A stretch of 56,387 nt of DNA from Nitrospinota bacterium. GTDB taxonomy: Bacteria; Nitrospinota; Nitrospinia; Nitrospinales; VA-1. A program made the translations under genes and the position numbers. The first letter of the stretch is position 1, and each line of letters opens with the position of its first letter. The stretch covers positions 1 to 56,387 of the forward strand of contig JAQCGX010000019.1 of the NCBI GenBank assembly GCA_027619975.1. Direction: 5' to 3'. Below, one piece after another: positions 1-56,387 of this stretch. Below the pieces are notes generated by a model, which saw nothing but the letters and a program-made list of their open reading frames with translations, did not search any database and was not told the DNA's origin.

Positions 1-18
1 CCTGTTCCGGTGATGATG

Positions 19-1929
19 CTATTTTTTGCCGATATCCTCAAACTCGGCATCGACGACATCTTCATCCGATTTATCTTTTTTATCCCCTTCGGGACCGCCA
101 GAGGCATCCCCTTCTCCGCCGGGAGTTCCCTGCTGAGCTTGGGAGTAAATGGTCTGGGCGAGGCTATGCGCGACCTGGTTGAGTTTTTCAATCTGCTCTT
201 TCATCGGCTCAACTTCGTCTTCCAGATGTTTTTTGGCTTCTTCAATCACTTCTTCTGTAGATTTAATATCCTCTTCTTTCAACTTCTCCTTGTTCTCACG
301 GATTGTTTTTTCCGTGGAATAGATAATGGAGTCGAGCTGATTTTTTACGTCAATCTTTTCACGACGGCGTTTATCCGATTCAGCATTAGCTTCGGCATCT
401 TTGACCATTTTCTCGATATCAGCATCCGACAGACCCGTGGAATCGGTGATGGTGATTTTTTGTTCCTTGTTGGTTCCCTTGTCTTTGGCAGTCACGTTGA
501 TAATGCCATTGGCATCGATATCGAAGGTCACTTCAACCTGAGGTATGCCCCGAGGTGCAGGCGGAATGCCATCCAGATGGAACTTTCCAAGGGATCGGTT
601 GTCCTTGGACATTTCCCGTTCCCCTTGAAGAATATTGATTTCCACGCTGGGCTGGTTGTCTGAAGCTGTGGAAAAAACTTCACTCTTGCGTGTGGGAATG
701 GTCGTGTTGCGTTCGATCAGTTTGGTGGTCACGCCACCGAGGGTTTCAATTCCCAGAGACAGAGGTGTCACGTCGAGCAGGAGAATGTCTTTGACATCGC
801 CTGACAAAACACCGGCCTGAACGGCGGCGCCGAGTGCGACCACTTCATCAGGGTTGACTCCGCGATGCGGTTCTTTCCCAAACAGTTCTTTAACCAATTT
901 CTGTACCATGGGAACCCGGGTGGACCCGCCAACTAAAACAGCTTCATGAATTTTGCTGGCATCAAGACCGGCGTCAGCCAACGCTTTATTACAGGGTCCG
1001 TGCGATCTTTCCACCAGACCCTCGATCATGGATTCGAATTTCGATCGAGTTATCTTCAGATTCAAATGTTTCGGCCCTGTAGCATCGGCTGTTACAAATG
1101 GAAGATTGATATCGGTTTCGTTGGTGGTGGACAATTCGATTTTAGCCTTTTCTGCGGCTTCCTTGAGGCGTTGCAACGCCATACTGTCTTTGGACAGATC
1201 AATGCCTTGATCTTTTTTAAACTCCGCGACCAGCCAGTCAATGAGCTTCTGATCGAGGTTGTCGCCGCCGAGATGGGTGTCTCCGTTTGTGGATTTTACC
1301 TCGACCACATTGTCCCCGACTTCCAGAATGGAGACATCGAACGTGCCGCCGCCGAAATCATAAACGGCGATCATGTGATCTTTTTCTTTGTCCAAGCCAT
1401 AGGCGAGAGCAGAAGCCGTCGGCTCGTTGATGATCCTCTTGACATCCAGGCCGGCGATTTTTCCGGCATCCTTGGTTGCTTGCCTCTGGGTATCATTAAA
1501 ATATGCGGGAACGGTGATGACGGCTTCCGTTACAGGTTCACCAAGATAGGCTTCCGCAGATTTTTTGAGTTTTTGCAGGATCATTGCGGAAATTTCCGGA
1601 GGCGTGTATTTTTTACCTCCGACATCAATAAGAACATCGTTTTTAGTTCCCTTGACCACTTTATAAGGAACCATTTTCATCTCTTCGGAAACTTCGTCAA
1701 AGGACCGACCCATGAAACGCTTTACTGAAAATACCGTGTTGGTCGGGTTGGCGATGGCTTGGCGCTTGGCGACCTGGCCGACAAGAATTTCTCCGTCTTT
1801 GGTGAATCCAACCACAGAAGGGGTGGTCCGGCTTCCCTCTTCGTTGAGGATTACCTTCGGTTCGTTGCCTTCCATGACGGCTACCACCGAATTGGTGGTC
1901 CCTAAGTCAATGCCTACAATTTTTCCCAT
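19..1929 (-). CDS. dnaK: Molecular chaperone DnaK (Hsp70)
   Basis: ATP-dependent cytosolic chaperone that works with DnaJ and GrpE. The 636-residue product is full length for bacterial DnaK. The N-terminal ATPase has the phosphate-1 signature GIDLGTTNS near residue 6, the phosphate-2 motif DFGGGTFD near 190 and the adenosine motif VGGSTRVP near 335. The interdomain linker is followed by [11 protein letters not shown] at the start of the substrate-binding domain. The C-terminus is acidic and ends in a [10 protein letters not shown]-type tail typical of bacterial DnaK. ATG start at 1929 is preceded by AAAGGA. The stop (TAG) lies at 19-21, so the gene is complete. It is divergent from the PilZ gene, with candidate promoters in between. 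Neighbouring dnaJ or grpE would have to be outside the window. Confidence 0.98.
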
Positions 1930-2006
1930 GAGTCCAATCCTTTCAACATATTAAGTTGTTATTTTTCAACGTATTATAGATTTAAGGGTGCATAACCTTA
2001 CGTTAT

Positions 2007-2035
2007 GAAATAAGACTACGATGTGTTTTTGTCAA
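2007..2035 (-). promoter_or_regulatory. Candidate dnaK promoter
   Basis: On the minus strand TTGACA (plus 2030-2035) is followed after 17 bases by TATTTC (2007-2012). The -35 box is perfect and the -10 box is poor. A second candidate -10, TATAAT at plus 1973-1978, lies closer to the gene but lacks a good -35. No clear heat-shock sigma32 element (CTTGAA with CCCCAT) was seen. Confidence 0.4.
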
Positions 2036-2156
2036 GGTGATGGAAAAATTTAAAGGAAAAAACTTGTGAATACCGTGAGTTTGGCATGGGGATATCTATA
2101 AAACTAGAATACAATCAATAAGTTATTGAAAAAAAAGTGACGGTTGAGGCTTTTAT

Positions 2157-2184
2157 TTGGCTCCAATATCCCTTATACTATAAC
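2157..2184 (+). promoter_or_regulatory. Candidate promoter of the PilZ gene
   Basis: TTGGCT (2157-2162), a 16-base spacer and TATAAC (2179-2184) lie 28 bases before the ATG at 2213. An AAAGGG ribosome-binding site is placed between. The match is moderate, judged by eye. Confidence 0.4.
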
Positions 2185-2212
2185 CGATCAACATTAATAG
2201 AAAGGGTACACC

Positions 2213-2605
2213 ATGAATAAGACGGGCGATCAAAATTTGCGGGAATTTACCCGGGTTCCTATAAATGCCAGGGTTGAGGTTAAAACTGGCGAAGTTTCTT
2301 TTAATGCGACAAAAACCATTGATTTAAGTATGAAGGGAGTCTCTCTGATTGCCGATCAAATATTGCCTTTGGAGACCAAATGTGCAGTGACTATTTTTCT
2401 CGGAAATGGGGATCTTGGAATCACCATTAATGTGAAGGGCAAGGTTAAGCGTTCTGTGGAATCTGGAATGGCAATTGAGTTTACAGAAATCGATCTGGAC
2501 AGTTACGAATATTTACAAAACCTCCTTATGCACAATTCCCAGACTGTCCATGACGTTGTTGAGGAAGAAATCCACAGCCATTTGGGCTTAAAACGTCGGA
2601 GTTAA
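2213..2605 (+). CDS. PilZ domain protein
   Basis: A 130-residue single-domain protein. The two cyclic-di-GMP contact motifs of PilZ are both present: RxxxR at residues 10-14 (REFTR) and DxSxxG at 37-42 (DLSMKG). The rest alternates short beta strands and ends in a helical tail, as in stand-alone PilZ proteins. No signal peptide or membrane segment. Family knowledge makes it a c-di-GMP receptor; its output partner cannot be read here because it stands alone between dnaK and the sulfur operon. ATG at 2213 follows AAAGGG. A likely terminator follows the stop. Confidence 0.85.
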   Translation: MNKTGDQNLREFTRVPINARVEVKTGEVSFNATKTIDLSMKGVSLIADQILPLETKCAVTIFLGNGDLGITINVKGKVKRSVESGMAIEFTEIDLDSYEYLQNLLMHNSQTVHDVVEEEIHSHLGLKRRS

Positions 2606-2676
2606 AATAATTGTTATGTTCGGGGGATAGCCTTATTTTTTTCATATGCTGAAGTGGGTATTTATAGCTGACATCA

Positions 2677-2718
2677 AAAAGCATTCCAGTTGAGAAACCG
2701 GACTGCTTTTGAGTTTTT
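2677..2718 (+). terminator. Probable rho-independent terminator after the PilZ gene
   Basis: AAAAGCA (2677-2683) pairs with TGCTTTT (2704-2710), with further imperfect CC/GG and GTT/AAC pairing inside and a T-rich tract just after. It sits 70 bases past the PilZ stop. Bases 2739-2757 just downstream hold a short GCTACG...AGGAGGGGAGGTTA stretch resembling part of the repeat at 8943-9050. Confidence 0.5.
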
Positions 2719-2760
2719 GACCTTTACAATCACAAGCCCGCTACGCAGGAGGGGAGGTTA

Positions 2761-3780
2761 TTATTCTGCGTCGGAATGGGGAAGTGTGTGGTTGTCCTGT
2801 GTTTCCATGTACTTCTTAAAATGGCCAAAATTGATGTAGCACCGTTCGCAACTGTCGGGGAAGATGGTCACGATGACGCCTTTCTTGATTCTGGAGGCCA
2901 TCTCCAGAGATGCGCTCATGGCGGCGGCGGCTGAGTGGCCGACTAACAGTCCTTCCTCCCGTTCCAGCCGTTCCACCATGTTATAGGAATCTTCGGTGCT
3001 GACGCTGATTTTCCCGTCCAGTTCTTCTTCCTTGTAGATTCCCGGAACGATGGATGAGGCCATGTGTTTCAATCCTTCAATGCCATGCAGGTCTTCAGAA
3101 GGCTCCACCGCGTAACATTGGATGTCAGGATTCAGCTCCTTAAGGCGGCGGGTGTTTCCCATGATCGTGCCTCCGGTGCCGATGCCGGCGAGGAAGTGCG
3201 TTATTTTTCCTTCGGTTTGTTTCCAGATTTCGTTGGCAGTGGTTTCGTAATGGGCTTGCCAGTTGGAGTCGTTGTTGTACTGGTCCGGCATGAAGTAGAT
3301 ATCTGGATTTTCGTTGTATATTTTTCGGGCAAGAAGGATGGCCCCATCGGAGCCTTCAAAGGGACTGGAGGTCACGATTTCGGCGCCATAAAAATCCGCC
3401 ATCAGGCCCTTGCGTTCTTTGCAGACGTTGGCGGGCATGACCAGTTTTACTTTGTAGCCCTTGATTTTTCCGATCAGGGCATAGGCGATGCCGGTGTTTC
3501 CCGAGGTGGAGTCGAGGATGATCTTGCCCTTGGTCAATTTTCCTGACTTTTCTCCGTCTTCGATCATTTTCAAGGCCGGACGGGACTTGACCGAGCCGCC
3601 GGCGTTGCGCCATTCGGCTTTGGCATAGATTTCGACATCCTTGAATTCGCTACCCAGATGATTCATGCGGATGATCGGCGTGTTGCCGATGGTTTTTAGT
3701 ACCGCTTCATCGGTGATAACGGGACAGGATGGAGCCTGAACCTCAGAAGGTGCTGGTATGGTCATCTTGAGTTTAGACAT
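2761..3780 (-). CDS. PLP-dependent cysteine synthase, CysM-like
   Basis: Fold-type II PLP enzyme of the cysteine synthase family, 339 residues from the ATG at 3780. The Schiff-base lysine is in GGSVKSRP (K65). The phosphate-substrate loop TSGNTG is at 92-97 and the PLP-phosphate loop GIGTGGT lies further on. The reading frame is open to an ATG at 3888, but that start would overlap the upstream gene by 29 bases and add a tail unlike the family, so 3780 is preferred. KSRP in place of KDR and the neighbouring MoaD-like and MoeB-like genes point to the CysM group, which in Mycobacterium accepts sulfur from a carrier-protein thiocarboxylate. Acceptor substrate (O-phosphoserine or O-acetylserine) is not decided by the sequence. 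A C-terminal CxxC (SCERC) is present. Confidence 0.85.
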   Translation of the reverse strand: MSKLKMTIPAPSEVQAPSCPVITDEAVLKTIGNTPIIRMNHLGSEFKDVEIYAKAEWRNAGGSVKSRPALKMIEDGEKSGKLTKGKIILDSTSGNTGIAYALIGKIKGYKVKLVMPANVCKERKGLMADFYGAEIVTSSPFEGSDGAILLARKIYNENPDIYFMPDQYNNDSNWQAHYETTANEIWKQTEGKITHFLAGIGTGGTIMGNTRRLKELNPDIQCYAVEPSEDLHGIEGLKHMASSIVPGIYKEEELDGKISVSTEDSYNMVERLEREEGLLVGHSAAAAMSASLEMASRIKKGVIVTIFPDSCERCYINFGHFKKYMETQDNHTLPHSDAE

Positions 3781-3859
3781 TTGTCTTTTAAGATGTATTT
3801 TATAATCATGAGGTTGCGAATTATTTGCCAATATTTCAGGGATCGATAAAAAACCTGTT

Positions 3860-4663
3860 TTATCTGGAAAGTCCGCAAAACTCCTCATAATCTATTAATT
3901 CTGTGATCGTGGGATTTTCACTGCAAACCGGGCAGTTGACATCCCGTTTTAATTTTAATCTACGAAATTCGGTATTGAGAGCGTCGTAGATCAAAAGAGT
4001 TCCCACCAGAGTTTTTCCTTTACCAAGGATGAGCTTCAAGGTTTCGACCACTTGCAGATTGCCGATCACCCCGGCCAGAACTCCCAAAACGCCGCCTTCC
4101 TGACAATTGGGCACCAGCCCTGGCGGTGGCGGTTCCGGATAAAGACATCTGTAACAAGGGCCTGCACCAGGCTTAAAAACAGTTGCCTGGCCTTCGAAGC
4201 GGAAAATACTGCCGTGGATATTGGTTTTGCCGGTCATCACACAGGCATCGTTGATGAGATAACGGGTGGCAAAATTATCCGTTCCATCGAGGATGTAATC
4301 GTAACCCTCAAAAATCCTCATGATGTTTTGCGAGGTCAGCATTTCATTAAAGGTCGTTACCTTGACATCGGGATTGAGAGCCTCGATGGTTTTTTTTGCG
4401 GATTCGGTTTTCAGCATTCCGATCCGCTCGGTAGAATGAATGATTTGCCGTTGCAGATTACTCAAATCGACCCGGTCGAAATCGACGATACCGAGGTTGC
4501 CGATACCGGCGGCGGCGAGATAATAGGCCGCAGGTGAGCCAAGGCCTCCGGCTCCGATAAGAAGCACTTTGGCTTCGAGCATTTTGACTTGCCCCACACC
4601 TCCCACTTCAGGAAGCATGATGTGCCGGCTATAGCGCTCAATTTGTTCGTCGGTAAAATCCAT
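3860..4663 (-). CDS. MoeB/ThiF-family E1-like adenylyltransferase
   Basis: Adenylates the C-terminal glycine of a ubiquitin-like sulfur carrier so that it can be thiocarboxylated. The 267-residue protein has the nucleotide loop GAGGLGS at 37-43, the arginine motif LQRQ near 70, DGTDN at 126-130, and zinc cysteines C170/C173 and C244/C247. A cysteine (C187, VPNCQEGGV) sits where ThiF/MoeB have their conserved cysteine. There is no C-terminal rhodanese domain, so sulfur must come from another protein. It begins two bases after the stop of the carrier gene, which makes that carrier its obvious substrate. MoeB of molybdopterin synthesis is the alternative, but no other moa genes are nearby. Confidence 0.9.
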   Translation of the reverse strand: MDFTDEQIERYSRHIMLPEVGGVGQVKMLEAKVLLIGAGGLGSPAAYYLAAAGIGNLGIVDFDRVDLSNLQRQIIHSTERIGMLKTESAKKTIEALNPDVKVTTFNEMLTSQNIMRIFEGYDYILDGTDNFATRYLINDACVMTGKTNIHGSIFRFEGQATVFKPGAGPCYRCLYPEPPPPGLVPNCQEGGVLGVLAGVIGNLQVVETLKLILGKGKTLVGTLLIYDALNTEFRRLKLKRDVNCPVCSENPTITELIDYEEFCGLSR

Positions 4664-4665
4664 GA

Positions 4666-4947
4666 TCAGCGTGATCCACCTGCGATGGCCGGGATAATGG
4701 AAATTTCATCACCTTCCTTGACTGCAGTCTTTTCACCGTCGAGAAAACGAATGTCCTCTTCGTTGACATAAATATTGATGAAACGCCTGGGCGAACCATT
4801 TTCTTCGCAGATTCGTTCCTTGATTCCTGAAAACTGCGACTCCAGGTTGTTTAAAATGTCTGAAATTGTCGCCCCCTCGGCGGTAACCTCACTCTGGTTA
4901 CTGGTCAACTTCATGAGAGGGGTGGGGATTCTGACTTTTACCGCCAT
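4666..4947 (-). CDS. MoaD/ThiS-like sulfur carrier protein (CysO-like), C-terminus GGSR
   Basis: Small beta-grasp carrier of 93 residues. ATG at 4947 is chosen because AAGGAG lies six bases before it; an upstream ATG at 4965 lacks such a site. The family C-terminal motif is present as IIPAIAGG, but two residues, Ser92-Arg93, follow the diglycine (codons TCA CGC, then TGA at 4666-4668). Carriers normally end in exposed GG. Those with extra residues, such as QbsE and HcyS, are first trimmed by a JAMM peptidase, and no such gene lies in this operon. Position between thrC and the E1-like gene, with a CysM-like synthase downstream, suggests a role in cysteine (or homocysteine) formation and not in molybdopterin synthesis. 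Confidence 0.88.
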   Translation of the reverse strand: MAVKVRIPTPLMKLTSNQSEVTAEGATISDILNNLESQFSGIKERICEENGSPRRFINIYVNEEDIRFLDGEKTAVKEGDEISIIPAIAGGSR

Positions 4948-4968
4948 GATATGCTCCTTATTCAACCG

Positions 4969-6198
4969 TTAAACTGCTGTGAAAATTCCATTGAAACTGT
5001 GTAGATTGGGTTCGATCATCACGGGAGGTTCAAAAACCCCGGCAAGCGCCTCCTGTGTTTTGAGGCCGTTGCCGGTGATGCAAATGACCGTCACTTCATC
5101 GGGTTTGATTCTCTCTTGTTTGATCAATTTCTGAGTCACCGCCAAGGTCACGCCACCGGCAGTTTCAGTGAAAATTCCTTCCGTTTGCGCCATGAGTTGC
5201 ATGGCTTTGACGATTTCTTCATCGGAGACATCCTCCCCATACCCACCGCTTTCATTAGCGGTTTTGACGCCGTAATAACCATCGGCGGGATTGCCGATGG
5301 CGATGGACTTGGCAATCGTATTGGGTTTGACGGGCGTGATGACATCGGTGCCATTTTTAATGGCGGTCGTCACAGGGGAACACCCTGTTGCCTGAGCGGC
5401 AAATATCTTGGTTTTGAAGGGGTCGATCAGATCCATGGCTTCAAATTCATGAAAAGCCTTCCAGATTTTGGTGATCAGGGAACTTCCGGCAACCGGAACC
5501 ACGACATTGTCAGGGGCTTTCCATCCTAATTGTTCGGCGATTTCATAACCGTAGGACTTGGACCCGTCTCCGTAATAGGGACGAATATTGATGTTTACAA
5601 ACGCCCATTTATGGTCTGCGGCGACTTCACTGCACAAACGGTTGACATCGTCATAGCTGCCCTTGACGGCGATCAACTGAGTTCCATAAATCAGAGTACC
5701 AAGTATTTTCCCCGCTTCGAGGCCATCCGGGATGAATATACAGCTTTTCAGTCCGGCTTCTGCAGCGTGAGCGGCCACGGAATTTGCCAGGTTTCCTGTG
5801 GATGCGCAGGAAAGGGTGTCAAACCCGAATTCTATCGCCTTGGACACCGCTACGGCAACCACTCGATCCTTAAATGAAAAGGTGGGGTGGTTGACGGAAT
5901 CGTTCTTTATGTAAAGATTTTTCAAGCCGAGGGCTTTGCCAAGGTTTTTTGCCCGCACAAGAGGAGTGTACCCGGTATGCAGACCGACTTTCGGATCTTC
6001 ATCGATGGGCAGAAATTCTCTGTAGCGCCACATGGAGGGCGGACCCGCTTCAATGGACTTTCGGCTGACTACCTTCTTGATACCTTCGTAGTCGTAATCG
6101 ACTTCCAGGGGGCCGAAGCAAAATTCGCAAACATGAATCGGTTCTTTTGGAAATTCTCTTTTACATTCTTTACAGCGTAAGCCTTTTACGTATCCCAT
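4969..6198 (-). CDS. thrC: Threonine synthase
   Basis: Converts O-phosphohomoserine to threonine with PLP. The 409-residue protein starts with a small zinc-ribbon (C9, C12, C24, C27) found in many bacterial and archaeal ThrC proteins. The PLP lysine is K110 in TFSFKDR, followed by the SCASTGN loop and the VPVAGSS phosphate-binding region. The family's usual length and gene order agree. It is 9 bases from cysK upstream and about 20 bases from the carrier gene downstream, so it is co-transcribed with sulfur-assimilation genes. That linkage is odd for threonine synthesis alone; a shared use of phosphohomoserine or phosphoserine-type substrates by this cluster is possible but unproven. Confidence 0.93.
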   Translation of the reverse strand: MGYVKGLRCKECKREFPKEPIHVCEFCFGPLEVDYDYEGIKKVVSRKSIEAGPPSMWRYREFLPIDEDPKVGLHTGYTPLVRAKNLGKALGLKNLYIKNDSVNHPTFSFKDRVVAVAVSKAIEFGFDTLSCASTGNLANSVAAHAAEAGLKSCIFIPDGLEAGKILGTLIYGTQLIAVKGSYDDVNRLCSEVAADHKWAFVNINIRPYYGDGSKSYGYEIAEQLGWKAPDNVVVPVAGSSLITKIWKAFHEFEAMDLIDPFKTKIFAAQATGCSPVTTAIKNGTDVITPVKPNTIAKSIAIGNPADGYYGVKTANESGGYGEDVSDEEIVKAMQLMAQTEGIFTETAGGVTLAVTQKLIKQERIKPDEVTVICITGNGLKTQEALAGVFEPPVMIEPNLHSFNGIFTAV

Positions 6199-6207
6199 AG
6201 ATCCTTC

Positions 6208-7164
6208 TTATTCGAAATATTTATAAAAGCTAAAGTATCTTTCACCGGTGTCGGGCAGGATCACCACAACGTTTTTATCCGGTCCCAATTCTTCTGCTAA
6301 CTGATGGGCGGCAAAACCGGCCGCCCCGGATGAGATTCCTACGAGCAGGCCTTCTTCCTTGGCCAGTCGCTGGGAAAATTTAAAAGCATCCTCATCGGAA
6401 ACGGGACGAATGCTGTCCAAAATATCCATATTCAATACTTTGGGTTTGAAGCCCGCTCCGATTCCCTGAATCTTGTGTGGTCCGGGAGGATTTCCAGAAA
6501 GAACAGCGGATGTTGCGGGTTCGACCCCGACAATTTTTGTGTCACCATAATGTTTCTTCAGTACTTCGCCTGCGCCTGTGATTGTTCCTCCGGTGCCGAT
6601 TCCCGCGACAAACCCATGAACCGGTTCCCCATTCATGGAAGCAATGATTTCCGGTCCTGTAGTTTGCCGATGGACTTCAGGGTTGGCCGGGTTATTGAAT
6701 TGCTGGGGCATGAAATAATCCGGGTTTTTTGCCAGCAATTCTTCAGCCCGTTCAATGGTTCCTTCCATGCCGAATTCGGCACGGCTCAATTCTATTTTTG
6801 CTCCAAAACTCTCAAGAATCATCCGCCGTTCGGTGCTCATGTTTTCGGACATGACCAGAATCACTTTATAGCCCTTAACCGCTCCTACGAGAGCCAGGCC
6901 AATGCCTGTATTGCCGCTGGTGGGCTCAATGATGGTGGACCCAGGTTTCAGGACGCCTCTTTTCTCAGCGTCCTCAATCATAGCCAAAGCTATCCGGTCT
7001 TTAACACTTCCACCCGGATTCATAAACTCCAGCTTTGCGTAGATATTGGCGCCATTGGGAGGAGAAACCTTATTAAGTTTAACCAATGGGGTGCCGCCGA
7101 TCAACTCTAAACTATTACTAAATCGGGTTTTAAGTTTTTCGATCGGTTTTGAGTTTGCCGTCAT
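6208..7164 (-). CDS. cysK: Cysteine synthase A (O-acetylserine sulfhydrylase)
   Basis: Makes cysteine from O-acetylserine and sulfide. The 318-residue product has K55 in NPGGSVKDR as the Schiff-base lysine, the TSGNTG substrate loop at 82-87 and the GIGTGGT phosphate loop. The C-terminus follows CysK (PDTGERYFS). A GTG start at 7197 would lengthen the protein, but it lies upstream of the expected transcription start of the strong promoter at 7201-7229, so the ATG at 7164 is the better choice. It is the first gene of the leftward operon. Having a CysK and a separate CysM-like enzyme in one operon suggests two sulfur donors. Confidence 0.93.
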   Translation of the reverse strand: MTANSKPIEKLKTRFSNSLELIGGTPLVKLNKVSPPNGANIYAKLEFMNPGGSVKDRIALAMIEDAEKRGVLKPGSTIIEPTSGNTGIGLALVGAVKGYKVILVMSENMSTERRMILESFGAKIELSRAEFGMEGTIERAEELLAKNPDYFMPQQFNNPANPEVHRQTTGPEIIASMNGEPVHGFVAGIGTGGTITGAGEVLKKHYGDTKIVGVEPATSAVLSGNPPGPHKIQGIGAGFKPKVLNMDILDSIRPVSDEDAFKFSQRLAKEEGLLVGISSGAAGFAAHQLAEELGPDKNVVVILPDTGERYFSFYKYFE

Positions 7165-7200
7165 ATTCTGTTGGATCCCATCCAGGAAGTAAAACACGGA

Positions 7201-7229
7201 ATTTTAAGGGATAACTGGTTTTCAGTCAA
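7201..7229 (-). promoter_or_regulatory. Promoter of the cysK-thrC-carrier-E1-cysM operon
   Basis: On the minus strand TTGACT (plus 7224-7229) and TAAAAT (plus 7201-7206) are separated by exactly 17 bases. Each box differs from consensus at one position. The expected start of transcription, near 7194, leaves a leader of about 30 bases before the ATG at 7164. Bases 7230-7430 beyond it show no gene. Confidence 0.7.
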
Positions 7230-7430
7230 CATTTGGATGAGCAAAAGGTCTTCATAACCAGAAAAAAACTTGGGGATGATGCATCGAATTTAGCTATTAA
7301 AAACCCCTATTTGAGACCAGTATGCCCTAAAACCCCTTGATTTTTATAATTTATCAATGGGACTACTATGCTTCAGATTGGGGTAAAATTCAACAGGAAT
7401 TCTTTGTAATTAGGAGATTCGGAATGAACC

Positions 7431-8828
7431 TTAAAAGTTTATTCCGAGGGCGAGAGAGGCGATGTTTTCCCTATAGTCCGAGGCAGCCAGATTGGAAGTG
7501 CTGTTGATAAACTGATAATTTAACTTGGCGAATATATTTTTATACACCGGCTGGATGACCCCAAATCCAATCGAATGTCTGTAATCATCCCTTCTCTCTC
7601 CAATGCTTGGCGTGACATTTTTAAAATCTTTGAAGAAATACTGATAGCTCAAGCTGACCTGTGTTTTTTTGGAAAAGGGGAGGGGTAGTTTAATTTTTGT
7701 ATCCAGGTAGTGACCCAGAAAATCAAATGCATCTCCAGTGGTGATCTCATTTTCGAATCGGTAACCTAATTGAATGATCCCCTTGCCATTCATAATAAAA
7801 AGGTAATTGCTGAGAGCGAAACCATGATTTTGGGCGTCCCGTTCGGGAAGGTCGAAAAAATTGGTGTCCTTATAGGCGTAAGTCAGAGTAGCGTACCATT
7901 TGTCATTAACGGCTAAACCTACACTGGGGCTGGTCGAATGAATTTCTAAAAATTCATCGTCCCCCAGATTGGTGAGATTGTAAATGTTGAATAGCCCGAA
8001 ATTTAATTTGCCCCATTCATAGGAACCGTTGAGAGAAAAGATATGAGACTGGAGATCAAAGGAAGAAAGGTTGTCATGGATGTTTTGATAAAAATCATAT
8101 CCTGCTTCCAATTCATATTTTGGGGTTTGCAGGATTTTGTAGGCTCCCGTAAATTCAGCAATGTAGGAAAAATCACCCTGATTTGTAGTCAGGTTCTGTT
8201 CGTCGACGGTGATATTATCGTCATATTCGAATCCCGCCCCGAAGGAAAGACTCCAGGGCTTTTTGGGTTTTTCCCCATTCTGAACTTTTAAAAGAGTTTT
8301 GGCCCCTTTGGCGATTTCGGTGGTGGGATCAATTTTAATGGCCGCATTCCAATTTTTAGCGGCTTTTTCCTGGTTTTTCATTTGCGCATGGGCTTTGCCA
8401 ATGTTGAACAATGCCAATTGAGAAAAATCAGGATCCAGGTTTCCAGCCTTTTCAAAGTAGGGAATGGATTTTTCAAATTGTTCCTGGCCCTGTAAAGACA
8501 AGCCGAGGAAAATCAGGGCAGAACTGTCGTTAGGGTCTTGGTCTAATATCTGCTGGAAAGTTTCTAGAGCTGAATCATAGGCTTGGAACTTGAAATAGGC
8601 GATTCCCAGGTTAAGGCGGGCGCTGTCGAAAGTCGGGTCGAGTTTCAGGGCCTGTTTGAAGGAGGCTATGGCCTTTTCTTACTCCCCCTCATCAGTGAAG
8701 GTCAGGCCCTGGGTTAAAAACCCATCGGCGGTTTCTTCAGCCCAGCTTAAATTAGGACAAACGAAGACAATAAAAAAATAAAGGAAAACTGCTAGGTATG
8801 TCAAAAACAAGGAGGGGAATGATCTCAT
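7431..8828 (-). pseudogene. TPR / outer-membrane beta-barrel protein gene with in-frame TAA
   Basis: A 465-codon frame runs from an ATG at 8828 to the stop at 7431, interrupted only by TAA at 8679-8681 (codon 50). Codons 1-30 give a clear signal peptide (long hydrophobic run, then SWAEE). After it, TPR-type helices (KAIASFKQAL, LNLGIAYFKF, FEKSIPYFEKA) run to about codon 185. The last 275 codons look like an outer-membrane barrel: alternating polar and hydrophobic strands and a terminal phenylalanine (ALGINF). The reading frame is preserved on both sides, so this is a point nonsense change, a sequencing error or a readthrough site. The TPR-then-barrel layout recalls Slam-like or other outer-membrane assembly proteins, weakly. 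No Shine-Dalgarno suggests reinitiation after the stop. Confidence 0.75.
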
Positions 8829-9410
8829 GAGTCCGAATATCGTCAGGCATTTGGTAACGGGAGAAATTTCACGTCACTATACCAGTTCGTTGGACCGAAC
8901 TCATTATTTTCATGAAGATAATTTTTAATCAAAAGAATTCCTCGTAGCTCTGCTACGGGGTTTCCTTTCACATTCCCCTCCTTTGCAAGGAGGGGTTAGG
9001 GGAGGTTATAAAAAAACTACCTTTAAATACCCCGCCCCTTGGAAGGGGGCGAATACGAAAAATATTTGCAACAAACAAAGCTGAATATGGATCAGTTTTT
9101 CAAATACAATGGATTTTCATAGTGGTTGTTAAATATATATTGCAATTGTTAGGCTTTTTCACAGGGATGTTACATATTTGTAACAATAAGTTAGCTTATT
9201 GATTTGTTTATTGATTAGAAGTTATGATCCCATTTTTGGGTGTGAGAGGGGAGTGTCATTTGAGATCCCCTTTTAGGGAAAAAGAAGAAATTATGAAAAC
9301 GCGATATAATGACTGTGTTCTGAGAAATGTTTCTAGTTCTTGGTTCCTTGTTGAGATAGAGGCTATAAAAGGAAAGAAGTCCGGGAATCATAATTTAATG
9401 GGAGGGGAAA
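8829..9410. other. Intergenic stretch with hairpin repeats and no convincing gene
   Basis: The interval holds the hairpin cluster at 8943-9050 and an AT-rich part around 9060-9220. A sigma70-like pair TTGATT (9199-9204) and TATGAT (9223-9228) with an 18-base spacer could drive the gene at 9411, though it lies about 180 bases from it. A short open frame beginning at 9224 or 9293 overlaps the 9411 gene in another frame and has no recognisable features; I do not call it. Confidence 0.5.
8943..9050. repeat. Cluster of three intergenic hairpins (REP-like)
   Basis: CGTAG-CTCTG-CTACG (8943-8957), CCCCTCCTT-TGC-AAGGAGGGG (8975-8995, perfect nine-base arms) and a CGCCCCTT/AAGGGGGCG palindrome with one bulge (about 9032-9050) lie in a row. 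Between them is GGTTAGGGGAGGTTAT, part of which recurs near 2745-2760. Such arrays are typical of dispersed intergenic repeats. Whether it is repeated across the genome cannot be seen in this window. Confidence 0.6.
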
Positions 9411-9770
9411 TTGAGCGCACAGAGTTTATTGGTGGAAGTGAAAAAACAGTTGCCATTCAGGGTTTACGGCAAGGGTCCGGTGATTGAGCTTTTTCGAGAG
9501 TTGAAGATTTTTGTCGATAAAAAGACGCCGCTCCAGGTCACTGATGCCTTCAGGTCCGATGCGTCTGGAGAGATTGTTTGCGAAGTGACGGTAGAAGGTA
9601 AGGGGAAAATTTCAGCGGCCTTAACCAATTTGAAGCTGGATATTTCTCATCCGTTGTATCGCAAGGTTAAAAATTACCGGGATGAGGTGGTGAATGATTT
9701 GCAAAATCAGGAGCTAGATGTGAACCGGGCTTCATTTTCGGTTGGGGATTTGTATCGCAGGAATAAGTAG
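9411..9770 (+). CDS. Conserved-looking small protein of unknown function
   Basis: A 119-residue soluble protein that I do not recognise. The start is TTG at 9411, chosen because a strong GGGAGGGG site ends five bases or fewer upstream and no ATG exists in frame nearby. The protein has alternating strands and amphipathic helices, a basic pI, no cysteines apart from one, no signal peptide and no membrane segment. Composition and codon use look coding. It stands alone between repeat-rich stretches and converges on the His-tailed gene at 9936. A long hairpin follows it. Confidence 0.6.
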   Translation: MSAQSLLVEVKKQLPFRVYGKGPVIELFRELKIFVDKKTPLQVTDAFRSDASGEIVCEVTVEGKGKISAALTNLKLDISHPLYRKVKNYRDEVVNDLQNQELDVNRASFSVGDLYRRNK

Positions 9771-9794
9771 AATTGTTTATTTCTCAGAAACCAT

Positions 9795-9830
9795 CACACT
9801 TAAGTGTGTGGGGCCAGCAGCGGCACGCTG
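9795..9830. repeat. Two short palindromes after the 9411 gene
   Basis: CACACTTAAGTGTG (9795-9808) is a perfect 14-base palindrome. CAGCG-GCA-CGCTG (9818-9830) is a small hairpin related in sequence to the CCAGCG-TCA-CGCTGG hairpin at 11203-11217. They lie between convergent genes and may be part of a structured 3' end or a dispersed repeat. Confidence 0.45.
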
Positions 9831-9865
9831 TTCGAACGTGAATGTTTGTGCCGTTTAACGCTGTT

Positions 9866-9895
9866 GGAAAAGGGGAGGTTCGGCTCCCCTTTTCC
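9866..9895. terminator. Long perfect hairpin between convergent genes
   Basis: GGAAAAGGGGAG (9866-9877) pairs perfectly with CTCCCCTTTTCC (9884-9895) around a six-base loop. It sits between the convergent genes ending at 9770 and 9936. There is no strong T run on either side, so it could be a bidirectional transcript end or RNA-stabilising hairpin and not a classic terminator. Confidence 0.55.
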
Positions 9896-9935
9896 TTGAC
9901 GTTAATGAATTGGACGATAAAGACTAGGTGACACT

Positions 9936-11018
9936 TTACTCATCGTCATGATGGTGATGATGATGCCCTTTATTTACTTCTGTTACTTCCAGCTGCGTCG
10001 AAGGAACGCAGAGCAATTCGGACTCATCGATTTTGAATGACTGTTCACCAAACTGGTTTTCTACTTTTACCTTCCGTTTTGGCTTGAAACCTTTGACCCT
10101 GTAACAGGTCAAGTGGCTGTCAGGATTTGTGATTCCCTCACCGTTTTTATTAACCGGTGTGCAGTACTTTTCAGCTCTCCGGCTGACTCTGACGTTTTCT
10201 CTCACGGCGAACTGATCTTCCAGGTTCACGGTTCTGCGGTCGAGCTTTGTCGACCAATCAATGTCATAGCACTGTAAATGATCTGCACCGGGTTCAACCG
10301 GTTCGGCGCCTCCAACCAGGATTTGAATATCAGCTCTGGCGACGACATCCGCTCCATTCCTTGCCAGAAGGTAAATGGCATAGGTTCTAGGGGTTTCAGG
10401 GTTAAAGCCTGCCAGAGGACCTAGAGGGAAAAAGTCGTACCTCCAGGAATTCTGGGCGACGTTGTTGGCCGCAATCAGAGCCGCATACCCGGGTGCGTCA
10501 ACCGCTTCGACTCCGTTACCGTTAGTGGTGGCGTTAGTGCCGATTGAATGATCCCAAAAGGGTGCGTTGATGGGAGGGGTGTTTGGGGTGATAGGATCGA
10601 AAACCAGGAAGTTGGTTCCAGGGCCTGGGTCTGCATCCAGCCCCAATTCGTAAGTGAGATTCTCCAGCACCAAGCCGCCTGAGGTTCCGTTAAAATCCGT
10701 ATTGACCGACCATTCAAAACTCCACTCTGGCGTGGGAGTTGTTTTTGTCGGTCCAACAATAGCCTGGAAGCTGTAGGTTCCGTTACTGTTGCTGTTGAAG
10801 GTGTTTTCAGGAAGACCGGCTCCATTGAACCGGAGTTTGCCGCGAAGCCCGATCTCGATACCATTTCGGCGGTCGGTGGTGAAACTGCCATTGGCGTTAC
10901 CGCTTCCAAAAATAACGTCCGGAGTAACGTCTTGTTCGTACTGGACAACGGCTGAAACGCTGTTCGCGCCACTGATTGATATTGAATGAAAATTTATTAG
11001 GATAGCCTCCATTCGCAT
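9936..11018 (-). CDS. Beta-rich protein with cysteine-containing C-terminal repeats and a natural His6 tail
   Basis: A 360-residue protein. The first 230 residues are beta-rich, full of Gly, Asn, Thr and Pro (SGNANGSFT, ENTFNSNSNGTYSF), like extracellular or filament-associated proteins. Residues about 245-345 hold two related motifs, CYDIDWSTK...EDQF and CYRVKGFKPK...NQFG...LLCVPS, of the type seen in DUF7450-like domains. It ends in six histidines followed by DDE, a plausible metal-binding tail. The N-terminus lacks a signal peptide although the composition suggests export. The frame stays open for over 150 bases upstream of the ATG at 11018 with no ATG, GTG or TTG that I could find, so the 5' end may be truncated. 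Function unknown. Confidence 0.65.
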   Translation of the reverse strand: MRMEAILINFHSISISGANSVSAVVQYEQDVTPDVIFGSGNANGSFTTDRRNGIEIGLRGKLRFNGAGLPENTFNSNSNGTYSFQAIVGPTKTTPTPEWSFEWSVNTDFNGTSGGLVLENLTYELGLDADPGPGTNFLVFDPITPNTPPINAPFWDHSIGTNATTNGNGVEAVDAPGYAALIAANNVAQNSWRYDFFPLGPLAGFNPETPRTYAIYLLARNGADVVARADIQILVGGAEPVEPGADHLQCYDIDWSTKLDRRTVNLEDQFAVRENVRVSRRAEKYCTPVNKNGEGITNPDSHLTCYRVKGFKPKRKVKVENQFGEQSFKIDESELLCVPSTQLEVTEVNKGHHHHHHDDE

Positions 11019-11202
11019 TGGCCTTCCGGAGAGCCATCTTCCCTTACGAGTATTGATTTTATTAAGGTCGCAGGCGTTGAAAATAGAAGGAGAGGATAGG
11101 GGGCATCCCGCCTCAAGCTGGGGAATTGGGATTAGCAGAAGAACGTTGGGACATTTTGAGGACTCTTTTTCCTCAAAAACCCATAGAGCGTGAATATTGG
11201 GT

Positions 11203-11217
11203 CCAGCGTCACGCTGG
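11203..11217. repeat. CCAGCG-TCA-CGCTGG hairpin
   Basis: A perfect six-base stem with a three-base loop in the 267-base gap between the His-tailed gene and the radical SAM gene. A related GCGCTGGGCCAGCG palindrome follows near 11272-11285 and a variant lies at 9818-9830. This looks like a dispersed intergenic repeat. Nothing else was recognised between 11019 and 11285. Confidence 0.45.
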
Positions 11218-11285
11218 TATATGAGTTTGTTGGCGGTTTTGCGGCTCGAGAGCGAAGCGAGCGTCTGCCGGGCGCTGGGCCAGCG

Positions 11286-12629
11286 TTACGTTTGCTCGGT
11301 ATTGATGAATTTTTTAAGAAAGGGGAACATGGCGCCGCGTTTGGTGATCATTTCCTCACGAGATTTTTTGACCACTTCTTCATCGATGAGAGCGATGCCG
11401 CGTTCTTCGGCGAATTTTTCGATGCCCTTGACGACCATACCGCGAGCAAACGAGGGAATGCGCTCCAGCCGTTGTTTGGCTTCAGGGGTCCATGTTGTGT
11501 GAAACTCAACTTCCAGACCGAGAGTGTCTTCAATTTTAAGGGTGATTTCCTTGCCGCCGTGTTTGCCCGGTTCGTAGTCGCAGGATGGGTCCGTGGCCAT
11601 ATAGTTTCCGGTTTCCGCAAACGCCCGCGCCCGGCAACCTGAGCACATGGCGGAAAACTCGCAGGTTCCGCACTTACCCTCCAGATTCTTACGGTTGCGA
11701 AGCTCCTTCATGAGCGGCGCGTTATCCCATAAATCTTTAAATGTGTTGGTTTTTAAACTGCCGACCGATTCCTCGATAAAAGGGCAGGGGGTCAGGTTGC
11801 CCTCAGGGGAAATCCTGCTGTAATGTGTCGCCGCCGGACAGCCGCCGGAATAGGTCCGGGTGTAGACGGAATCAGGATCATTTTCATAAACCACCCGTTT
11901 GTATTGCGGGGCGCATTTGGAGTTGATCATCAACCGGCCCTTGTACTTCATCTGCTGCTCATAGAGCATTTTCAGCGCTTCTTCATAGGCTTCATTGGAA
12001 ATGTCGGTGTTGCCTTGTCCGCGCCCGGTGCAAACCAGGAAGTAGAGATTAAAGGCGACCGCGCCTATTTCTTCGGCGAAAGCCACCACGTCCGGGATTT
12101 CCTTGTAGTTCATATCCGAAACAGACATCTGGAGGAGAAAATCGATGCCCACCTCGTTCATCACCTTGAAAGCTTCCATGGAATGTTCCCATGCCTTTTC
12201 CACTCCTCGGAATTTGTTGTGCTTGCCGGGGTCCATCGAGTCGATGCTGATGCCGACGCCGTGCGCGCCGGCTTCCTTGATCTTCACCGCGTTGGCGTGA
12301 TTGATCAGAGTTCCGTTGGTTCCCAGCACCACCATGAATTTTCTATCCGCCGCATAGCGGATGATTTCGTAGATGTCCGGGCGTAACAGCGGTTCGCCGC
12401 CGGTTAAAATCAGAAAGGCGTTTGGATTGACTTCAGCGATCTGGTCGATGACGTTGAAACACTGCTGAGTGTCCAGCTCGTCGGTTCTTAGGCCACCGCG
12501 AAAGTCTGCGTCCAGGTAGCAATGGTCACAATTGAGGTTGCATCTCTTTGTGAGATTCCAGGAAATGGAGTAAGCCCTGAAATCCATTTTGCTGGGGCTG
12601 ATTTCTAAACCGGTGGATGATATTTCCAT
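11286..12629 (-). CDS. Radical SAM/SPASM protein with C-terminal PCP_red domain (NirJ/AhbD-like)
   Basis: The 447-residue enzyme has the radical SAM cluster motif CNLNCDHC (C30, C34, C37) and GGEP at 77-80. A SPASM-type cysteine set (C264, C282, C320, C323, C329, C332, C350) could hold auxiliary clusters. Residues about 372-425 (HTTWTPEAKQRLERIP, ARGMVVKGIEKFA) match the short PCP_red domain seen at the C-terminus of light-independent protochlorophyllide reductase subunits and of NirJ/AhbD-like proteins. Family knowledge suggests a role in heme, heme d1 or a related tetrapyrrole, but peptide-modifying SPASM enzymes share the core. It is transcribed divergently from an exported cytochrome c. 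AGGA lies twelve bases before the ATG. Confidence 0.82.
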   Translation of the reverse strand: MEISSTGLEISPSKMDFRAYSISWNLTKRCNLNCDHCYLDADFRGGLRTDELDTQQCFNVIDQIAEVNPNAFLILTGGEPLLRPDIYEIIRYAADRKFMVVLGTNGTLINHANAVKIKEAGAHGVGISIDSMDPGKHNKFRGVEKAWEHSMEAFKVMNEVGIDFLLQMSVSDMNYKEIPDVVAFAEEIGAVAFNLYFLVCTGRGQGNTDISNEAYEEALKMLYEQQMKYKGRLMINSKCAPQYKRVVYENDPDSVYTRTYSGGCPAATHYSRISPEGNLTPCPFIEESVGSLKTNTFKDLWDNAPLMKELRNRKNLEGKCGTCEFSAMCSGCRARAFAETGNYMATDPSCDYEPGKHGGKEITLKIEDTLGLEVEFHTTWTPEAKQRLERIPSFARGMVVKGIEKFAEERGIALIDEEVVKKSREEMITKRGAMFPFLKKFINTEQT

Positions 12630-12766
12630 GATAAATTAGTCCTGCAAGCTGGATAGCCTAAATTTAATAACAAAATACGGATTCCTGTGGGCATATTTCT
12701 CGTGAGTGGATACAAGCACGCCCGACGTATTCAATTTGAAGAATTTATCATATAGGGTTGCAGGCC

Positions 12767-13627
12767 ATGAAACAAATTTTTTGGGGGTGTCAAGGAGGCA
12801 AAGCTCTAATTTTTATGGCGCTGGCATTTTTTTGGGGCGTTTCGGGAGGCCAGGGCGCCCATGCGGAGGAGCGGGTTTACAAAATTATCGGACAGGAAAT
12901 AAAAGGGCAGGGAGTCGATACTTTTGAGTGGAACCAGGATCAGCTGGAAAGTTTGGGAACGGAAGAAATCCCCAGCGCCTATTTCGATAAAGCCCTGGGA
13001 TATAAAGATTCAAAGTTTCGCGTCATTTCATTTTCCAAATTAGTTCATCGTATGGACCCTGAGGGCCTGAGCGATGCGGTGCTTTTGAATTGTTTCGACG
13101 ATTATCAAGGGATTTTGTCGGTTGCGGATATCAAGCGTTATGATCTTCAATTGGCCACCCGAATTCACATCCGTTCGGAGTATCAAAAACCCGATTGGTT
13201 GAACCCTCTTCTGATAATAGTTCCCGATAAAAAGGCAGCCCCATTTCAGGAACGTTATCTCACGGCGAATATTCGGGAATTGCGGTTTGCGAAATTGGAA
13301 GACTATTACTCCCCCCTCCTGAAGGTTGCGGGGCCGCCACCTCAGACGGGATTTTCAGCCTTTAAAGACAATTGCCTGTTTTGTCATTCCTTGCTGGGGG
13401 TTGGCGGTAATAAAGGAGTTCGGTTGTTAGCGAGATACGATTTTTCCAGGACTGATAGGAAAGAACGATTCAGGAAAGATTTCTCCGCATTTCATCATAA
13501 AGATAATCCCGACAAGCAAAATGTAGAACAGTTTGTATCTGAAAACCAGCTGGAAGCCATTATTGAATTTCTCCGGCGCGTGAAGGATTTGCAATCAGAT
13601 GCTTTGCCAATTAAGGAGAGCGAGTGA
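12767..13627 (+). CDS. Exported mono-heme cytochrome c with a sulfite-oxidase-fold-like N-terminal part
   Basis: 286 residues from the ATG at 12767; a TTG nine bases earlier is less likely. Residues 1-33 are a signal peptide ending GAHA|EE. One c-type heme motif, CLFCH, is at C203-C206-H207, in a domain with methionine-poor surroundings. The preceding region (about 50-180) has the pattern LLNCFDDYQGILSVADI ... LATRIHI ... NPLLIIVPDK, which resembles the core of the molybdopterin-binding sulfite oxidase fold. It lacks the flanking residues needed to claim cofactor binding. A periplasmic electron carrier is the safest description; partner unknown. It is divergent from the radical SAM gene. Confidence 0.8.
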   Translation: MKQIFWGCQGGKALIFMALAFFWGVSGGQGAHAEERVYKIIGQEIKGQGVDTFEWNQDQLESLGTEEIPSAYFDKALGYKDSKFRVISFSKLVHRMDPEGLSDAVLLNCFDDYQGILSVADIKRYDLQLATRIHIRSEYQKPDWLNPLLIIVPDKKAAPFQERYLTANIRELRFAKLEDYYSPLLKVAGPPPQTGFSAFKDNCLFCHSLLGVGGNKGVRLLARYDFSRTDRKERFRKDFSAFHHKDNPDKQNVEQFVSENQLEAIIEFLRRVKDLQSDALPIKESE

Positions 13628-13667
13628 GCCTTCAGCGGCGGGTCACTGGCTTATCCCAAATTGTGGT

Positions 13668-14060
13668 CTACCTCATAGCAGGTTCGTTCATGACATTTCT
13701 GATCGTTTCAAATAGTCGGAGTTTGAAATCATCGCTATCTTCTGATTTGGGGAGAAAACCATTCGCCCCGCTTCGCTTGGCATAGCTTTTCGCCATTGTA
13801 TTATTAATAGCAGTCACCATGATGACCTTTGTTTTATTCCCTGTTTGCTTGTCCCGGTTGCGAATGGCCTTGATGACCGTGATTCCGTCCACGTCCGGCA
13901 TCATCCAATCCACCAGCACAAGATCGTAGATTTCCCGGGTAATAGCGGTCAGAATACCTTCTGCATCTAAAATAGGGGTGGTTGTGTACCCTACCTTTTT
14001 CAAATACACTTCTAAAAGATTTAAAAAATCCCTGTCATCGTCAATAGCTAAAACTTTCAT
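13668..14060 (-). CDS. Single-domain response regulator (CheY-like)
   Basis: A 130-residue receiver domain without an output domain. The acidic pocket is D7-D8, the phosphorylation site D51 (LVLVDWMMPD), the conserved threonine T83 (MVTA) and the lysine K105 (LPKS). It would be phosphorylated by a kinase not next to it; the only kinase in the window is at 29312-31201. ATG at 14060 follows GGGAGAATTTACAAA on the minus strand. Bases 14061-14481 upstream hold no gene I can support. Confidence 0.9.
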   Translation of the reverse strand: MKVLAIDDDRDFLNLLEVYLKKVGYTTTPILDAEGILTAITREIYDLVLVDWMMPDVDGITVIKAIRNRDKQTGNKTKVIMVTAINNTMAKSYAKRSGANGFLPKSEDSDDFKLRLFETIRNVMNEPAMR

Positions 14061-14487
14061 TTTGTAAATTCTCCCGTTGGTTCATTCTAAAAACTGAGCG
14101 CATTCGCAAAGTCCCAATTCATTGTAATTATTGGAATTTGCAATTCCCTTACCGAAAGAGAATCAAGGCTGGAAAAATCGGTAGAAAAATTTTATTTATG
14201 AAAACTTTCTATCAAAAGCCCCACCTTATAGGCGATAAAGGGTGTAGGGTAAGGATGCTCCGGGAGGATTTTTCTTCTTTTTGAACGAAGTTAAATGACG
14301 ATTGTGCGGGATTGGTTACATTTCGCCGAGAGGGGTGTGTGGACTTGGTTTCACGAGATGCGTATTGACTGCTTCCACAAGACCCATAATTTTGATATTT
14401 TAGGAGCTTCCATATTTCCTTTTCCGCTTCTGCAAAGAAAAGGGAAATAGTTTGCAAATTGTTTGGACCTGAATTGAGGGAGTGATT
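14061..14487. other. Intergenic stretch without a recognised feature
   Basis: About 420 bases between the receiver-domain gene and fxsA. Short open frames on the minus strand lack ribosome-binding sites and protein-like composition. No hairpin, repeat or strong promoter stood out. It must hold the promoters of the two divergent genes. Confidence 0.5.
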
Positions 14488-14883
14488 GTGAGTTTAATTG
14501 TAACTTTGTGTTTCGCCTTGGGAACAATAGTTGAAATTTACGGGTTAACATGGGTGAGTGACTATATCAGCATCCTAAACACCGTCAATGTGATCATGCT
14601 GACTATACTGGTTGGCGTGGTGGTCGGGCGCAGCTGGGGGAAAGAGGCGTTTGAAAAGATGCAGTGGCATTTGAAATCCCGAACTCTGCCGGAGAAAGAT
14701 GTTTTGAACGGAGCCGTTATGGCCATCGCCAGCATGCTTCTTATCACTCCAGGGATTGTGACTGATGTTTTGGGGTTCTTGATTTTGATACCGATTTTTA
14801 GAGGTGTTTTTATAGATATTGCCTTGGATCTGATCAAGAAAAAAATTTCCCAAGGGGAAGCCTACTTTTTTTTCAAAAACTGA
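14488..14883 (+). CDS. fxsA: FxsA-family membrane protein
   Basis: A 131-residue inner-membrane protein. It has the FxsA layout: two N-terminal hydrophobic segments, a short charged loop, and a segment with the family signature LLITPGIVTDVLGFLILIP followed by R. FxsA is known mainly from suppression of phage exclusion when overproduced; its normal role is unclear. Two in-frame GTG codons are possible. The one at 14488 is chosen because GAGGG lies seven bases before it, whereas the GTG at 14482 overlaps that site. It is followed closely by the methyltransferase gene. Confidence 0.8.
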   Translation: MSLIVTLCFALGTIVEIYGLTWVSDYISILNTVNVIMLTILVGVVVGRSWGKEAFEKMQWHLKSRTLPEKDVLNGAVMAIASMLLITPGIVTDVLGFLILIPIFRGVFIDIALDLIKKKISQGEAYFFFKN

Positions 14884-14922
14884 AACTCCTGTAACTGCTC
14901 ATCCGGTGGAGGGATGTAACGC

Positions 14923-15642
14923 ATGATTTTTTCGCCGCCGCCCAGGAACCTGCGGGCGGAACTGCTTGACCTGGATGAAGCGCCTTACGAAGAAGTGCGG
15001 GAAAGCCTGGGTGATGTGCGCAGGGTCAACCGTTATCTGAGCGGTTATCGTGTGTTGCTTCATCATGCAGGGATATTCCTCCGCGCCCACAAGAAGTCGC
15101 GCCCGGTAACAATTCTGGATGTCGCTACGGGATCCGCCGACCAGCCAGTCGCCCTGGCGGAGCTGGCCCGCAAGCTTGGGGTTCCCGTTCGCATTCAAGC
15201 GATCGACATCAATTTTAAGATGCTGAAATTCGCCCGTGAAATGACGGCGCGTTTCCCGGAAATCGAATTGGTCCAATGCGATGTTTTAGCATTGCCGTTT
15301 CGGGAAAATAGTTTCGACCTGGTGATCAACTCCCTCTCGTTGCATCACTTCTCATGGGAGAAAGCGGTGGCCATCCTGACCGCTATTTATAAAATCAGCC
15401 GATATGGTTTTATCGTCAATGACCTGCACCGGAGCCGAATCGCTCACGCCGCTATATTTCTGCTGACCCGTTTACTGACCAAAAACCGGTTGACCCGGTT
15501 TGACGCGCCGGTTTCCGTGATGAATGCTTTCACACCTGCCGAGTTTTTCAAACTGGCACGCGAAGCGGGAATTCCCCAATTTGAAATTCACCGTCACTTT
15601 CCTTACAGAATCGCACTGGTAGGCAACAAGAAGCATTCCTGA
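14923..15642 (+). CDS. Class I SAM-dependent methyltransferase
   Basis: 239 residues with the Rossmann motif I ILDVATGSADQP near residue 65, an acidic residue ending strand 2 (IQAIDIN), and motif VINSLSLHHF near 130. The N-terminal LxDxxxxPYEEVRxSLxDVRRVNRYLxG pattern matches methyltransferases that accompany geranylgeranyl-reductase-like flavoproteins in polyketide and isoprenoid loci. Its stop overlaps the start of the flavoprotein gene by one base (TGATG), so the two are translationally coupled. The ATG follows GGAGGGATG. Substrate unknown; no type III polyketide synthase, the common partner of such pairs, lies nearby. Confidence 0.85.
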   Translation: MIFSPPPRNLRAELLDLDEAPYEEVRESLGDVRRVNRYLSGYRVLLHHAGIFLRAHKKSRPVTILDVATGSADQPVALAELARKLGVPVRIQAIDINFKMLKFAREMTARFPEIELVQCDVLALPFRENSFDLVINSLSLHHFSWEKAVAILTAIYKISRYGFIVNDLHRSRIAHAAIFLLTRLLTKNRLTRFDAPVSVMNAFTPAEFFKLAREAGIPQFEIHRHFPYRIALVGNKKHS

Positions 15643-16883
15643 TGAACCGTTACGATGTCATTGTCATAGGAGGCGGGCCTGCAGGTTCAGCCACGGCCTT
15701 ATTTCTGGCTCGGTCAGGTCATAAAGTGATGCTTTTGGATCAGGCCACTTTTCCCCGCGATAAAGTCTGCGGAGAATTTATCAGCCCTGCTGCAGATCCC
15801 ATTCTCGATGAACTGGGAGTGCTTTCCGCCATTGAAGCCACATCGCCGTTACGGTTGCGTGGAGTGGCCATTTCTTCCTATGAAAATACGGAGCTTGCTA
15901 TAGAGTACCCGCCCCATCCAGATGTGAAGGGACCGATGACCAGTCTGTCATTGCCACGGTTTGTCTTTGATGAATTGATGATGCAGAAAGTGAAACAGGT
16001 GGGTGTTGAGGTGAGGGAAGGGCACAAGGTGACCGACTTTATTATCGAAGATGGGAATGTTATTGGAGTACGTGGCCGGGGCGCGTCCCGCAAGGCTTTT
16101 GAGTTTCGTTCCCCTGTGGTTGTGGATGCCGGGGGCAGGAATGGTATTTCCCTCAGGCGATTTGCTTTGAAGAAAAAAAACACTGGCTCCGGAAAAATTG
16201 CGCTGGCCGCTCACTGGACGGTCCCGAAACCACTGCTGGATTACTGTTACATGCATATCAGTCCTCCTGGCTACACAGGCATCGCTCCTACAGGCAAAAA
16301 TCAGGTCAACGTGGTTCTTGTGGTCGATAAAAATTGTTTGCAAGGAACAGACCTCCAGGGCTTCTACGTGCAGACGGTCCTGCAAAATCCGTTGCGTCGA
16401 AGCCTGCTGGATAAGGGCGAAGTGGAAGAAAAGGTGAGGAGTGTCGATTCACTGGCGTTTTCCGTGCGACCTCCAAAAGCAGGCGGATTGCTACTGGTGG
16501 GCGATGCGGCGGGGTTCATCGATCCGTTTACTGGAGAAGGAATTTATCTGTCTTTACGTAGTGCGCAGATTGCCAGCGGGGTCATCGATGCGGCTTTTAA
16601 GAAAAAAGATTTTTCCAGAGCCGCGCTGTCTGCCTATGAAGGATTACGGAATCAAGAGTTCAAAAAAAAATTCCTGCTGAGTAAAATTCTTCAGTGGCTG
16701 ATTTACAATCGTCCCCTGTGCAACCGGGTCATCCGCACCCTGGCCGGAAATCCGGATCAGGCGGCCACCCTTGTGGGCGTGATCGGGGATTATTATTCTG
16801 CTGATAAGGTGATGTCTTTCCGCTTCCTGTGGCAATTGCTAAAAGGTGCTACAGGTTTTTCTACAAAAACCCCTGCCGCTTAA
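15642..16883 (+). CDS. FAD-dependent oxidoreductase, geranylgeranyl reductase family
   Basis: 413 residues. The FAD Rossmann motif VIVIGGGPAGSATALF is at residues 6-21, a family CGEF motif follows near 42, and the second FAD motif LVGDAAGFIDPFTGEGI is near 285. This layout is shared by geranylgeranyl reductases and p-hydroxybenzoate-hydroxylase-like monooxygenases. The coupled methyltransferase suggests both act on the same lipid-like or polyketide product, perhaps a quinone-like compound; this is inference. It ends about 70 bases from the convergent tsaB gene. No clear terminator is seen in between. Confidence 0.88.
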   Translation: MNRYDVIVIGGGPAGSATALFLARSGHKVMLLDQATFPRDKVCGEFISPAADPILDELGVLSAIEATSPLRLRGVAISSYENTELAIEYPPHPDVKGPMTSLSLPRFVFDELMMQKVKQVGVEVREGHKVTDFIIEDGNVIGVRGRGASRKAFEFRSPVVVDAGGRNGISLRRFALKKKNTGSGKIALAAHWTVPKPLLDYCYMHISPPGYTGIAPTGKNQVNVVLVVDKNCLQGTDLQGFYVQTVLQNPLRRSLLDKGEVEEKVRSVDSLAFSVRPPKAGGLLLVGDAAGFIDPFTGEGIYLSLRSAQIASGVIDAAFKKKDFSRAALSAYEGLRNQEFKKKFLLSKILQWLIYNRPLCNRVIRTLAGNPDQAATLVGVIGDYYSADKVMSFRFLWQLLKGATGFSTKTPAA

Positions 16884-16954
16884 AAGGCGGATGCTTCCTT
16901 AGGCTTTTAGAGCTCTGTTCTCGCTCCACTCCTGGCGCAATTAAGAAAATACAA

Positions 16955-17173
16955 TCAGGCCTGAAACGTGCTGAGAATTTCTTCGAGCCGGTCTTTGGCT
17001 TTCAGCTTTTCTTTCTGGTGTTTTTTCTTTTCCAGTTCCTGTTCTGCCGACAAAAATTTCATTTTATTTAATTTTTCGACTCTATTATTTAAAACGGTGT
17101 GCTCCTCATAGAGCTTTTTGAACTCTTCGTTTTCATTGGTAATTTTTTCGAGTAGCTCGGCATTGATTTTCAT
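16955..17173 (-). CDS. Possible independent DUF465/YdcH-like product from an internal start in tsaB
   Basis: The last 72 codons of the tsaB frame form a complete DUF465-type protein: a predicted two-helix coiled coil rich in Lys, Glu and Leu. The ATG at 17173 is preceded by CTGGAGGTCGGAAAC, whose GGAGG is ideally placed. Stand-alone DUF465 proteins of this length are common and of unknown function. Either this start is used alongside the fusion, or it is a relic of the separate gene. The sequence alone does not decide. Confidence 0.55.
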   Translation of the reverse strand: MKINAELLEKITNENEEFKKLYEEHTVLNNRVEKLNKMKFLSAEQELEKKKHQKEKLKAKDRLEEILSTFQA

Positions 17174-17881
17174 GTTTCCGACCTCCAGTTGTTGTTTTTT
17201 CTGTAAATGTATTTCCGCTTCCGATTTTCTGACGTATGTAATTTTTAATTCATCCAAGTCCATACTGGGATTTTGGTCCAAAAAAGGTTTTGCCAGAATT
17301 GCCGCGCTTGCCGCCACGGTGCGGCTTCTCGTTTTTGAGCCATCGATAAATCGAGACCCTAACTCGTGCTGGAGAAATTCGCTGTAAGTATCCAGTCCGT
17401 TGCCAATGAAAACGGTGGGTTCAGAAATATTGCTGCATAATTCTTCAGGGGTGATGGCTCTGTCCGAAGTCAAACGCTTCCGGTAATTTCCTTGATACTT
17501 GAAAAATGCACAATAGACTTCTTTTTTTCGGGCATCCAAAAGTGCGCATATAGGGTGGGATGTGGGTTCCACACATGCGGAAACTGCTTCCAACGTATCG
17601 ATCCCCTTAAAAGGTATTTCCCTGGCAAGCACAAATCCCTTGATGAGACTCACTCCAACGCGCAGTCCCGTAAAAGAACCAGGGCCGGTGGTGATAGCGA
17701 ATCCACCGACATCCTTCAGGTGGATTCGGGCTTGGGATAATACACAGTCCACAGCCCTTAAAAGGCCGTCTGAATGACCTGCTCTATCTTCTAAATAGGT
17801 TTCGGAAATAATGCGATTGTTTTCGAGGAGGGCAATACTAGCCAGCGGGATCGACGAATCGACGCCCAGGATCTTCATCAT
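16955..17881 (-). CDS. tsaB: TsaB (tRNA t6A biosynthesis) fused in frame to a DUF465/YdcH-like domain
   Basis: Residues 1-236 are TsaB, the inactive-protease partner of TsaD in making the t6A modification at tRNA position 37. They show the ILGVDSS start, ITTGPGSFTGLRVG near 63-76 and GIDTLEAV, ending YVRKSEAEI as normal TsaB proteins do. The frame then continues without a stop into 72 residues that match the small helical DUF465 (YdcH) family, ending KKHQKEKLKAKDRLEEIL. A GGAGG site lies eight bases before an internal ATG at 17173, exactly at the domain boundary. The locus therefore looks like two genes whose intervening stop was lost. Two ATGs (17881, 17878) are possible starts. Confidence 0.9.
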   Translation of the reverse strand: MMKILGVDSSIPLASIALLENNRIISETYLEDRAGHSDGLLRAVDCVLSQARIHLKDVGGFAITTGPGSFTGLRVGVSLIKGFVLAREIPFKGIDTLEAVSACVEPTSHPICALLDARKKEVYCAFFKYQGNYRKRLTSDRAITPEELCSNISEPTVFIGNGLDTYSEFLQHELGSRFIDGSKTRSRTVAASAAILAKPFLDQNPSMDLDELKITYVRKSEAEIHLQKKQQLEVGNMKINAELLEKITNENEEFKKLYEEHTVLNNRVEKLNKMKFLSAEQELEKKKHQKEKLKAKDRLEEILSTFQA

Positions 17882-18382
17882 TCTAGAAAATTTCCAAAAA
17901 TAGGCACCATAAAATGAATACCTCGTTACATAATATACGATATTAAAATTAGGTTATCGGTAGCAAAAAGTCAAACAAAAACCCTTCTTTTCCCCCTGGC
18001 CTCAATAAATAATTCGATTATACGTTAATAATTTTTAAAACAATAGCTTACCTCTATTCTTTCGATGGTAAGAGTTTGTGGATATTTATTAAATAGTTGA
18101 TTTTATTATAGTTATTGTTATATTCTCTGTTTCGCGAATATTGACCCTCAATTCCTGGCAAATAACCAAGGCTTCATTTAATAATATTTATCATTATCAA
18201 TGTAATTATAATAAGCATACTCATTGAAATAATGGAACTTATTTGCTTGACAATTTTTATCTAAATATTTATTGTGTAATTCCTAGTAAACCTTTAAACG
18301 GCCAAAAGGGAATGTGGAGATTGAGTGTGATGGAGACAATAAAGGAGGATGAAAGGCTTTTATTTCGAATTGGGAGAACGTT
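17882..18382. other. AT-rich intergenic region
   Basis: About 500 bases, markedly AT-rich from 17930 to 18300, with no open frame of note on either strand. The only element I can support is the promoter-like pair at 18247-18275. A small untranslated RNA is possible but shows no terminator hairpin. Confidence 0.45.
18247..18275 (+). promoter_or_regulatory. Candidate promoter of the 66-residue gene
   Basis: TTGACA (18247-18252, perfect) and TATTGT (18270-18275) are 17 bases apart. Transcription would begin near 18282, about 100 bases before the ATG at 18383. The -10 box matches four of six positions. Confidence 0.5.
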
Positions 18383-18583
18383 ATGTTTTTCGAAGTAAGA
18401 ATTTTTGATGCAGATGGAGAATTGAAGCGAGTCCTGTCACCAAAAAAGTTGAGCAAAAAGTACTGGAAAGAAAAAAGTGAGGGGATGCCGGATTATATCG
18501 ACCAGGATGTAAACATGGAAGATATGGACCGTCAGAAAACCTGGGGGAAATCCAATATTCAGATGGACGAAACAAGTGTGTAA
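18383..18583 (+). CDS. Small unknown protein, 66 residues
   Basis: I do not recognise it. The ATG at 18383 follows GGGAG at a spacing of six bases, and a good promoter candidate lies upstream. The product starts with an apparent beta strand (FFEVRIFDADGELKR), then a lysine-rich helix and an acidic, charged C-terminal half with no cysteine or membrane segment. The strong translation signals favour a real gene. It lies upstream of RNase D, separated from it by a long inverted repeat. Confidence 0.5.
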   Translation: MFFEVRIFDADGELKRVLSPKKLSKKYWKEKSEGMPDYIDQDVNMEDMDRQKTWGKSNIQMDETSV

Positions 18584-18599
18584 AGACTTCTTGCTCCAA

Positions 18600-18685
18600 A
18601 AAAGCATAATGTGCCGGACAATTTAATAAGCTATTGGTTAATTTAGGCTTTTTAAAGGTCCAGATGTCCTGCACATTATGCTTTT
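18600..18685. repeat. 21-base inverted repeat with a 44-base centre
   Basis: AAAAGCATAATGTGCCGGACA (18600-18620) and TGTCCTGCACATTATGCTTTT (18665-18685) are complementary at 20 of 21 positions. The centre is AT-rich. It lies between the small gene and rnd. It could be a terminator with an outsized loop (the right arm ends in TTTT), a regulatory RNA structure or the remains of a small mobile element. No flanking duplication was found. Confidence 0.65.
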
Positions 18686-18836
18686 CTGCAAAGGCACTTG
18701 GATTTCCCCTGCCCGGACAGGGGCAAAAGACGAAAATTCTTGGCCTGCACCTCAAATTCCCCCCCCAAGCATCTATAAATGTGGTACTAAATATAGCATT
18801 TTTAGATTTGCCCTGATCAATCATTTGGAGAATGTT

Positions 18837-20006
18837 ATGTATATTACCACCGAGGATGAACTTGCTATCCTCTGTGAGAAATTGAAAACGTGTGAAGTTC
18901 TGGCGCTCGACACAGAGTTTGTCCGGGAGCGAACCTATTTTCACCGCCTGGGCCTCATTCAAGTGGCCGGTGACGACGTTTGTGCCGCGATCGATCCAAT
19001 TCTCATTTCCGACCTCAGTCCATTCCTGGATATTATTAGGAATCCCAAAGTAATCAAAATCTTTCATGCATCCAGGCAGGATCTGGAAATTCTGGTTCGC
19101 CTGACAGGGGAGGTCATCACTCCTGTTTTCGACACTCAGGTAGCGGCGGCCCTGGTTGGCTGGGGCTCGCAGATATCCTTTGCCAAGATTGTACAAAAGG
19201 TCCTCAATAAAAAAATTCAAAAGACGGAAACATATACCGACTGGTGTCGAAGGCCGTTGAGTCAAAGCCAGATCGATTATGCTCTGGACGATGCCAGGTT
19301 CTTATTGCCGGTTTACAAAAAGCTTATTCAGGTGCTTACGAAAATGGACCGCCTGAGTTGGATTGAGGGTGAGTTTGTGAATTTGGAAAATCCCGATGCG
19401 TATGGGCTTCCCGATCCGCGCCGACAATTCTTAAAAATAAAAAATATCAGAAATCTCAAGCGCAAGAATTTGGCGGTTATGGTTGAGTTGGCCGCATGGC
19501 GCGAAGATGAGGCAATTGAGCGAGACTGTCTGCCGAAAGCGGTTGTGCGGGATGAGCCTCTCCTGGAAATCGCCAGAATATTGCCAAAGAAACCGGGCGA
19601 TCTTGCGAACATCCGGGGATTCCACGGTAAGGAAGTCGGTAAATGCGGCGAGGCGATTATAAATGCCATCGAAAAGGGTTTAGCGCTTGCTGAAGATCAG
19701 ATCCCTGAAATACCGGAATATGACGGCTACTCAACGGGCAGGGGGGTGGAAGAGCTTTTGGCGGCATTTGTGCAGATCCGTTCCGAGGAGATAAAAATTG
19801 AACCCAGCGTTCTGGCGCATCGCAAGCAAATTCACGATTTTGTGAAATGCTACGAACAGGATAAAAATGTTGAAGATCATTTTTTGTTGAAGGGCTGGAG
19901 GAAGGAATGTATCGGTTCTTTGTTGTCGTCCATTTTGGACGGTAGTAAGGCCCTGGCCATCGGTGAAAAAGGTAAGGTGAAGTTGATTGCGATGAACGAC
20001 AAATGA
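18837..20006 (+). CDS. rnd: Ribonuclease D
   Basis: 3'-5' exoribonuclease acting on tRNA precursors and other RNAs. From the ATG at 18837, which follows GGAGAATGTT, the protein has 389 residues, normal for RNase D. DEDDy exonuclease residues are visible: D25 and E27 (LDTEF), D82 (HASRQDLEIL) and Y148/D152 (DYALDDARFL). HRDC-type helical domains follow, with the hallmark LARILPKKPGDLANIRGF-like stretch near 260. A longer open frame upstream is not protein-like and runs through the inverted repeat. It converges with the TPR gene at 20020 with no clear terminator. Confidence 0.93.
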   Translation: MYITTEDELAILCEKLKTCEVLALDTEFVRERTYFHRLGLIQVAGDDVCAAIDPILISDLSPFLDIIRNPKVIKIFHASRQDLEILVRLTGEVITPVFDTQVAAALVGWGSQISFAKIVQKVLNKKIQKTETYTDWCRRPLSQSQIDYALDDARFLLPVYKKLIQVLTKMDRLSWIEGEFVNLENPDAYGLPDPRRQFLKIKNIRNLKRKNLAVMVELAAWREDEAIERDCLPKAVVRDEPLLEIARILPKKPGDLANIRGFHGKEVGKCGEAIINAIEKGLALAEDQIPEIPEYDGYSTGRGVEELLAAFVQIRSEEIKIEPSVLAHRKQIHDFVKCYEQDKNVEDHFLLKGWRKECIGSLLSSILDGSKALAIGEKGKVKLIAMNDK

Positions 20007-20019
20007 TCAATTCATGATT

Positions 20020-20613
20020 TCAAGATTTGCTCTGGATGGATAGGAACCACGCCTTAAAACCCGCTTTTGTTCTCAAACTTTCCAGGTCGGGATCGGTCTG
20101 GATTTCCTGAAAGTTCTTATAACCAAAACCCACCGCGTTTTTTAAAGCGTCCAAACTGGCTTCCGGTTGATTCGTTAAAGAGTAGTAACACGCCAGGTTG
20201 TAATGCAGGAGCGGGTTGGAAGCATTGATTTGTTCCAGCTCCTGAAGCGTTTTCAGCGCCTCATCAAACTTTTTCGCCCGAAAGTAGGTTGTGCTGAGGT
20301 TGATATATGTTTCCTGGAATTCCCTATTGTGGCGCAACGCCTTTTGGTAGTTTTTTTCCGCATCCTCCCATTTCTCCTGCCGCAGACTTTTATTGCCTTC
20401 ATTGAAATGAAAGATCGCCATCCGTTTTATATTTTCAGGATCTGAATGATCGGAATCAGAACCCTCGGAATGCTCATGATCCTCAGTGGGGGAGGGGGTG
20501 GAATTTTCGCCTTTTACTTTTCCCTTGTTTTTAGAAGGGTCCAGCTTGAGGTGGTCGGTCACAAAAAATAAAACGATGGCAAGCAATAGAAGAATGGGAG
20601 TGTATTTTTTCAT
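20020..20613 (-). CDS. Membrane-anchored TPR protein
   Basis: 197 residues: one N-terminal hydrophobic segment (about 5-20) as a signal anchor, then a polar linker rich in Ser, Asp, Glu and His (EDHEHSEGSDSDHSD), then three to four TPR repeats (AIFHFNEGNKSLRQEKWEDAE, YINLSTTYFRAKKFDEAL, LHYNLACYYSLTNQPEASL). It is probably periplasmic and a scaffold for protein contacts. Its ATG overlaps the stop of the DUF115 gene (ATATGA at 20610-20613), so the two are coupled. The His/Asp-rich linker could bind metal ions; this is a guess. Confidence 0.78.
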   Translation of the reverse strand: MKKYTPILLLLAIVLFFVTDHLKLDPSKNKGKVKGENSTPSPTEDHEHSEGSDSDHSDPENIKRMAIFHFNEGNKSLRQEKWEDAEKNYQKALRHNREFQETYINLSTTYFRAKKFDEALKTLQELEQINASNPLLHYNLACYYSLTNQPEASLDALKNAVGFGYKNFQEIQTDPDLESLRTKAGFKAWFLSIQSKS

Positions 20614-22034
20614 ATCGATTCTTGCGCCTCTATAATAGAGGCTGATTTTTCTATCAGTTCATTGACTGACCCCAAATGGGTGATATTTTCAAGTTCCGCC
20701 CCATGTGAAATCAGGTTATATATTGTTGTCTCAGGATGTTGGATCGCTATTTGCTCAAGGGTTCGCTTATAACTGAACATGGCCTGACTGGTTACAACCT
20801 TCGACCCGCAGGCTCCAGCGATGGTGATTTGTTTGCTCAACCCGGCTTGCTCCGAATGTGTATTGACGAGGGTGCCGTGAGGAATCCGGTCGAGCAGTTG
20901 CAGGTTGCGGTCGGAATAGCGGGAATAGGTCCGTCGTCCCGAATAAGCGCAGTCCTGCCCGGTCAGAAAAACCGGGTCGCATCCCAACCAGATCAGGCTG
21001 TCGAGCCCCAGGCAGGAGACCGATCCCCCTGACTTCGTGGACCCTTTTTCATTTATTAGAGCCTGCTCATTTTTATACAGGGAATGGTTCTCCTTGAACA
21101 CCACGAATTTTTCTCCCTGAAAATGGGACATAATTTTAGGGTGCGCCGAGGGGGTATAAATCAATTTGAAAGCGCTGTCGAGATTTTCCCGGAAATACCG
21201 GAAGCTCTCTTCCTGCGGGTCCAGGGTGAACACATAATGGGGACGAATCCCCGCCCGCGTCAGGATGGGTAGAGCGGTGTCCACACAGCCGATGACAGCC
21301 ATGTCGCCAAACCGTTGCAAATGCGGGAGAAGGTCGTCCAGCGAGGGCCCGGCACTGACCAGAATTCCCGGCTGGCCATGATGCGTCCCCGAAAGCGCAT
21401 TGATTCCGGGACTCTGCCGGATGATCTCCTGGTTTAAAATATAGTTCTGGGTTTCCAGATCACCGAGGACTGCGGGAAACCGGCGCTCCATCAGCATCAC
21501 TTCGAGAGCATTGGTGAGAGAGGGAAAGCCTTCCGGTATGCATTTGAAAGACGGCGAATGAAACAGCACCTCAGGCGGTGACTCCGATACCTCACTCCAT
21601 GTTTCCATCTGCTCCGAAATCTCTTTGGAGACACTGGTTTCCTCCCGGCCAAAAATAAGGTGTAAGCGTCTATCCAATAACAGCGTTGTCTGGTCCCTTA
21701 GAATCATAGCCGCCGCCAGCAGATCGGGGTTCAACTCGATGACCAAGAGTTTTCCCGCGGGACCAATTTTCTCCAGCAACGCACGAACGTGATACCCCAG
21801 GCCAAACCCGTACAAACAAACAAAACTTCCCGGTCCGATGTCCTTGGCAAATTGTTCCCCTTCTTTAACCGGATCGTAAGCGCTGTGAATGAGAAGGTTG
21901 TCGTAGCGAACCGTCACATCCCCCGTCTTTGTGGAGAGAACTGCAACCCGTTCCGATGTTGTGTCGGGCAGTGCGGCCGGCAACGTCCATCGCGCTTTAA
22001 AGGGGGAGATATTTTTTTTATAAAATGAGTTCAT
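20610..22034 (-). CDS. DUF115 / MptE-like protein
   Basis: A 474-residue cytosolic protein. The central part has the DUF115 signature, PGILVSAGPSLDDLLPHL followed by VIGCVDTALPIL and YVFTLDPQEESFRYF. Relatives include the motility accessory (Maf) proteins that attach nonulosonic acids to flagellin and the archaeal 6-hydroxymethylpterin diphosphokinase MptE. An N-terminal Rossmann-like section (CLYGFGLGYHVRALLE) precedes it. No flagellar genes are nearby, so its substrate is unknown. It is translationally coupled to the TPR gene downstream, which may be its partner. Confidence 0.8.
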   Translation of the reverse strand: MNSFYKKNISPFKARWTLPAALPDTTSERVAVLSTKTGDVTVRYDNLLIHSAYDPVKEGEQFAKDIGPGSFVCLYGFGLGYHVRALLEKIGPAGKLLVIELNPDLLAAAMILRDQTTLLLDRRLHLIFGREETSVSKEISEQMETWSEVSESPPEVLFHSPSFKCIPEGFPSLTNALEVMLMERRFPAVLGDLETQNYILNQEIIRQSPGINALSGTHHGQPGILVSAGPSLDDLLPHLQRFGDMAVIGCVDTALPILTRAGIRPHYVFTLDPQEESFRYFRENLDSAFKLIYTPSAHPKIMSHFQGEKFVVFKENHSLYKNEQALINEKGSTKSGGSVSCLGLDSLIWLGCDPVFLTGQDCAYSGRRTYSRYSDRNLQLLDRIPHGTLVNTHSEQAGLSKQITIAGACGSKVVTSQAMFSYKRTLEQIAIQHPETTIYNLISHGAELENITHLGSVNELIEKSASIIEAQESI

Positions 22035-22156
22035 ACGGATAGGGGAAGAAATCTAGAATTGCTTTGCGTTCACCTCTTATTGTAACCTTACAATTAGATC
22101 GGATAGGTTCTAATAATCATTAGAAATAACCCGCCACCTTTTAACCAACAAATCGC

Positions 22157-24028
22157 ATGTCTTCCCCAATTTCCAGTACAAAAAATTCTAGAATTCATGT
22201 TCTTCCCGAAGCATTGGCCAACCAGATCGCCGCCGGTGAAGTGGTGGAACGCCCCGCATCCGTCGTCAAGGAGTTGGTTGAAAATTCCATCGACGCCGGT
22301 GCCACGCGCATTCAAATCGATATTGAAGCGGGCGGGAAAAACCTCATCAAAGTGACGGATAATGGCCTGGGCATGTCCAGGGAAGACGCTGAACTGGCCT
22401 TCGCACGGCACGCCACCAGTAAGATCGCGCATCCAGAAGATTTGGAAGTCATTCATACCCTCGGGTTTCGTGGTGAAGCGTTGCCCAGCATTGCATCGGT
22501 TGCGAAAGTGCGCCTGTCCACCGCGAGCGATGAAAATCAGGGCGGGGCTCTGGTCAATGTTGAAGGAGGGACGATGGCGGCTGTGAAAGACATCGCCTGC
22601 CCCCGGGGCACGACCCTGGAGGTCGCGCATTTATTCTACAACACCCCGGCGCGCAAAAAATTTCTTAAAGGCGATTCGACCGAATTCTCGCATATATCAC
22701 AGGTGGTCACCCAACAGGCACTGGCGAATCCGCAGATTCAATTTAATTTGAAGCACAATGGCCGGGAAATCATCACCACGCTTCCGACGGATCAATTGCT
22801 TTACCGAATCGCTGAGCTGTTTGGATCTGATCTGGCTAAGGAACTGGTGACGGTCAACAGGGAATCAGGAAGCTACAAACTACAAGGGTATATTTCCAGC
22901 CCCATATACACACGCTCCAATCGGTCGGCACAATTTTGTTTCATCAACCAACGGTTCATACGCGACAAGGTCATTTTGCACGCCACCCAGCAGGGTTACA
23001 GCCACCTTTTGCCGAGGGGCCGACACCCGGTGATTTTTCTGAATTTGTCGATGGACCCAAAATTGCTCGATGTGAATGTGCATCCCAGTAAGGCTGAGGT
23101 CCGCTTTGCGTTTCAGCAGGAAGTGCATCAACTGGTGAGCGAGGAAGTGAGAAACTCGCTCAGCCGCAACGAAAAGGCGTCTCTGCTGTCCTCGCAGGAA
23201 GAACCCGAATACCGTGTTAGTGAAAGTGAAGCCAGTTATGCCTCACCGAAGGGGCAACAGGTTCACGCCTTTCTGCCTCCATCGAGAAATGACGCAAACG
23301 CTTACTCAGCGCACAGGCACCAGCAAACCCTGTCGAATGCGATGGAGACGCTTTACAAACCGCATGGCGAGGCATCGCGCTCCATTGCCAACGCGGATCA
23401 AAAGGCAATGTATTATGATCAAAAACCCGTTCCTGTTTCCAGTTTGATTTTCTCGGAATTTGAACCGCTGGGGCAACTGGATAATTCCTTCATCGTTCTT
23501 CAGGGTAAAAAGGGAATGGTCATTATCGATCAACATGTGGCGCACGAAAGAATCCTGTATGAACAATTTCGTGACGCCGCAAAAAATAAAAAGGTGGAAG
23601 TGCAACAGCTTCTTTTTCCAATCGCTGTGGAATTTTCTCCCGGTGAGTCTGAATTGCTGGGCCTGCATTTGGAAAAGCTGGCGGCGTGGGGGCTGGAATT
23701 GGAGGCCTTCGGGAAAAACGAATTTCTCTTGCGATCGGTTCCGGCCATCTTGAAGAACAACGACCATGAACACATTCTAAGAGATATTGTCGAGCTGTTG
23801 CCGCGTCAGGGAGAGTCGCAAGTTTTGCAGGAAAAATATGAAGACATCCTCATCATGATGTCCTGCCGCAATGCGATCAAGGTCAACCACCCGATGGGGC
23901 CAGATCAAATCGCCAAATTGATTTCGGACTTGGAGCGGACAGAATTGCCATTCACCTGTCCGCATGGGCGACCGATTGCGCTCTTTTATGATATCGAGGA
24001 TTTGCTGAGGAAATTTTTACGCAAATAA
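22157..24028 (+). CDS. mutL: DNA mismatch repair endonuclease MutL
   Basis: Couples mismatch recognition by MutS to strand incision. The 623-residue protein has the GHKL ATPase motifs NQIAAGEVVERP, ELVENSIDAG, DNGLGM and GFRGEALPSI in the first 110 residues. A long variable linker covers about 345-430. The C-terminal domain carries the metal-binding endonuclease motif DQHVAHERILYE at 458-469 (the usual third residue after DQ is HA, here HV) and a final CPHGRP. This is therefore a nicking-type MutL and not the E. coli type. mutS is not in the window. Confidence 0.96.
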   Translation: MSSPISSTKNSRIHVLPEALANQIAAGEVVERPASVVKELVENSIDAGATRIQIDIEAGGKNLIKVTDNGLGMSREDAELAFARHATSKIAHPEDLEVIHTLGFRGEALPSIASVAKVRLSTASDENQGGALVNVEGGTMAAVKDIACPRGTTLEVAHLFYNTPARKKFLKGDSTEFSHISQVVTQQALANPQIQFNLKHNGREIITTLPTDQLLYRIAELFGSDLAKELVTVNRESGSYKLQGYISSPIYTRSNRSAQFCFINQRFIRDKVILHATQQGYSHLLPRGRHPVIFLNLSMDPKLLDVNVHPSKAEVRFAFQQEVHQLVSEEVRNSLSRNEKASLLSSQEEPEYRVSESEASYASPKGQQVHAFLPPSRNDANAYSAHRHQQTLSNAMETLYKPHGEASRSIANADQKAMYYDQKPVPVSSLIFSEFEPLGQLDNSFIVLQGKKGMVIIDQHVAHERILYEQFRDAAKNKKVEVQQLLFPIAVEFSPGESELLGLHLEKLAAWGLELEAFGKNEFLLRSVPAILKNNDHEHILRDIVELLPRQGESQVLQEKYEDILIMMSCRNAIKVNHPMGPDQIAKLISDLERTELPFTCPHGRPIALFYDIEDLLRKFLRK

Positions 24029-24112
24029 CGGGCCGCCACCTCATGAACTTGAGCGGAAAGAGAATCTTTCTCACTCAACTCACGGGCGTTGTTCCAACGG
24101 TTTGTCAGGCAT

Positions 24113-24138
24113 TAAAAAATTACCGGGGAGATGGTAAT
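24113..24138 (-). terminator. Probable terminator of the XRE-regulator gene
   Basis: Read on the minus strand, ATTACC-ATCTCCCC-GGTAAT is followed directly by TTTTTTAAT. The stem begins at the last bases of the stop codon at 24138-24140. The stem is short (six pairs), so the call is moderate. Confidence 0.5.
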
Positions 24139-24692
24139 CAGCCCTTGAGGGTGATTTTTTTAATGGCCTTGGTCATCTTTTTCAAACGGGCGGTATTGTT
24201 AGCCTTGACCACGTTCTTGGCCACTTTTTTCTTGTTTCCGGCTTGAAACGTTGCTTTGCCATTATTCAGCATCCATTCCATGTCAACCAGGTACTTGTCC
24301 TTCTTGGGTTTGTCCATTTTTCTAAACTGGGTCAGAAGCTTTTTTTCGCTATTGTCGGTGCTGATCAGGAAGTCACTTTTTAATCCCTTGAACATCAAAC
24401 GTCCATCATCCAGGCTTCCACCAATAACTTGCAAATTTATTGCTGTTGCGGGTATTTTTTGAACATCTGGAATTTTCAGATCCTCAGTATCCAATTCGGT
24501 GGTCAGTAAACGATCCAGCGAGATATTCCCCAGTTTGGCTAGTTTTACCATGAGGGCAATGGGCGCATCTCTTTCGCCCGCTTCATAACGGACATAGGTT
24601 CGGAATCCAATATCTAAAACATTAGACAAAGCCATTTGCGTATGGCCCAGGTTTTTACGAATCATTTTTAGATTTTGTGCCAGGACGGTCAT
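24138..24692 (-). CDS. XRE-family helix-turn-helix protein with a lysine-rich tail
   Basis: 184 residues. Residues about 1-65 form an XRE/Cro-type helix-turn-helix domain (NLKMIRKNLGHTQMALSN, RTYVRYEAGERDAPI). The middle region is of unknown fold. The last 35 residues (GNKKKVAKNVVKANNTARLKKMTKAIKKITLK) are strongly basic, like nucleic-acid-binding tails of histone-like proteins. ATG at 24692 follows AGAGGA. It lies alone, converging on mutL. Probably a DNA-binding regulator; its target is unknown. Confidence 0.75.
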   Translation of the reverse strand: MTVLAQNLKMIRKNLGHTQMALSNVLDIGFRTYVRYEAGERDAPIALMVKLAKLGNISLDRLLTTELDTEDLKIPDVQKIPATAINLQVIGGSLDDGRLMFKGLKSDFLISTDNSEKKLLTQFRKMDKPKKDKYLVDMEWMLNNGKATFQAGNKKKVAKNVVKANNTARLKKMTKAIKKITLKG

Positions 24693-24739
24693 TTAAAAAA
24701 TCCTCTTATCTATTTAATGTTTAACCGCATGATTAATTA

Positions 24740-25486
24740 TCAGGCGAATTCAATACCATTTTTTCTTAAAAATTTATAGGCTTCTTCAATCCAATAACGT
24801 TCTTTTTCCAGTTTGTATTCCGGTAAATCTTTGGAGGAACCAATGAGGCTTTTCATTTGATCAATGGCTTCCTGTTTTTGTCCAATTTTGTCAAGCATGC
24901 GGCCATAATGATAATAAGCTTTGAAGAAAGCAAATGAGTCGATCACTTCCTTATAGGTTTCCAGGGCCTTTTCTTCCATTCCCGCCATGCGGTAACATTC
25001 GGCGAGTCCGAAAATGGCATTCCCGTAGTCAAATTTCTTATCCTCTTTGATAAGAGCCTCAAGGACCTCAATCGCTTCCTTGTATTTTCCCAATCCGTGC
25101 AGACTTTTTGCCAGCCCATATCGGGCTTCGTTCATTTCGGGATCTTTTTTTATCGCGGACTCAAACTGCGGAATGGCCAGCTCATAATTTTTTTGATCGA
25201 AATAAACCTGGCCCAGTTTTTCATAATGGAAAGCTTTTTCATGCTTTTTAATCAATTCCTTGAGGTGCATTGTATCTTCCGATTCTACCTCTTTCGGTTT
25301 GGAAGGCATCGGAAATAGATTGCCGCGTTTTTTACCTTTGGTTTTAACGGCAAAATAATAGATGACGGCACCCACGGGGAACAACACCACCATGATGACG
25401 ATCCAGATAAAATGTTCCTTACGTTGAATGCAGTCCAGACACATCCAGACCATGAGCACAAGGCCGAGAGTTATAAAAATATCCAT
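24740..25486 (-). CDS. Inner-membrane TPR protein
   Basis: 248 residues. Two hydrophobic segments at about 2-17 and 27-47 form a hairpin in the membrane, with a short CIQRKEHF loop, resembling the small N-terminal membrane unit of phospholipase-D-nuclease-like proteins. After a Lys-rich linker, four to five TPR repeats follow (KLGQVYFDQKNYELAIPQF, ARYGLAKSLHGLGKYKEAI, FGLAECYRMAGMEEKALET). The repeats would face the cytosol. It is a likely scaffold. Upstream is the panD end, 92 bases away, in the same direction. Confidence 0.78.
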   Translation of the reverse strand: MDIFITLGLVLMVWMCLDCIQRKEHFIWIVIMVVLFPVGAVIYYFAVKTKGKKRGNLFPMPSKPKEVESEDTMHLKELIKKHEKAFHYEKLGQVYFDQKNYELAIPQFESAIKKDPEMNEARYGLAKSLHGLGKYKEAIEVLEALIKEDKKFDYGNAIFGLAECYRMAGMEEKALETYKEVIDSFAFFKAYYHYGRMLDKIGQKQEAIDQMKSLIGSSKDLPEYKLEKERYWIEEAYKFLRKNGIEFA

Positions 25487-25578
25487 TAAATTAAAATCGA
25501 TTCGATTGAGAATGATTGATAAAAAATCTGCGTCAAATACCCGGAAGGGGAGGCTTTCTCGTTAATAAATGAATGACA

Positions 25579-25923
25579 CTACACAACTTCATTATTAATA
25601 TCAAGAAGTGCAACCTTTGGCGCATGCTTTTCAACTTCAGGGTCTATAATACCATAAGCCGCAATTATGATGCGATCATTAATCTGAGCCAGACGGGCGG
25701 CGGCTCCATTAAGGGAGAACACTCCGCTGCCGCGTTTCCCTATTATGGCGTAAGTGATAAAACGGTCGCCGGTGTTAATATTATAAATATGAACCTGTTC
25801 ATACGGGGCGATACCCACCCGTTCCAACAAGTTTTCATCAATTTCGATGCTACCTTCGTAGTCCATTTTGGTGTCGGTGACACGGGCCCGATGAAGTTTG
25901 GATTTTAACATTATTCGCTGCAT
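25579..25923 (-). CDS. panD: Aspartate 1-decarboxylase
   Basis: Makes beta-alanine for pantothenate. The 114-residue proenzyme has the self-cleavage site YEG-S (G24-S25), where Ser25 becomes the pyruvoyl group. It also has the family motif GSGVFSLNGAAARL. The start at 25923 fits both the E. coli-type N-terminus (M-x-R-x-M-L-x-x-K-L-H-R) and a GGGAGA site five bases before it. It overlaps the 3' end of panC by 13 bases. It is the last gene of the panB-panC-panD unit. Confidence 0.95.
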   Translation of the reverse strand: MQRIMLKSKLHRARVTDTKMDYEGSIEIDENLLERVGIAPYEQVHIYNINTGDRFITYAIIGKRGSGVFSLNGAAARLAQINDRIIIAAYGIIDPEVEKHAPKVALLDINNEVV

Positions 25924-26771
25924 TTCACTCTCCCTACAATGCAATTATCTATTAAACGAGTCTTGCCAATCCGAACGGCAAGGGCTATCAAGGAACTTCC
26001 CTTAATTTCTTCCTGCTCTATAAAGCTTTCTGGATCACATACTGAAATATAATCGATTTCTGCTTTGTCATACTTTTCTATCTGTTCGCGAATTTCCTGC
26101 CGTATCTTCTGCGCGGAGGATTCTCCGTTTAGAACTCTTTGTCGGGCTGCATCCAGGGCGCGGGAGAGAGATAGCGAAGGCTCTGTTTCCTCTTTGGATA
26201 AATAGAGGTTCCTGGAACTTTTTGCCAGCCCCTGAGGTTCTCTGACAATGGGCAGGCGTTTGATGGATACGTCCAGGTCCAGATCTCGAACCAGGCTCTC
26301 TATCACCGTTGCCTGTTGCCAGTCTTTGTTGCCGAAAAAAGCGGCATGCGGTCGAACAATATTAAACAGCTTGAGGACAACGGTGGCGACACCCCGGAAA
26401 AACCCCGGGCGGCTCTTGCCGCACAGGTGATCGGTGATTTCCTCAACAGTGACAAAAGTTTTATAGCCCTTCGGGTACATGGTGTTTCGAGAGGGCAGAA
26501 ATAACACGTCCACTCCGGCGGTTTCCAGTTGTCGCTGATCTGCTTCCAGATTTACCGGGTATTGGTCGAGGTCTTCATTTTCGCCGAACTGGGTGGGGTT
26601 GATAAAAATACTGGCCACCGTCACATCGCAGGTAGAAACGGATTCCAGGACCAGGCTCATATGACCTTCGTGCAGACAGCCCATGGTGGGAACAAAACCA
26701 ATGGTTTTGTGCGAACTTCTGACTTGATCGGACCATTGCTTCATCCCGGTGATGGATTTAATGATTTCCAT
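25911..26771 (-). CDS. panC: Pantothenate synthetase
   Basis: Joins pantoate and beta-alanine with ATP. 286 residues with the HIGH-type motif PTMGCLHEGH (H34, H37) and FVPTMG, INPTQF, FFGNKDWQQ and SSRN motifs of the family. The KMSKS-like region reads GLAKSSRN where most relatives have GLAMSSRN or GLALSSRN, a lysine at a usually hydrophobic position. It overlaps panB by 14 bases at its 5' end and panD by 13 bases at its 3' end, so the three are a coupled operon. Confidence 0.96.
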   Translation of the reverse strand: MEIIKSITGMKQWSDQVRSSHKTIGFVPTMGCLHEGHMSLVLESVSTCDVTVASIFINPTQFGENEDLDQYPVNLEADQRQLETAGVDVLFLPSRNTMYPKGYKTFVTVEEITDHLCGKSRPGFFRGVATVVLKLFNIVRPHAAFFGNKDWQQATVIESLVRDLDLDVSIKRLPIVREPQGLAKSSRNLYLSKEETEPSLSLSRALDAARQRVLNGESSAQKIRQEIREQIEKYDKAEIDYISVCDPESFIEQEEIKGSSLIALAVRIGKTRLIDNCIVGRVKCSE

Positions 26772-27612
26772 CGGAATTGTCCACTTTTTTAAGCGATTGT
26801 TTTTCGTTCCCGTAAGAGTGTTCTTTTCCCGGAAATGCGCCTGAGCGCACTTCTTCGATATAGCTGCCTACCACCTTTTTTATTTCCGCGTTCAAATTCG
26901 CATATTTCTTGACGAACTTGGGAGTGAAGTCCTGCGTCAATCCCAAAAGATCGTGAAGGACCAGGATCTGGCCGTCGCAATGAGGTCCCGCGCCAATCCC
27001 GATGGTTGGAATTTTCAAGCAATCCGTGATTTCACCTGCCAGGTCACTGGGAATTCCTTCGAGAACAACGGCAAACGCGCCAGCCTTTTCCAGTTCGCGG
27101 GCGTCCTGTTTGATCTGTCGGGCTTGAAGCAAATTCTTCCCCTGTACTTTATAGCCGCCAAATTGATGCACGGATTGTGGGGTGAGGCCGATGTGTCCCA
27201 TCACCGGGATTCCCGCCTGGACGATGGCGTGCACTTTTTGAGAAACCTTGACGCCGCCTTCGAGTTTGACCGCCGCCGCCCCTCCTTCCTGAAGGAAACG
27301 ACCGGCATTGGCGATCGCCTGCTCGTCGGAAATCTGGTACGACATAAAAGGCATGTCTCCAACAATCAGGCTGTTTTGGACCCCCCGTTTAACAGCCTGG
27401 GTAAGCAGGATCATTGCATCCATGGTGACAGGAAGGGTGTTGGAAAATCCTAGTGCGACCATGGCGAGAGAGTCTCCCACAAGGATGATGTCGATATCCG
27501 TTGCGTCCAGTATCCTGGCGAAGCAGAAATCATAGGCTGTCAGAGCCGTAATTTTGGACCGGGAATTTTTCTTGCCGATGATGGACGGTATGGTGACTTG
27601 TTTTCTATCCAT
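26758..27612 (-). CDS. panB: Ketopantoate hydroxymethyltransferase
   Basis: Adds the hydroxymethyl group from methylene-tetrahydrofolate to ketoisovalerate. From ATG 27612 (GGAGA six bases before) the protein has 284 residues with family motifs ALTAYDFCFARI, VGDSLAMVALG, GGAAAVKLEGG and GIGAGPHCDGQILVLHD. A longer open frame reaches 27699, but it would run through the terminator hairpin at 27681-27717, so the shorter start is right. It is the first gene of the pan operon. The C-terminal tail (GNEKQSLKKVDNSDGNH) is polar and overlaps panC. Confidence 0.96.
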   Translation of the reverse strand: MDRKQVTIPSIIGKKNSRSKITALTAYDFCFARILDATDIDIILVGDSLAMVALGFSNTLPVTMDAMILLTQAVKRGVQNSLIVGDMPFMSYQISDEQAIANAGRFLQEGGAAAVKLEGGVKVSQKVHAIVQAGIPVMGHIGLTPQSVHQFGGYKVQGKNLLQARQIKQDARELEKAGAFAVVLEGIPSDLAGEITDCLKIPTIGIGAGPHCDGQILVLHDLLGLTQDFTPKFVKKYANLNAEIKKVVGSYIEEVRSGAFPGKEHSYGNEKQSLKKVDNSDGNH

Positions 27613-27680
27613 GACAGTTCTCCTGAACAGCTGAACGTTGGACCTGAAAACAGGGAAGCCTAAACTCGCGGCGGGGGAAT

Positions 27681-27717
27681 AAAAAAATAAAAAGCCCACC
27701 GACGAGGAAGGATGGGC
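27681..27717 (-). terminator. Rho-independent terminator after the deoxynucleoside kinase gene
   Basis: On the minus strand GCCCATCC and GGTGGGC form a seven-pair stem with one bulged base, followed by TTTTTATTTTTTT. It lies between the kinase stop at 27829 and the panB start, so the pan operon needs its own promoter between 27613 and 27680; none was clear. Confidence 0.7.
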
Positions 27718-27828
27718 AGGCTGGAAATTACAATAAATCGCATCTTCTGAGTTTGAGGCCTTGATGAAAAGGTCCCCCTACGAACACGATCTACTATGAA
27801 TCAATTTTCTTGCCCCGTCCCGGTCCTG

Positions 27829-28488
27829 TCAGGATCCAAGCGGATTGTAATACTCTCTGCCAATTTTATGATGATTGATCTTATTAATCAACTCCTGAAG
27901 GTCAATTTTTTTTTCGACGAAATCAATCTCGTTGGTATTGACGACCAGAAGAGGGGTTTCCGAGTAATAAAAGAAAAAATTGTTAAAGGCCTTATTGACG
28001 GCTTCCAGATAATCCCAATCCAGATAGAATTCATAATCTCGGCTTCTTTTTTCGATCCGTTCTTTAAGAATATCCGTATCGGCTTGCAGAAAAATGACCA
28101 GATCCGGTTTCGGGGGACGAAACTTTATCAGGTCAAATATTTGATTATACAGCTGAAGTTCATGGCTCTTTAAATTAAGGTTGGCGAAAAGGGGATCTTT
28201 TTGAAACAGAAAATCCGTTAAAACCACCGAATTGAAGAGGTCTCTTTGTGCCAGATTCAGGTATAGGCTGTAGCGGTTCAGTAAAAAAAAAATTTGCGTC
28301 TGAAAGGCAAACGATTCCTTGTCCTGATAAAATTTAGGGAGAAACGGATTTCCTTCGTCATTCTCAAGAACCAGTCTGGCGTCAAATTGTTTTCCCAGCA
28401 ATTTGACCAAAGATGTTTTCCCGGCTCCAATCGCGCCTTCTACCGCGATGAAATTTGGCTCGATCACTGATTTTGTTAGGGTGACCAT
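27829..28488 (-). CDS. Deoxynucleoside kinase (dNK/dGK family)
   Basis: Phosphorylates deoxynucleosides for salvage. 219 residues with the P-loop GAIGAGKT at 18-25 and the LID-region motif ERIEKRSRDYE near 150. An L-D-F-LFQKD segment sits in the place of the DRS-type motif. Length matches bacterial deoxyguanosine and deoxyadenosine kinases. Which base it prefers cannot be read. A good terminator follows. The upstream neighbour is a response-regulator gene in the same direction, about 100 bases away. Confidence 0.87.
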   Translation of the reverse strand: MVTLTKSVIEPNFIAVEGAIGAGKTSLVKLLGKQFDARLVLENDEGNPFLPKFYQDKESFAFQTQIFFLLNRYSLYLNLAQRDLFNSVVLTDFLFQKDPLFANLNLKSHELQLYNQIFDLIKFRPPKPDLVIFLQADTDILKERIEKRSRDYEFYLDWDYLEAVNKAFNNFFFYYSETPLLVVNTNEIDFVEKKIDLQELINKINHHKIGREYYNPLGS

Positions 28489-28584
28489 AGAAAGAATTAA
28501 AATCCGGTTAAAAAGTCATGTTGCCAAATCAAGGCATCAGTTGGAATCGGAACCCCTGGGGATGCTGGCTGTCGGGGAAGTCGG

Positions 28585-28950
28585 TCATTGCGAACTAATT
28601 TCACCAAGAATATCCTTGATCGTGGACTTCAATTCCCGGAGGTCGGCGGATTTTACCACATACGCATCGGACGCCCAGACCCGAAAATCCTGTTTATAGC
28701 GTCCATAGGCGGAACAAAGGATCACGGGGATATCGTTCTTATCTTCCTTTAATTTTCTCATAAACTCAATGCCATCCATTCCGGGCATCTTAATATCCAG
28801 GGTGATGATATCCGGTTTGTCCTGCTGGATTTTTTCCATCGCCTCTTCCGCAGTTGCCGCCACGGTGACTTGATAGCCGCAATCTTCCAGTTCTTCTTTG
28901 TAGAGAAATCTGATATTTTGCTCGTCATCAACCACCAAAATTTTTTTCAT
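28585..28950 (-). CDS. Single-domain response regulator (CheY-like)
   Basis: 121-residue receiver domain: acidic pair D8-D9, phosphorylation site D52 (IITLDIKMPG), and lysine K99 (VVKSAD). A serine (CSA) occupies the usual Ser/Thr site. No output domain. The histidine kinase gene at 29312 lies upstream in the same direction and is its likely partner; the 360-base gap between them is largely filled by a MITE-like element. AGGATATG precedes the ATG. Confidence 0.9.
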   Translation of the reverse strand: MKKILVVDDEQNIRFLYKEELEDCGYQVTVAATAEEAMEKIQQDKPDIITLDIKMPGMDGIEFMRKLKEDKNDIPVILCSAYGRYKQDFRVWASDAYVVKSADLRELKSTIKDILGEISSQ

Positions 28951-29046
28951 ATCCTGCTCCAGGCTGGAAAACAGTATTCAGGGAATAATCGCAGAAATTC
29001 CTTTCTAAAATAAAACCGTAAGATACAAACCGATAAATAAATCATA

Positions 29047-29270
29047 GGCATCTCTAAAAATTGACTAAATGCTCCTAATCGTCAATTTAAGGGAATAGCT
29101 TTGTTTTAGTGGGACAGGCTTTCCAGCCTGTCCGCACGGGACACTAGAAAGGCGGAATTAAATTCCGCACTTCCGCATAAACTTTAAGGATAGGTCGCCC
29201 GTGCCACTGATATAAGAAATCCTTGTACAATGTTCAATTTCCTGTAATAAACTAATTTTTAGAGATGTCC
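29047..29270. mobile_element. MITE-like element with terminal inverted repeats and a 5-bp target duplication
   Basis: Left end GGCATCTCTAAAAATT (29047-29062) and right end AATTTTTAGAGATGTCC (29254-29270) are inverted copies differing by one inserted base. TCATA occurs immediately outside both ends (29042-29046 and 29271-29275), as expected for a target-site duplication. The 224-base interior has no gene and holds two palindromes: GGACAGGCT-TTCC-AGCCTGTCC (29112-29133) and GCGGAATT-A-AATTCCGC (29152-29168). It is a non-autonomous insertion between the histidine kinase and receiver genes. Confidence 0.65.
29112..29133. repeat. ACAGGCTTTCCAGCCTGT palindrome, copy 1
   Basis: Nine-base arms around TTCC. 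Its 18-base core is identical to the palindrome at 33908-33929. This copy lies inside the MITE-like element. A degenerate relative (GGGGCAGGCTGTCC) is near 56006-56020. Confidence 0.65.
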
Positions 29271-29311
29271 TCATAAAATTAGCGGGACACTCGTTGTTTA
29301 TAATAATCGCA

Positions 29312-31201
29312 TCAATTTTGCAATGGTAAATGAAGAAATACAGTAACTCCACGTCCAAAATTATTCTCGACTTGAATGGTTCCCCCATGAATTTCGATAA
29401 TTTTTCGAGAAATGGAAAGCCCCAATCCGGTACCGGAAGATTTTGTGGTGAAAAAGGGATTAAAAATATTTTCAAAAATATCCTGAGCGATCCCGCCACC
29501 AGTATCCTCAATACGCACGGTGATTACATTTTTTCCGCCGATATATTTTTCATGATAGGTTTGTATGAAGAGTTCTCCGCCTGATGGCATGGATTCCATC
29601 GCATTATAAAACAGATTGATCAGCACCTGTTTGATTTTTGGCTTGTCAAGCTGAAGAGGAGGAAGATCCTTTTCCAGTTGCCGATGTACGGCGATACCTT
29701 TCATAAAAAACCCTGATTTGAATAGAAAAACCCCCTCTTCGAGAAGCTCATTGATATCGCATGCCTCGCGCTCCAGAACACCGGCTTTCGAATACATCAG
29801 GATATTTGTCAAAAGTTTTTCCAGACGATCGACTTCGGACATAATGATATTGGAATAATCCGCTATATTCTTTAATTCTTCATCGTGATCAAATTTCTCG
29901 GAAAATTGTTTGATTTTTTTTTCGAGGCGGCGGGCGAATCCGCCGATGGAAACCAGCGGATTTTTGATTTCGTGCGCCACCTCTGCGGATATTTCCCCCA
30001 AAGCGGCCAATTTTTCCGATTGCACCAGTTGCTCTTTGGCGGAGAGAAGTTCTCTATTGGTCTCCAGCAGCTTGGTGAGCAATCGGGAGTTTTCAATCAC
30101 CCAACTCGCATGCGTGGCAAACCGGGTCAAAAGACGGAGTTGCTCGTCTGAGATGGGTTGGTTGTTATATCGGTTATCCACCAGGATGACCCCTAAAACC
30201 TCCTTGTGGGCAATGAGTGGTATGGTGGCAAAAGCATTCGTTCCCAGGGCGTGAAGGAACTCGTCGTTGACCAGAGGATGGTTACTTGCATCGGTGACAT
30301 TGAAAGGAGTTTTTTGAATCACCGTTTCGACCAGGATGTTTGTCCCCGGCTGGATGGGGAAACGCAAACTTTGAGCGAATTGATTGAATCCGGAATTTTT
30401 ATATTCATCCTTATCCGCCTCGGTGACAATCCAGTGCAGCATATTTTGCTTTTTGCGTCCCCATTCGGCCCAGATGCGGAAGGCATCTTCCGGAGTATCC
30501 GGTCCGAGGCCCATGTATCCCTGCAGGGTATCGGTTTTTTCGTTGATGATAAAAATCATGGCCCGGTTGAATCCGCCGGCTTCTCCCATGGTGATGCCGC
30601 TTAAGATAATCCATAGGCCATGTTCGAGTTTGATGGATGTTTGCACCGCCAGGCTGATATCGTAAAAAATTGTTTGCTCTTTAAGGAGCATTTGACTGTT
30701 GTTATATAGAATGGCGTTTCTAATGCATCCGGACATCTGGCTGGCGATGGTTTCCATAATGAGGATCTCAAGGTCGGTGAACTCCCTTTGTTCCACAGTA
30801 TGAACATTGACGACGCCAATAGATTGTTCATTCACCAGGATGGGAACCGACAGCATGGATTTAAATTTTTCTTCTTCTATTTCGGGAAAGTAGACAAATC
30901 GCGGGTCATTGTGGGCGTCACTGAGAGCCAGGGTGGACTTGTGCTGGGCAACCCAGCCGGTGATGCCCTTGCCAATTTCCAGACGGACGAACGGGGAGGT
31001 ATCCTGGCGAAGTCCGTTGCTTGCTCTTAAGTCTAGAAATTTGCAGCTTTCATCGGCGAGATAAATCGAACAACCGTCGATATATAATTTGGTTTTGATG
31101 GTCTCGATGATTTGTGCCAGGGTTTCATCGAGATCCAGCGTGGAGTTGGCAATGCGGGTGATATCCTGAAGGATTTCGACACCCAGTTTATTTTTTTTCA
31201 T
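29312..31201 (-). CDS. Soluble sensor histidine kinase with two GAF domains
   Basis: 629 residues with no membrane segment. GAF domains span roughly 18-165 and 185-370. The HisKA domain has H410 in SAEVAHEIKNPL, and the HATPase domain has NLFYNAMES, EDTGGGI and SSGTGLGLSISRK. It would sense a cytosolic small-molecule or redox signal through GAF and phosphorylate a separate regulator, most simply the receiver at 28585. It begins six bases after the glgA stop and is thus likely co-transcribed with galT and glgA, an unusual partner set for a kinase. Confidence 0.93.
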   Translation of the reverse strand: MKKNKLGVEILQDITRIANSTLDLDETLAQIIETIKTKLYIDGCSIYLADESCKFLDLRASNGLRQDTSPFVRLEIGKGITGWVAQHKSTLALSDAHNDPRFVYFPEIEEEKFKSMLSVPILVNEQSIGVVNVHTVEQREFTDLEILIMETIASQMSGCIRNAILYNNSQMLLKEQTIFYDISLAVQTSIKLEHGLWIILSGITMGEAGGFNRAMIFIINEKTDTLQGYMGLGPDTPEDAFRIWAEWGRKKQNMLHWIVTEADKDEYKNSGFNQFAQSLRFPIQPGTNILVETVIQKTPFNVTDASNHPLVNDEFLHALGTNAFATIPLIAHKEVLGVILVDNRYNNQPISDEQLRLLTRFATHASWVIENSRLLTKLLETNRELLSAKEQLVQSEKLAALGEISAEVAHEIKNPLVSIGGFARRLEKKIKQFSEKFDHDEELKNIADYSNIIMSEVDRLEKLLTNILMYSKAGVLEREACDINELLEEGVFLFKSGFFMKGIAVHRQLEKDLPPLQLDKPKIKQVLINLFYNAMESMPSGGELFIQTYHEKYIGGKNVITVRIEDTGGGIAQDIFENIFNPFFTTKSSGTGLGLSISRKIIEIHGGTIQVENNFGRGVTVFLHLPLQN

Positions 31202-31207
31202 AAGACC

Positions 31208-32668
31208 TCACTTCTTCAGGGCACGCATATAGACCTGACAGTATTTTCGGGCCGCTCGGTCCCAGCTGTGATCCACCTCCATGCCATTCAACATCAGCCG
31301 ACGCCAATCTTTCTTCTTTTGGTAAAGGGACAACGCCTTTTGCACCGCTTGAAAGAAGGAATCAACTTCAAACTTTTTAAATTTAAAACCCGTTCCCTTC
31401 AACGTTTTTTTATTAAACTCCTTTATGGAGTCCTGCAACCCCCCCACCGCGCGGACAACAGGGATGGTCCCGTATTTCAAAGCATACATTTGCGTCAGCC
31501 CGCAGGGCTCATATTGCGAAGGCATCAACAAAAGATCGCTACCAGCCAGAATTTTATGGGCTAACTTTTCATCAAATCCGATATGAGTACCGATTTGATC
31601 CGGGTACCGTTTGCTCATCTGCAAAAAATATTTTTCATATTTTGGGTCTCCAGAACCCAGAATGATCAGTGCCGCCCCAGTAGCCAGGATGTCGTCCATG
31701 GTTTCTATGACCAGTTCGATTCCCTTCTGACTCGATAGGCGGGTGACCATCGACAGTATGGGAATTTTATCAGTGACCTTGAGAGAAAATAAGTCTGCCA
31801 GGTTGCTTTTGCAAGCGGCTTTTCCCTTTATGGATTTTGGGTCGTAGTTTTTTGCGATCCACGGGTCGAGAGCAGGATTCCATTCCAGGGTATCGACGCC
31901 GTTTAATATACCAAACAGATCCTTAGACCGATTGCGCAGAACGCCATCCATTTTAAAGCCAAAAGCTTTGGTCTGAATTTCTCGGGCATAAGTGGGGCTC
32001 ACAGTGTTCAGAAGATCCGCGTACACCAACCCGGATTTTAAAAAGCTGAAATAGTTATAAAACTCGACCCCCTCAGGCGTGTATACCGAGAAAGGCAGAC
32101 CGGAGGCTTTCAGTTTAGCAGAGGGAAAGTTTCCCTGATACCCCAGGTTGTGGACGGAAAAAAGGGTGCGGGTATTTTGGAACCATCGGTCCTTGGCGTA
32201 AATGGTTTTAAGATAAGCCGGGACCAGCCCGGTTTGCCAGTCATTGCAATGAATGATGTCAGGTTGAAAACCCAGAGATTTGCAAACCTCCAGAATGGCT
32301 CGGCAAAAGAAAATGAACCGCTCCGCGTTATCCGGGTAATCGCCATGAGAGGTGCCATAAATTTGATCGCGGAAATAATAGGTATCGTTGGCTACGAAGT
32401 AAATGGGGATGTTTTCATTGAGGCTTCCAAGAAATAAAAATCCTTTTTTCCTGGTTGCCCCTATAGGCACGTCAATGTCCAGACCAACGGGATGAATGCC
32501 GAGTGGGCATTTCGCGACGGATTTATATTTCGGCATGATGACTCGCACATCGTGCCCCAGTTGTTTTAAGGCTTTGGGCAGGGAGCCGGTAATATCGGCG
32601 AGGCCTCCGGTCTTCGCGTAGGGGTAAACTTCCGATGAGGCGATGAGTATCTTGAGTTTTTGAGCCAT
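31208..32668 (-). CDS. glgA: Glycogen synthase
   Basis: Elongates alpha-1,4-glucan from ADP-glucose (or UDP-glucose). GT5 family, GT-B fold, 486 residues. The ADP-glucose site motif KTGGLAD is at 19-25, with LFSVHNLGYQG near 170, and the C-terminal sugar-nucleotide region reads PSQYEPCGLTQMYALKYGTIPVVRAVGG near 400. Start ATG at 32668, six bases after the galT stop. Complete for the family. Glycogen storage is implied; the branching enzyme and ADP-glucose pyrophosphorylase are not in the window. Confidence 0.95.
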   Translation of the reverse strand: MAQKLKILIASSEVYPYAKTGGLADITGSLPKALKQLGHDVRVIMPKYKSVAKCPLGIHPVGLDIDVPIGATRKKGFLFLGSLNENIPIYFVANDTYYFRDQIYGTSHGDYPDNAERFIFFCRAILEVCKSLGFQPDIIHCNDWQTGLVPAYLKTIYAKDRWFQNTRTLFSVHNLGYQGNFPSAKLKASGLPFSVYTPEGVEFYNYFSFLKSGLVYADLLNTVSPTYAREIQTKAFGFKMDGVLRNRSKDLFGILNGVDTLEWNPALDPWIAKNYDPKSIKGKAACKSNLADLFSLKVTDKIPILSMVTRLSSQKGIELVIETMDDILATGAALIILGSGDPKYEKYFLQMSKRYPDQIGTHIGFDEKLAHKILAGSDLLLMPSQYEPCGLTQMYALKYGTIPVVRAVGGLQDSIKEFNKKTLKGTGFKFKKFEVDSFFQAVQKALSLYQKKKDWRRLMLNGMEVDHSWDRAARKYCQVYMRALKK

Positions 32669-32674
32669 TATCGA

Positions 32675-33679
32675 TTATGAGGGAAGCTGGGTATTGCGCA
32701 GGGTTTCCGCCGCTACCTCGGGAAGAACGGGGTTGATGTAAAATCCGGTTCCCTGCTCGAAGCCCGCCATTTTAGTCAGCTTCGGCATGATCTCGATGTG
32801 CCAGTGGTAATGTTTGCCATGATCTCCATTCACCGGGGAGGTGTGCAGAACAAAGTTATAAGAAGGCGCCTCCAGAGCATAACGCATTTTCATCAAGGAT
32901 TCTTTCAACAAACTGGCCAAACAGGAAATATCTTCCGCCGCACAGTCTTCAAAACGGTCCGAATGGAATTTTGGCAGAAGCCACATTTCAAAAGGAAACC
33001 GCGGAGCGTAGGGGCACAGGGTGATAAACCGGTCATTTTCGTTCACGATGCGGAGACCAACAGCTTTCTCCTGCGCGATGATGTCGCAAAAAATACAGCG
33101 GTTTTTTACAACAAAGTGTCTTTGCGCTCCGGCGATTTCATCCGAGACCAGCTCGGGGACGATGGGAAGGGCGATCAACTGACAGTGAGAATGTTCCAGC
33201 GTGGCACCTGCCGCTTCCCCGTGATTCTTGAATATCAGAATATATTGAAACCGCGTGTCTTTCTTAAGATCCAATATCCTATATTTGAAGGTCCATAAAG
33301 CATCTTCCACTTTCTTTTCCGGGAGCAGGTCCAGGTCCGCTTCGTGGTCGGGGGATTCAATGATGACCTCATGCGCGCCTATGCCGTTCATCATTTCGTA
33401 CAGGCCATCCGAAGATCGGTCCATCTGGTCTTCGATTTTCAAAGCGGGAAACTTGTTGGGAACAACCCTGAGTGTCCAGCCGGGAGTATTTGGAAGTGAA
33501 TTTTCCGGCCTGAAGGCCAGTATTTCAGGGGGTGTGGTGCTTTCATTGCCCTGGCAAAAGGCGCAACTGGCTTTATGGAGTTTCTTTTCCGGGGGCGGAA
33601 AATCCTGGGGTCGCTGTCCCCGCTCAGGGGAAATGATGACCCAGCGGTTCAGTATGGGGTCTTTTCTGAGTTCGGGCAT
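32675..33679 (-). CDS. galT: Galactose-1-phosphate uridylyltransferase
   Basis: HIT-superfamily nucleotidyltransferase, 334 residues from the ATG at 33679; a longer frame to 33775 starts in a hydrophobic stretch unlike the family. Catalytic triad HSHCQ (H163, H165, Q167) follows the family pattern HxHxQ. Zinc ligands C39/C42 (CAFCQ) are present, with a second CIFCD pair. It begins RKDPILNRWVIISPERGQRP as in GalT proteins. Next to glgA, so it may act in hexose-phosphate supply for storage glucan; a related ADP-type transferase activity cannot be excluded. Confidence 0.9.
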   Translation of the reverse strand: MPELRKDPILNRWVIISPERGQRPQDFPPPEKKLHKASCAFCQGNESTTPPEILAFRPENSLPNTPGWTLRVVPNKFPALKIEDQMDRSSDGLYEMMNGIGAHEVIIESPDHEADLDLLPEKKVEDALWTFKYRILDLKKDTRFQYILIFKNHGEAAGATLEHSHCQLIALPIVPELVSDEIAGAQRHFVVKNRCIFCDIIAQEKAVGLRIVNENDRFITLCPYAPRFPFEMWLLPKFHSDRFEDCAAEDISCLASLLKESLMKMRYALEAPSYNFVLHTSPVNGDHGKHYHWHIEIMPKLTKMAGFEQGTGFYINPVLPEVAAETLRNTQLPS

Positions 33680-33827
33680 GGGAAACGGGTCCGTGTAAAG
33701 TACTTTATTATAGGAGAAAAAGGTCGTAAGGGCTAATAAAGGCTTCATACTAAGAAAGGGAGTATAGAATGTCAATCAGGGATGCTGGGGGAAGCTTTTT
33801 TCAGAATGGATAAAGTGGCAAAAGACG

Positions 33828-33856
33828 TTGAACATCAAGTTTTAAAACTCTATAAT
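33828..33856 (+). promoter_or_regulatory. Promoter of coaBC
   Basis: TTGAAC (33828-33833), 17 bases, TATAAT (33851-33856). The -10 box is perfect. The leader would be about 115 bases and contains the AACCCG-CAGTC-CGGGTT hairpin and the palindrome at 33908-33929. Confidence 0.65.
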
Positions 33857-33907
33857 CATTTAAAACCAACAGTTTAATAATTGAACCCGCAGTCCGGGTT
33901 GTTAGTA

Positions 33908-33929
33908 GCACAGGCTTTCCAGCCTGTGC
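33908..33929. repeat. ACAGGCTTTCCAGCCTGT palindrome, copy 2
   Basis: GCACAGGCT-TTCC-AGCCTGTGC, nine-base arms, in the leader of coaBC. Shares its 18-base core with 29112-29133. It would form a stable hairpin in the coaBC mRNA about 50 bases before the start codon. Confidence 0.65.
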
Positions 33930-33976
33930 ACAATTTAATTTTGCGAATCAGTATTTTTAAAAAGAGTTAAAAATTT

Positions 33977-35188
33977 ATGTCATCATCCCTGCAAGGCAAA
34001 AAAATCGTTCTCGGCGTTTCGGGAGGTATCGCCGCCTACAAGGCGGTTGAGCTGTTGCGCCTGATGGTCCGTGAAAAGGCCGAGGTGTTCGTGGTGATGA
34101 GCGCCCACGCCGGGAAATTTGTCACTCCGCTGACGTTTGAAGCCCTTTCCGGGAACCCGGTCTATTACGAAGTTTTTGGGACTGAAAATTCAGCGTCCAT
34201 GCCGCACATCCGCGCGGCGGAAAATGCCGACCTGCTGCTGGTGGCTCCGGCGACGGCAGGCACACTCGGTAAACTGGCCTGCGGACTGGCGGACGATGCG
34301 TTATCCAATTTGTACCTTGCCTACCGGGGGCCGGTTATCATCGCTCCGGCGATGAATGACGGTATGTATGCCAACCCTGCGGTGCAGGAAAATATCGAAA
34401 AGATGAAACAGCGCGGCGTCGAGTTCATCGAACCGGAAGAAGGGGAGCTGGCCTGTGGAACGGTGGGGCAGGGGAGACTGGCCGACCCCGCGCGAATATT
34501 GACTGCTGTGCAAAACCGGCTCCGGGTCAGGGAAGATTTAAAAGGCCTCAAAATTCTGGTGACCGCCGGGCCGACGCACGAGCCGCTGGACCCGGTGCGC
34601 TACATCTCCAACCCGTCTTCGGGAAAGATGGGCTATGCGGTCGCTGAACAGGCACGCCTGCGTGGAGCCGAAGTGACCCTCATCAGCGGACCGACAAAGC
34701 TGAACCCTCCACACGGAGTGAAAGTCATTCCCTGTAAGCAGGCCAGAGAAATGAATGCGCTTGTGCAACAACATTTGCCCGATTGTGATGTCTTGTTTAT
34801 GATTGCGGCGGTGGGGGATTTTTCCGCCGAAAAAGTGCAGAAGGAAAAAATCAAAAAAAACGGCGAGCCATTGATCCTGAAACTCGTGCCCAACCCGGAC
34901 ATTCTGCAGGAAGTGGCGAAGATAAAAACCCGTCAGTTCATTGTCGGGTTTGCCGCCGAATCCGAGAACGTGGTGCAAAGCGCCCAGGAAAAATTAGAGA
35001 AGAAGCAACTCGACCTGATTGTCGCCAACGACATCAGCGCCCCCGGTATCGGCTTTCAGTCCGATTCCAACCAGGTCACCCTCATCGACAAAGATGGAGC
35101 CATCGACTCCCTCCCGCGATTGTCCAAACGAGAAATCGCCGGTGTTCTGCTGGACAGGGTTAAGGGGAAAATGAGGTCTAAGGGCTGA
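33977..35188 (+). CDS. coaBC: Bifunctional phosphopantothenoylcysteine decarboxylase / synthetase
   Basis: Two consecutive steps from phosphopantothenate to 4'-phosphopantetheine. 403 residues. The N-terminal flavodoxin-like CoaC half has GVSGGIAAYKA, H77 (MPHI), the PAMN motif (N126) and the C159 loop ELACGTVGQGRLA. The C-terminal CoaB half begins near 190 with ILVTAGPTHEPLDPVRYISNPSSGKMG and has AAVGDFSAEKVQKEKIKK. It joins in function with the panBCD operon 6 kb away. Divergent from galT; promoter and repeat upstream. Confidence 0.96.
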   Translation: MSSSLQGKKIVLGVSGGIAAYKAVELLRLMVREKAEVFVVMSAHAGKFVTPLTFEALSGNPVYYEVFGTENSASMPHIRAAENADLLLVAPATAGTLGKLACGLADDALSNLYLAYRGPVIIAPAMNDGMYANPAVQENIEKMKQRGVEFIEPEEGELACGTVGQGRLADPARILTAVQNRLRVREDLKGLKILVTAGPTHEPLDPVRYISNPSSGKMGYAVAEQARLRGAEVTLISGPTKLNPPHGVKVIPCKQAREMNALVQQHLPDCDVLFMIAAVGDFSAEKVQKEKIKKNGEPLILKLVPNPDILQEVAKIKTRQFIVGFAAESENVVQSAQEKLEKKQLDLIVANDISAPGIGFQSDSNQVTLIDKDGAIDSLPRLSKREIAGVLLDRVKGKMRSKG

Positions 35189-35274
35189 CACCAATATTTC
35201 CCCTATTTGGATAAAACAAAGGCGCGTTTTTTCAACCCAATACAGGGTATGATTACTTTTTGGCGTGCGATTTC

Positions 35275-35643
35275 TTACGTTTTTTTTTCAGTTGCCAAAA
35301 GTCTTTGATGAAGGAGATCGGCTTCTTGAACCAATGTGGGTTCGAGCTCTGCGATTTGAATGGGTAAATCCATTTGCCCGTGTTTTATCGTCAGCACCAG
35401 AAGAAAATCTTTTAGCTCAGTGCATACCAGGAAATGCTCGCGGACGCGATAAAATTTGAAGTGTGTTGAAACCTGAGGTTTTGGGCGCAGAAGATCAGGT
35501 TTTTCCTGTAATAGAGATAGGGCCGTTTGAATATCTTCAAGATAACGGTTTGCGGTTTTTTTACCCCACCTTTGGATAGAATATTCTTCAATCGCTTGAA
35601 GGTCATAATGGGCTCGGTCCGTGAGCTTTATGGTGACCGTCAC
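35275..35643 (-). CDS. ParE/RelE-family toxin
   Basis: 122 residues with GTG as start (35641-35643), two bases after the antitoxin stop. It has the ParE pattern: LTDRAHYDLQAIEEYSIQRWG at the N-terminus, LEDIQTALSLLQEKP, and the strand region FKFYRVREHFLVCTE ... LLVLTIKHGQMDL. A C-terminal extension of about 25 residues beyond the usual fold is present. ParE toxins poison gyrase; RelE toxins cleave ribosome-bound mRNA. The former fits better with the ParD-like partner. Confidence 0.8.
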   Translation of the reverse strand: MTVTIKLTDRAHYDLQAIEEYSIQRWGKKTANRYLEDIQTALSLLQEKPDLLRPKPQVSTHFKFYRVREHFLVCTELKDFLLVLTIKHGQMDLPIQIAELEPTLVQEADLLHQRLLATEKKT

Positions 35644-35645
35644 GC

Positions 35646-35903
35646 TTATTTACCGCGTTTTTTGAATTTTTCCATGTCGTCTTTCAAGTTTCCCGAAAAC
35701 TTGGTGGTTCGGCCAGCGATAGCGTCTTGATAACCTTCCAGTATGCCGGCGCGCAACTCGGCGGCTTCCAGGCGTTGCTTTTTTTCCCGTAAGACATCCC
35801 GCATAAATTCTGTGGGTGTTGCGTACAGGGTTCCGTCCCCGCAGTTACGATCAATGAAAGCACGAAGCTCATCGGTTAATGTAAGATTGAGACTGCTACT
35901 CAT
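35646..35903 (-). CDS. ParD-like antitoxin
   Basis: 85 residues from the ATG at 35903, with GGAGTG upstream. The N-terminus (SLNLTLTDELRAFIDRNC) is a ribbon-helix-helix DNA-binding fold as in ParD/CopG, and the second half (RAGILEGYQDAIAGRTTKF) is the toxin-neutralising tail. It precedes the toxin gene and would bind the palindrome at 35942-35970 to shut off the module. The pair sits between coaBC and the FGE-like gene and is the only toxin-antitoxin system in the window. Confidence 0.82.
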   Translation of the reverse strand: MSSSLNLTLTDELRAFIDRNCGDGTLYATPTEFMRDVLREKKQRLEAAELRAGILEGYQDAIAGRTTKFSGNLKDDMEKFKKRGK

Positions 35904-35930
35904 AAGATACACTCCAGTTTTGTTTCTTAT

Positions 35931-35959
35931 ATTATGAGCATTACGTCGAATATTGTCAA
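35931..35959 (-). promoter_or_regulatory. Promoter of the parDE-like module
   Basis: Minus strand: TTGACA (plus 35954-35959, perfect), 17 bases, CATAAT (plus 35931-35936). The -35 box lies at the centre of the palindrome at 35942-35970. Transcription would begin about 20 bases before the antitoxin ATG. Confidence 0.78.
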
Positions 35960-35970
35960 TATTCGACGTA
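35942..35970. promoter_or_regulatory. 29-bp perfect palindrome, likely antitoxin operator
   Basis: TACGTCGAATATTG and CAATATTCGACGTA are perfect complements around a single T. It covers the -35 box and most of the spacer of the antitoxin promoter. This is the geometry expected when a ribbon-helix-helix antitoxin represses its own operon. Confidence 0.75.
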
Positions 35971-36001
35971 GAACCTATAGCAGGTAGACCGGGCGACAGG
36001 T

Positions 36002-36814
36002 TTATTTCCCCTCAGCACTTTTCACACACCGAAAGCCGACGGTCTTGTTCCTGACAGTTGGCAGGGTGGCGTTTCGGTAAACCATGTTGACGTCGTAGGC
36101 GTTGTTTCTCCAGTTGCCGCCGCGGATGACCTTATATTGGCCCTTGTCGTGGCCCTGCGGGTTTGCCTTGGGGGAGAACAGATAATATTCCGCCAGATGC
36201 CAGTCGTGGGTCCATTCGGAGACATTGCCCGAAAGGTCATAAACGCCGTAATCCGATTTCCCCGCTTCATAGGAACCCACGGGTGTGGTTTTGTTCACTT
36301 CTTCGTGAAAATTCACTTTGGTTTTATCCGGCAGGTCGTTGCCCCAGGGATAAATGACTAGACGCTTGCCGCGCGATGCCTTTTCCCATTCCGCTTCGGT
36401 GGGAAGACGCTTGCCTTTCCATTTGCAGTATTTGTCGGCCTCTTTCCATGAAACCCCAACCACGGGTTGCGTGGGTCCGTTGAAATCGGGGTCGTCAGCG
36501 TAGGCCGGTTGTGTGGCTCCGGTAGTTTTCACGTATTCCTGGTAATCGGCGTTGGTGACTTCATAAATATCTATGCTGAAGGTGTCCACATGTACATGGT
36601 GCGCGGGGTTTTCCGGCCCCAGGGAATGGCGGTCGTGGTGCATGAGTTCCCCAGGGTTCAATTCCTGAAGGGAGCGGCGGCTTCCCATTTCATAAATGCC
36701 GCCTTCTATAAGAGCCATGTTTCCCATTCCAGCGGTGCTTTTTGCATCCTCCGCAAAAGAAGCCGTAGTGAATAATTGCAACAAAAGGACCAAACTGGGA
36801 ATGAACCAACGCAT
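36002..36814 (-). CDS. Secreted formylglycine-generating-enzyme-like (SUMF1/FGE) protein
   Basis: 270 residues with a signal peptide (1-21, cut after SFA). The FGE-sulfatase fold is recognisable: MALIEGGIYEMGS, FSIDIYEVTNADYQEYV, PVVGVSWKEADKYCKWKGKRLPTEAEWEKASRG, NVSEWTHDWH, and the ending VIRGGNWRNN ... GFRCV. True FGE oxidises a sulfatase cysteine and needs copper-binding cysteines, which are not evident here, so it may be one of the many FGE-fold proteins with other roles. No sulfatase is near. Confidence 0.85.
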   Translation of the reverse strand: MRWFIPSLVLLLQLFTTASFAEDAKSTAGMGNMALIEGGIYEMGSRRSLQELNPGELMHHDRHSLGPENPAHHVHVDTFSIDIYEVTNADYQEYVKTTGATQPAYADDPDFNGPTQPVVGVSWKEADKYCKWKGKRLPTEAEWEKASRGKRLVIYPWGNDLPDKTKVNFHEEVNKTTPVGSYEAGKSDYGVYDLSGNVSEWTHDWHLAEYYLFSPKANPQGHDKGQYKVIRGGNWRNNAYDVNMVYRNATLPTVRNKTVGFRCVKSAEGK

Positions 36815-37078
36815 AATGTATTCTCCGACAATTCAAAAATGGAAATAGACTGAAATTTCACCGATTAAATAGATAATAACGAAACCTGCGGCCTTTTTGG
36901 GAAAAATGTTTAACCTCAGAGAGAGGCTGATGTCCCTACCTGCATTCGTTTTCCGCCTGTTTGTGGATTGACTCTCTATTTTAATCAGTATAAAATTTTA
37001 TCACAGTCTGTAAATTGTGTTTTTTCATTGAGATAGCCTGTATCTGCCCGATTCTCGAAACTTTAGCCCCGCTCTATT

Positions 37079-37477
37079 ATGGATAAGCCGAATAAAGAGT
37101 CTCTTTTAAATCAAAAACCGGACAATAAAGTCTGTTTGAATTGCGGCTTTCCCAATCGAGCCTCCGATTTGCATTGCATGTATTGCCAAACCAGTCTCGT
37201 GGAAGATTCAGGGGTACTGAACTGGTTCCGGCAAACGTTCTACATCCTGCGCTGGCGATGGCAACTGAAGCAAAAGCGGGAAAACGTAAGCCGGTCGGAC
37301 CGGATGCCCTTTTTGAAAGCCATCGGTTTTTTCCTGTTGGGTGCGATTCTCAGCGGCGTGGGGCTTTTCTTGTTCACCGAGGCGGTCAGCAGAAATTCTT
37401 TCTCCAAGGGATTGATCGCCATCCTTTTTCTGTTCTATGGAGTGTTCACCCTCAAAGGTATCTTCATCAAAAAATAA
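37079..37477 (+). CDS. Zinc-ribbon membrane protein
   Basis: 132 residues. An N-terminal zinc ribbon has C19-x2-C22 and C33-x2-C36 (VCLNCGFPN, LHCMYCQTS). A basic stretch follows, then two hydrophobic segments at about 80-98 and 108-127. The topology puts the ribbon in the cytosol. No Shine-Dalgarno is visible before the ATG at 37079. Function unknown; it lies alone. Its stop codon is inside the left arm of the palindromic terminator it shares with the convergent cyclase gene. Confidence 0.72.
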   Translation: MDKPNKESLLNQKPDNKVCLNCGFPNRASDLHCMYCQTSLVEDSGVLNWFRQTFYILRWRWQLKQKRENVSRSDRMPFLKAIGFFLLGAILSGVGLFLFTEAVSRNSFSKGLIAILFLFYGVFTLKGIFIKK

Positions 37478-37495
37478 ACCGCAAGCGGTTTATTT
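37472..37495. terminator. Bidirectional terminator shared by convergent genes
   Basis: AAATAAACCGC (37472-37482) and GCGGTTTATTT (37485-37495) are perfect complements. On the minus strand the hairpin is followed by TTTTTTGATG-type T-rich sequence, on the plus by TATTTAGTTT. The two stop codons (TAA 37475-37477 plus; TAA 37494-37496 minus) lie in its arms. Confidence 0.75.
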
Positions 37496-38294
37496 AGTTT
37501 ACCTCCGCAACGATTCTCAGCGGTGCGCCGCTTCCTTTGCCGATTTTCATGGGCAGGGCGATTATACGAATTCCCTTTGCGGGCAAGGTGGCTAGATTGC
37601 AGACGTTCTCATAACCGGGAACGTTGGCCTCACCAAAAATCTGATGCGCGATGAAATCCTGCGATTGCCCGGCATCAAGGCTCGGCGTGTCCAGTCCCAC
37701 TGCCCCTATGCTTCTTTCGCCGACCAGAAACCGTGCCGCTTCTGCGCTGAATCCTGGAAAGTGAAGGTTGCCGACGTCACCGGGTTTTTCCGTTCCAAGG
37801 TATCTCTTTTTGTCCGGCCAGAAAGACTCCCACCCGGTTAGAACTAAAACCGTGGCGTTTTCCGGAATTTTTCCGTGTTGTTTTTCCCATTCCAAAAAAT
37901 CTTGTTTACGGATAAGGTAATCAGGATTGCTCAACGCGTGTTTACTTACATCCACAACGATTCCAGGAGCGATCAGGCGGTCGAGAGGAATCTCTTCCAC
38001 ATGCCATTTGCCGTGGGCAAAATGCGCTGGAGCGTCGAGATGCGTACCGCCGTGCTCGGACCCGCTGATATCATTCGACTCGTACCAATACCCTTTGGGA
38101 GTTAAACCTTCATGGACTTTCTCAAGCGTAAAGGGCTTGCTGGTCGGCCAATAAATGGTGGTTTCATCAAAGGAATGCGTCAGATCCACCAGGCGGGGTT
38201 CAGCACTTGCTTCAAAACCCTGTGTCCCAAAAAGGATTTGTATGAGGCAAAATGTCAGTAGAGATTTTTTGAAAAACCTTTGAAACGTTTTCAT
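37494..38294 (-). CDS. Exported cyclase-family metal hydrolase (kynurenine formamidase-like)
   Basis: 266 residues from the ATG at 38294. A signal peptide covers residues 1-32 (KKSLLTFCLIQILFG ... ASA|EP). The cyclase/KynB metal-binding motif HGGTHLDAPAH is at 81-91, with a second histidine site further on and GLDTPSLD near 195. Known members hydrolyse N-formylkynurenine or isatin; export to the periplasm is unusual for that reaction and suggests a different substrate. The start at 38336 is rejected because the true signal sequence begins at 38294. Confidence 0.85.
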   Translation of the reverse strand: MKTFQRFFKKSLLTFCLIQILFGTQGFEASAEPRLVDLTHSFDETTIYWPTSKPFTLEKVHEGLTPKGYWYESNDISGSEHGGTHLDAPAHFAHGKWHVEEIPLDRLIAPGIVVDVSKHALSNPDYLIRKQDFLEWEKQHGKIPENATVLVLTGWESFWPDKKRYLGTEKPGDVGNLHFPGFSAEAARFLVGERSIGAVGLDTPSLDAGQSQDFIAHQIFGEANVPGYENVCNLATLPAKGIRIIALPMKIGKGSGAPLRIVAEVN

Positions 38295-38360
38295 AGAAAA
38301 AATCCTAAAAAAAATGGTGTATCCTGAATATAACATGATTCTTTTTGAGATTATCCAGCT

Positions 38361-40856
38361 ATGTCAGTGACCCAAACATCCAAAATTCAATCTGTAAACC
38401 TTCCAGTCAAGGGAATGACTTGCGCCAGTTGCTCGGCCCGTATCGAGAAAAAAGTCGGGGAACTGGAAGGCGTTGAAAAAGTCAGTGTGAATTTTGCCGC
38501 CGAAGTGGCCACTGTCGCCTATGATCCTGAGAAAATTTCTCCAGCCGATGTTTCCCTCACGATTGAAAAACTCGGATTTCAGGTGCCACGGGTCAAGCGG
38601 GTATTTCCCGTGCAGGGAATGACTTGCGCCTCCTGCGTTTCCCGCGTGGAGCGCAAGCTATCCGGCATCGAGGGTGTTTTTGCGGCGCGTGTGAATCTGG
38701 CGACGGAAAAAGCGGTGATTGAGTATCTTCCTTCCATCACGGGATTGCAAAATTTTCAATCCGCCTTGAAAGACATCGGCTACACCTTGCTTCCGAGTGA
38801 GGAAGAAGGAGAGAGCCGTGAGACTACCGAAGAAGAACGGCATGCCAGTGGACTTAAGCGTGTGAGGTTAAAGTTTGTGTCCAGCGCGGTTTTGAGCGCC
38901 GTGATTATGTTGAGCGGCATGCCGGGGATGATTCCTTTCCTGCCGAATGCGGAATCTCCATTTTTTCACACCTGGTTATTTGCTCTGGCAACGCCGGTGC
39001 AGTTTTGGGCGGGCTGGCAGTTTTACCGGGGAACCTGGGCGGGATTGAAACACAGCTACGCCGACATGAATACCCTCATCGCGGTGGGAACGTCATCCGC
39101 CTATTTTTTTAGCGCCTTTGCGACTTTTTTTCCATCGTCTCTCCAGTTTCTGGGGCAGGAGATTGCCGTTTATTACGACACTTCGACCATGATCATTACT
39201 CTGGTGCTTCTGGGAAGATGGCTGGAGGCCAGAGCTAAAGGCCGTGCTTCAGCGGCGATTAAAAAACTGATGGGACTGCAACCAAAAACCGCTCGCATAG
39301 AGCGCGATGGGGAAGAAGTTGAAATTCCAATTGCAGAATTGGTTCCGGGAGATACGGTGATCGTCCGGCCGGGTGAAAAAATTCCGGTTGATGGAACCAT
39401 TATTTCGGGAACAGCGGTGGTTGATGAATCGATGATCACCGGGGAAAGCATCCCGGTTGAGAAAGACTCCGGCAAGGACGTGTTTGGGGCCAGCATCAAC
39501 AAAACCGGGTATTTTAAATTACGCTCCACCCATCTTGGCAAGGATTCGGTGTTATCGCAGATCATCAAATTGGTGGAAGAAGCGCAAGGGTCGAAGGCCC
39601 CCGTTCAAAGGTTGGCCGATAAGGTGGCGGGAATCTTTGTGCCTGTAGTGATCGGCATCGCCGTTGTGGCATTTTTCTTCTGGTGGGGAGTGGGGGAGGC
39701 GGTGGTTCATTTGCCGACGACTCCGTTTACTTTTGCCTTGATGATTTTCATTTCGGTACTGATCATTGCCTGCCCTTGCGCTCTTGGGTTGGCCACGCCG
39801 ACGGCCATCATGGTGGGTACAGGGAAGGGCGCTGAAATGGGCATCCTTATTAAAGGTGGAGAAACCCTTGAGCTGGCGCAAAAATTGGACACTATCATTT
39901 TTGACAAGACGGGAACGCTCACCTGGGGCCAGCCGGAAGTGACGGACGTGTTCATCGAAACGGAAGCGAAAATTTCAGTGGACCGGTTTCTGATTCTTGC
40001 CGCCTCCCTGGAGAAAGGCTCGGAGCATCCTTTGGGGCAGGCGATTGTCAAGGAAGCGGCGCGGCGGAATCTTAAGCTGGTTCCCATTGCCAATTTTGCC
40101 ACCCGGCCCGGATATGGCGTTCAGGGGCAGGTGGACGGACTTGACGTTTCCCTGGGTAATTTAAAAATGATGCAGGATGATGCCGTGGATATTTCTGCAT
40201 TAACAGGCAGAATCGAGGAAATGGCGCATCAGGGAAAAACTCCCATGATCCTGGCCCTTGGTAAAAAGGCGACAGGGATTATTTCCGCCGCCGACACCGT
40301 GAGACCGCAAGCTAAAGAGGTCATCAAACGATTGCAGAACATGGGCCTTGAGATCGTGATGATCACCGGCGACAACCCTCACACCGCTAAAGCCATTGCG
40401 GACGAGCTCAAAATTGACCGGGTGCTTGCGGAGGTTCTTCCCGCCGGCAAAGCCGAAGAGGTGAAAAAATTAAAACAGGATGGCCGCTTTGTGGCTATGG
40501 TGGGGGACGGAATCAATGATGCCCCGGCACTCGCTGAAGCGAATATTGGCATCGCCATTGGGTCGGGAACCGATATCGCCATGGAAGCGTCCGACATCAC
40601 TCTGATGACGAAAGACCTCAACGCCGTAGCCGATGCCATCGAACTCAGCAAACAGACTATGCGCAAGATCAGGCAAAACCTGTTTTGGGCATTTTTCTAT
40701 AATGCTCTGGGAATTCCCTTGGCAGCAGGTGTCTTTTTTCCACTTTATGGAATTCTTTTGCAACCCGTTTATGCCGCCGCCGCCATGGCGTTCAGTTCCG
40801 TTTCTGTGGTTAGCAACGCGCTGCTATTGAAACGTTTCAAGTCTTCAGGCTCGTAA
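38361..40856 (+). CDS. copA: Copper-exporting P1B-type ATPase
   Basis: Pumps Cu(I) out of the cytosol. 831 residues with two N-terminal heavy-metal-binding domains, each with GMTCASC (about residues 18-24 and 86-92). Eight membrane segments follow. The transport motif CPC is at 471-473 ([15 protein letters not shown]), the phosphorylation site is D515 in DKTGTLT, and later come [18 protein letters not shown] and an HP motif (SEHPLG). Cys-Pro-Cys, together with the N-domains, fits Cu(I) more than Zn or Cd. No chaperone or copper regulator gene flanks it. Confidence 0.95.
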
Positions 40857-40875
40857 GTTCCTAAGATAACGAGCC
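40848..40875. terminator. Possible terminator at the copA/mscS junction
   Basis: GGCTCGT (40848-40854) and ACGAGCC (40869-40875) pair around a 14-base loop that includes the copA stop codon. The genes converge here with 21 bases between them. There is no T run. Confidence 0.35.
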
Positions 40876-40877
40876 CA

Positions 40878-42674
40878 TCAAACCTCAGGTTGTTCGCTTA
40901 GAATTTTTTTCGTGCTTTGATTTTTTAGACTGTTTGAGGCAAAAGATTTCACATCGTCCGAAAGGCTCACCGTTAGTTGGTTGAATGGAATGACCAGTCC
41001 ATTTTCATTGCAGATTTTCACCAGGGTTGTGCTGACAGCCCATTTCAAAGGGTAGTAATCCTCCGCACATTTTCCATTCGCAGTTACAATAATTATCAGA
41101 TTGAGTGAACTCGCTCCCGCATCGTTAAAATATACGTGAACATTCAGAAAATCGGGAGGGTCTTTTTCAAAATGTTGCGCGAGATGCTTTCGTAATCCTT
41201 CTTCAAAAATTTTTGGAATTTCGTCGCAGATTCGGGATTGCTCGCCGTAGTCCAGACCAAACTCAATAATGATTTTAAAGCCTGTGGAAAGATTAACGGG
41301 ATGCAGAGTGAGAAATTCCGTAGTTGGATAATACTTCATGGATCCCTTATGGCAGATAATGACCTGCTCAATCGTCTGGGTTACTATTTGTCCATAGATT
41401 TCGCCAGAAAGAATGACCCAATCTCCTGCTTTAGTGGGAAACCAGGGTTCGGTCTTCACAACGGGTCGCGAGTGTTGCCCCAACAGTTCCCCCGTCGGCA
41501 TTTTTATGATTCCTCCTGCCAGACGGATATTTACGAGAGTGGTATAGATCCCGATGTCTTTTACCAGAAAAGGAACTCCTTTCCAGAGTAATCGCTCACC
41601 TTCCCTAACGGTTCCAAGATCCAGGATTAAACGTAACTCCTTGAGAAACTCCGGGATGATCTGTCGCGAACTCCAGGCAACGGCGAAAAGAGTCATGATG
41701 ACAATGCTGAGCAGAAGCCAGTCATCCTGCATGTAAAGTGAAACCAAACCAGCAAATACCGAAATGGCCAAAATAAAAACGTTGCTTGCGGCCTGGACTA
41801 ATTTTCGGAGCTGAGGATTCAACCTTTTGAGAAGCTTGGTTTTATCGCTCACGAAGTGGAGCATTTTATTAATACCCCACCAGAACCCAAAAAAAGCAAA
41901 TAAGGCGAATAAAAAATTCTTTCCACGAACCTTGAAAAATTCTCCGAAAGAATCGGTTAAAAATTCAAAAAAAGATTTTTCTGTTGCCTGAATTTGGTTC
42001 AGGGATCGTTGCGTTTCCTCCAGTTTGAATTTGAGTGATTCCGAATTATATTTTTCAGCCAGCTTCTTTAGCCGAGTCACATAATTTTTCTTTATTTCCT
42101 TATCTTCAATGGAGTTTTTTGCAGCCAAGGCCTCAAGGTGCTTTTTAGCATCCTCGTAGCGGCTGATTTGTTTTGCCAGGGATTCTTTTCTGGCTTTCAG
42201 GGTATCGATCTTCCGGGGCTTGTCCGAAATTTCACGAATAGCCAACAGCAGAGGTTTGGTGATCTCCTGCAATTCCCTGGACCAGTCAAATTTGACTTCT
42301 TCTTTTTGAGACAGTTCTTCTTCCTGAAGTTTCGTGGCCGCCGTTTCGAAACTCTGATTGAGGTTGGCCACCTCTTTTTGCAGTGTATTGATGCGGTCGG
42401 TGATTTCCTGGGTTACAGGTTTTTTCTCCAGAAGGTCAAGCTCTTCTTTTACAGTAACAATTCTTTCTGTAATTTGCAGAAGAGTGGCTTGGTCCTTTTC
42501 CAAACCGAGTTCTCTTGTATTTTCCTTTGCATTCTTGGTTTCTTGACCCAGAGAAAGATTCGTAAAGGAATAGAGAGAGAAAAAAAGCAAAAAACTAAAG
42601 ATTACAAGAAAGTTTTTAGGGAACCGTGAATAACTTCGGTGGATAGGCAATTGTATTGGACCGGTTAAATGCAT
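40878..42674 (-). CDS. MscS-type mechanosensitive channel with a large periplasmic domain
   Basis: 598 residues. A signal peptide or anchor is at about 20-43. A long coiled-coil region rich in Glu, Lys and Leu follows (about 50-225), probably periplasmic. Three to four membrane segments lie at about 245-340, then the MscS beta domain (LDLGTVREGERLLWKGVPFLVKDIG...) and an alpha-beta cytosolic domain ending near 560. Long N-terminal extensions are typical of MscK- and MscM-like channels. It converges with copA. No Shine-Dalgarno was seen before the ATG at 42674. Confidence 0.82.
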   Translation of the reverse strand: MHLTGPIQLPIHRSYSRFPKNFLVIFSFLLFFSLYSFTNLSLGQETKNAKENTRELGLEKDQATLLQITERIVTVKEELDLLEKKPVTQEITDRINTLQKEVANLNQSFETAATKLQEEELSQKEEVKFDWSRELQEITKPLLLAIREISDKPRKIDTLKARKESLAKQISRYEDAKKHLEALAAKNSIEDKEIKKNYVTRLKKLAEKYNSESLKFKLEETQRSLNQIQATEKSFFEFLTDSFGEFFKVRGKNFLFALFAFFGFWWGINKMLHFVSDKTKLLKRLNPQLRKLVQAASNVFILAISVFAGLVSLYMQDDWLLLSIVIMTLFAVAWSSRQIIPEFLKELRLILDLGTVREGERLLWKGVPFLVKDIGIYTTLVNIRLAGGIIKMPTGELLGQHSRPVVKTEPWFPTKAGDWVILSGEIYGQIVTQTIEQVIICHKGSMKYYPTTEFLTLHPVNLSTGFKIIIEFGLDYGEQSRICDEIPKIFEEGLRKHLAQHFEKDPPDFLNVHVYFNDAGASSLNLIIIVTANGKCAEDYYPLKWAVSTTLVKICNENGLVIPFNQLTVSLSDDVKSFASNSLKNQSTKKILSEQPEV

Positions 42675-42765
42675 GATGTCAGATAAAATTAAATCCTAAT
42701 TCCGTAAAGAATTGGGGTTAATTAAAAGAAATAAAATGTAAAAATATTATATAAGAAAATTTATT

Positions 42766-42787
42766 TTAACCAATACTATTTGGTTAA
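42766..42787 (-). terminator. Possible terminator after apbE
   Basis: TTAACCAA and TTGGTTAA form a perfect eight-base stem with a six-base loop, just past the apbE stop at 42802. AT-rich sequence follows on the minus strand without an uninterrupted T run. Confidence 0.4.
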
Positions 42788-42801
42788 CTGGAAGTTTCCT
42801 C

Positions 42802-43827
42802 TTAGAAACCCTGAAGAACTAATCCGGGCTGGGATTGGAAATTCTTTGAAAAGAGGATAGCCCCGGAATCCGATACCAGCATCGCTTCAATCCCGTCCAG
42901 GGAATTCACAAGCTCTATGCCATTTTCCGGCCCGAGGACAAAAACCGCTGTTGCCAGGGCATCGGCGTCCATAACGTTATCGGCGAGTATGGTGGTAGAG
43001 ATCATTCCCCGCGCTGGCATGCCAGATGCCGGATTCAATATGTGGTGATACCTGGTACTGTCCACCATAAGATATCTCTGGTAATCGCCGGAGGTGGCCA
43101 CAGCTTTATTGGACAAGGCAAAGGAGGCAATCAATTGCTCCGGTTTTCTCGGATGCTGTAGACCAATATTCCAGGGCTTGCCGTCCTCTCTGCTTCCCAG
43201 GGTTTTTAAATCGCCACCGGCGTTGATGAGCGCATGCCGAATCTGCAAATTTATAAGGACGTCCATCGCCTTGTCTACGGCATACCCTTTGGCGATAGCT
43301 CCGAGATGCAGGGACATCTCCGGTTGCTTGAGCCGGACTTGGGATGCATCGACCTCGATGTCGCGGAAGTTTACCAGCCGGATCGCTTGAGCGAGCTGTT
43401 GGGCATCTGGCAGGGAGGGATTTTCATCATCGAACTGCCAGAGGCGGCTTAGCGGGCCGATGGATATATCCAAAGCGCCGTCGGATCGGTCGCCCCAGTG
43501 AATTCCCCGCTTTATGACTTCGAGGACTGCATCGGAAACAGGAAAAAATGAATTTTTTCCCGCCGTGGCGTTCAGTTTGGAAATTTCAGAATCGGGAAGA
43601 TGCGTGCTCATCAGGTTTTCCAGTCGTCGCATTTCGGCAAACGCCTGGTTGATGGCCATTTGGGCCCTATCTGCATCCGGCTCGCGAACGGTGATTTCCA
43701 CCAGGGTTCCCATGATGAACTGGCTTCGCTTAAGAAGATTATCTTCTTTGGGTCCACAGGCACTGAGGACCTGCATGAAAAACAGGATTAAAAAGATAGG
43801 CTTCAGTTGCAAGGGGTAGAGAGGCAT
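42802..43827 (-). CDS. apbE: FAD:protein FMN transferase (ApbE), lipoprotein
   Basis: Attaches FMN covalently to a threonine of periplasm-facing flavoproteins such as NqrB/C or RnfD/G. 341 residues with a signal and lipobox LSAC (C24). Family motifs: FIMGTLVEIT, MSTHLPDSEISKLN, SDGALDISIGPLSRLWQF, GAIAKGYAVDKAM, INAGGDLKTLG, and HILNPASGMPA followed by ADALATAVFVLG. It starts about 20 bases after the clcA stop. Its target protein is not in the window. Confidence 0.93.
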   Translation of the reverse strand: MPLYPLQLKPIFLILFFMQVLSACGPKEDNLLKRSQFIMGTLVEITVREPDADRAQMAINQAFAEMRRLENLMSTHLPDSEISKLNATAGKNSFFPVSDAVLEVIKRGIHWGDRSDGALDISIGPLSRLWQFDDENPSLPDAQQLAQAIRLVNFRDIEVDASQVRLKQPEMSLHLGAIAKGYAVDKAMDVLINLQIRHALINAGGDLKTLGSREDGKPWNIGLQHPRKPEQLIASFALSNKAVATSGDYQRYLMVDSTRYHHILNPASGMPARGMISTTILADNVMDADALATAVFVLGPENGIELVNSLDGIEAMLVSDSGAILFSKNFQSQPGLVLQGF

Positions 43828-43848
43828 TAGTTGTTGAGGAAGAAAATT

Positions 43849-45603
43849 TTAACGACCAAATTCGGAGACCAGAACCTCGCGGTTATAGGCGGCGACCATA
43901 TCCCCCCGGTTGAGCATACCGATGACCTTGCGGGATTCTTTTCCGGTCACGACGGGAAGCTGGTCCACATCCAGACGGGCAAACATTTCCATGGCTTCAT
44001 TCAGATTTTGGTCGGGTTGCAAAAAAAGAACCTTTTTTGTGGACAGCTCACCGGCGACAACGAGGTCTTCCAGGCCTTCCACAAAAAACATTTCCCGAAT
44101 GTCATTGAACGAAAGGATGCTGGTCATATCTCCTTGGCGGTTCACGACCGGGAAATAAAAGTTTTTCGAATAGGAGATGGTCTCCAGTATTTTCCGGAAG
44201 GGCATTTCTTCAGGGATCGTCGTGATTTCCCTGTTCATAACCTCTTTCACCTTGATGGCGTCGAGGATGGAGACTACCCGCCCATGCTTGATATTGATAC
44301 CTTCATTCAAAAGATACTGAACGTAGATGGAATGCTTGGCAATCGCCCGGTACGCGAAAGCCGCGAGTATACACGTCACCATAATGGGCAGGATGAGGGT
44401 GTAATCGTTGGTCAACTCAAAAAGCATGAGAATGATGGTCAATGGAGCCTGCATCACCGCCGCCGCGACCGCTCCCATTCCCACAACCGCATAAGTTTCC
44501 GGAGTGGCTGTTATCCCTGGGAATAACCAATGGATTCCTGTTCCAAAAGTCACGCCCATCATAGCGCCCATGAAAAGCGAGGGAGCGAATATTCCACCCA
44601 GTCCGCCGGAGCCCAGAGTTAAAGAAGTGGAAAGTATTTTCAAAAAAACCAAAGCCAACGCCAGCCCCCAGAACATGTTTCCTGTCAGTGCCTTTTCCAT
44701 GGCCTCGTACCCGTTGCCAAGAACCTCAGGGATTTGAATGGAAATGAGGCCGACCAGAAGCCCCCCTAAGGCAGGCTTCATGTGGGTTGGAATCGTGAGA
44801 GTCTTGGTGAAAAATTGTCTTACCTGAAAATAGAACAGGATGAATCCCCTCGAGACCAGAGCGCAAAGCAGGCCGAGGACCATGTAGAATATAATCTCGG
44901 TATAACTGACCAGTTGATGGAACGGAACCTGGAAAGTGATTTCATTGCCTTCGAAAGCGCGGCCGGTCACGGTGCCGATGACAGAGGCGATGATGATGGG
45001 GCTGAAAGTGTGAATGGTAAAGTTGCCGATGATGACCTCAAGAGAGAATAAAACCCCCGCCAGTGGCGCGTTGAAAGAGGCCGCAATGCCGGCCGCGGCG
45101 CCGCATCCGACAAGTACCTGAATACGTTCGGTCGACAAGTGAAATAATTGACCAACGGATGAGCCCACCGCTGAGCCAATTTGAACGGTGGGGCCTTCCC
45201 GGCCGGCGGAACCGCCGGAACCAATGGTTAAGGCCGACGTGATGGCGCAGGAAAATATTGTGCGCTTGCGTATCTTGCCACCTTGCATAGCCACGGCGTG
45301 GATGACCCGATGCACACCATTTTCCTTAACCGCATTGGGAAAAAAGTGGCAGATGGCGCCGACAATCCAACCCCCGATCATGGGCATAAAGGGCAGCATA
45401 AAGGGGAATAAAGCTGGCGAAATTCCGATCAGAGAGAGCCCCTGCTCAGAAAACACCGTGTCGACAAAATGAATCATCCAACGAAACACGGTAGAGGCGA
45501 TACCCGCTAAAAAACCGATCAACGCTGCCAGAATCAGCAGATTGTGATCTTTCATCAAGAGATCCCGCAGGGTTTCTCTAATTTTTTCTTTATTTAATGA
45601 CAT
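43849..45603 (-). CDS. ClC-family chloride channel/transporter with CBS domains
   Basis: 584 residues. The membrane part (about 20-425) has GSGGSAGREGPTV at 128-140, with E136 as gating glutamate, and GSGGLGGIFAPSLFMGA near 345. The C-terminus has two CBS domains (VKEVMNREITTIPEEMPFRKIL; TKKVLFLQPDQNLNEAMEMF) that bind nucleotides. The usual GSGIP motif is GSGGS here, so ion preference is uncertain. Probably a Cl-/H+ antiporter. A candidate promoter lies at 45638-45666. Confidence 0.92.
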   Translation of the reverse strand: MSLNKEKIRETLRDLLMKDHNLLILAALIGFLAGIASTVFRWMIHFVDTVFSEQGLSLIGISPALFPFMLPFMPMIGGWIVGAICHFFPNAVKENGVHRVIHAVAMQGGKIRKRTIFSCAITSALTIGSGGSAGREGPTVQIGSAVGSSVGQLFHLSTERIQVLVGCGAAAGIAASFNAPLAGVLFSLEVIIGNFTIHTFSPIIIASVIGTVTGRAFEGNEITFQVPFHQLVSYTEIIFYMVLGLLCALVSRGFILFYFQVRQFFTKTLTIPTHMKPALGGLLVGLISIQIPEVLGNGYEAMEKALTGNMFWGLALALVFLKILSTSLTLGSGGLGGIFAPSLFMGAMMGVTFGTGIHWLFPGITATPETYAVVGMGAVAAAVMQAPLTIILMLFELTNDYTLILPIMVTCILAAFAYRAIAKHSIYVQYLLNEGINIKHGRVVSILDAIKVKEVMNREITTIPEEMPFRKILETISYSKNFYFPVVNRQGDMTSILSFNDIREMFFVEGLEDLVVAGELSTKKVLFLQPDQNLNEAMEMFARLDVDQLPVVTGKESRKVIGMLNRGDMVAAYNREVLVSEFGR

Positions 45604-45637
45604 CGATTCCTAGAAAGGGTAGATGAAAAGCATTTTC

Positions 45638-45666
45638 AGTATAAATTATGTCTTAACCAATGACTA
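45638..45666 (-). promoter_or_regulatory. Candidate promoter of the clc gene
   Basis: On the minus strand TAGTCA (plus 45661-45666), 17 bases, TATACT (plus 45638-45643). The -10 box matches five of six, the -35 four of six. The ATG is at 45603. Confidence 0.35.
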
Positions 45667-45798
45667 GCAGTAGTAATATCTAATTAGCTAAAAGTTTTTT
45701 CAAAGTGACATTTAATGATTTATGCACCTTCTATCCCTGTGTTATTCTCATCGCTGGACACTATGTCAGGATAAAAAATTTTTTAAGGAATCTCAGAG

Positions 45799-46446
45799 AT
45801 GGTAAAAATTGCTCCCTCAATTCTTGCAGCGGATTTCAGCAAACTGGGTGACGAAGTCAAAGCCGTGGAACAGGCAGGCGCGGACTGGATTCATATTGAT
45901 GTGATGGATGGGCATTTTGTCCCCAATATAACCGTGGGGCCAATGGTCGTCGAAGCGATTCGGAAAGTCACCAGGTTGCCATTGGATGTGCATTTGATGA
46001 TCGCGGATGCCGATCGATATATAAAAGATTTTGCGCAGGCTGGGGCGGACATTTTGACCGTTCATGTGGAAGCCTGTCCGCATCTGCATCGGACGATTCA
46101 GCATATTAAAGACCAGAAGGTTCGCGCCGGCGTGGTTCTCAATCCCGCGACGCCGCTTTCCAGCCTGGAAGAGGTCCTGCATGAGATTGATATGGTGTTG
46201 CTGATGTCGGTCAATCCTGGGTTTGGCGGGCAAAAATTTATACCCTCCCTCCTCGATAAAACCATGAACCTCAGCGAAATAATGAAAAATTACGAGCATG
46301 AATTTGATCTCGAAGTGGATGGCGGGGTGAAGGTGGAAAATGCCGGAGAACTCAAGGAGGTGGGCGCCAATGTCCTGGTGGCGGGTTCGGCCATTTTTAA
46401 TAGCAAGGACTACAAAAAAGCCATTCAGCAATTGCGAGATGCTTAA
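45799..46446 (+). CDS. rpe: Ribulose-phosphate 3-epimerase
   Basis: Interconverts ribulose 5-phosphate and xylulose 5-phosphate in the pentose phosphate and Calvin pathways. A 215-residue TIM barrel with APSILAADF at the start, metal ligands H32 and D34 (HIDVMDGHF), [18 protein letters not shown] and VDGGV (catalytic aspartate). Complete for the family. AAGGAA lies before the ATG at 45799. It is divergent from the clc gene and followed after 220 bases by tatA. Confidence 0.95.
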
Positions 46447-46665
46447 TAGCCGGAAAGTTCACTGGGGGTATTTTCATTTTTGCCGCCTAGTGGAATAGAG
46501 TCAGAAATTTGCCAGTCTGGCACGGCCATTTGCCTGTTATTTCCCTTGTAATTGATGGTTGAATGGGGCTAAACTATTCAAACTCAATAATTTCTAACAG
46601 TTTGTTTTTTGATTAAGTTTCCTTGGGGAAGCTTTTAAAGAAAATTTTACGGGAGGGTTGTTGCC

Positions 46666-47049
46666 ATGATGGGAATCGGATTTCCGGAATTGATGATCAT
46701 ACTGGTCATCATTATGATCATCTTCGGGGCGGGGAAATTGCCGGAGATCGGAAGTGCTTTCGGACGCAGTATCAAGAACTTTAAAACGTCCATGAAAGAA
46801 GCTGAGGAGGAAGATGCCCCCGTGGGAGACCAACCCGCAGCAGCAATTGAAGAAGGGAAGGGGCAGGGTCTGGACGATCCCAACCTGACCGATGAAGAAA
46901 GAGAAGCTTTAAAGCGGAAAATAGCACAAGAAGCAGGGGATGCTAAAGACCTGGCAATGAAGGAAACCGCTGATGCGTTTACAGCCTCTCTGCCGAGAAA
47001 AGGTTCCTACGATTTTAGTAAAGAACAGGAAGAATCGAAGAAAAGCTAA
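46666..47049 (+). CDS. tatA: Sec-independent protein translocase TatA
   Basis: Pore-forming subunit of the twin-arginine export pathway. 127 residues: a short N-terminal membrane helix (about 5-20) with the FG hinge (F20-G21), the amphipathic helix GKLPEIGSAFGRSIKNFK, and a long acidic, disordered tail of about 80 residues. The tail is longer than in E. coli TatA. GGGAGGG lies eight bases before the ATG pair. No tatB or tatC is adjacent. A strong terminator follows. Confidence 0.92.
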   Translation: MMGIGFPELMIILVIIMIIFGAGKLPEIGSAFGRSIKNFKTSMKEAEEEDAPVGDQPAAAIEEGKGQGLDDPNLTDEEREALKRKIAQEAGDAKDLAMKETADAFTASLPRKGSYDFSKEQEESKKS

Positions 47050-47082
47050 GAAGCAAATTTCCTGTAGATTTTAAGAATACAA

Positions 47083-47122
47083 AAACGCCCAGCGCTAGTT
47101 ATAGCGCCGGGCGTTTTTTTTT
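47083..47122 (+). terminator. Rho-independent terminator after tatA
   Basis: AACGCCCAGCGCTA pairs with TAGCGCCGGGCGTT (one mismatch) around a short GTTA loop. It is followed by a run of T residues to 47122. Confidence 0.9.
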
Positions 47123-47213
47123 GCCCTGAATGTCTCGGGGGGGATATCCCGCTTGGGGTTTTGTCAGCCAGAAGTTCATCGCACGTTAATATCTGTTCCT
47201 GCGTTACTCTGGT

Positions 47214-47528
47214 TCAATCGTATTGCCAGGGTTCTTTCAGGTTGTCCGTCGTCCACACGGTCAACCCGTCCATATCTTTATAGATCCCACGGGTAAAGAA
47301 ATTAAATGGATCAAAGAACCGTGCGCCTTTGTCCGGGTCCAGTTCAAAGTTTACTTTTGCATTTTGCAGGGGGTGGGCCTTACACTCCAAAAACTTTTCG
47401 CCGTCAACTTCCGACAGACTAAAGATTTGTTCAATCTTTTCCGGCGGATATTGGCCCGAGTCGAGCACTTCCTTCACCACCGCCATGATAGTTCCCACCT
47501 TTTCTTTATCTAAATGGTGCATCTTCAT
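47214..47528 (-). CDS. Small unknown protein, 104 residues
   Basis: I do not recognise it. The ATG at 47528 is chosen over 47540 (not a typical start region) and 47522 (also possible). The sequence has a helical, leucine-rich first half (KVGTIMAVVKEVLDSG) and an aromatic, acidic C-terminal half (ARFFDPFNFFTRGIYKDMDGLTVWTT), with one cysteine. No membrane segment or signal. It looks like a coding sequence by composition, alone between tatA and the nuo operon. Confidence 0.55.
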   Translation of the reverse strand: MKMHHLDKEKVGTIMAVVKEVLDSGQYPPEKIEQIFSLSEVDGEKFLECKAHPLQNAKVNFELDPDKGARFFDPFNFFTRGIYKDMDGLTVWTTDNLKEPWQYD

Positions 47529-47548
47529 AAGAAAAATCACTCTAGATT

Positions 47549-47576
47549 AAAAAGTTATAAATCGTATGGAACGATT
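47549..47576 (-). terminator. Possible terminator of the nuo operon
   Basis: AATCGT-TCCAT-ACGATT hairpin (minus strand) followed by TATAACTTTTTAATC, past the nuoN stop at 47615. The stem is short. A second hairpin (CCAACT-GCA-AGTTGG) lies nearer the stop without a T run. Confidence 0.35.
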
Positions 47577-47614
47577 ATACCGTAGGAAGTGGCAACAGCC
47601 AACTGCAAGTTGGA

Positions 47615-49051
47615 CTATTGTTGGGCGAGAGAAATGATAGGGTCGGGGAAAATTCCCAGCTGAATGGTTCCGATAACGGCCAACGCCACTACGAAAAGAG
47701 TGATGGGAGACAGGGTGATCTTGAACTCTCCCACTGGTTCCTTCATGTACATGTACACGATCACCTTCAAGTAGTAATAGAAGGAAATGACGCTGTTTAA
47801 AACCGCAATGATTACAAGAAAGAGGAAACCTTCTTTGAGGGCTGCACTGAAAATATAGAACTTGGCGACGAAGCCCGCAAAAGGAGGCAGTCCGCCCAGC
47901 GAAAGCAGGAAAACGGTCATGCTCAGGGCGAGCACAGGGTGCTTGAACCCCAATCCGGAATAACCTTCAAGCTCCAGGTTTTCATCGCCCTTTCTTCCAA
48001 GGATGATGATAATGCCAAATATGCCAAAAATCATGAGGGCATAAGTGACCATGTAAAATAACAGGCTGGCGCTACCGAGGGAACCTTTGGCTATGACTGC
48101 AATCAGAATATAGCCAACGTGGGAAATACTTGAGTACGCAAGCAGACGCTTGATATTGGTCTGCATGATGGCACCCAGGTTGCCAACAAACATGGTCAGC
48201 ACTGCAATCACATAAAGCAGGGTTTCCCAGGTGGATGCCAGGTCAGGCAAGGCCTCTGCAAAGACTCGGTAAAAAGCCGCAAATGCCGCCGCTTTAGGAC
48301 CCACCGCCATAAAAGCGGTCACAGGGGAGGGCGCTCCCTGATAGACGTCTGGCGCCCACATGTGAAAGGGGACTGAGGCTACTTTGAACCCGAAGCCGAT
48401 CACCAGAAGAACCACGCCCATCAGCATCAGCGGTTGAGAACCGACCTCGCCGGATTTGATCATGGCGGTGATTTTGATCAGGTTGGTGGTGCCGGTGGAA
48501 CCGTACATAAGGGCCATGCCGTAAAGGAGAAATCCCGTAGCGAACGCTCCTAATAGAAAATATTTCAGCGCCGCTTCGTTGGATTTGACATCATCTCGGC
48601 GAATGCCGGCAAGCACATACAGACAGATGGACACGATCTCGATGCCCAGGAAAATCATGATCAGGTCGGTAGACGACGCCAGAAGAATCATTCCTACGGT
48701 GCAAAATAATATTAAACTGTAGAACTCTCCAGCCTTGATACCCTCGCGGTTGTTGTATTCGATGGAGAGTAAAATAGCCAAGGCCGAACTGACGGTAAAA
48801 ATTAAAATAAAGAATACAGAAAGATGATCGACGATATAACTGTCGTTGAAGGAGTGAACAGGCAGACCCACCTTGGCAAATGCGCTGATGGCAGTCATCA
48901 ACAAACCGACCAGGCTCACAAAGGCAAGCAGAGTTTTATTTTTCCCGGCAAATAGGTCAAGAATCAGAACCCCGGCGGCAAAGACGGTCAGTACAAGGAC
49001 TGGCGCCAGGGCGACTAGATCAATTGATTCGGGTGCGGCAATGGGTTCCAC
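47615..49051 (-). CDS. nuoN: NADH-quinone oxidoreductase subunit N
   Basis: Antiporter-like proton-pumping membrane subunit of complex I. 478 residues, fourteen predicted membrane helices. GTG start at 49051 follows GGAGTTGAC. Key charged residues are visible: a glutamate in IEIVSICLYVLAG, lysines in KYFLLGAFATGFLLYGMALMYG and FHMWAPDVYQGAPSPVTAFMA, and LLAYSSISHVGYILIA. Last gene of the operon, ten bases after nuoM. Confidence 0.96.
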   Translation of the reverse strand: MEPIAAPESIDLVALAPVLVLTVFAAGVLILDLFAGKNKTLLAFVSLVGLLMTAISAFAKVGLPVHSFNDSYIVDHLSVFFILIFTVSSALAILLSIEYNNREGIKAGEFYSLILFCTVGMILLASSTDLIMIFLGIEIVSICLYVLAGIRRDDVKSNEAALKYFLLGAFATGFLLYGMALMYGSTGTTNLIKITAMIKSGEVGSQPLMLMGVVLLVIGFGFKVASVPFHMWAPDVYQGAPSPVTAFMAVGPKAAAFAAFYRVFAEALPDLASTWETLLYVIAVLTMFVGNLGAIMQTNIKRLLAYSSISHVGYILIAVIAKGSLGSASLLFYMVTYALMIFGIFGIIIILGRKGDENLELEGYSGLGFKHPVLALSMTVFLLSLGGLPPFAGFVAKFYIFSAALKEGFLFLVIIAVLNSVISFYYYLKVIVYMYMKEPVGEFKITLSPITLFVVALAVIGTIQLGIFPDPIISLAQQ

Positions 49052-49060
49052 GTCAACTCC

Positions 49061-50632
49061 TTAATGCTTGTTGCCCTGAAGCTTTTTATTCAACTGCGCC
49101 AGATCTTCCTGCTTGATCAAAGCCGCATGGTGTTCTTCTGTCTTCTTGGGTCGGAAATTATCAGGATTCACCTTGGTGATCAAATGGGTCACCGAGGCCT
49201 CAAATGTTTTCATAAATGGTTGCGGGTAGATGCCAATCCAGAAAATCAGAACGATCAGCGGCACGATAGTGATCATTTCCCGAAGATTCATGTCCGGTAG
49301 TTTGAAATTTTTAGGATTCTTTAACTCCTGAAACATAACGCGCTGGAACATCCAAAGAATATAGCAGGCGGAAAATATAACTCCACTGGTGGCCAAAGCG
49401 GCCCATAACCCGTTAACCTGAAAAATACCGAGAAGTATCAAAAATTCGCCGACGAAACCATTCATCCCCGGAAGACCAATGGATGATAAAGCGACGATCA
49501 TGAAACAAACGGTGTATTTTGGCATCACCTTGGCCAGCCCGCCAAATTCAGAGATCAACCGGGTATGACGCCGGTCATAAATCATCCCCACCAAAAGGAA
49601 GAGAGCGCTGGTGCTGATTCCATGGTTGATATTCTGTAAAAGTGCGCCCTGCATGCCGTAGTGATTAAACGCAAATATACCCAGCATGACAAAGCCAAGA
49701 TGGCTGACACTGGAATAGGCGACCAGTTTTTTCAGGTCTTCCTGCACTATAGAAACAAAAGCGCCATAAATGATGCCAATGATAGACAGGACGGCAATAT
49801 ACGGCAGAAACTCGTTACTGGCATGCGGAAACAGAGGCAGGTTGAATCGTAAAAACCCATAGGTCCCCATTTTTAACAGCACCCCGGCCAGAATCACGCT
49901 GCCTGCTGTCGGAGCTTCAACGTGTGCATCCGGTAGCCAGGTGTGAAACGGAAACATGGGAACCTTGATGGCAAACGCCAGAAAAAACGCCAGGAAGAGC
50001 CATTTCTGCGTGTCCAACGGAATATTGAGATGTTCCGTTATATACATCAAGTCTGTGGTCGTGACTCCCGTCTGTTCCTGGATTATGAAATAAATCCAGA
50101 TGATGGCTACCAGCATCAACAGAGAGCCGACCGCCGTATATAAAAAGAACTTAACGGCGGCATAAATACGACGCGGACCGCCCCACACGCCAATGATGAT
50201 GTACATGGGCACCAGTTGAAATTCCCAGAATACATAGAACAGGAACATATCCAGGGAAATGAACACTCCCAGCATGCCGGTGGAAAGCGCCAGCATGGCC
50301 ATCATGTATTCGCGGATGGATTTTTTTATGTCCCATGACGAGATGATGCAAATCAGCGTTAAGAAGGTGGTCATCACAAACAGAAGCAGTGAAATTCCGT
50401 CTAAGCCGACGTGATAACTGATTCCCCAGGAAGAAATCCAGGGCACAGTGTATTCAAACTGCATCGCGTGTGTGGTGTTATCGAAATCGATCCACAATTG
50501 CAGGGATAAAAGAAAATCCGCGGCGGCAAACCCGACGGCAGTCTGCTTGATCAGGCTTTCCTTTTCCTTGGGCAGGAACGCCAGGACGAGTGCCCCTACA
50601 ATGGGTAAAACTGTCAGAAAAGTAAGAAACAT
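49061..50632 (-). CDS. nuoM: NADH-quinone oxidoreductase subunit M
   Basis: Antiporter-like pump subunit of 523 residues. The proton-path glutamate is in FYVFWEFQLVPMYIIIG, and the central lysine and proline region in KVPMFPFHTWLPDAHVEAPTAGSVILAGVLLKMGTYG. There is a polar C-terminal tail of about 40 residues (KKTEEHHAALIKQEDLAQLNKKLQ) that is longer than usual. Only one nuoM lies between nuoL and nuoN, so this operon does not encode the two-M variant known from some nitrite oxidisers. The Shine-Dalgarno is weak; it lies five bases after nuoL. Confidence 0.96.
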   Translation of the reverse strand: MFLTFLTVLPIVGALVLAFLPKEKESLIKQTAVGFAAADFLLSLQLWIDFDNTTHAMQFEYTVPWISSWGISYHVGLDGISLLLFVMTTFLTLICIISSWDIKKSIREYMMAMLALSTGMLGVFISLDMFLFYVFWEFQLVPMYIIIGVWGGPRRIYAAVKFFLYTAVGSLLMLVAIIWIYFIIQEQTGVTTTDLMYITEHLNIPLDTQKWLFLAFFLAFAIKVPMFPFHTWLPDAHVEAPTAGSVILAGVLLKMGTYGFLRFNLPLFPHASNEFLPYIAVLSIIGIIYGAFVSIVQEDLKKLVAYSSVSHLGFVMLGIFAFNHYGMQGALLQNINHGISTSALFLLVGMIYDRRHTRLISEFGGLAKVMPKYTVCFMIVALSSIGLPGMNGFVGEFLILLGIFQVNGLWAALATSGVIFSACYILWMFQRVMFQELKNPKNFKLPDMNLREMITIVPLIVLIFWIGIYPQPFMKTFEASVTHLITKVNPDNFRPKKTEEHHAALIKQEDLAQLNKKLQGNKH

Positions 50633-50636
50633 ATTT

Positions 50637-52604
50637 TTATAACGCTATCATCAATAATCCAATAAAACCAATAACAATGAACAGGGCGTAGTTTCTTACA
50701 AAGCCAGATTGAAAACCTTTTGCCTGCTCGCTGAACCAGCCGATGACCTTGGCCACACCATTGACCGTGCCATCGATACCTTGCGCGTCTGCTTTTTTCC
50801 AGAGTATGTGTGAACCTTCCAAGATGGGTTTGACGACGGTCTCGTCGTATAATTCATCCACCATGTATTTATTTTTTACAATTTCATAACCCCATTGACC
50901 CTGAGTGAGTTTGTCGGGGAGATCAGGCCTCTTGATATAGAAAATATAAGCCATTACGATTCCGGTGACGCCGACAAGAACCGAGAACACCATTAAGGAA
51001 ACTTCCAGCCAGATATTGTGTTCTTGTTCCACCAGTAAATGTCCCCATGATGGCGCGTGTTCGCCTCTTTCGTGGAGCAAATGCTCGGAATGGCTCAGTA
51101 CAGCAGGTAGATCAAAATGTAAAACCGGTTCCAGCCAGTTGTGAAGCACATGCCATCCGTGAATCAGCGGAACCCCCAGCAACCCGCCGCCAACGGCCAG
51201 TGTTGCCAGAATCACCAGAGGCATGGTCATTACATTGGGAGACTCGTGCGGATGGACTTCAGGGTCAACGCGAGATTCGCCATGAAACGTCATGAATACC
51301 AAGCGAAACATGTAAAACGCCGTCAGCAAAGCCGCTGAAATTCCCATTCCCCATAAGATGACGTTGCCGTCGATAAGGGAATGATAAAGCACTTCATCCT
51401 TACTGAAAAAACCTGAGAGCGGAGGAATCCCCGCAATGGCCAGAGTGGATACGAGAAATGTTTTGTATGTAGTAGGCATGTGATCTTTGAGGCCGCCCAT
51501 TTTTCGCATGTCCTGCTCGCCATTGATTCCGTGGATCACGCTTCCCGAACCCAAAAAGAGGCAGGCTTTGAAGAAAGCGTGTGTGACCATGTGGAAGATC
51601 GCTGCAGTGTATGCGCCGATGCCGCAAGCCATAAGCATATAGCCGATTTGACTACAGGTCGAGTAGGCGAGGACGCGTTTAATATCGAACTGGGTCATGC
51701 CGATGGTTGCCGCAAACAAGGCGGTTCCGCCGCCGACAAAGGCCATTATCATCATGGTCATTGGAGCCATGTTAAACAGCACACTGCAACGAACGACCAT
51801 AAAAATTCCGGCGGTGACCATCGTTGCCGCATGGATCAAGGCGCTGACAGGAGTCGGGCCTTCCATTGCATCTGGAAGCCAGGTGTACAGAGGGATCTGC
51901 GCCGATTTACCGGTCGCCCCAATTAAAAGCAGAAGGGTGATGATGGTAATGGCTTCTTCGCCGAAGATAATTTTATGCGGGGCCGCGTGAAATACTGTGG
52001 TGTAGTCGATACTTCCAAAAATATCGAATATGTACATAACCGCGAGTAGAAAGGCGAAGTCTCCCACCCGGTTGACAACGAATGCCTTGGTACCTGCGTC
52101 GCAAGCTGATTTCTTCTCAAAATAATAGCCGATGAGGAAGTACGAGCAGCAACCGACTCCCTCCCAGCCAATGAACATGACGAGAAAATTGTTGCCCATC
52201 ACCAAAAGCAGCATGGCAAACATGAACAGGTTCAAGTAGGCAAAGAAACGGTAAAAACTGTATTCTTCATGCATGTAACCGGTGGAATAGACGTGGATGA
52301 GAAACCCCACACCGGTGACAAAGGTCATCATTGTCAGGGAGAGTGGATCAATTTGAAAACCGAATTGGACATTGAAGTCCCCGGCTACAATCCATTGAAA
52401 GAGCACTTGCTCATAAACAGCTCCGCTATCAGGAAGCAGGAGATAGCCGATAAATACCAAAAGGGTCGTCAGGAAAGACAACGCCACCGACCCACAGGCG
52501 ATCAGGCCAACGAGTCTCTTGCCGAGCTTCAGACCGAAGAAACCGTTGATGATGGACCCGATCAACGGGAACACAGGTATTAACCAGGTAAGCTTTAATA
52601 GCAT
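50637..52604 (-). CDS. nuoL: NADH-quinone oxidoreductase subunit L
   Basis: The distal antiporter-like pump subunit, 655 residues. Family motifs: FIGWEGVGCCSYFLIGYYF, FVVNRVGDFAFLLAVMYIF, LPDAMEGPTPVSALIHAATMVTAGIF and VLAYSTCSQIGYMLMACG. The long C-terminal lateral helix is present after a polar periplasmic-side segment. The full length is normal for the subunit. It starts ten bases after nuoK; GAAGGG precedes the ATG at 52604. Confidence 0.97.
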   Translation of the reverse strand: MLLKLTWLIPVFPLIGSIINGFFGLKLGKRLVGLIACGSVALSFLTTLLVFIGYLLLPDSGAVYEQVLFQWIVAGDFNVQFGFQIDPLSLTMMTFVTGVGFLIHVYSTGYMHEEYSFYRFFAYLNLFMFAMLLLVMGNNFLVMFIGWEGVGCCSYFLIGYYFEKKSACDAGTKAFVVNRVGDFAFLLAVMYIFDIFGSIDYTTVFHAAPHKIIFGEEAITIITLLLLIGATGKSAQIPLYTWLPDAMEGPTPVSALIHAATMVTAGIFMVVRCSVLFNMAPMTMMIMAFVGGGTALFAATIGMTQFDIKRVLAYSTCSQIGYMLMACGIGAYTAAIFHMVTHAFFKACLFLGSGSVIHGINGEQDMRKMGGLKDHMPTTYKTFLVSTLAIAGIPPLSGFFSKDEVLYHSLIDGNVILWGMGISAALLTAFYMFRLVFMTFHGESRVDPEVHPHESPNVMTMPLVILATLAVGGGLLGVPLIHGWHVLHNWLEPVLHFDLPAVLSHSEHLLHERGEHAPSWGHLLVEQEHNIWLEVSLMVFSVLVGVTGIVMAYIFYIKRPDLPDKLTQGQWGYEIVKNKYMVDELYDETVVKPILEGSHILWKKADAQGIDGTVNGVAKVIGWFSEQAKGFQSGFVRNYALFIVIGFIGLLMIAL

Positions 52605-52614
52605 GCGATGCCCT

Positions 52615-52917
52615 TCACCACTTTAATAAGTTGAATTCGTCTAGATTGACGGTCGGTTTATTTCTATACAATGAAATAATAATGGCAAGACCTACTGAAA
52701 CCTCTGCGGCGGCCACGCACATGACCATGAAGCTGAAGATTTGCCCGTCATCCTGATTCAGGTAACGGTCAAAGCCGATCAGTGAGATATTTACCGCGTT
52801 CAACATGATTTCAACGCACATAAATACCACGATAGCGTTTCTGCGGATGAGAACTCCGAGAACGCCAATGGTAAACAGTATCGCGCTCAAAATGAGATAA
52901 TGTGCTATAGGAGCCAT
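52615..52917 (-). CDS. nuoK: NADH-quinone oxidoreductase subunit K
   Basis: A 100-residue, three-helix subunit (MrpC-like). The conserved glutamates are visible: one in helix 2 ([20 protein letters not shown]) and one in helix 3 ([13 protein letters not shown]). It is seven bases downstream of nuoJ. No good Shine-Dalgarno is seen, so it may rely on coupling. Confidence 0.95.
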
Positions 52918-52923
52918 TTAAAT

Positions 52924-53430
52924 TCAATCCAGTTTGTTTTTCGCCAACACAACGGTACCCACCATGGCGGCAAGCAGGAGCACCGATGCAACTTCAAAAG
53001 GAAGCACGAAATCCGTAAACAGGGATTCCCCCACCTGTGCGGCCGTGCCGAAGGTCTCTGAAACTTTTTGCGGAGCGCCAAAATCAGTTTCCAGAATCAC
53101 ATCAATTATTTTATACAAAGCGCCTACCATCAAGATACCCGTGAGAACGGATAAAAAAGTGTTTCGTGGGCGCGAGTTCCAGACCTCGGCATCACTCTTC
53201 AAATTGAGCAGCATGATGACGAACATGAACAGAACCATGATCGCTCCAGCGTAAATTATAATCTGGAGAATAGCGATGAAGTGTGCCTGGGTGGCGGCAA
53301 ATAATCCAGCCAACCCAAGCATCATACCGATCAGGCAGATGGCGGAGTTGATAGGGCTGGTATTAAAGACGACCCCCAGAGCAAGAACGACGCATCCGAT
53401 GGCGATGGGATAAAAAATTAATAATTCCAT
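52924..53430 (-). CDS. nuoJ: NADH-quinone oxidoreductase subunit J
   Basis: A five-helix membrane subunit of 168 residues that links NuoA/H to the pump arm. It has the typical IYAGAIMVLFMFVIMLLNL segment and a C-terminal helix ending in FEVASVLLLAAMVGTVVLAK. Its first 13 bases overlap the 3' end of nuoI. Confidence 0.94.
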   Translation of the reverse strand: MELLIFYPIAIGCVVLALGVVFNTSPINSAICLIGMMLGLAGLFAATQAHFIAILQIIIYAGAIMVLFMFVIMLLNLKSDAEVWNSRPRNTFLSVLTGILMVGALYKIIDVILETDFGAPQKVSETFGTAAQVGESLFTDFVLPFEVASVLLLAAMVGTVVLAKNKLD

Positions 53431-53987
53431 TTGGCGTACATGTTTCGGGTGAAATCAATTCGGTCCTGTAATTCTGCGACCGGTGTTAAGAGTTGTTCTT
53501 TGTTGTACTTCATTTTTGTGCGGTCGAGCATGGAAATTTCACAATCATTGCTCATGAAAATTGCTTCTTCCGGGCAGGCTTCCTCGCAGTTTCCACAGAA
53601 AATACAAACTGCGTAGTCGATGGTAAATTCCGCTGGCCAGCGCTCAACCTCATTTTGTTTTCCGGTGTTCTCCGCCGGAACGATATCGATGCAATAAGCG
53701 GGACAGGCAATTTCACACAATCCGCAGGCCACGCAATAAGGCGTCCCATCCTCTTTCATGGGCAATACAGGTCGTCCCCGGTAGGCGATAGGATAATCCA
53801 CCTGTTCTTCCGGGTAATACACCGTAAAAATTTCCCGTTCTTTTTTTCTTCCAAGAAAAAAGGGAATAAAACCAAACAGGTTTATAAAAAAATGCCGCGA
53901 GGTGATGTACATCCCTCGTATGATTTCTGGAAGATATACTTTTTCCCACCATGTCAATTTAACATTGCGGTTTACGTAGTAAGCCAT
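53418..53987 (-). CDS. nuoI: NADH-quinone oxidoreductase subunit I
   Basis: Two [4Fe-4S] ferredoxin-like subunit (clusters N6a and N6b), 189 residues. Cysteine sets are C85-C88-C91-C95 (CVACGLCEIACP) and C128-C131-C134-C138 (CIFCGNCEEACP). ATG at 53987 follows GGAGG at a spacing of five; a longer frame to 54071 would enter nuoH and is rejected. Its presence means the electron path reaches NuoI here, yet the upstream carriers (NuoG, NuoF, NuoE) and the partner NuoB are not encoded in this cluster. Confidence 0.96.
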   Translation of the reverse strand: MAYYVNRNVKLTWWEKVYLPEIIRGMYITSRHFFINLFGFIPFFLGRKKEREIFTVYYPEEQVDYPIAYRGRPVLPMKEDGTPYCVACGLCEIACPAYCIDIVPAENTGKQNEVERWPAEFTIDYAVCIFCGNCEEACPEEAIFMSNDCEISMLDRTKMKYNKEQLLTPVAELQDRIDFTRNMYAKWNY

Positions 53988-53998
53988 GGCAACCTCCT

Positions 53999-55075
53999 TT
54001 ATTGAAGCGCCAAAATAACTATCCCGGTAATGACTATATTTGCCAGGGATAGGGGTAATAATATTTTCCAACCCAGTTTCATGATCTGATCATAGCGAAA
54101 CCTGGGAAGGGTCCAGCGGATGGTCATTTGAAACCAGATGAAGAAAATCACCTTGCCGAAAAACACACCGACATGAATTAGCATTACGATGATGTTTGAG
54201 CCGGTTGTACCTAAAAAGTCGAACATCGAGATCAAGCCGGCAGTGGTCACGAAAGGAATGTGCCATGCGCCGAAAAACAGAACCGTTACGATGGCGCCAA
54301 TGGTCACCATTTCGATAAATTCCGCCATGAAAAACATGCCAAACTTGAGTCCGCTGTATTCAGTAAAATATCCTGCAACCAGCTCTGATTCTGCTTCGGG
54401 AGCGTCGAAAGGAATCCGCTTGTTTTCAGCGATGGATGCAGCCAAAAACATGAAAAATCCTAACGGTTGAAGAAAAATTCCCCAGCGGAAAAAGTCTTCC
54501 TGAATAGCTCCAATCACCGTGAGCTTCATTGAGCTGTACACCATGAGGACCCCGATAATGGTCAAACCCATGGTCACTTCGTAGGAAATCATCTGCGACG
54601 CGGTTCGCATGGAACCCAAAAGTGACCAGTTGTTGTTTGAACTCCATCCGGCGACCACGTACCCGTAAGTGGCGATTGATGCGATGGCAAAGACAAACAA
54701 CAAGCCCACATCCAGATCAGAAATGACCAGGCTCACTTCTTTGCCAAAAATATTGTAGGACCCACCAAAAGGGATCACAGCAAAGGTGAGAATGGCAGGA
54801 ATGAGAGCGATGATAGGGCTCAGCGTGTGCAACATCCGATTGGCGCCGTCAGGAATAAAATCTTCCTTGGTAAACATTTTCAAAGCGTCGGCAATCGCAT
54901 GGAACAAACCAAGCGCTGTGAAGCCTAAAATATCGGCTCGATTGGCGCCCACCCGATCCTGCATGATGGCGCTTTGTTTTCTCTCCACCCAGGTAAGAAT
55001 AGGTGCGAAAAAACACACGGTGACACCAAGTATGAAAAGTATTTTGATGAAAGTGATAATGAAATCGACGAGCAT
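53999..55075 (-). CDS. nuoH: NADH-quinone oxidoreductase subunit H
   Basis: The membrane subunit that forms most of the quinone-binding cavity, 358 residues with eight predicted helices. Landmarks are TWVERKQSAIMQDRVGANRA, FAVIPFGG, KRIPFDAPEAESELVAGY and FIWFQMTIRWTLPRFRYDQ. It lies ten bases after nuoC and about ten before nuoI. All family features are intact. Confidence 0.97.
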   Translation of the reverse strand: MLVDFIITFIKILFILGVTVCFFAPILTWVERKQSAIMQDRVGANRADILGFTALGLFHAIADALKMFTKEDFIPDGANRMLHTLSPIIALIPAILTFAVIPFGGSYNIFGKEVSLVISDLDVGLLFVFAIASIATYGYVVAGWSSNNNWSLLGSMRTASQMISYEVTMGLTIIGVLMVYSSMKLTVIGAIQEDFFRWGIFLQPLGFFMFLAASIAENKRIPFDAPEAESELVAGYFTEYSGLKFGMFFMAEFIEMVTIGAIVTVLFFGAWHIPFVTTAGLISMFDFLGTTGSNIIVMLIHVGVFFGKVIFFIWFQMTIRWTLPRFRYDQIMKLGWKILLPLSLANIVITGIVILALQ

Positions 55076-55085
55076 TCTTTAAACT

Positions 55086-55571
55086 TTAGTTTAACGGCCC
55101 AATCAAGGGTTGCCGCTTGTTGATGGGATAATCTTTACGCAAGGGATGCCCCTTAAATCCTTCATACAACAAAATCCGACTCAAATTGGGATGATCCTGA
55201 AACTTAATACCGTACATATCCCAAATTTCTCGTTCATACCAGTTTGCAGTTTTCCATAATGGAGTGATGGATATGACTTTGCAATCTTTTTCATCCACTG
55301 GTATTTTTACACGAAAGCGAGAGTTATTTTTCAAACAGTACAAATGGTAAACCACTTCAAACCGTTGGGATTTCTTCTTATAATAATCAACGGCGGTCAG
55401 ATCCATTAAAAAATTAAACGCTAAGTTTGGATCATCCCGAAGAAATTGAAAAAACTCTAAAGTACGCTCATTCTTTATAGTGACGGTTTGATCCCCACGG
55501 AAATTGTGCGAATCAATAACCAGATCGCCAAATTGAGACTTAACTCGATCGATGATTTCGGTGTTTTCCAT
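55086..55571 (-). CDS. nuoC: NADH-quinone oxidoreductase subunit C
   Basis: 30-kDa-type subunit of the peripheral arm, 161 residues. The signature ANWYEREIWDMYGIKFQDHPNLSRIL is followed by GHPLRKDYP near the C-terminus. It is not fused to NuoD, and the expected next gene nuoD is absent: nuoH starts ten bases downstream. Likewise the gene on its other side is nuoA and not nuoB. It is shorter than many NuoC proteins but complete in the conserved part. Confidence 0.95.
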   Translation of the reverse strand: MENTEIIDRVKSQFGDLVIDSHNFRGDQTVTIKNERTLEFFQFLRDDPNLAFNFLMDLTAVDYYKKKSQRFEVVYHLYCLKNNSRFRVKIPVDEKDCKVISITPLWKTANWYEREIWDMYGIKFQDHPNLSRILLYEGFKGHPLRKDYPINKRQPLIGPLN

Positions 55572-55611
55572 TATTTAATAATCCGCTTCCAATCCAATGG
55601 GTGACTGTCTG

Positions 55612-55968
55612 TTATTCCCAATCGAGTCCGCCTCGCTTCCATACATAAAGCAGTCCAATACCGAGAATGAGAATAAATAACAGCATCTCAATCAAGCCGT
55701 ACAGGCCCAGTCTTTTAAACAGTATGGCCCAGGGAAAGAAGAACACTGCTTCTATATCAAACAAAACGAACAGAACAGCTACCAGGTAAAATTTAACGGA
55801 AAAACGTTGACGGGGGGAAACAATTTGGCTTTCCCCGCATTCAAAGGGTTCCATCTTGTCTGGAAAATATCGTTTGGGGCCCAGGATAGATGTCATAACT
55901 ACCATACCGACAGCGATGCCAGTAGCCATGAGCAACATTACAGCAACGCCAATGTATTGATCTAACAT
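55612..55968 (-). CDS. nuoA: NADH-quinone oxidoreductase subunit A
   Basis: Three-helix membrane subunit, 118 residues. The conserved loop has PFECGESQIVSPRQRFSVKFYLVAVLFVLFDIEAVFFFPW, with the cysteine and acidic residues that line the quinone pocket. GGAGAATTAG precedes the ATG at 55968. It is the first gene of the nuo operon, behind a leader of about 190 bases from the promoter at 56168-56197. Confidence 0.96.
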   Translation of the reverse strand: MLDQYIGVAVMLLMATGIAVGMVVMTSILGPKRYFPDKMEPFECGESQIVSPRQRFSVKFYLVAVLFVLFDIEAVFFFPWAILFKRLGLYGLIEMLLFILILGIGLLYVWKRGGLDWE

Positions 55969-56387
55969 CTAATTCTCCAAAGGTATTAAGAAGCCTTTAG
56001 CGGATGGGGCAGGCTGTCCGCTGTTATAGGCAAGCCTTTAATTGAAATACCTGGTTGTGGACACTTACTCGCTTCATTATGTTTCATCTATCAGATTTTA
56101 AGACAATGAGCAGGAATAAAAAAAGTCCTAAAACAAGGAGTCCAAAACCTAGATAAAACGAGGGGGGATAGTACTCTAAGGGTGTACTTTTTGTCAATGA
56201 AAAAGCGCTTGAAATATCATAATTTCATTCATTTGGCGGGAGGATTTGCAGGGGGAAGAGTAGAGGTAAGTGGGGATTTGATTATTGGGAATGGTGGATA
56301 ATTGGGGAGGGTTTTTTGGGCAGGTAACGTATAGCAGGGGAGGGGTGCAGAGTGTTTTGCTGGGAGATACAGGCAATAAAAAAGCCG
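55969..56387. other. Leader and upstream region of the nuo operon
   Basis: No gene is supported in these 419 bases. The promoter of the operon is at 56168-56197. The transcribed leader holds a degenerate copy of the CAGGCT repeat near 56006-56020. The extreme end (56376-56387) has an A/T run followed by GCC that could belong to a terminator or gene beyond the window. Confidence 0.5.
56168..56197 (-). promoter_or_regulatory. Promoter of the nuo operon
   Basis: On the minus strand TTGACA (plus 56192-56197, perfect), 18 bases, TACTAT (plus 56168-56173, four of six). Expected start near 56161, giving a leader of about 190 bases. Confidence 0.6.

Follow-up and report, generated by a model that had tools for sequence, protein, structure and literature searches.

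Where a Nitrospinota genome would be expected to end its tsaB gene, the coding frame instead runs on, without a stop codon, into a complete small gene of the DUF465 type. From comparison of the locus with its relatives we consider it probable that this is a conserved tsaB-DUF465 pair that lost the stop codon between its two members and kept the start codon of the second, that the locus yields free DUF465 as well as a TsaB-DUF465 chimera, and that DUF465 acts as an accessory partner in t6A synthesis. The modification t6A is nearly universal in tRNA, and the bacterial machinery for it is viewed as TsaC together with TsaD, TsaB and TsaE; the t6A synthase of bacteria, TsaD-TsaB-TsaE, has TsaB (YeaZ) as one of its subunits. 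The orphan family DUF465 (YdcH) is widespread; a structure has been solved for it, and to our knowledge no function is assigned to it.

The fused frame and its two parts

The window, by which we mean the whole stretch of 56,387 nucleotides that was analysed, comes from a draft genome (G000) of 72 contigs that is 96.6% complete. Named contigs related to it are metagenome-assembled genomes of Nitrospinaceae/Nitrospinota. The features discussed here are the following.

12758–13627, plus strand: ORF of 289 aa, its N-terminus hydrophobic, with the haem-type motif CLFCH (CxxCH)
16955–17881, minus strand: fused TsaB-DUF465 ORF, 308 aa, a 308-codon frame without internal stop
16958–17173, minus strand: DUF465-type part of 72 residues, whose first codon is the ancestral ATG
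17174–17212, minus strand: linker IHLQKKQQLEVGN, residues 224–236, the site of the TsaB stop in relatives by junction alignment
17174–17881, minus strand: TsaB part, residues 1–236, a full-length TsaB domain
17182–17186, minus strand: GGAGG, Shine-Dalgarno-like, 8 nt before the internal ATG
17195–17200, minus strand: six consecutive A shortly before the junction, read from the sequence
18383–18583, plus strand: ORF of 66 codons, a short way upstream of the RNase D gene, inside a stretch conserved with congener G003
18678–20006: RNase D gene

The fused ORF opens with the ATG at 17881 and closes with the TGA at 16957–16955 of the minus strand, and no stop codon separates the TsaB part from the DUF465-type part, which begins at Met237. 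The first-pass annotation had TsaB codons running into a 72-residue DUF465 protein, with a GGAGG eight bases 5' of its ATG. Both statements are confirmed: there is one 308-codon frame at 16955–17881, and the GGAGG lies at 17186–17182, before the ATG at 17173–17171. A genome search found this ORF to be the only TsaB and the only full-length DUF465-type match in G000; the genes for TsaD and TsaE are located elsewhere in the genome. No Rfam match was found within the window.

Residues 4–216 of the TsaB part matched the NCBIfam model TIGR03725 with 143.8 bits, above the curated cut-off of 69.3. The sequence GPGSFTGLR at residues 66–74 agrees with the GPGxxTGxR motif, which belongs to the helical-bundle region of TsaB (PMC9654439), and alignment revealed the conserved C-terminal motif YVRKSEAE at residues 216–223. 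The AF2 model has the YeaZ fold, with Foldseek matches to 5br9 (best E 2.1e-15) and 4wq5. In having a full-length domain, this motif, a conserved C-terminal tail and, in the model, the YeaZ fold, the window protein is like TsaB (YeaZ); unlike the solved chains that it matched, which are about 200–250 residues long and without DUF465, it adds a DUF465 part at the C-terminus. The region joining the two, residues 227–238, has a pLDDT below 50 in the AF2 model.

Scored alone against PF04325, the DUF465-type part reached 15.5–16.6 bits, below the Pfam gathering cut-off of 25, a reporting threshold; because of this score the family name used in the first-pass annotation needed testing. Among aligned orthologues of the small protein, 24 of 24 matched DUF465 (best E 1.5e-7), and five tsaB-adjacent orthologues from the same phylum (G055, G059, G029, G058 and G038) passed the Pfam cut-off. 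The DUF465-type part is 85% identical to the separate small protein of G003. A profile of the small-protein family matched HP1242 (1zhc) with an E of 3.2e-6, profile positions 9–74 corresponding to positions 10–71 of the chain. The AF2 model places helices at domain residues 5–14, 16–36 and 43–71, a predicted three-helix coiled-coil-like hairpin; HP1242 of Helicobacter pylori, a DUF465 member with an NMR structure, has helices at 6–14, 18–38 and 43–75 (PMC3397514). The window domain shares with HP1242 and DUF465 (YdcH) its length, its layout of three helices and a basic, conserved helix at the C-terminus, and differs from HP1242 in being fused to TsaB and in scoring, by itself, under the Pfam cut-off. 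On these comparisons we classify the tail, by orthology, as a divergent homologue of DUF465 and not as a member at the Pfam threshold, and regard the assignment as sound at the level of the family.

Other features of the window were noted as well. Upstream of tsaB lies a 500-bp AT-rich stretch (17882–18382; 29% G+C vs 47% for the window) with no Rfam match. Two segments, 17881–17995 (about 115 bp next to tsaB) and 18187–18685, are 70–76% identical to G003, and because parts of it are conserved with G003, the AT-rich stretch may be partly regulatory. The 66-codon ORF may be a real small gene. The 289-aa ORF had no Pfam match and is possibly an unclassified c-type cytochrome.

Separate and fused pairs among relatives

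Counting G000, 65 Nitrospinota genomes carry both genes on the same contig. In all 65 the small gene stands directly behind tsaB, and the two genes are separate in every one of the 64 genomes other than G000, which has the sole fusion. Across these 64 relatives the gap between the genes ranges from −26 to +127 nt and takes all three relative frames, and the small gene mostly has an ATG start and a strong Shine-Dalgarno (SD) sequence. Thirteen relatives have the pair in the same frame yet keep the stop. An apparent second fusion, in G072 (open frame 364), was rejected, its TsaB ending at a TAA and its small gene starting separately.

The congeners have TsaB tails such as ...SEAEMNYMKQTL-stop, ending 16–19 nt before the ATG; in G003 the TsaB TGA is 16 nt 5' of the small-gene ATG. 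Compared with these, the G000 tail is altered and shortened by several changes, and the frame continues. Since 64 of 64 testable relatives keep the pair adjacent but separate, we interpret the fusion as derived, and the junction alignment indicates that substitutions together with a small indel removed the stop from its old site in G000. A stop codon lost between two genes was one of the explanations offered in the first-pass annotation, and the stop present in all 64 relatives bears it out. NG86 estimates show conservation of both parts between G000 and G003 (dN 0.16 and dS 0.99 for TsaB; dN 0.09 and dS 1.14 for DUF465).

A search for the fusion in related genomes, as the first-pass annotation had advised, thus gave a singleton within Nitrospinota (1/65), but it gave further fusions in other phyla. 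Eleven species of genus g116, in the G168 phylum, have one uninterrupted TsaB-DUF465 frame; the genes are also fused in G390, from another family of that phylum, and in G427, from the G138 phylum. Other G168-phylum genomes have a stop between tsaB and DUF465. The genes of G404 are separate, overlapping as ATGA, and its TsaB is 93% identical to that of the fused G306. On a TsaB tree for the G168 phylum, five changes between the fused and separate states are needed, and well-supported branches force at least three of these. These comparisons argue that the fusion arose independently several times, by stop loss with the internal start kept. 

In a second fusion clade the TsaB is very divergent (L231 1765–2715 in G168; L232 1780–2730 in G306): the TsaD-family Pfam score of these TsaB parts is below the cut-off, and the motif GPGAFTGIK is kept.

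Fusions of other t6A-type domains are known, namely Kae1-Bud32 (MJ1130) and the YrdC + Kae1 domains of TobZ and HypF (PMC9654439). Like TsaB-DUF465, these put partners from the t6A enzyme superfamily into one chain. They join known enzyme domains, whereas the partner in TsaB-DUF465 is a small helical family that is an orphan in function, and TsaB-DUF465, unlike them, keeps an internal start.

We propose that tsaB has long been paired with the DUF465 gene in a bicistronic unit, that in G000 the TsaB stop was lost immediately 5' of the ribosome-binding site for DUF465, and that ribosomes translating tsaB would continue through the 13-residue linker into DUF465, yielding the chimera. The rival readings considered here and below overlap with this one and are not mutually exclusive with it. 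The most durable of them is that the stop loss was neutral: the cell would tolerate the chimera as noise, with its TsaB function intact, and free DUF465 from the internal start would be the sole product that matters. We are inclined to doubt it, while taking it seriously. At one case in 65 genomes, the Nitrospinota fusion may indeed be recent and nearly neutral, and as a phylum singleton it would be weak evidence if taken alone. Neutrality also fits the retention of SD and ATG in every fusion found and the alternation of fused and separate states among close relatives, such as G306 vs G404. It fits less well with genus g116, where the fused state is common to 11 species and hence stable.

Gene context and the proposed link to t6A synthesis

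Other phyla were reached by searching with the small-protein alignment, which yielded a sample of 66 non-Nitrospinota genomes with a DUF465 gene, from 51 families. DUF465 lies behind tsaB, on the same strand and within 700 nt, in 30 of these genomes (22 of the 51 families); four more of the 66 have the genes fused or within 760 nt. It does not adjoin tsaB in 25 of the sampled families. Phylum-wide searches found the adjacency in 24/24 genomes with a TsaB match in the G168 phylum, in 20/20 genomes with DUF465 in the G138 phylum and in 5/5 testable genomes of the G170 phylum, and DUF465 also adjoins tsaB in G107, the sole genome of its phylum (1/1). By our own estimate, based on about 0.7 kb of one strand in a 3-Mb genome, tsaB would be expected in that position by chance in ∼1 in 10,000 genomes.

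Two tsaB-DUF465 pairs (L244 and L257) were noted on different contigs of G401, which may represent a duplication or contamination (listed as 6%). Relatives of tsaD and tsaE were sought near the non-adjacent DUF465 loci, and none was convincing; the one match, in L189, was set aside as probably the TsaB paralogue itself, because that locus has tsaB.

Because the adjacency extends to at least five phyla and the fusion recurs, DUF465 is, on gene context, a strong candidate for a so far unrecognised partner in the t6A machinery. The first-pass annotation had read the fused locus as tying this orphan family to t6A synthesis. As a gene-context link the tie stands, through adjacency in at least five phyla and independent fusions, and it rests more on this conserved context and recurrent fusion than on the window locus; the role in t6A synthesis is what we infer from it. 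A literature search, with subscription journals mostly outside its coverage, found no paper connecting DUF465 with TsaB.

In the arrangement that we propose, DUF465, as a small three-helix hairpin, would be an accessory partner of the TsaD-TsaB-TsaE complex positioned near the C-terminal tail of TsaB, and a tether to TsaB would be tolerated or even useful. This tail reaches across the interface onto TsaD in known structures (PMC9654439), so a domain added to it would lie close to TsaD. Such nearness would be a reason to look for contact, not evidence of contact. More tentatively, and at rather less than even odds in our own estimation, DUF465 may be a subunit or regulator of the t6A synthase, with a two-product locus (chimera and free DUF465) reached independently in at least three phyla.

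It is also conceivable, though we find it unlikely, that DUF465 is unrelated to t6A, a general small coiled-coil protein carried in the tsaB transcript for co-expression. In its favour, about half of the sampled non-Nitrospinota DUF465 genes are not beside tsaB, no non-adjacent DUF465 gene was found near tsaD or tsaE relatives, and DUF465 genes occur in E. coli and Caulobacter. Such a protein would not, however, account readily for an adjacency found in every testable genome of five phyla, nor for the recurring fusion with TsaB. Even with DUF465 as a t6A partner, its location away from tsaB in 25 sampled families implies that it need not always serve t6A.

The putative internal start

The internal ATG at 17173–17171 of the minus strand is the ancestral start of the separate small gene. 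With the old SD and ATG now inside the fused frame, ribosomes may also start there, which would supply free DUF465. In the sampled G000 genes a strong SD precedes 24 of 2286 in-frame internal ATGs, that of the window included; its duplex energy of −10.0 ranks 16 among the 2286. SD strength alone was therefore rejected as proof of an internal start. We take the junction to be more than chance because 64 relatives have a free-standing gene whose start corresponds to this ATG and SD.

An SD-like site with an ATG is present at the junction in all fusion lineages: ctGGAGGtcggaaacATG in G000, cAGGAGGccaaaATG in G168, GAGGAGcgtatcATG in G390 and cAGGAGGtgtccATG in G427. GGAGG and the ATG are kept in 11/11 g116 fusions. 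There 11 Glu columns are invariant, and among them the SD glutamate alone is encoded by GAG throughout, in a genus whose Glu codons are GAA 207 times vs GAG 110 times, and GGAGG is unchanged although the neighbouring residues shift from LQEAK to KMEAD. As the 11 species are closely related, they do not amount to 11 independent tests, and this conservation is support for a retained internal start, not proof of it. The first-pass annotation had raised the possibility of a locus making both a fusion and a free small protein; the start signals for this are intact, and the making of either product is a prediction from them.

An obligate chimera, with the fusion protein as sole product and the internal SD as a relic, seems to us quite improbable. 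The unbroken frame is compatible with it, as is the existence in G000 of chance internal ATGs with strong SDs, but the SD-like site and ATG are retained in every fusion lineage, and GAG is fixed in g116 though GAA is the commoner Glu codon.

With one A fewer, the six-A run near the junction would create a TGA overlapping the ATG (ATGA), and with one extra A, TsaB would end inside the DUF465 gene. To assess assembly quality, we set the ORFs from 456 kb of G000 against those from 620 kb of G003; among ∼120 compared ORFs (∼40,000 aligned residues) there was no other frameshift-like pair. In-frame stops flagged in this comparison were by inspection mostly shadow ORFs and were left uncounted. A sequencing or assembly error, in which a one-base slip in the run masks a stop between genes as separate as in relatives, is thus very improbable: G000 is a 72-contig draft and the ATGA layout is known from G404 and G401 of another phylum, but nothing in the comparison pointed to an assembly rich in errors, several changes and not one set the junction apart from those of the congeners, the −4 overlap predicted by a one-base change is absent from all Nitrospinota relatives, and clean fusions are known from other genomes, nine g116 species with the same unbroken frame among them.

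For a conserved pair whose stop has been lost and whose internal start has been kept, the alternation of fused and separate states provides a natural case of fusion by stop loss with retention of the internal start. For the DUF465 family, adjacency to tsaB together with recurrent fusion offers a specific and testable guess at function.
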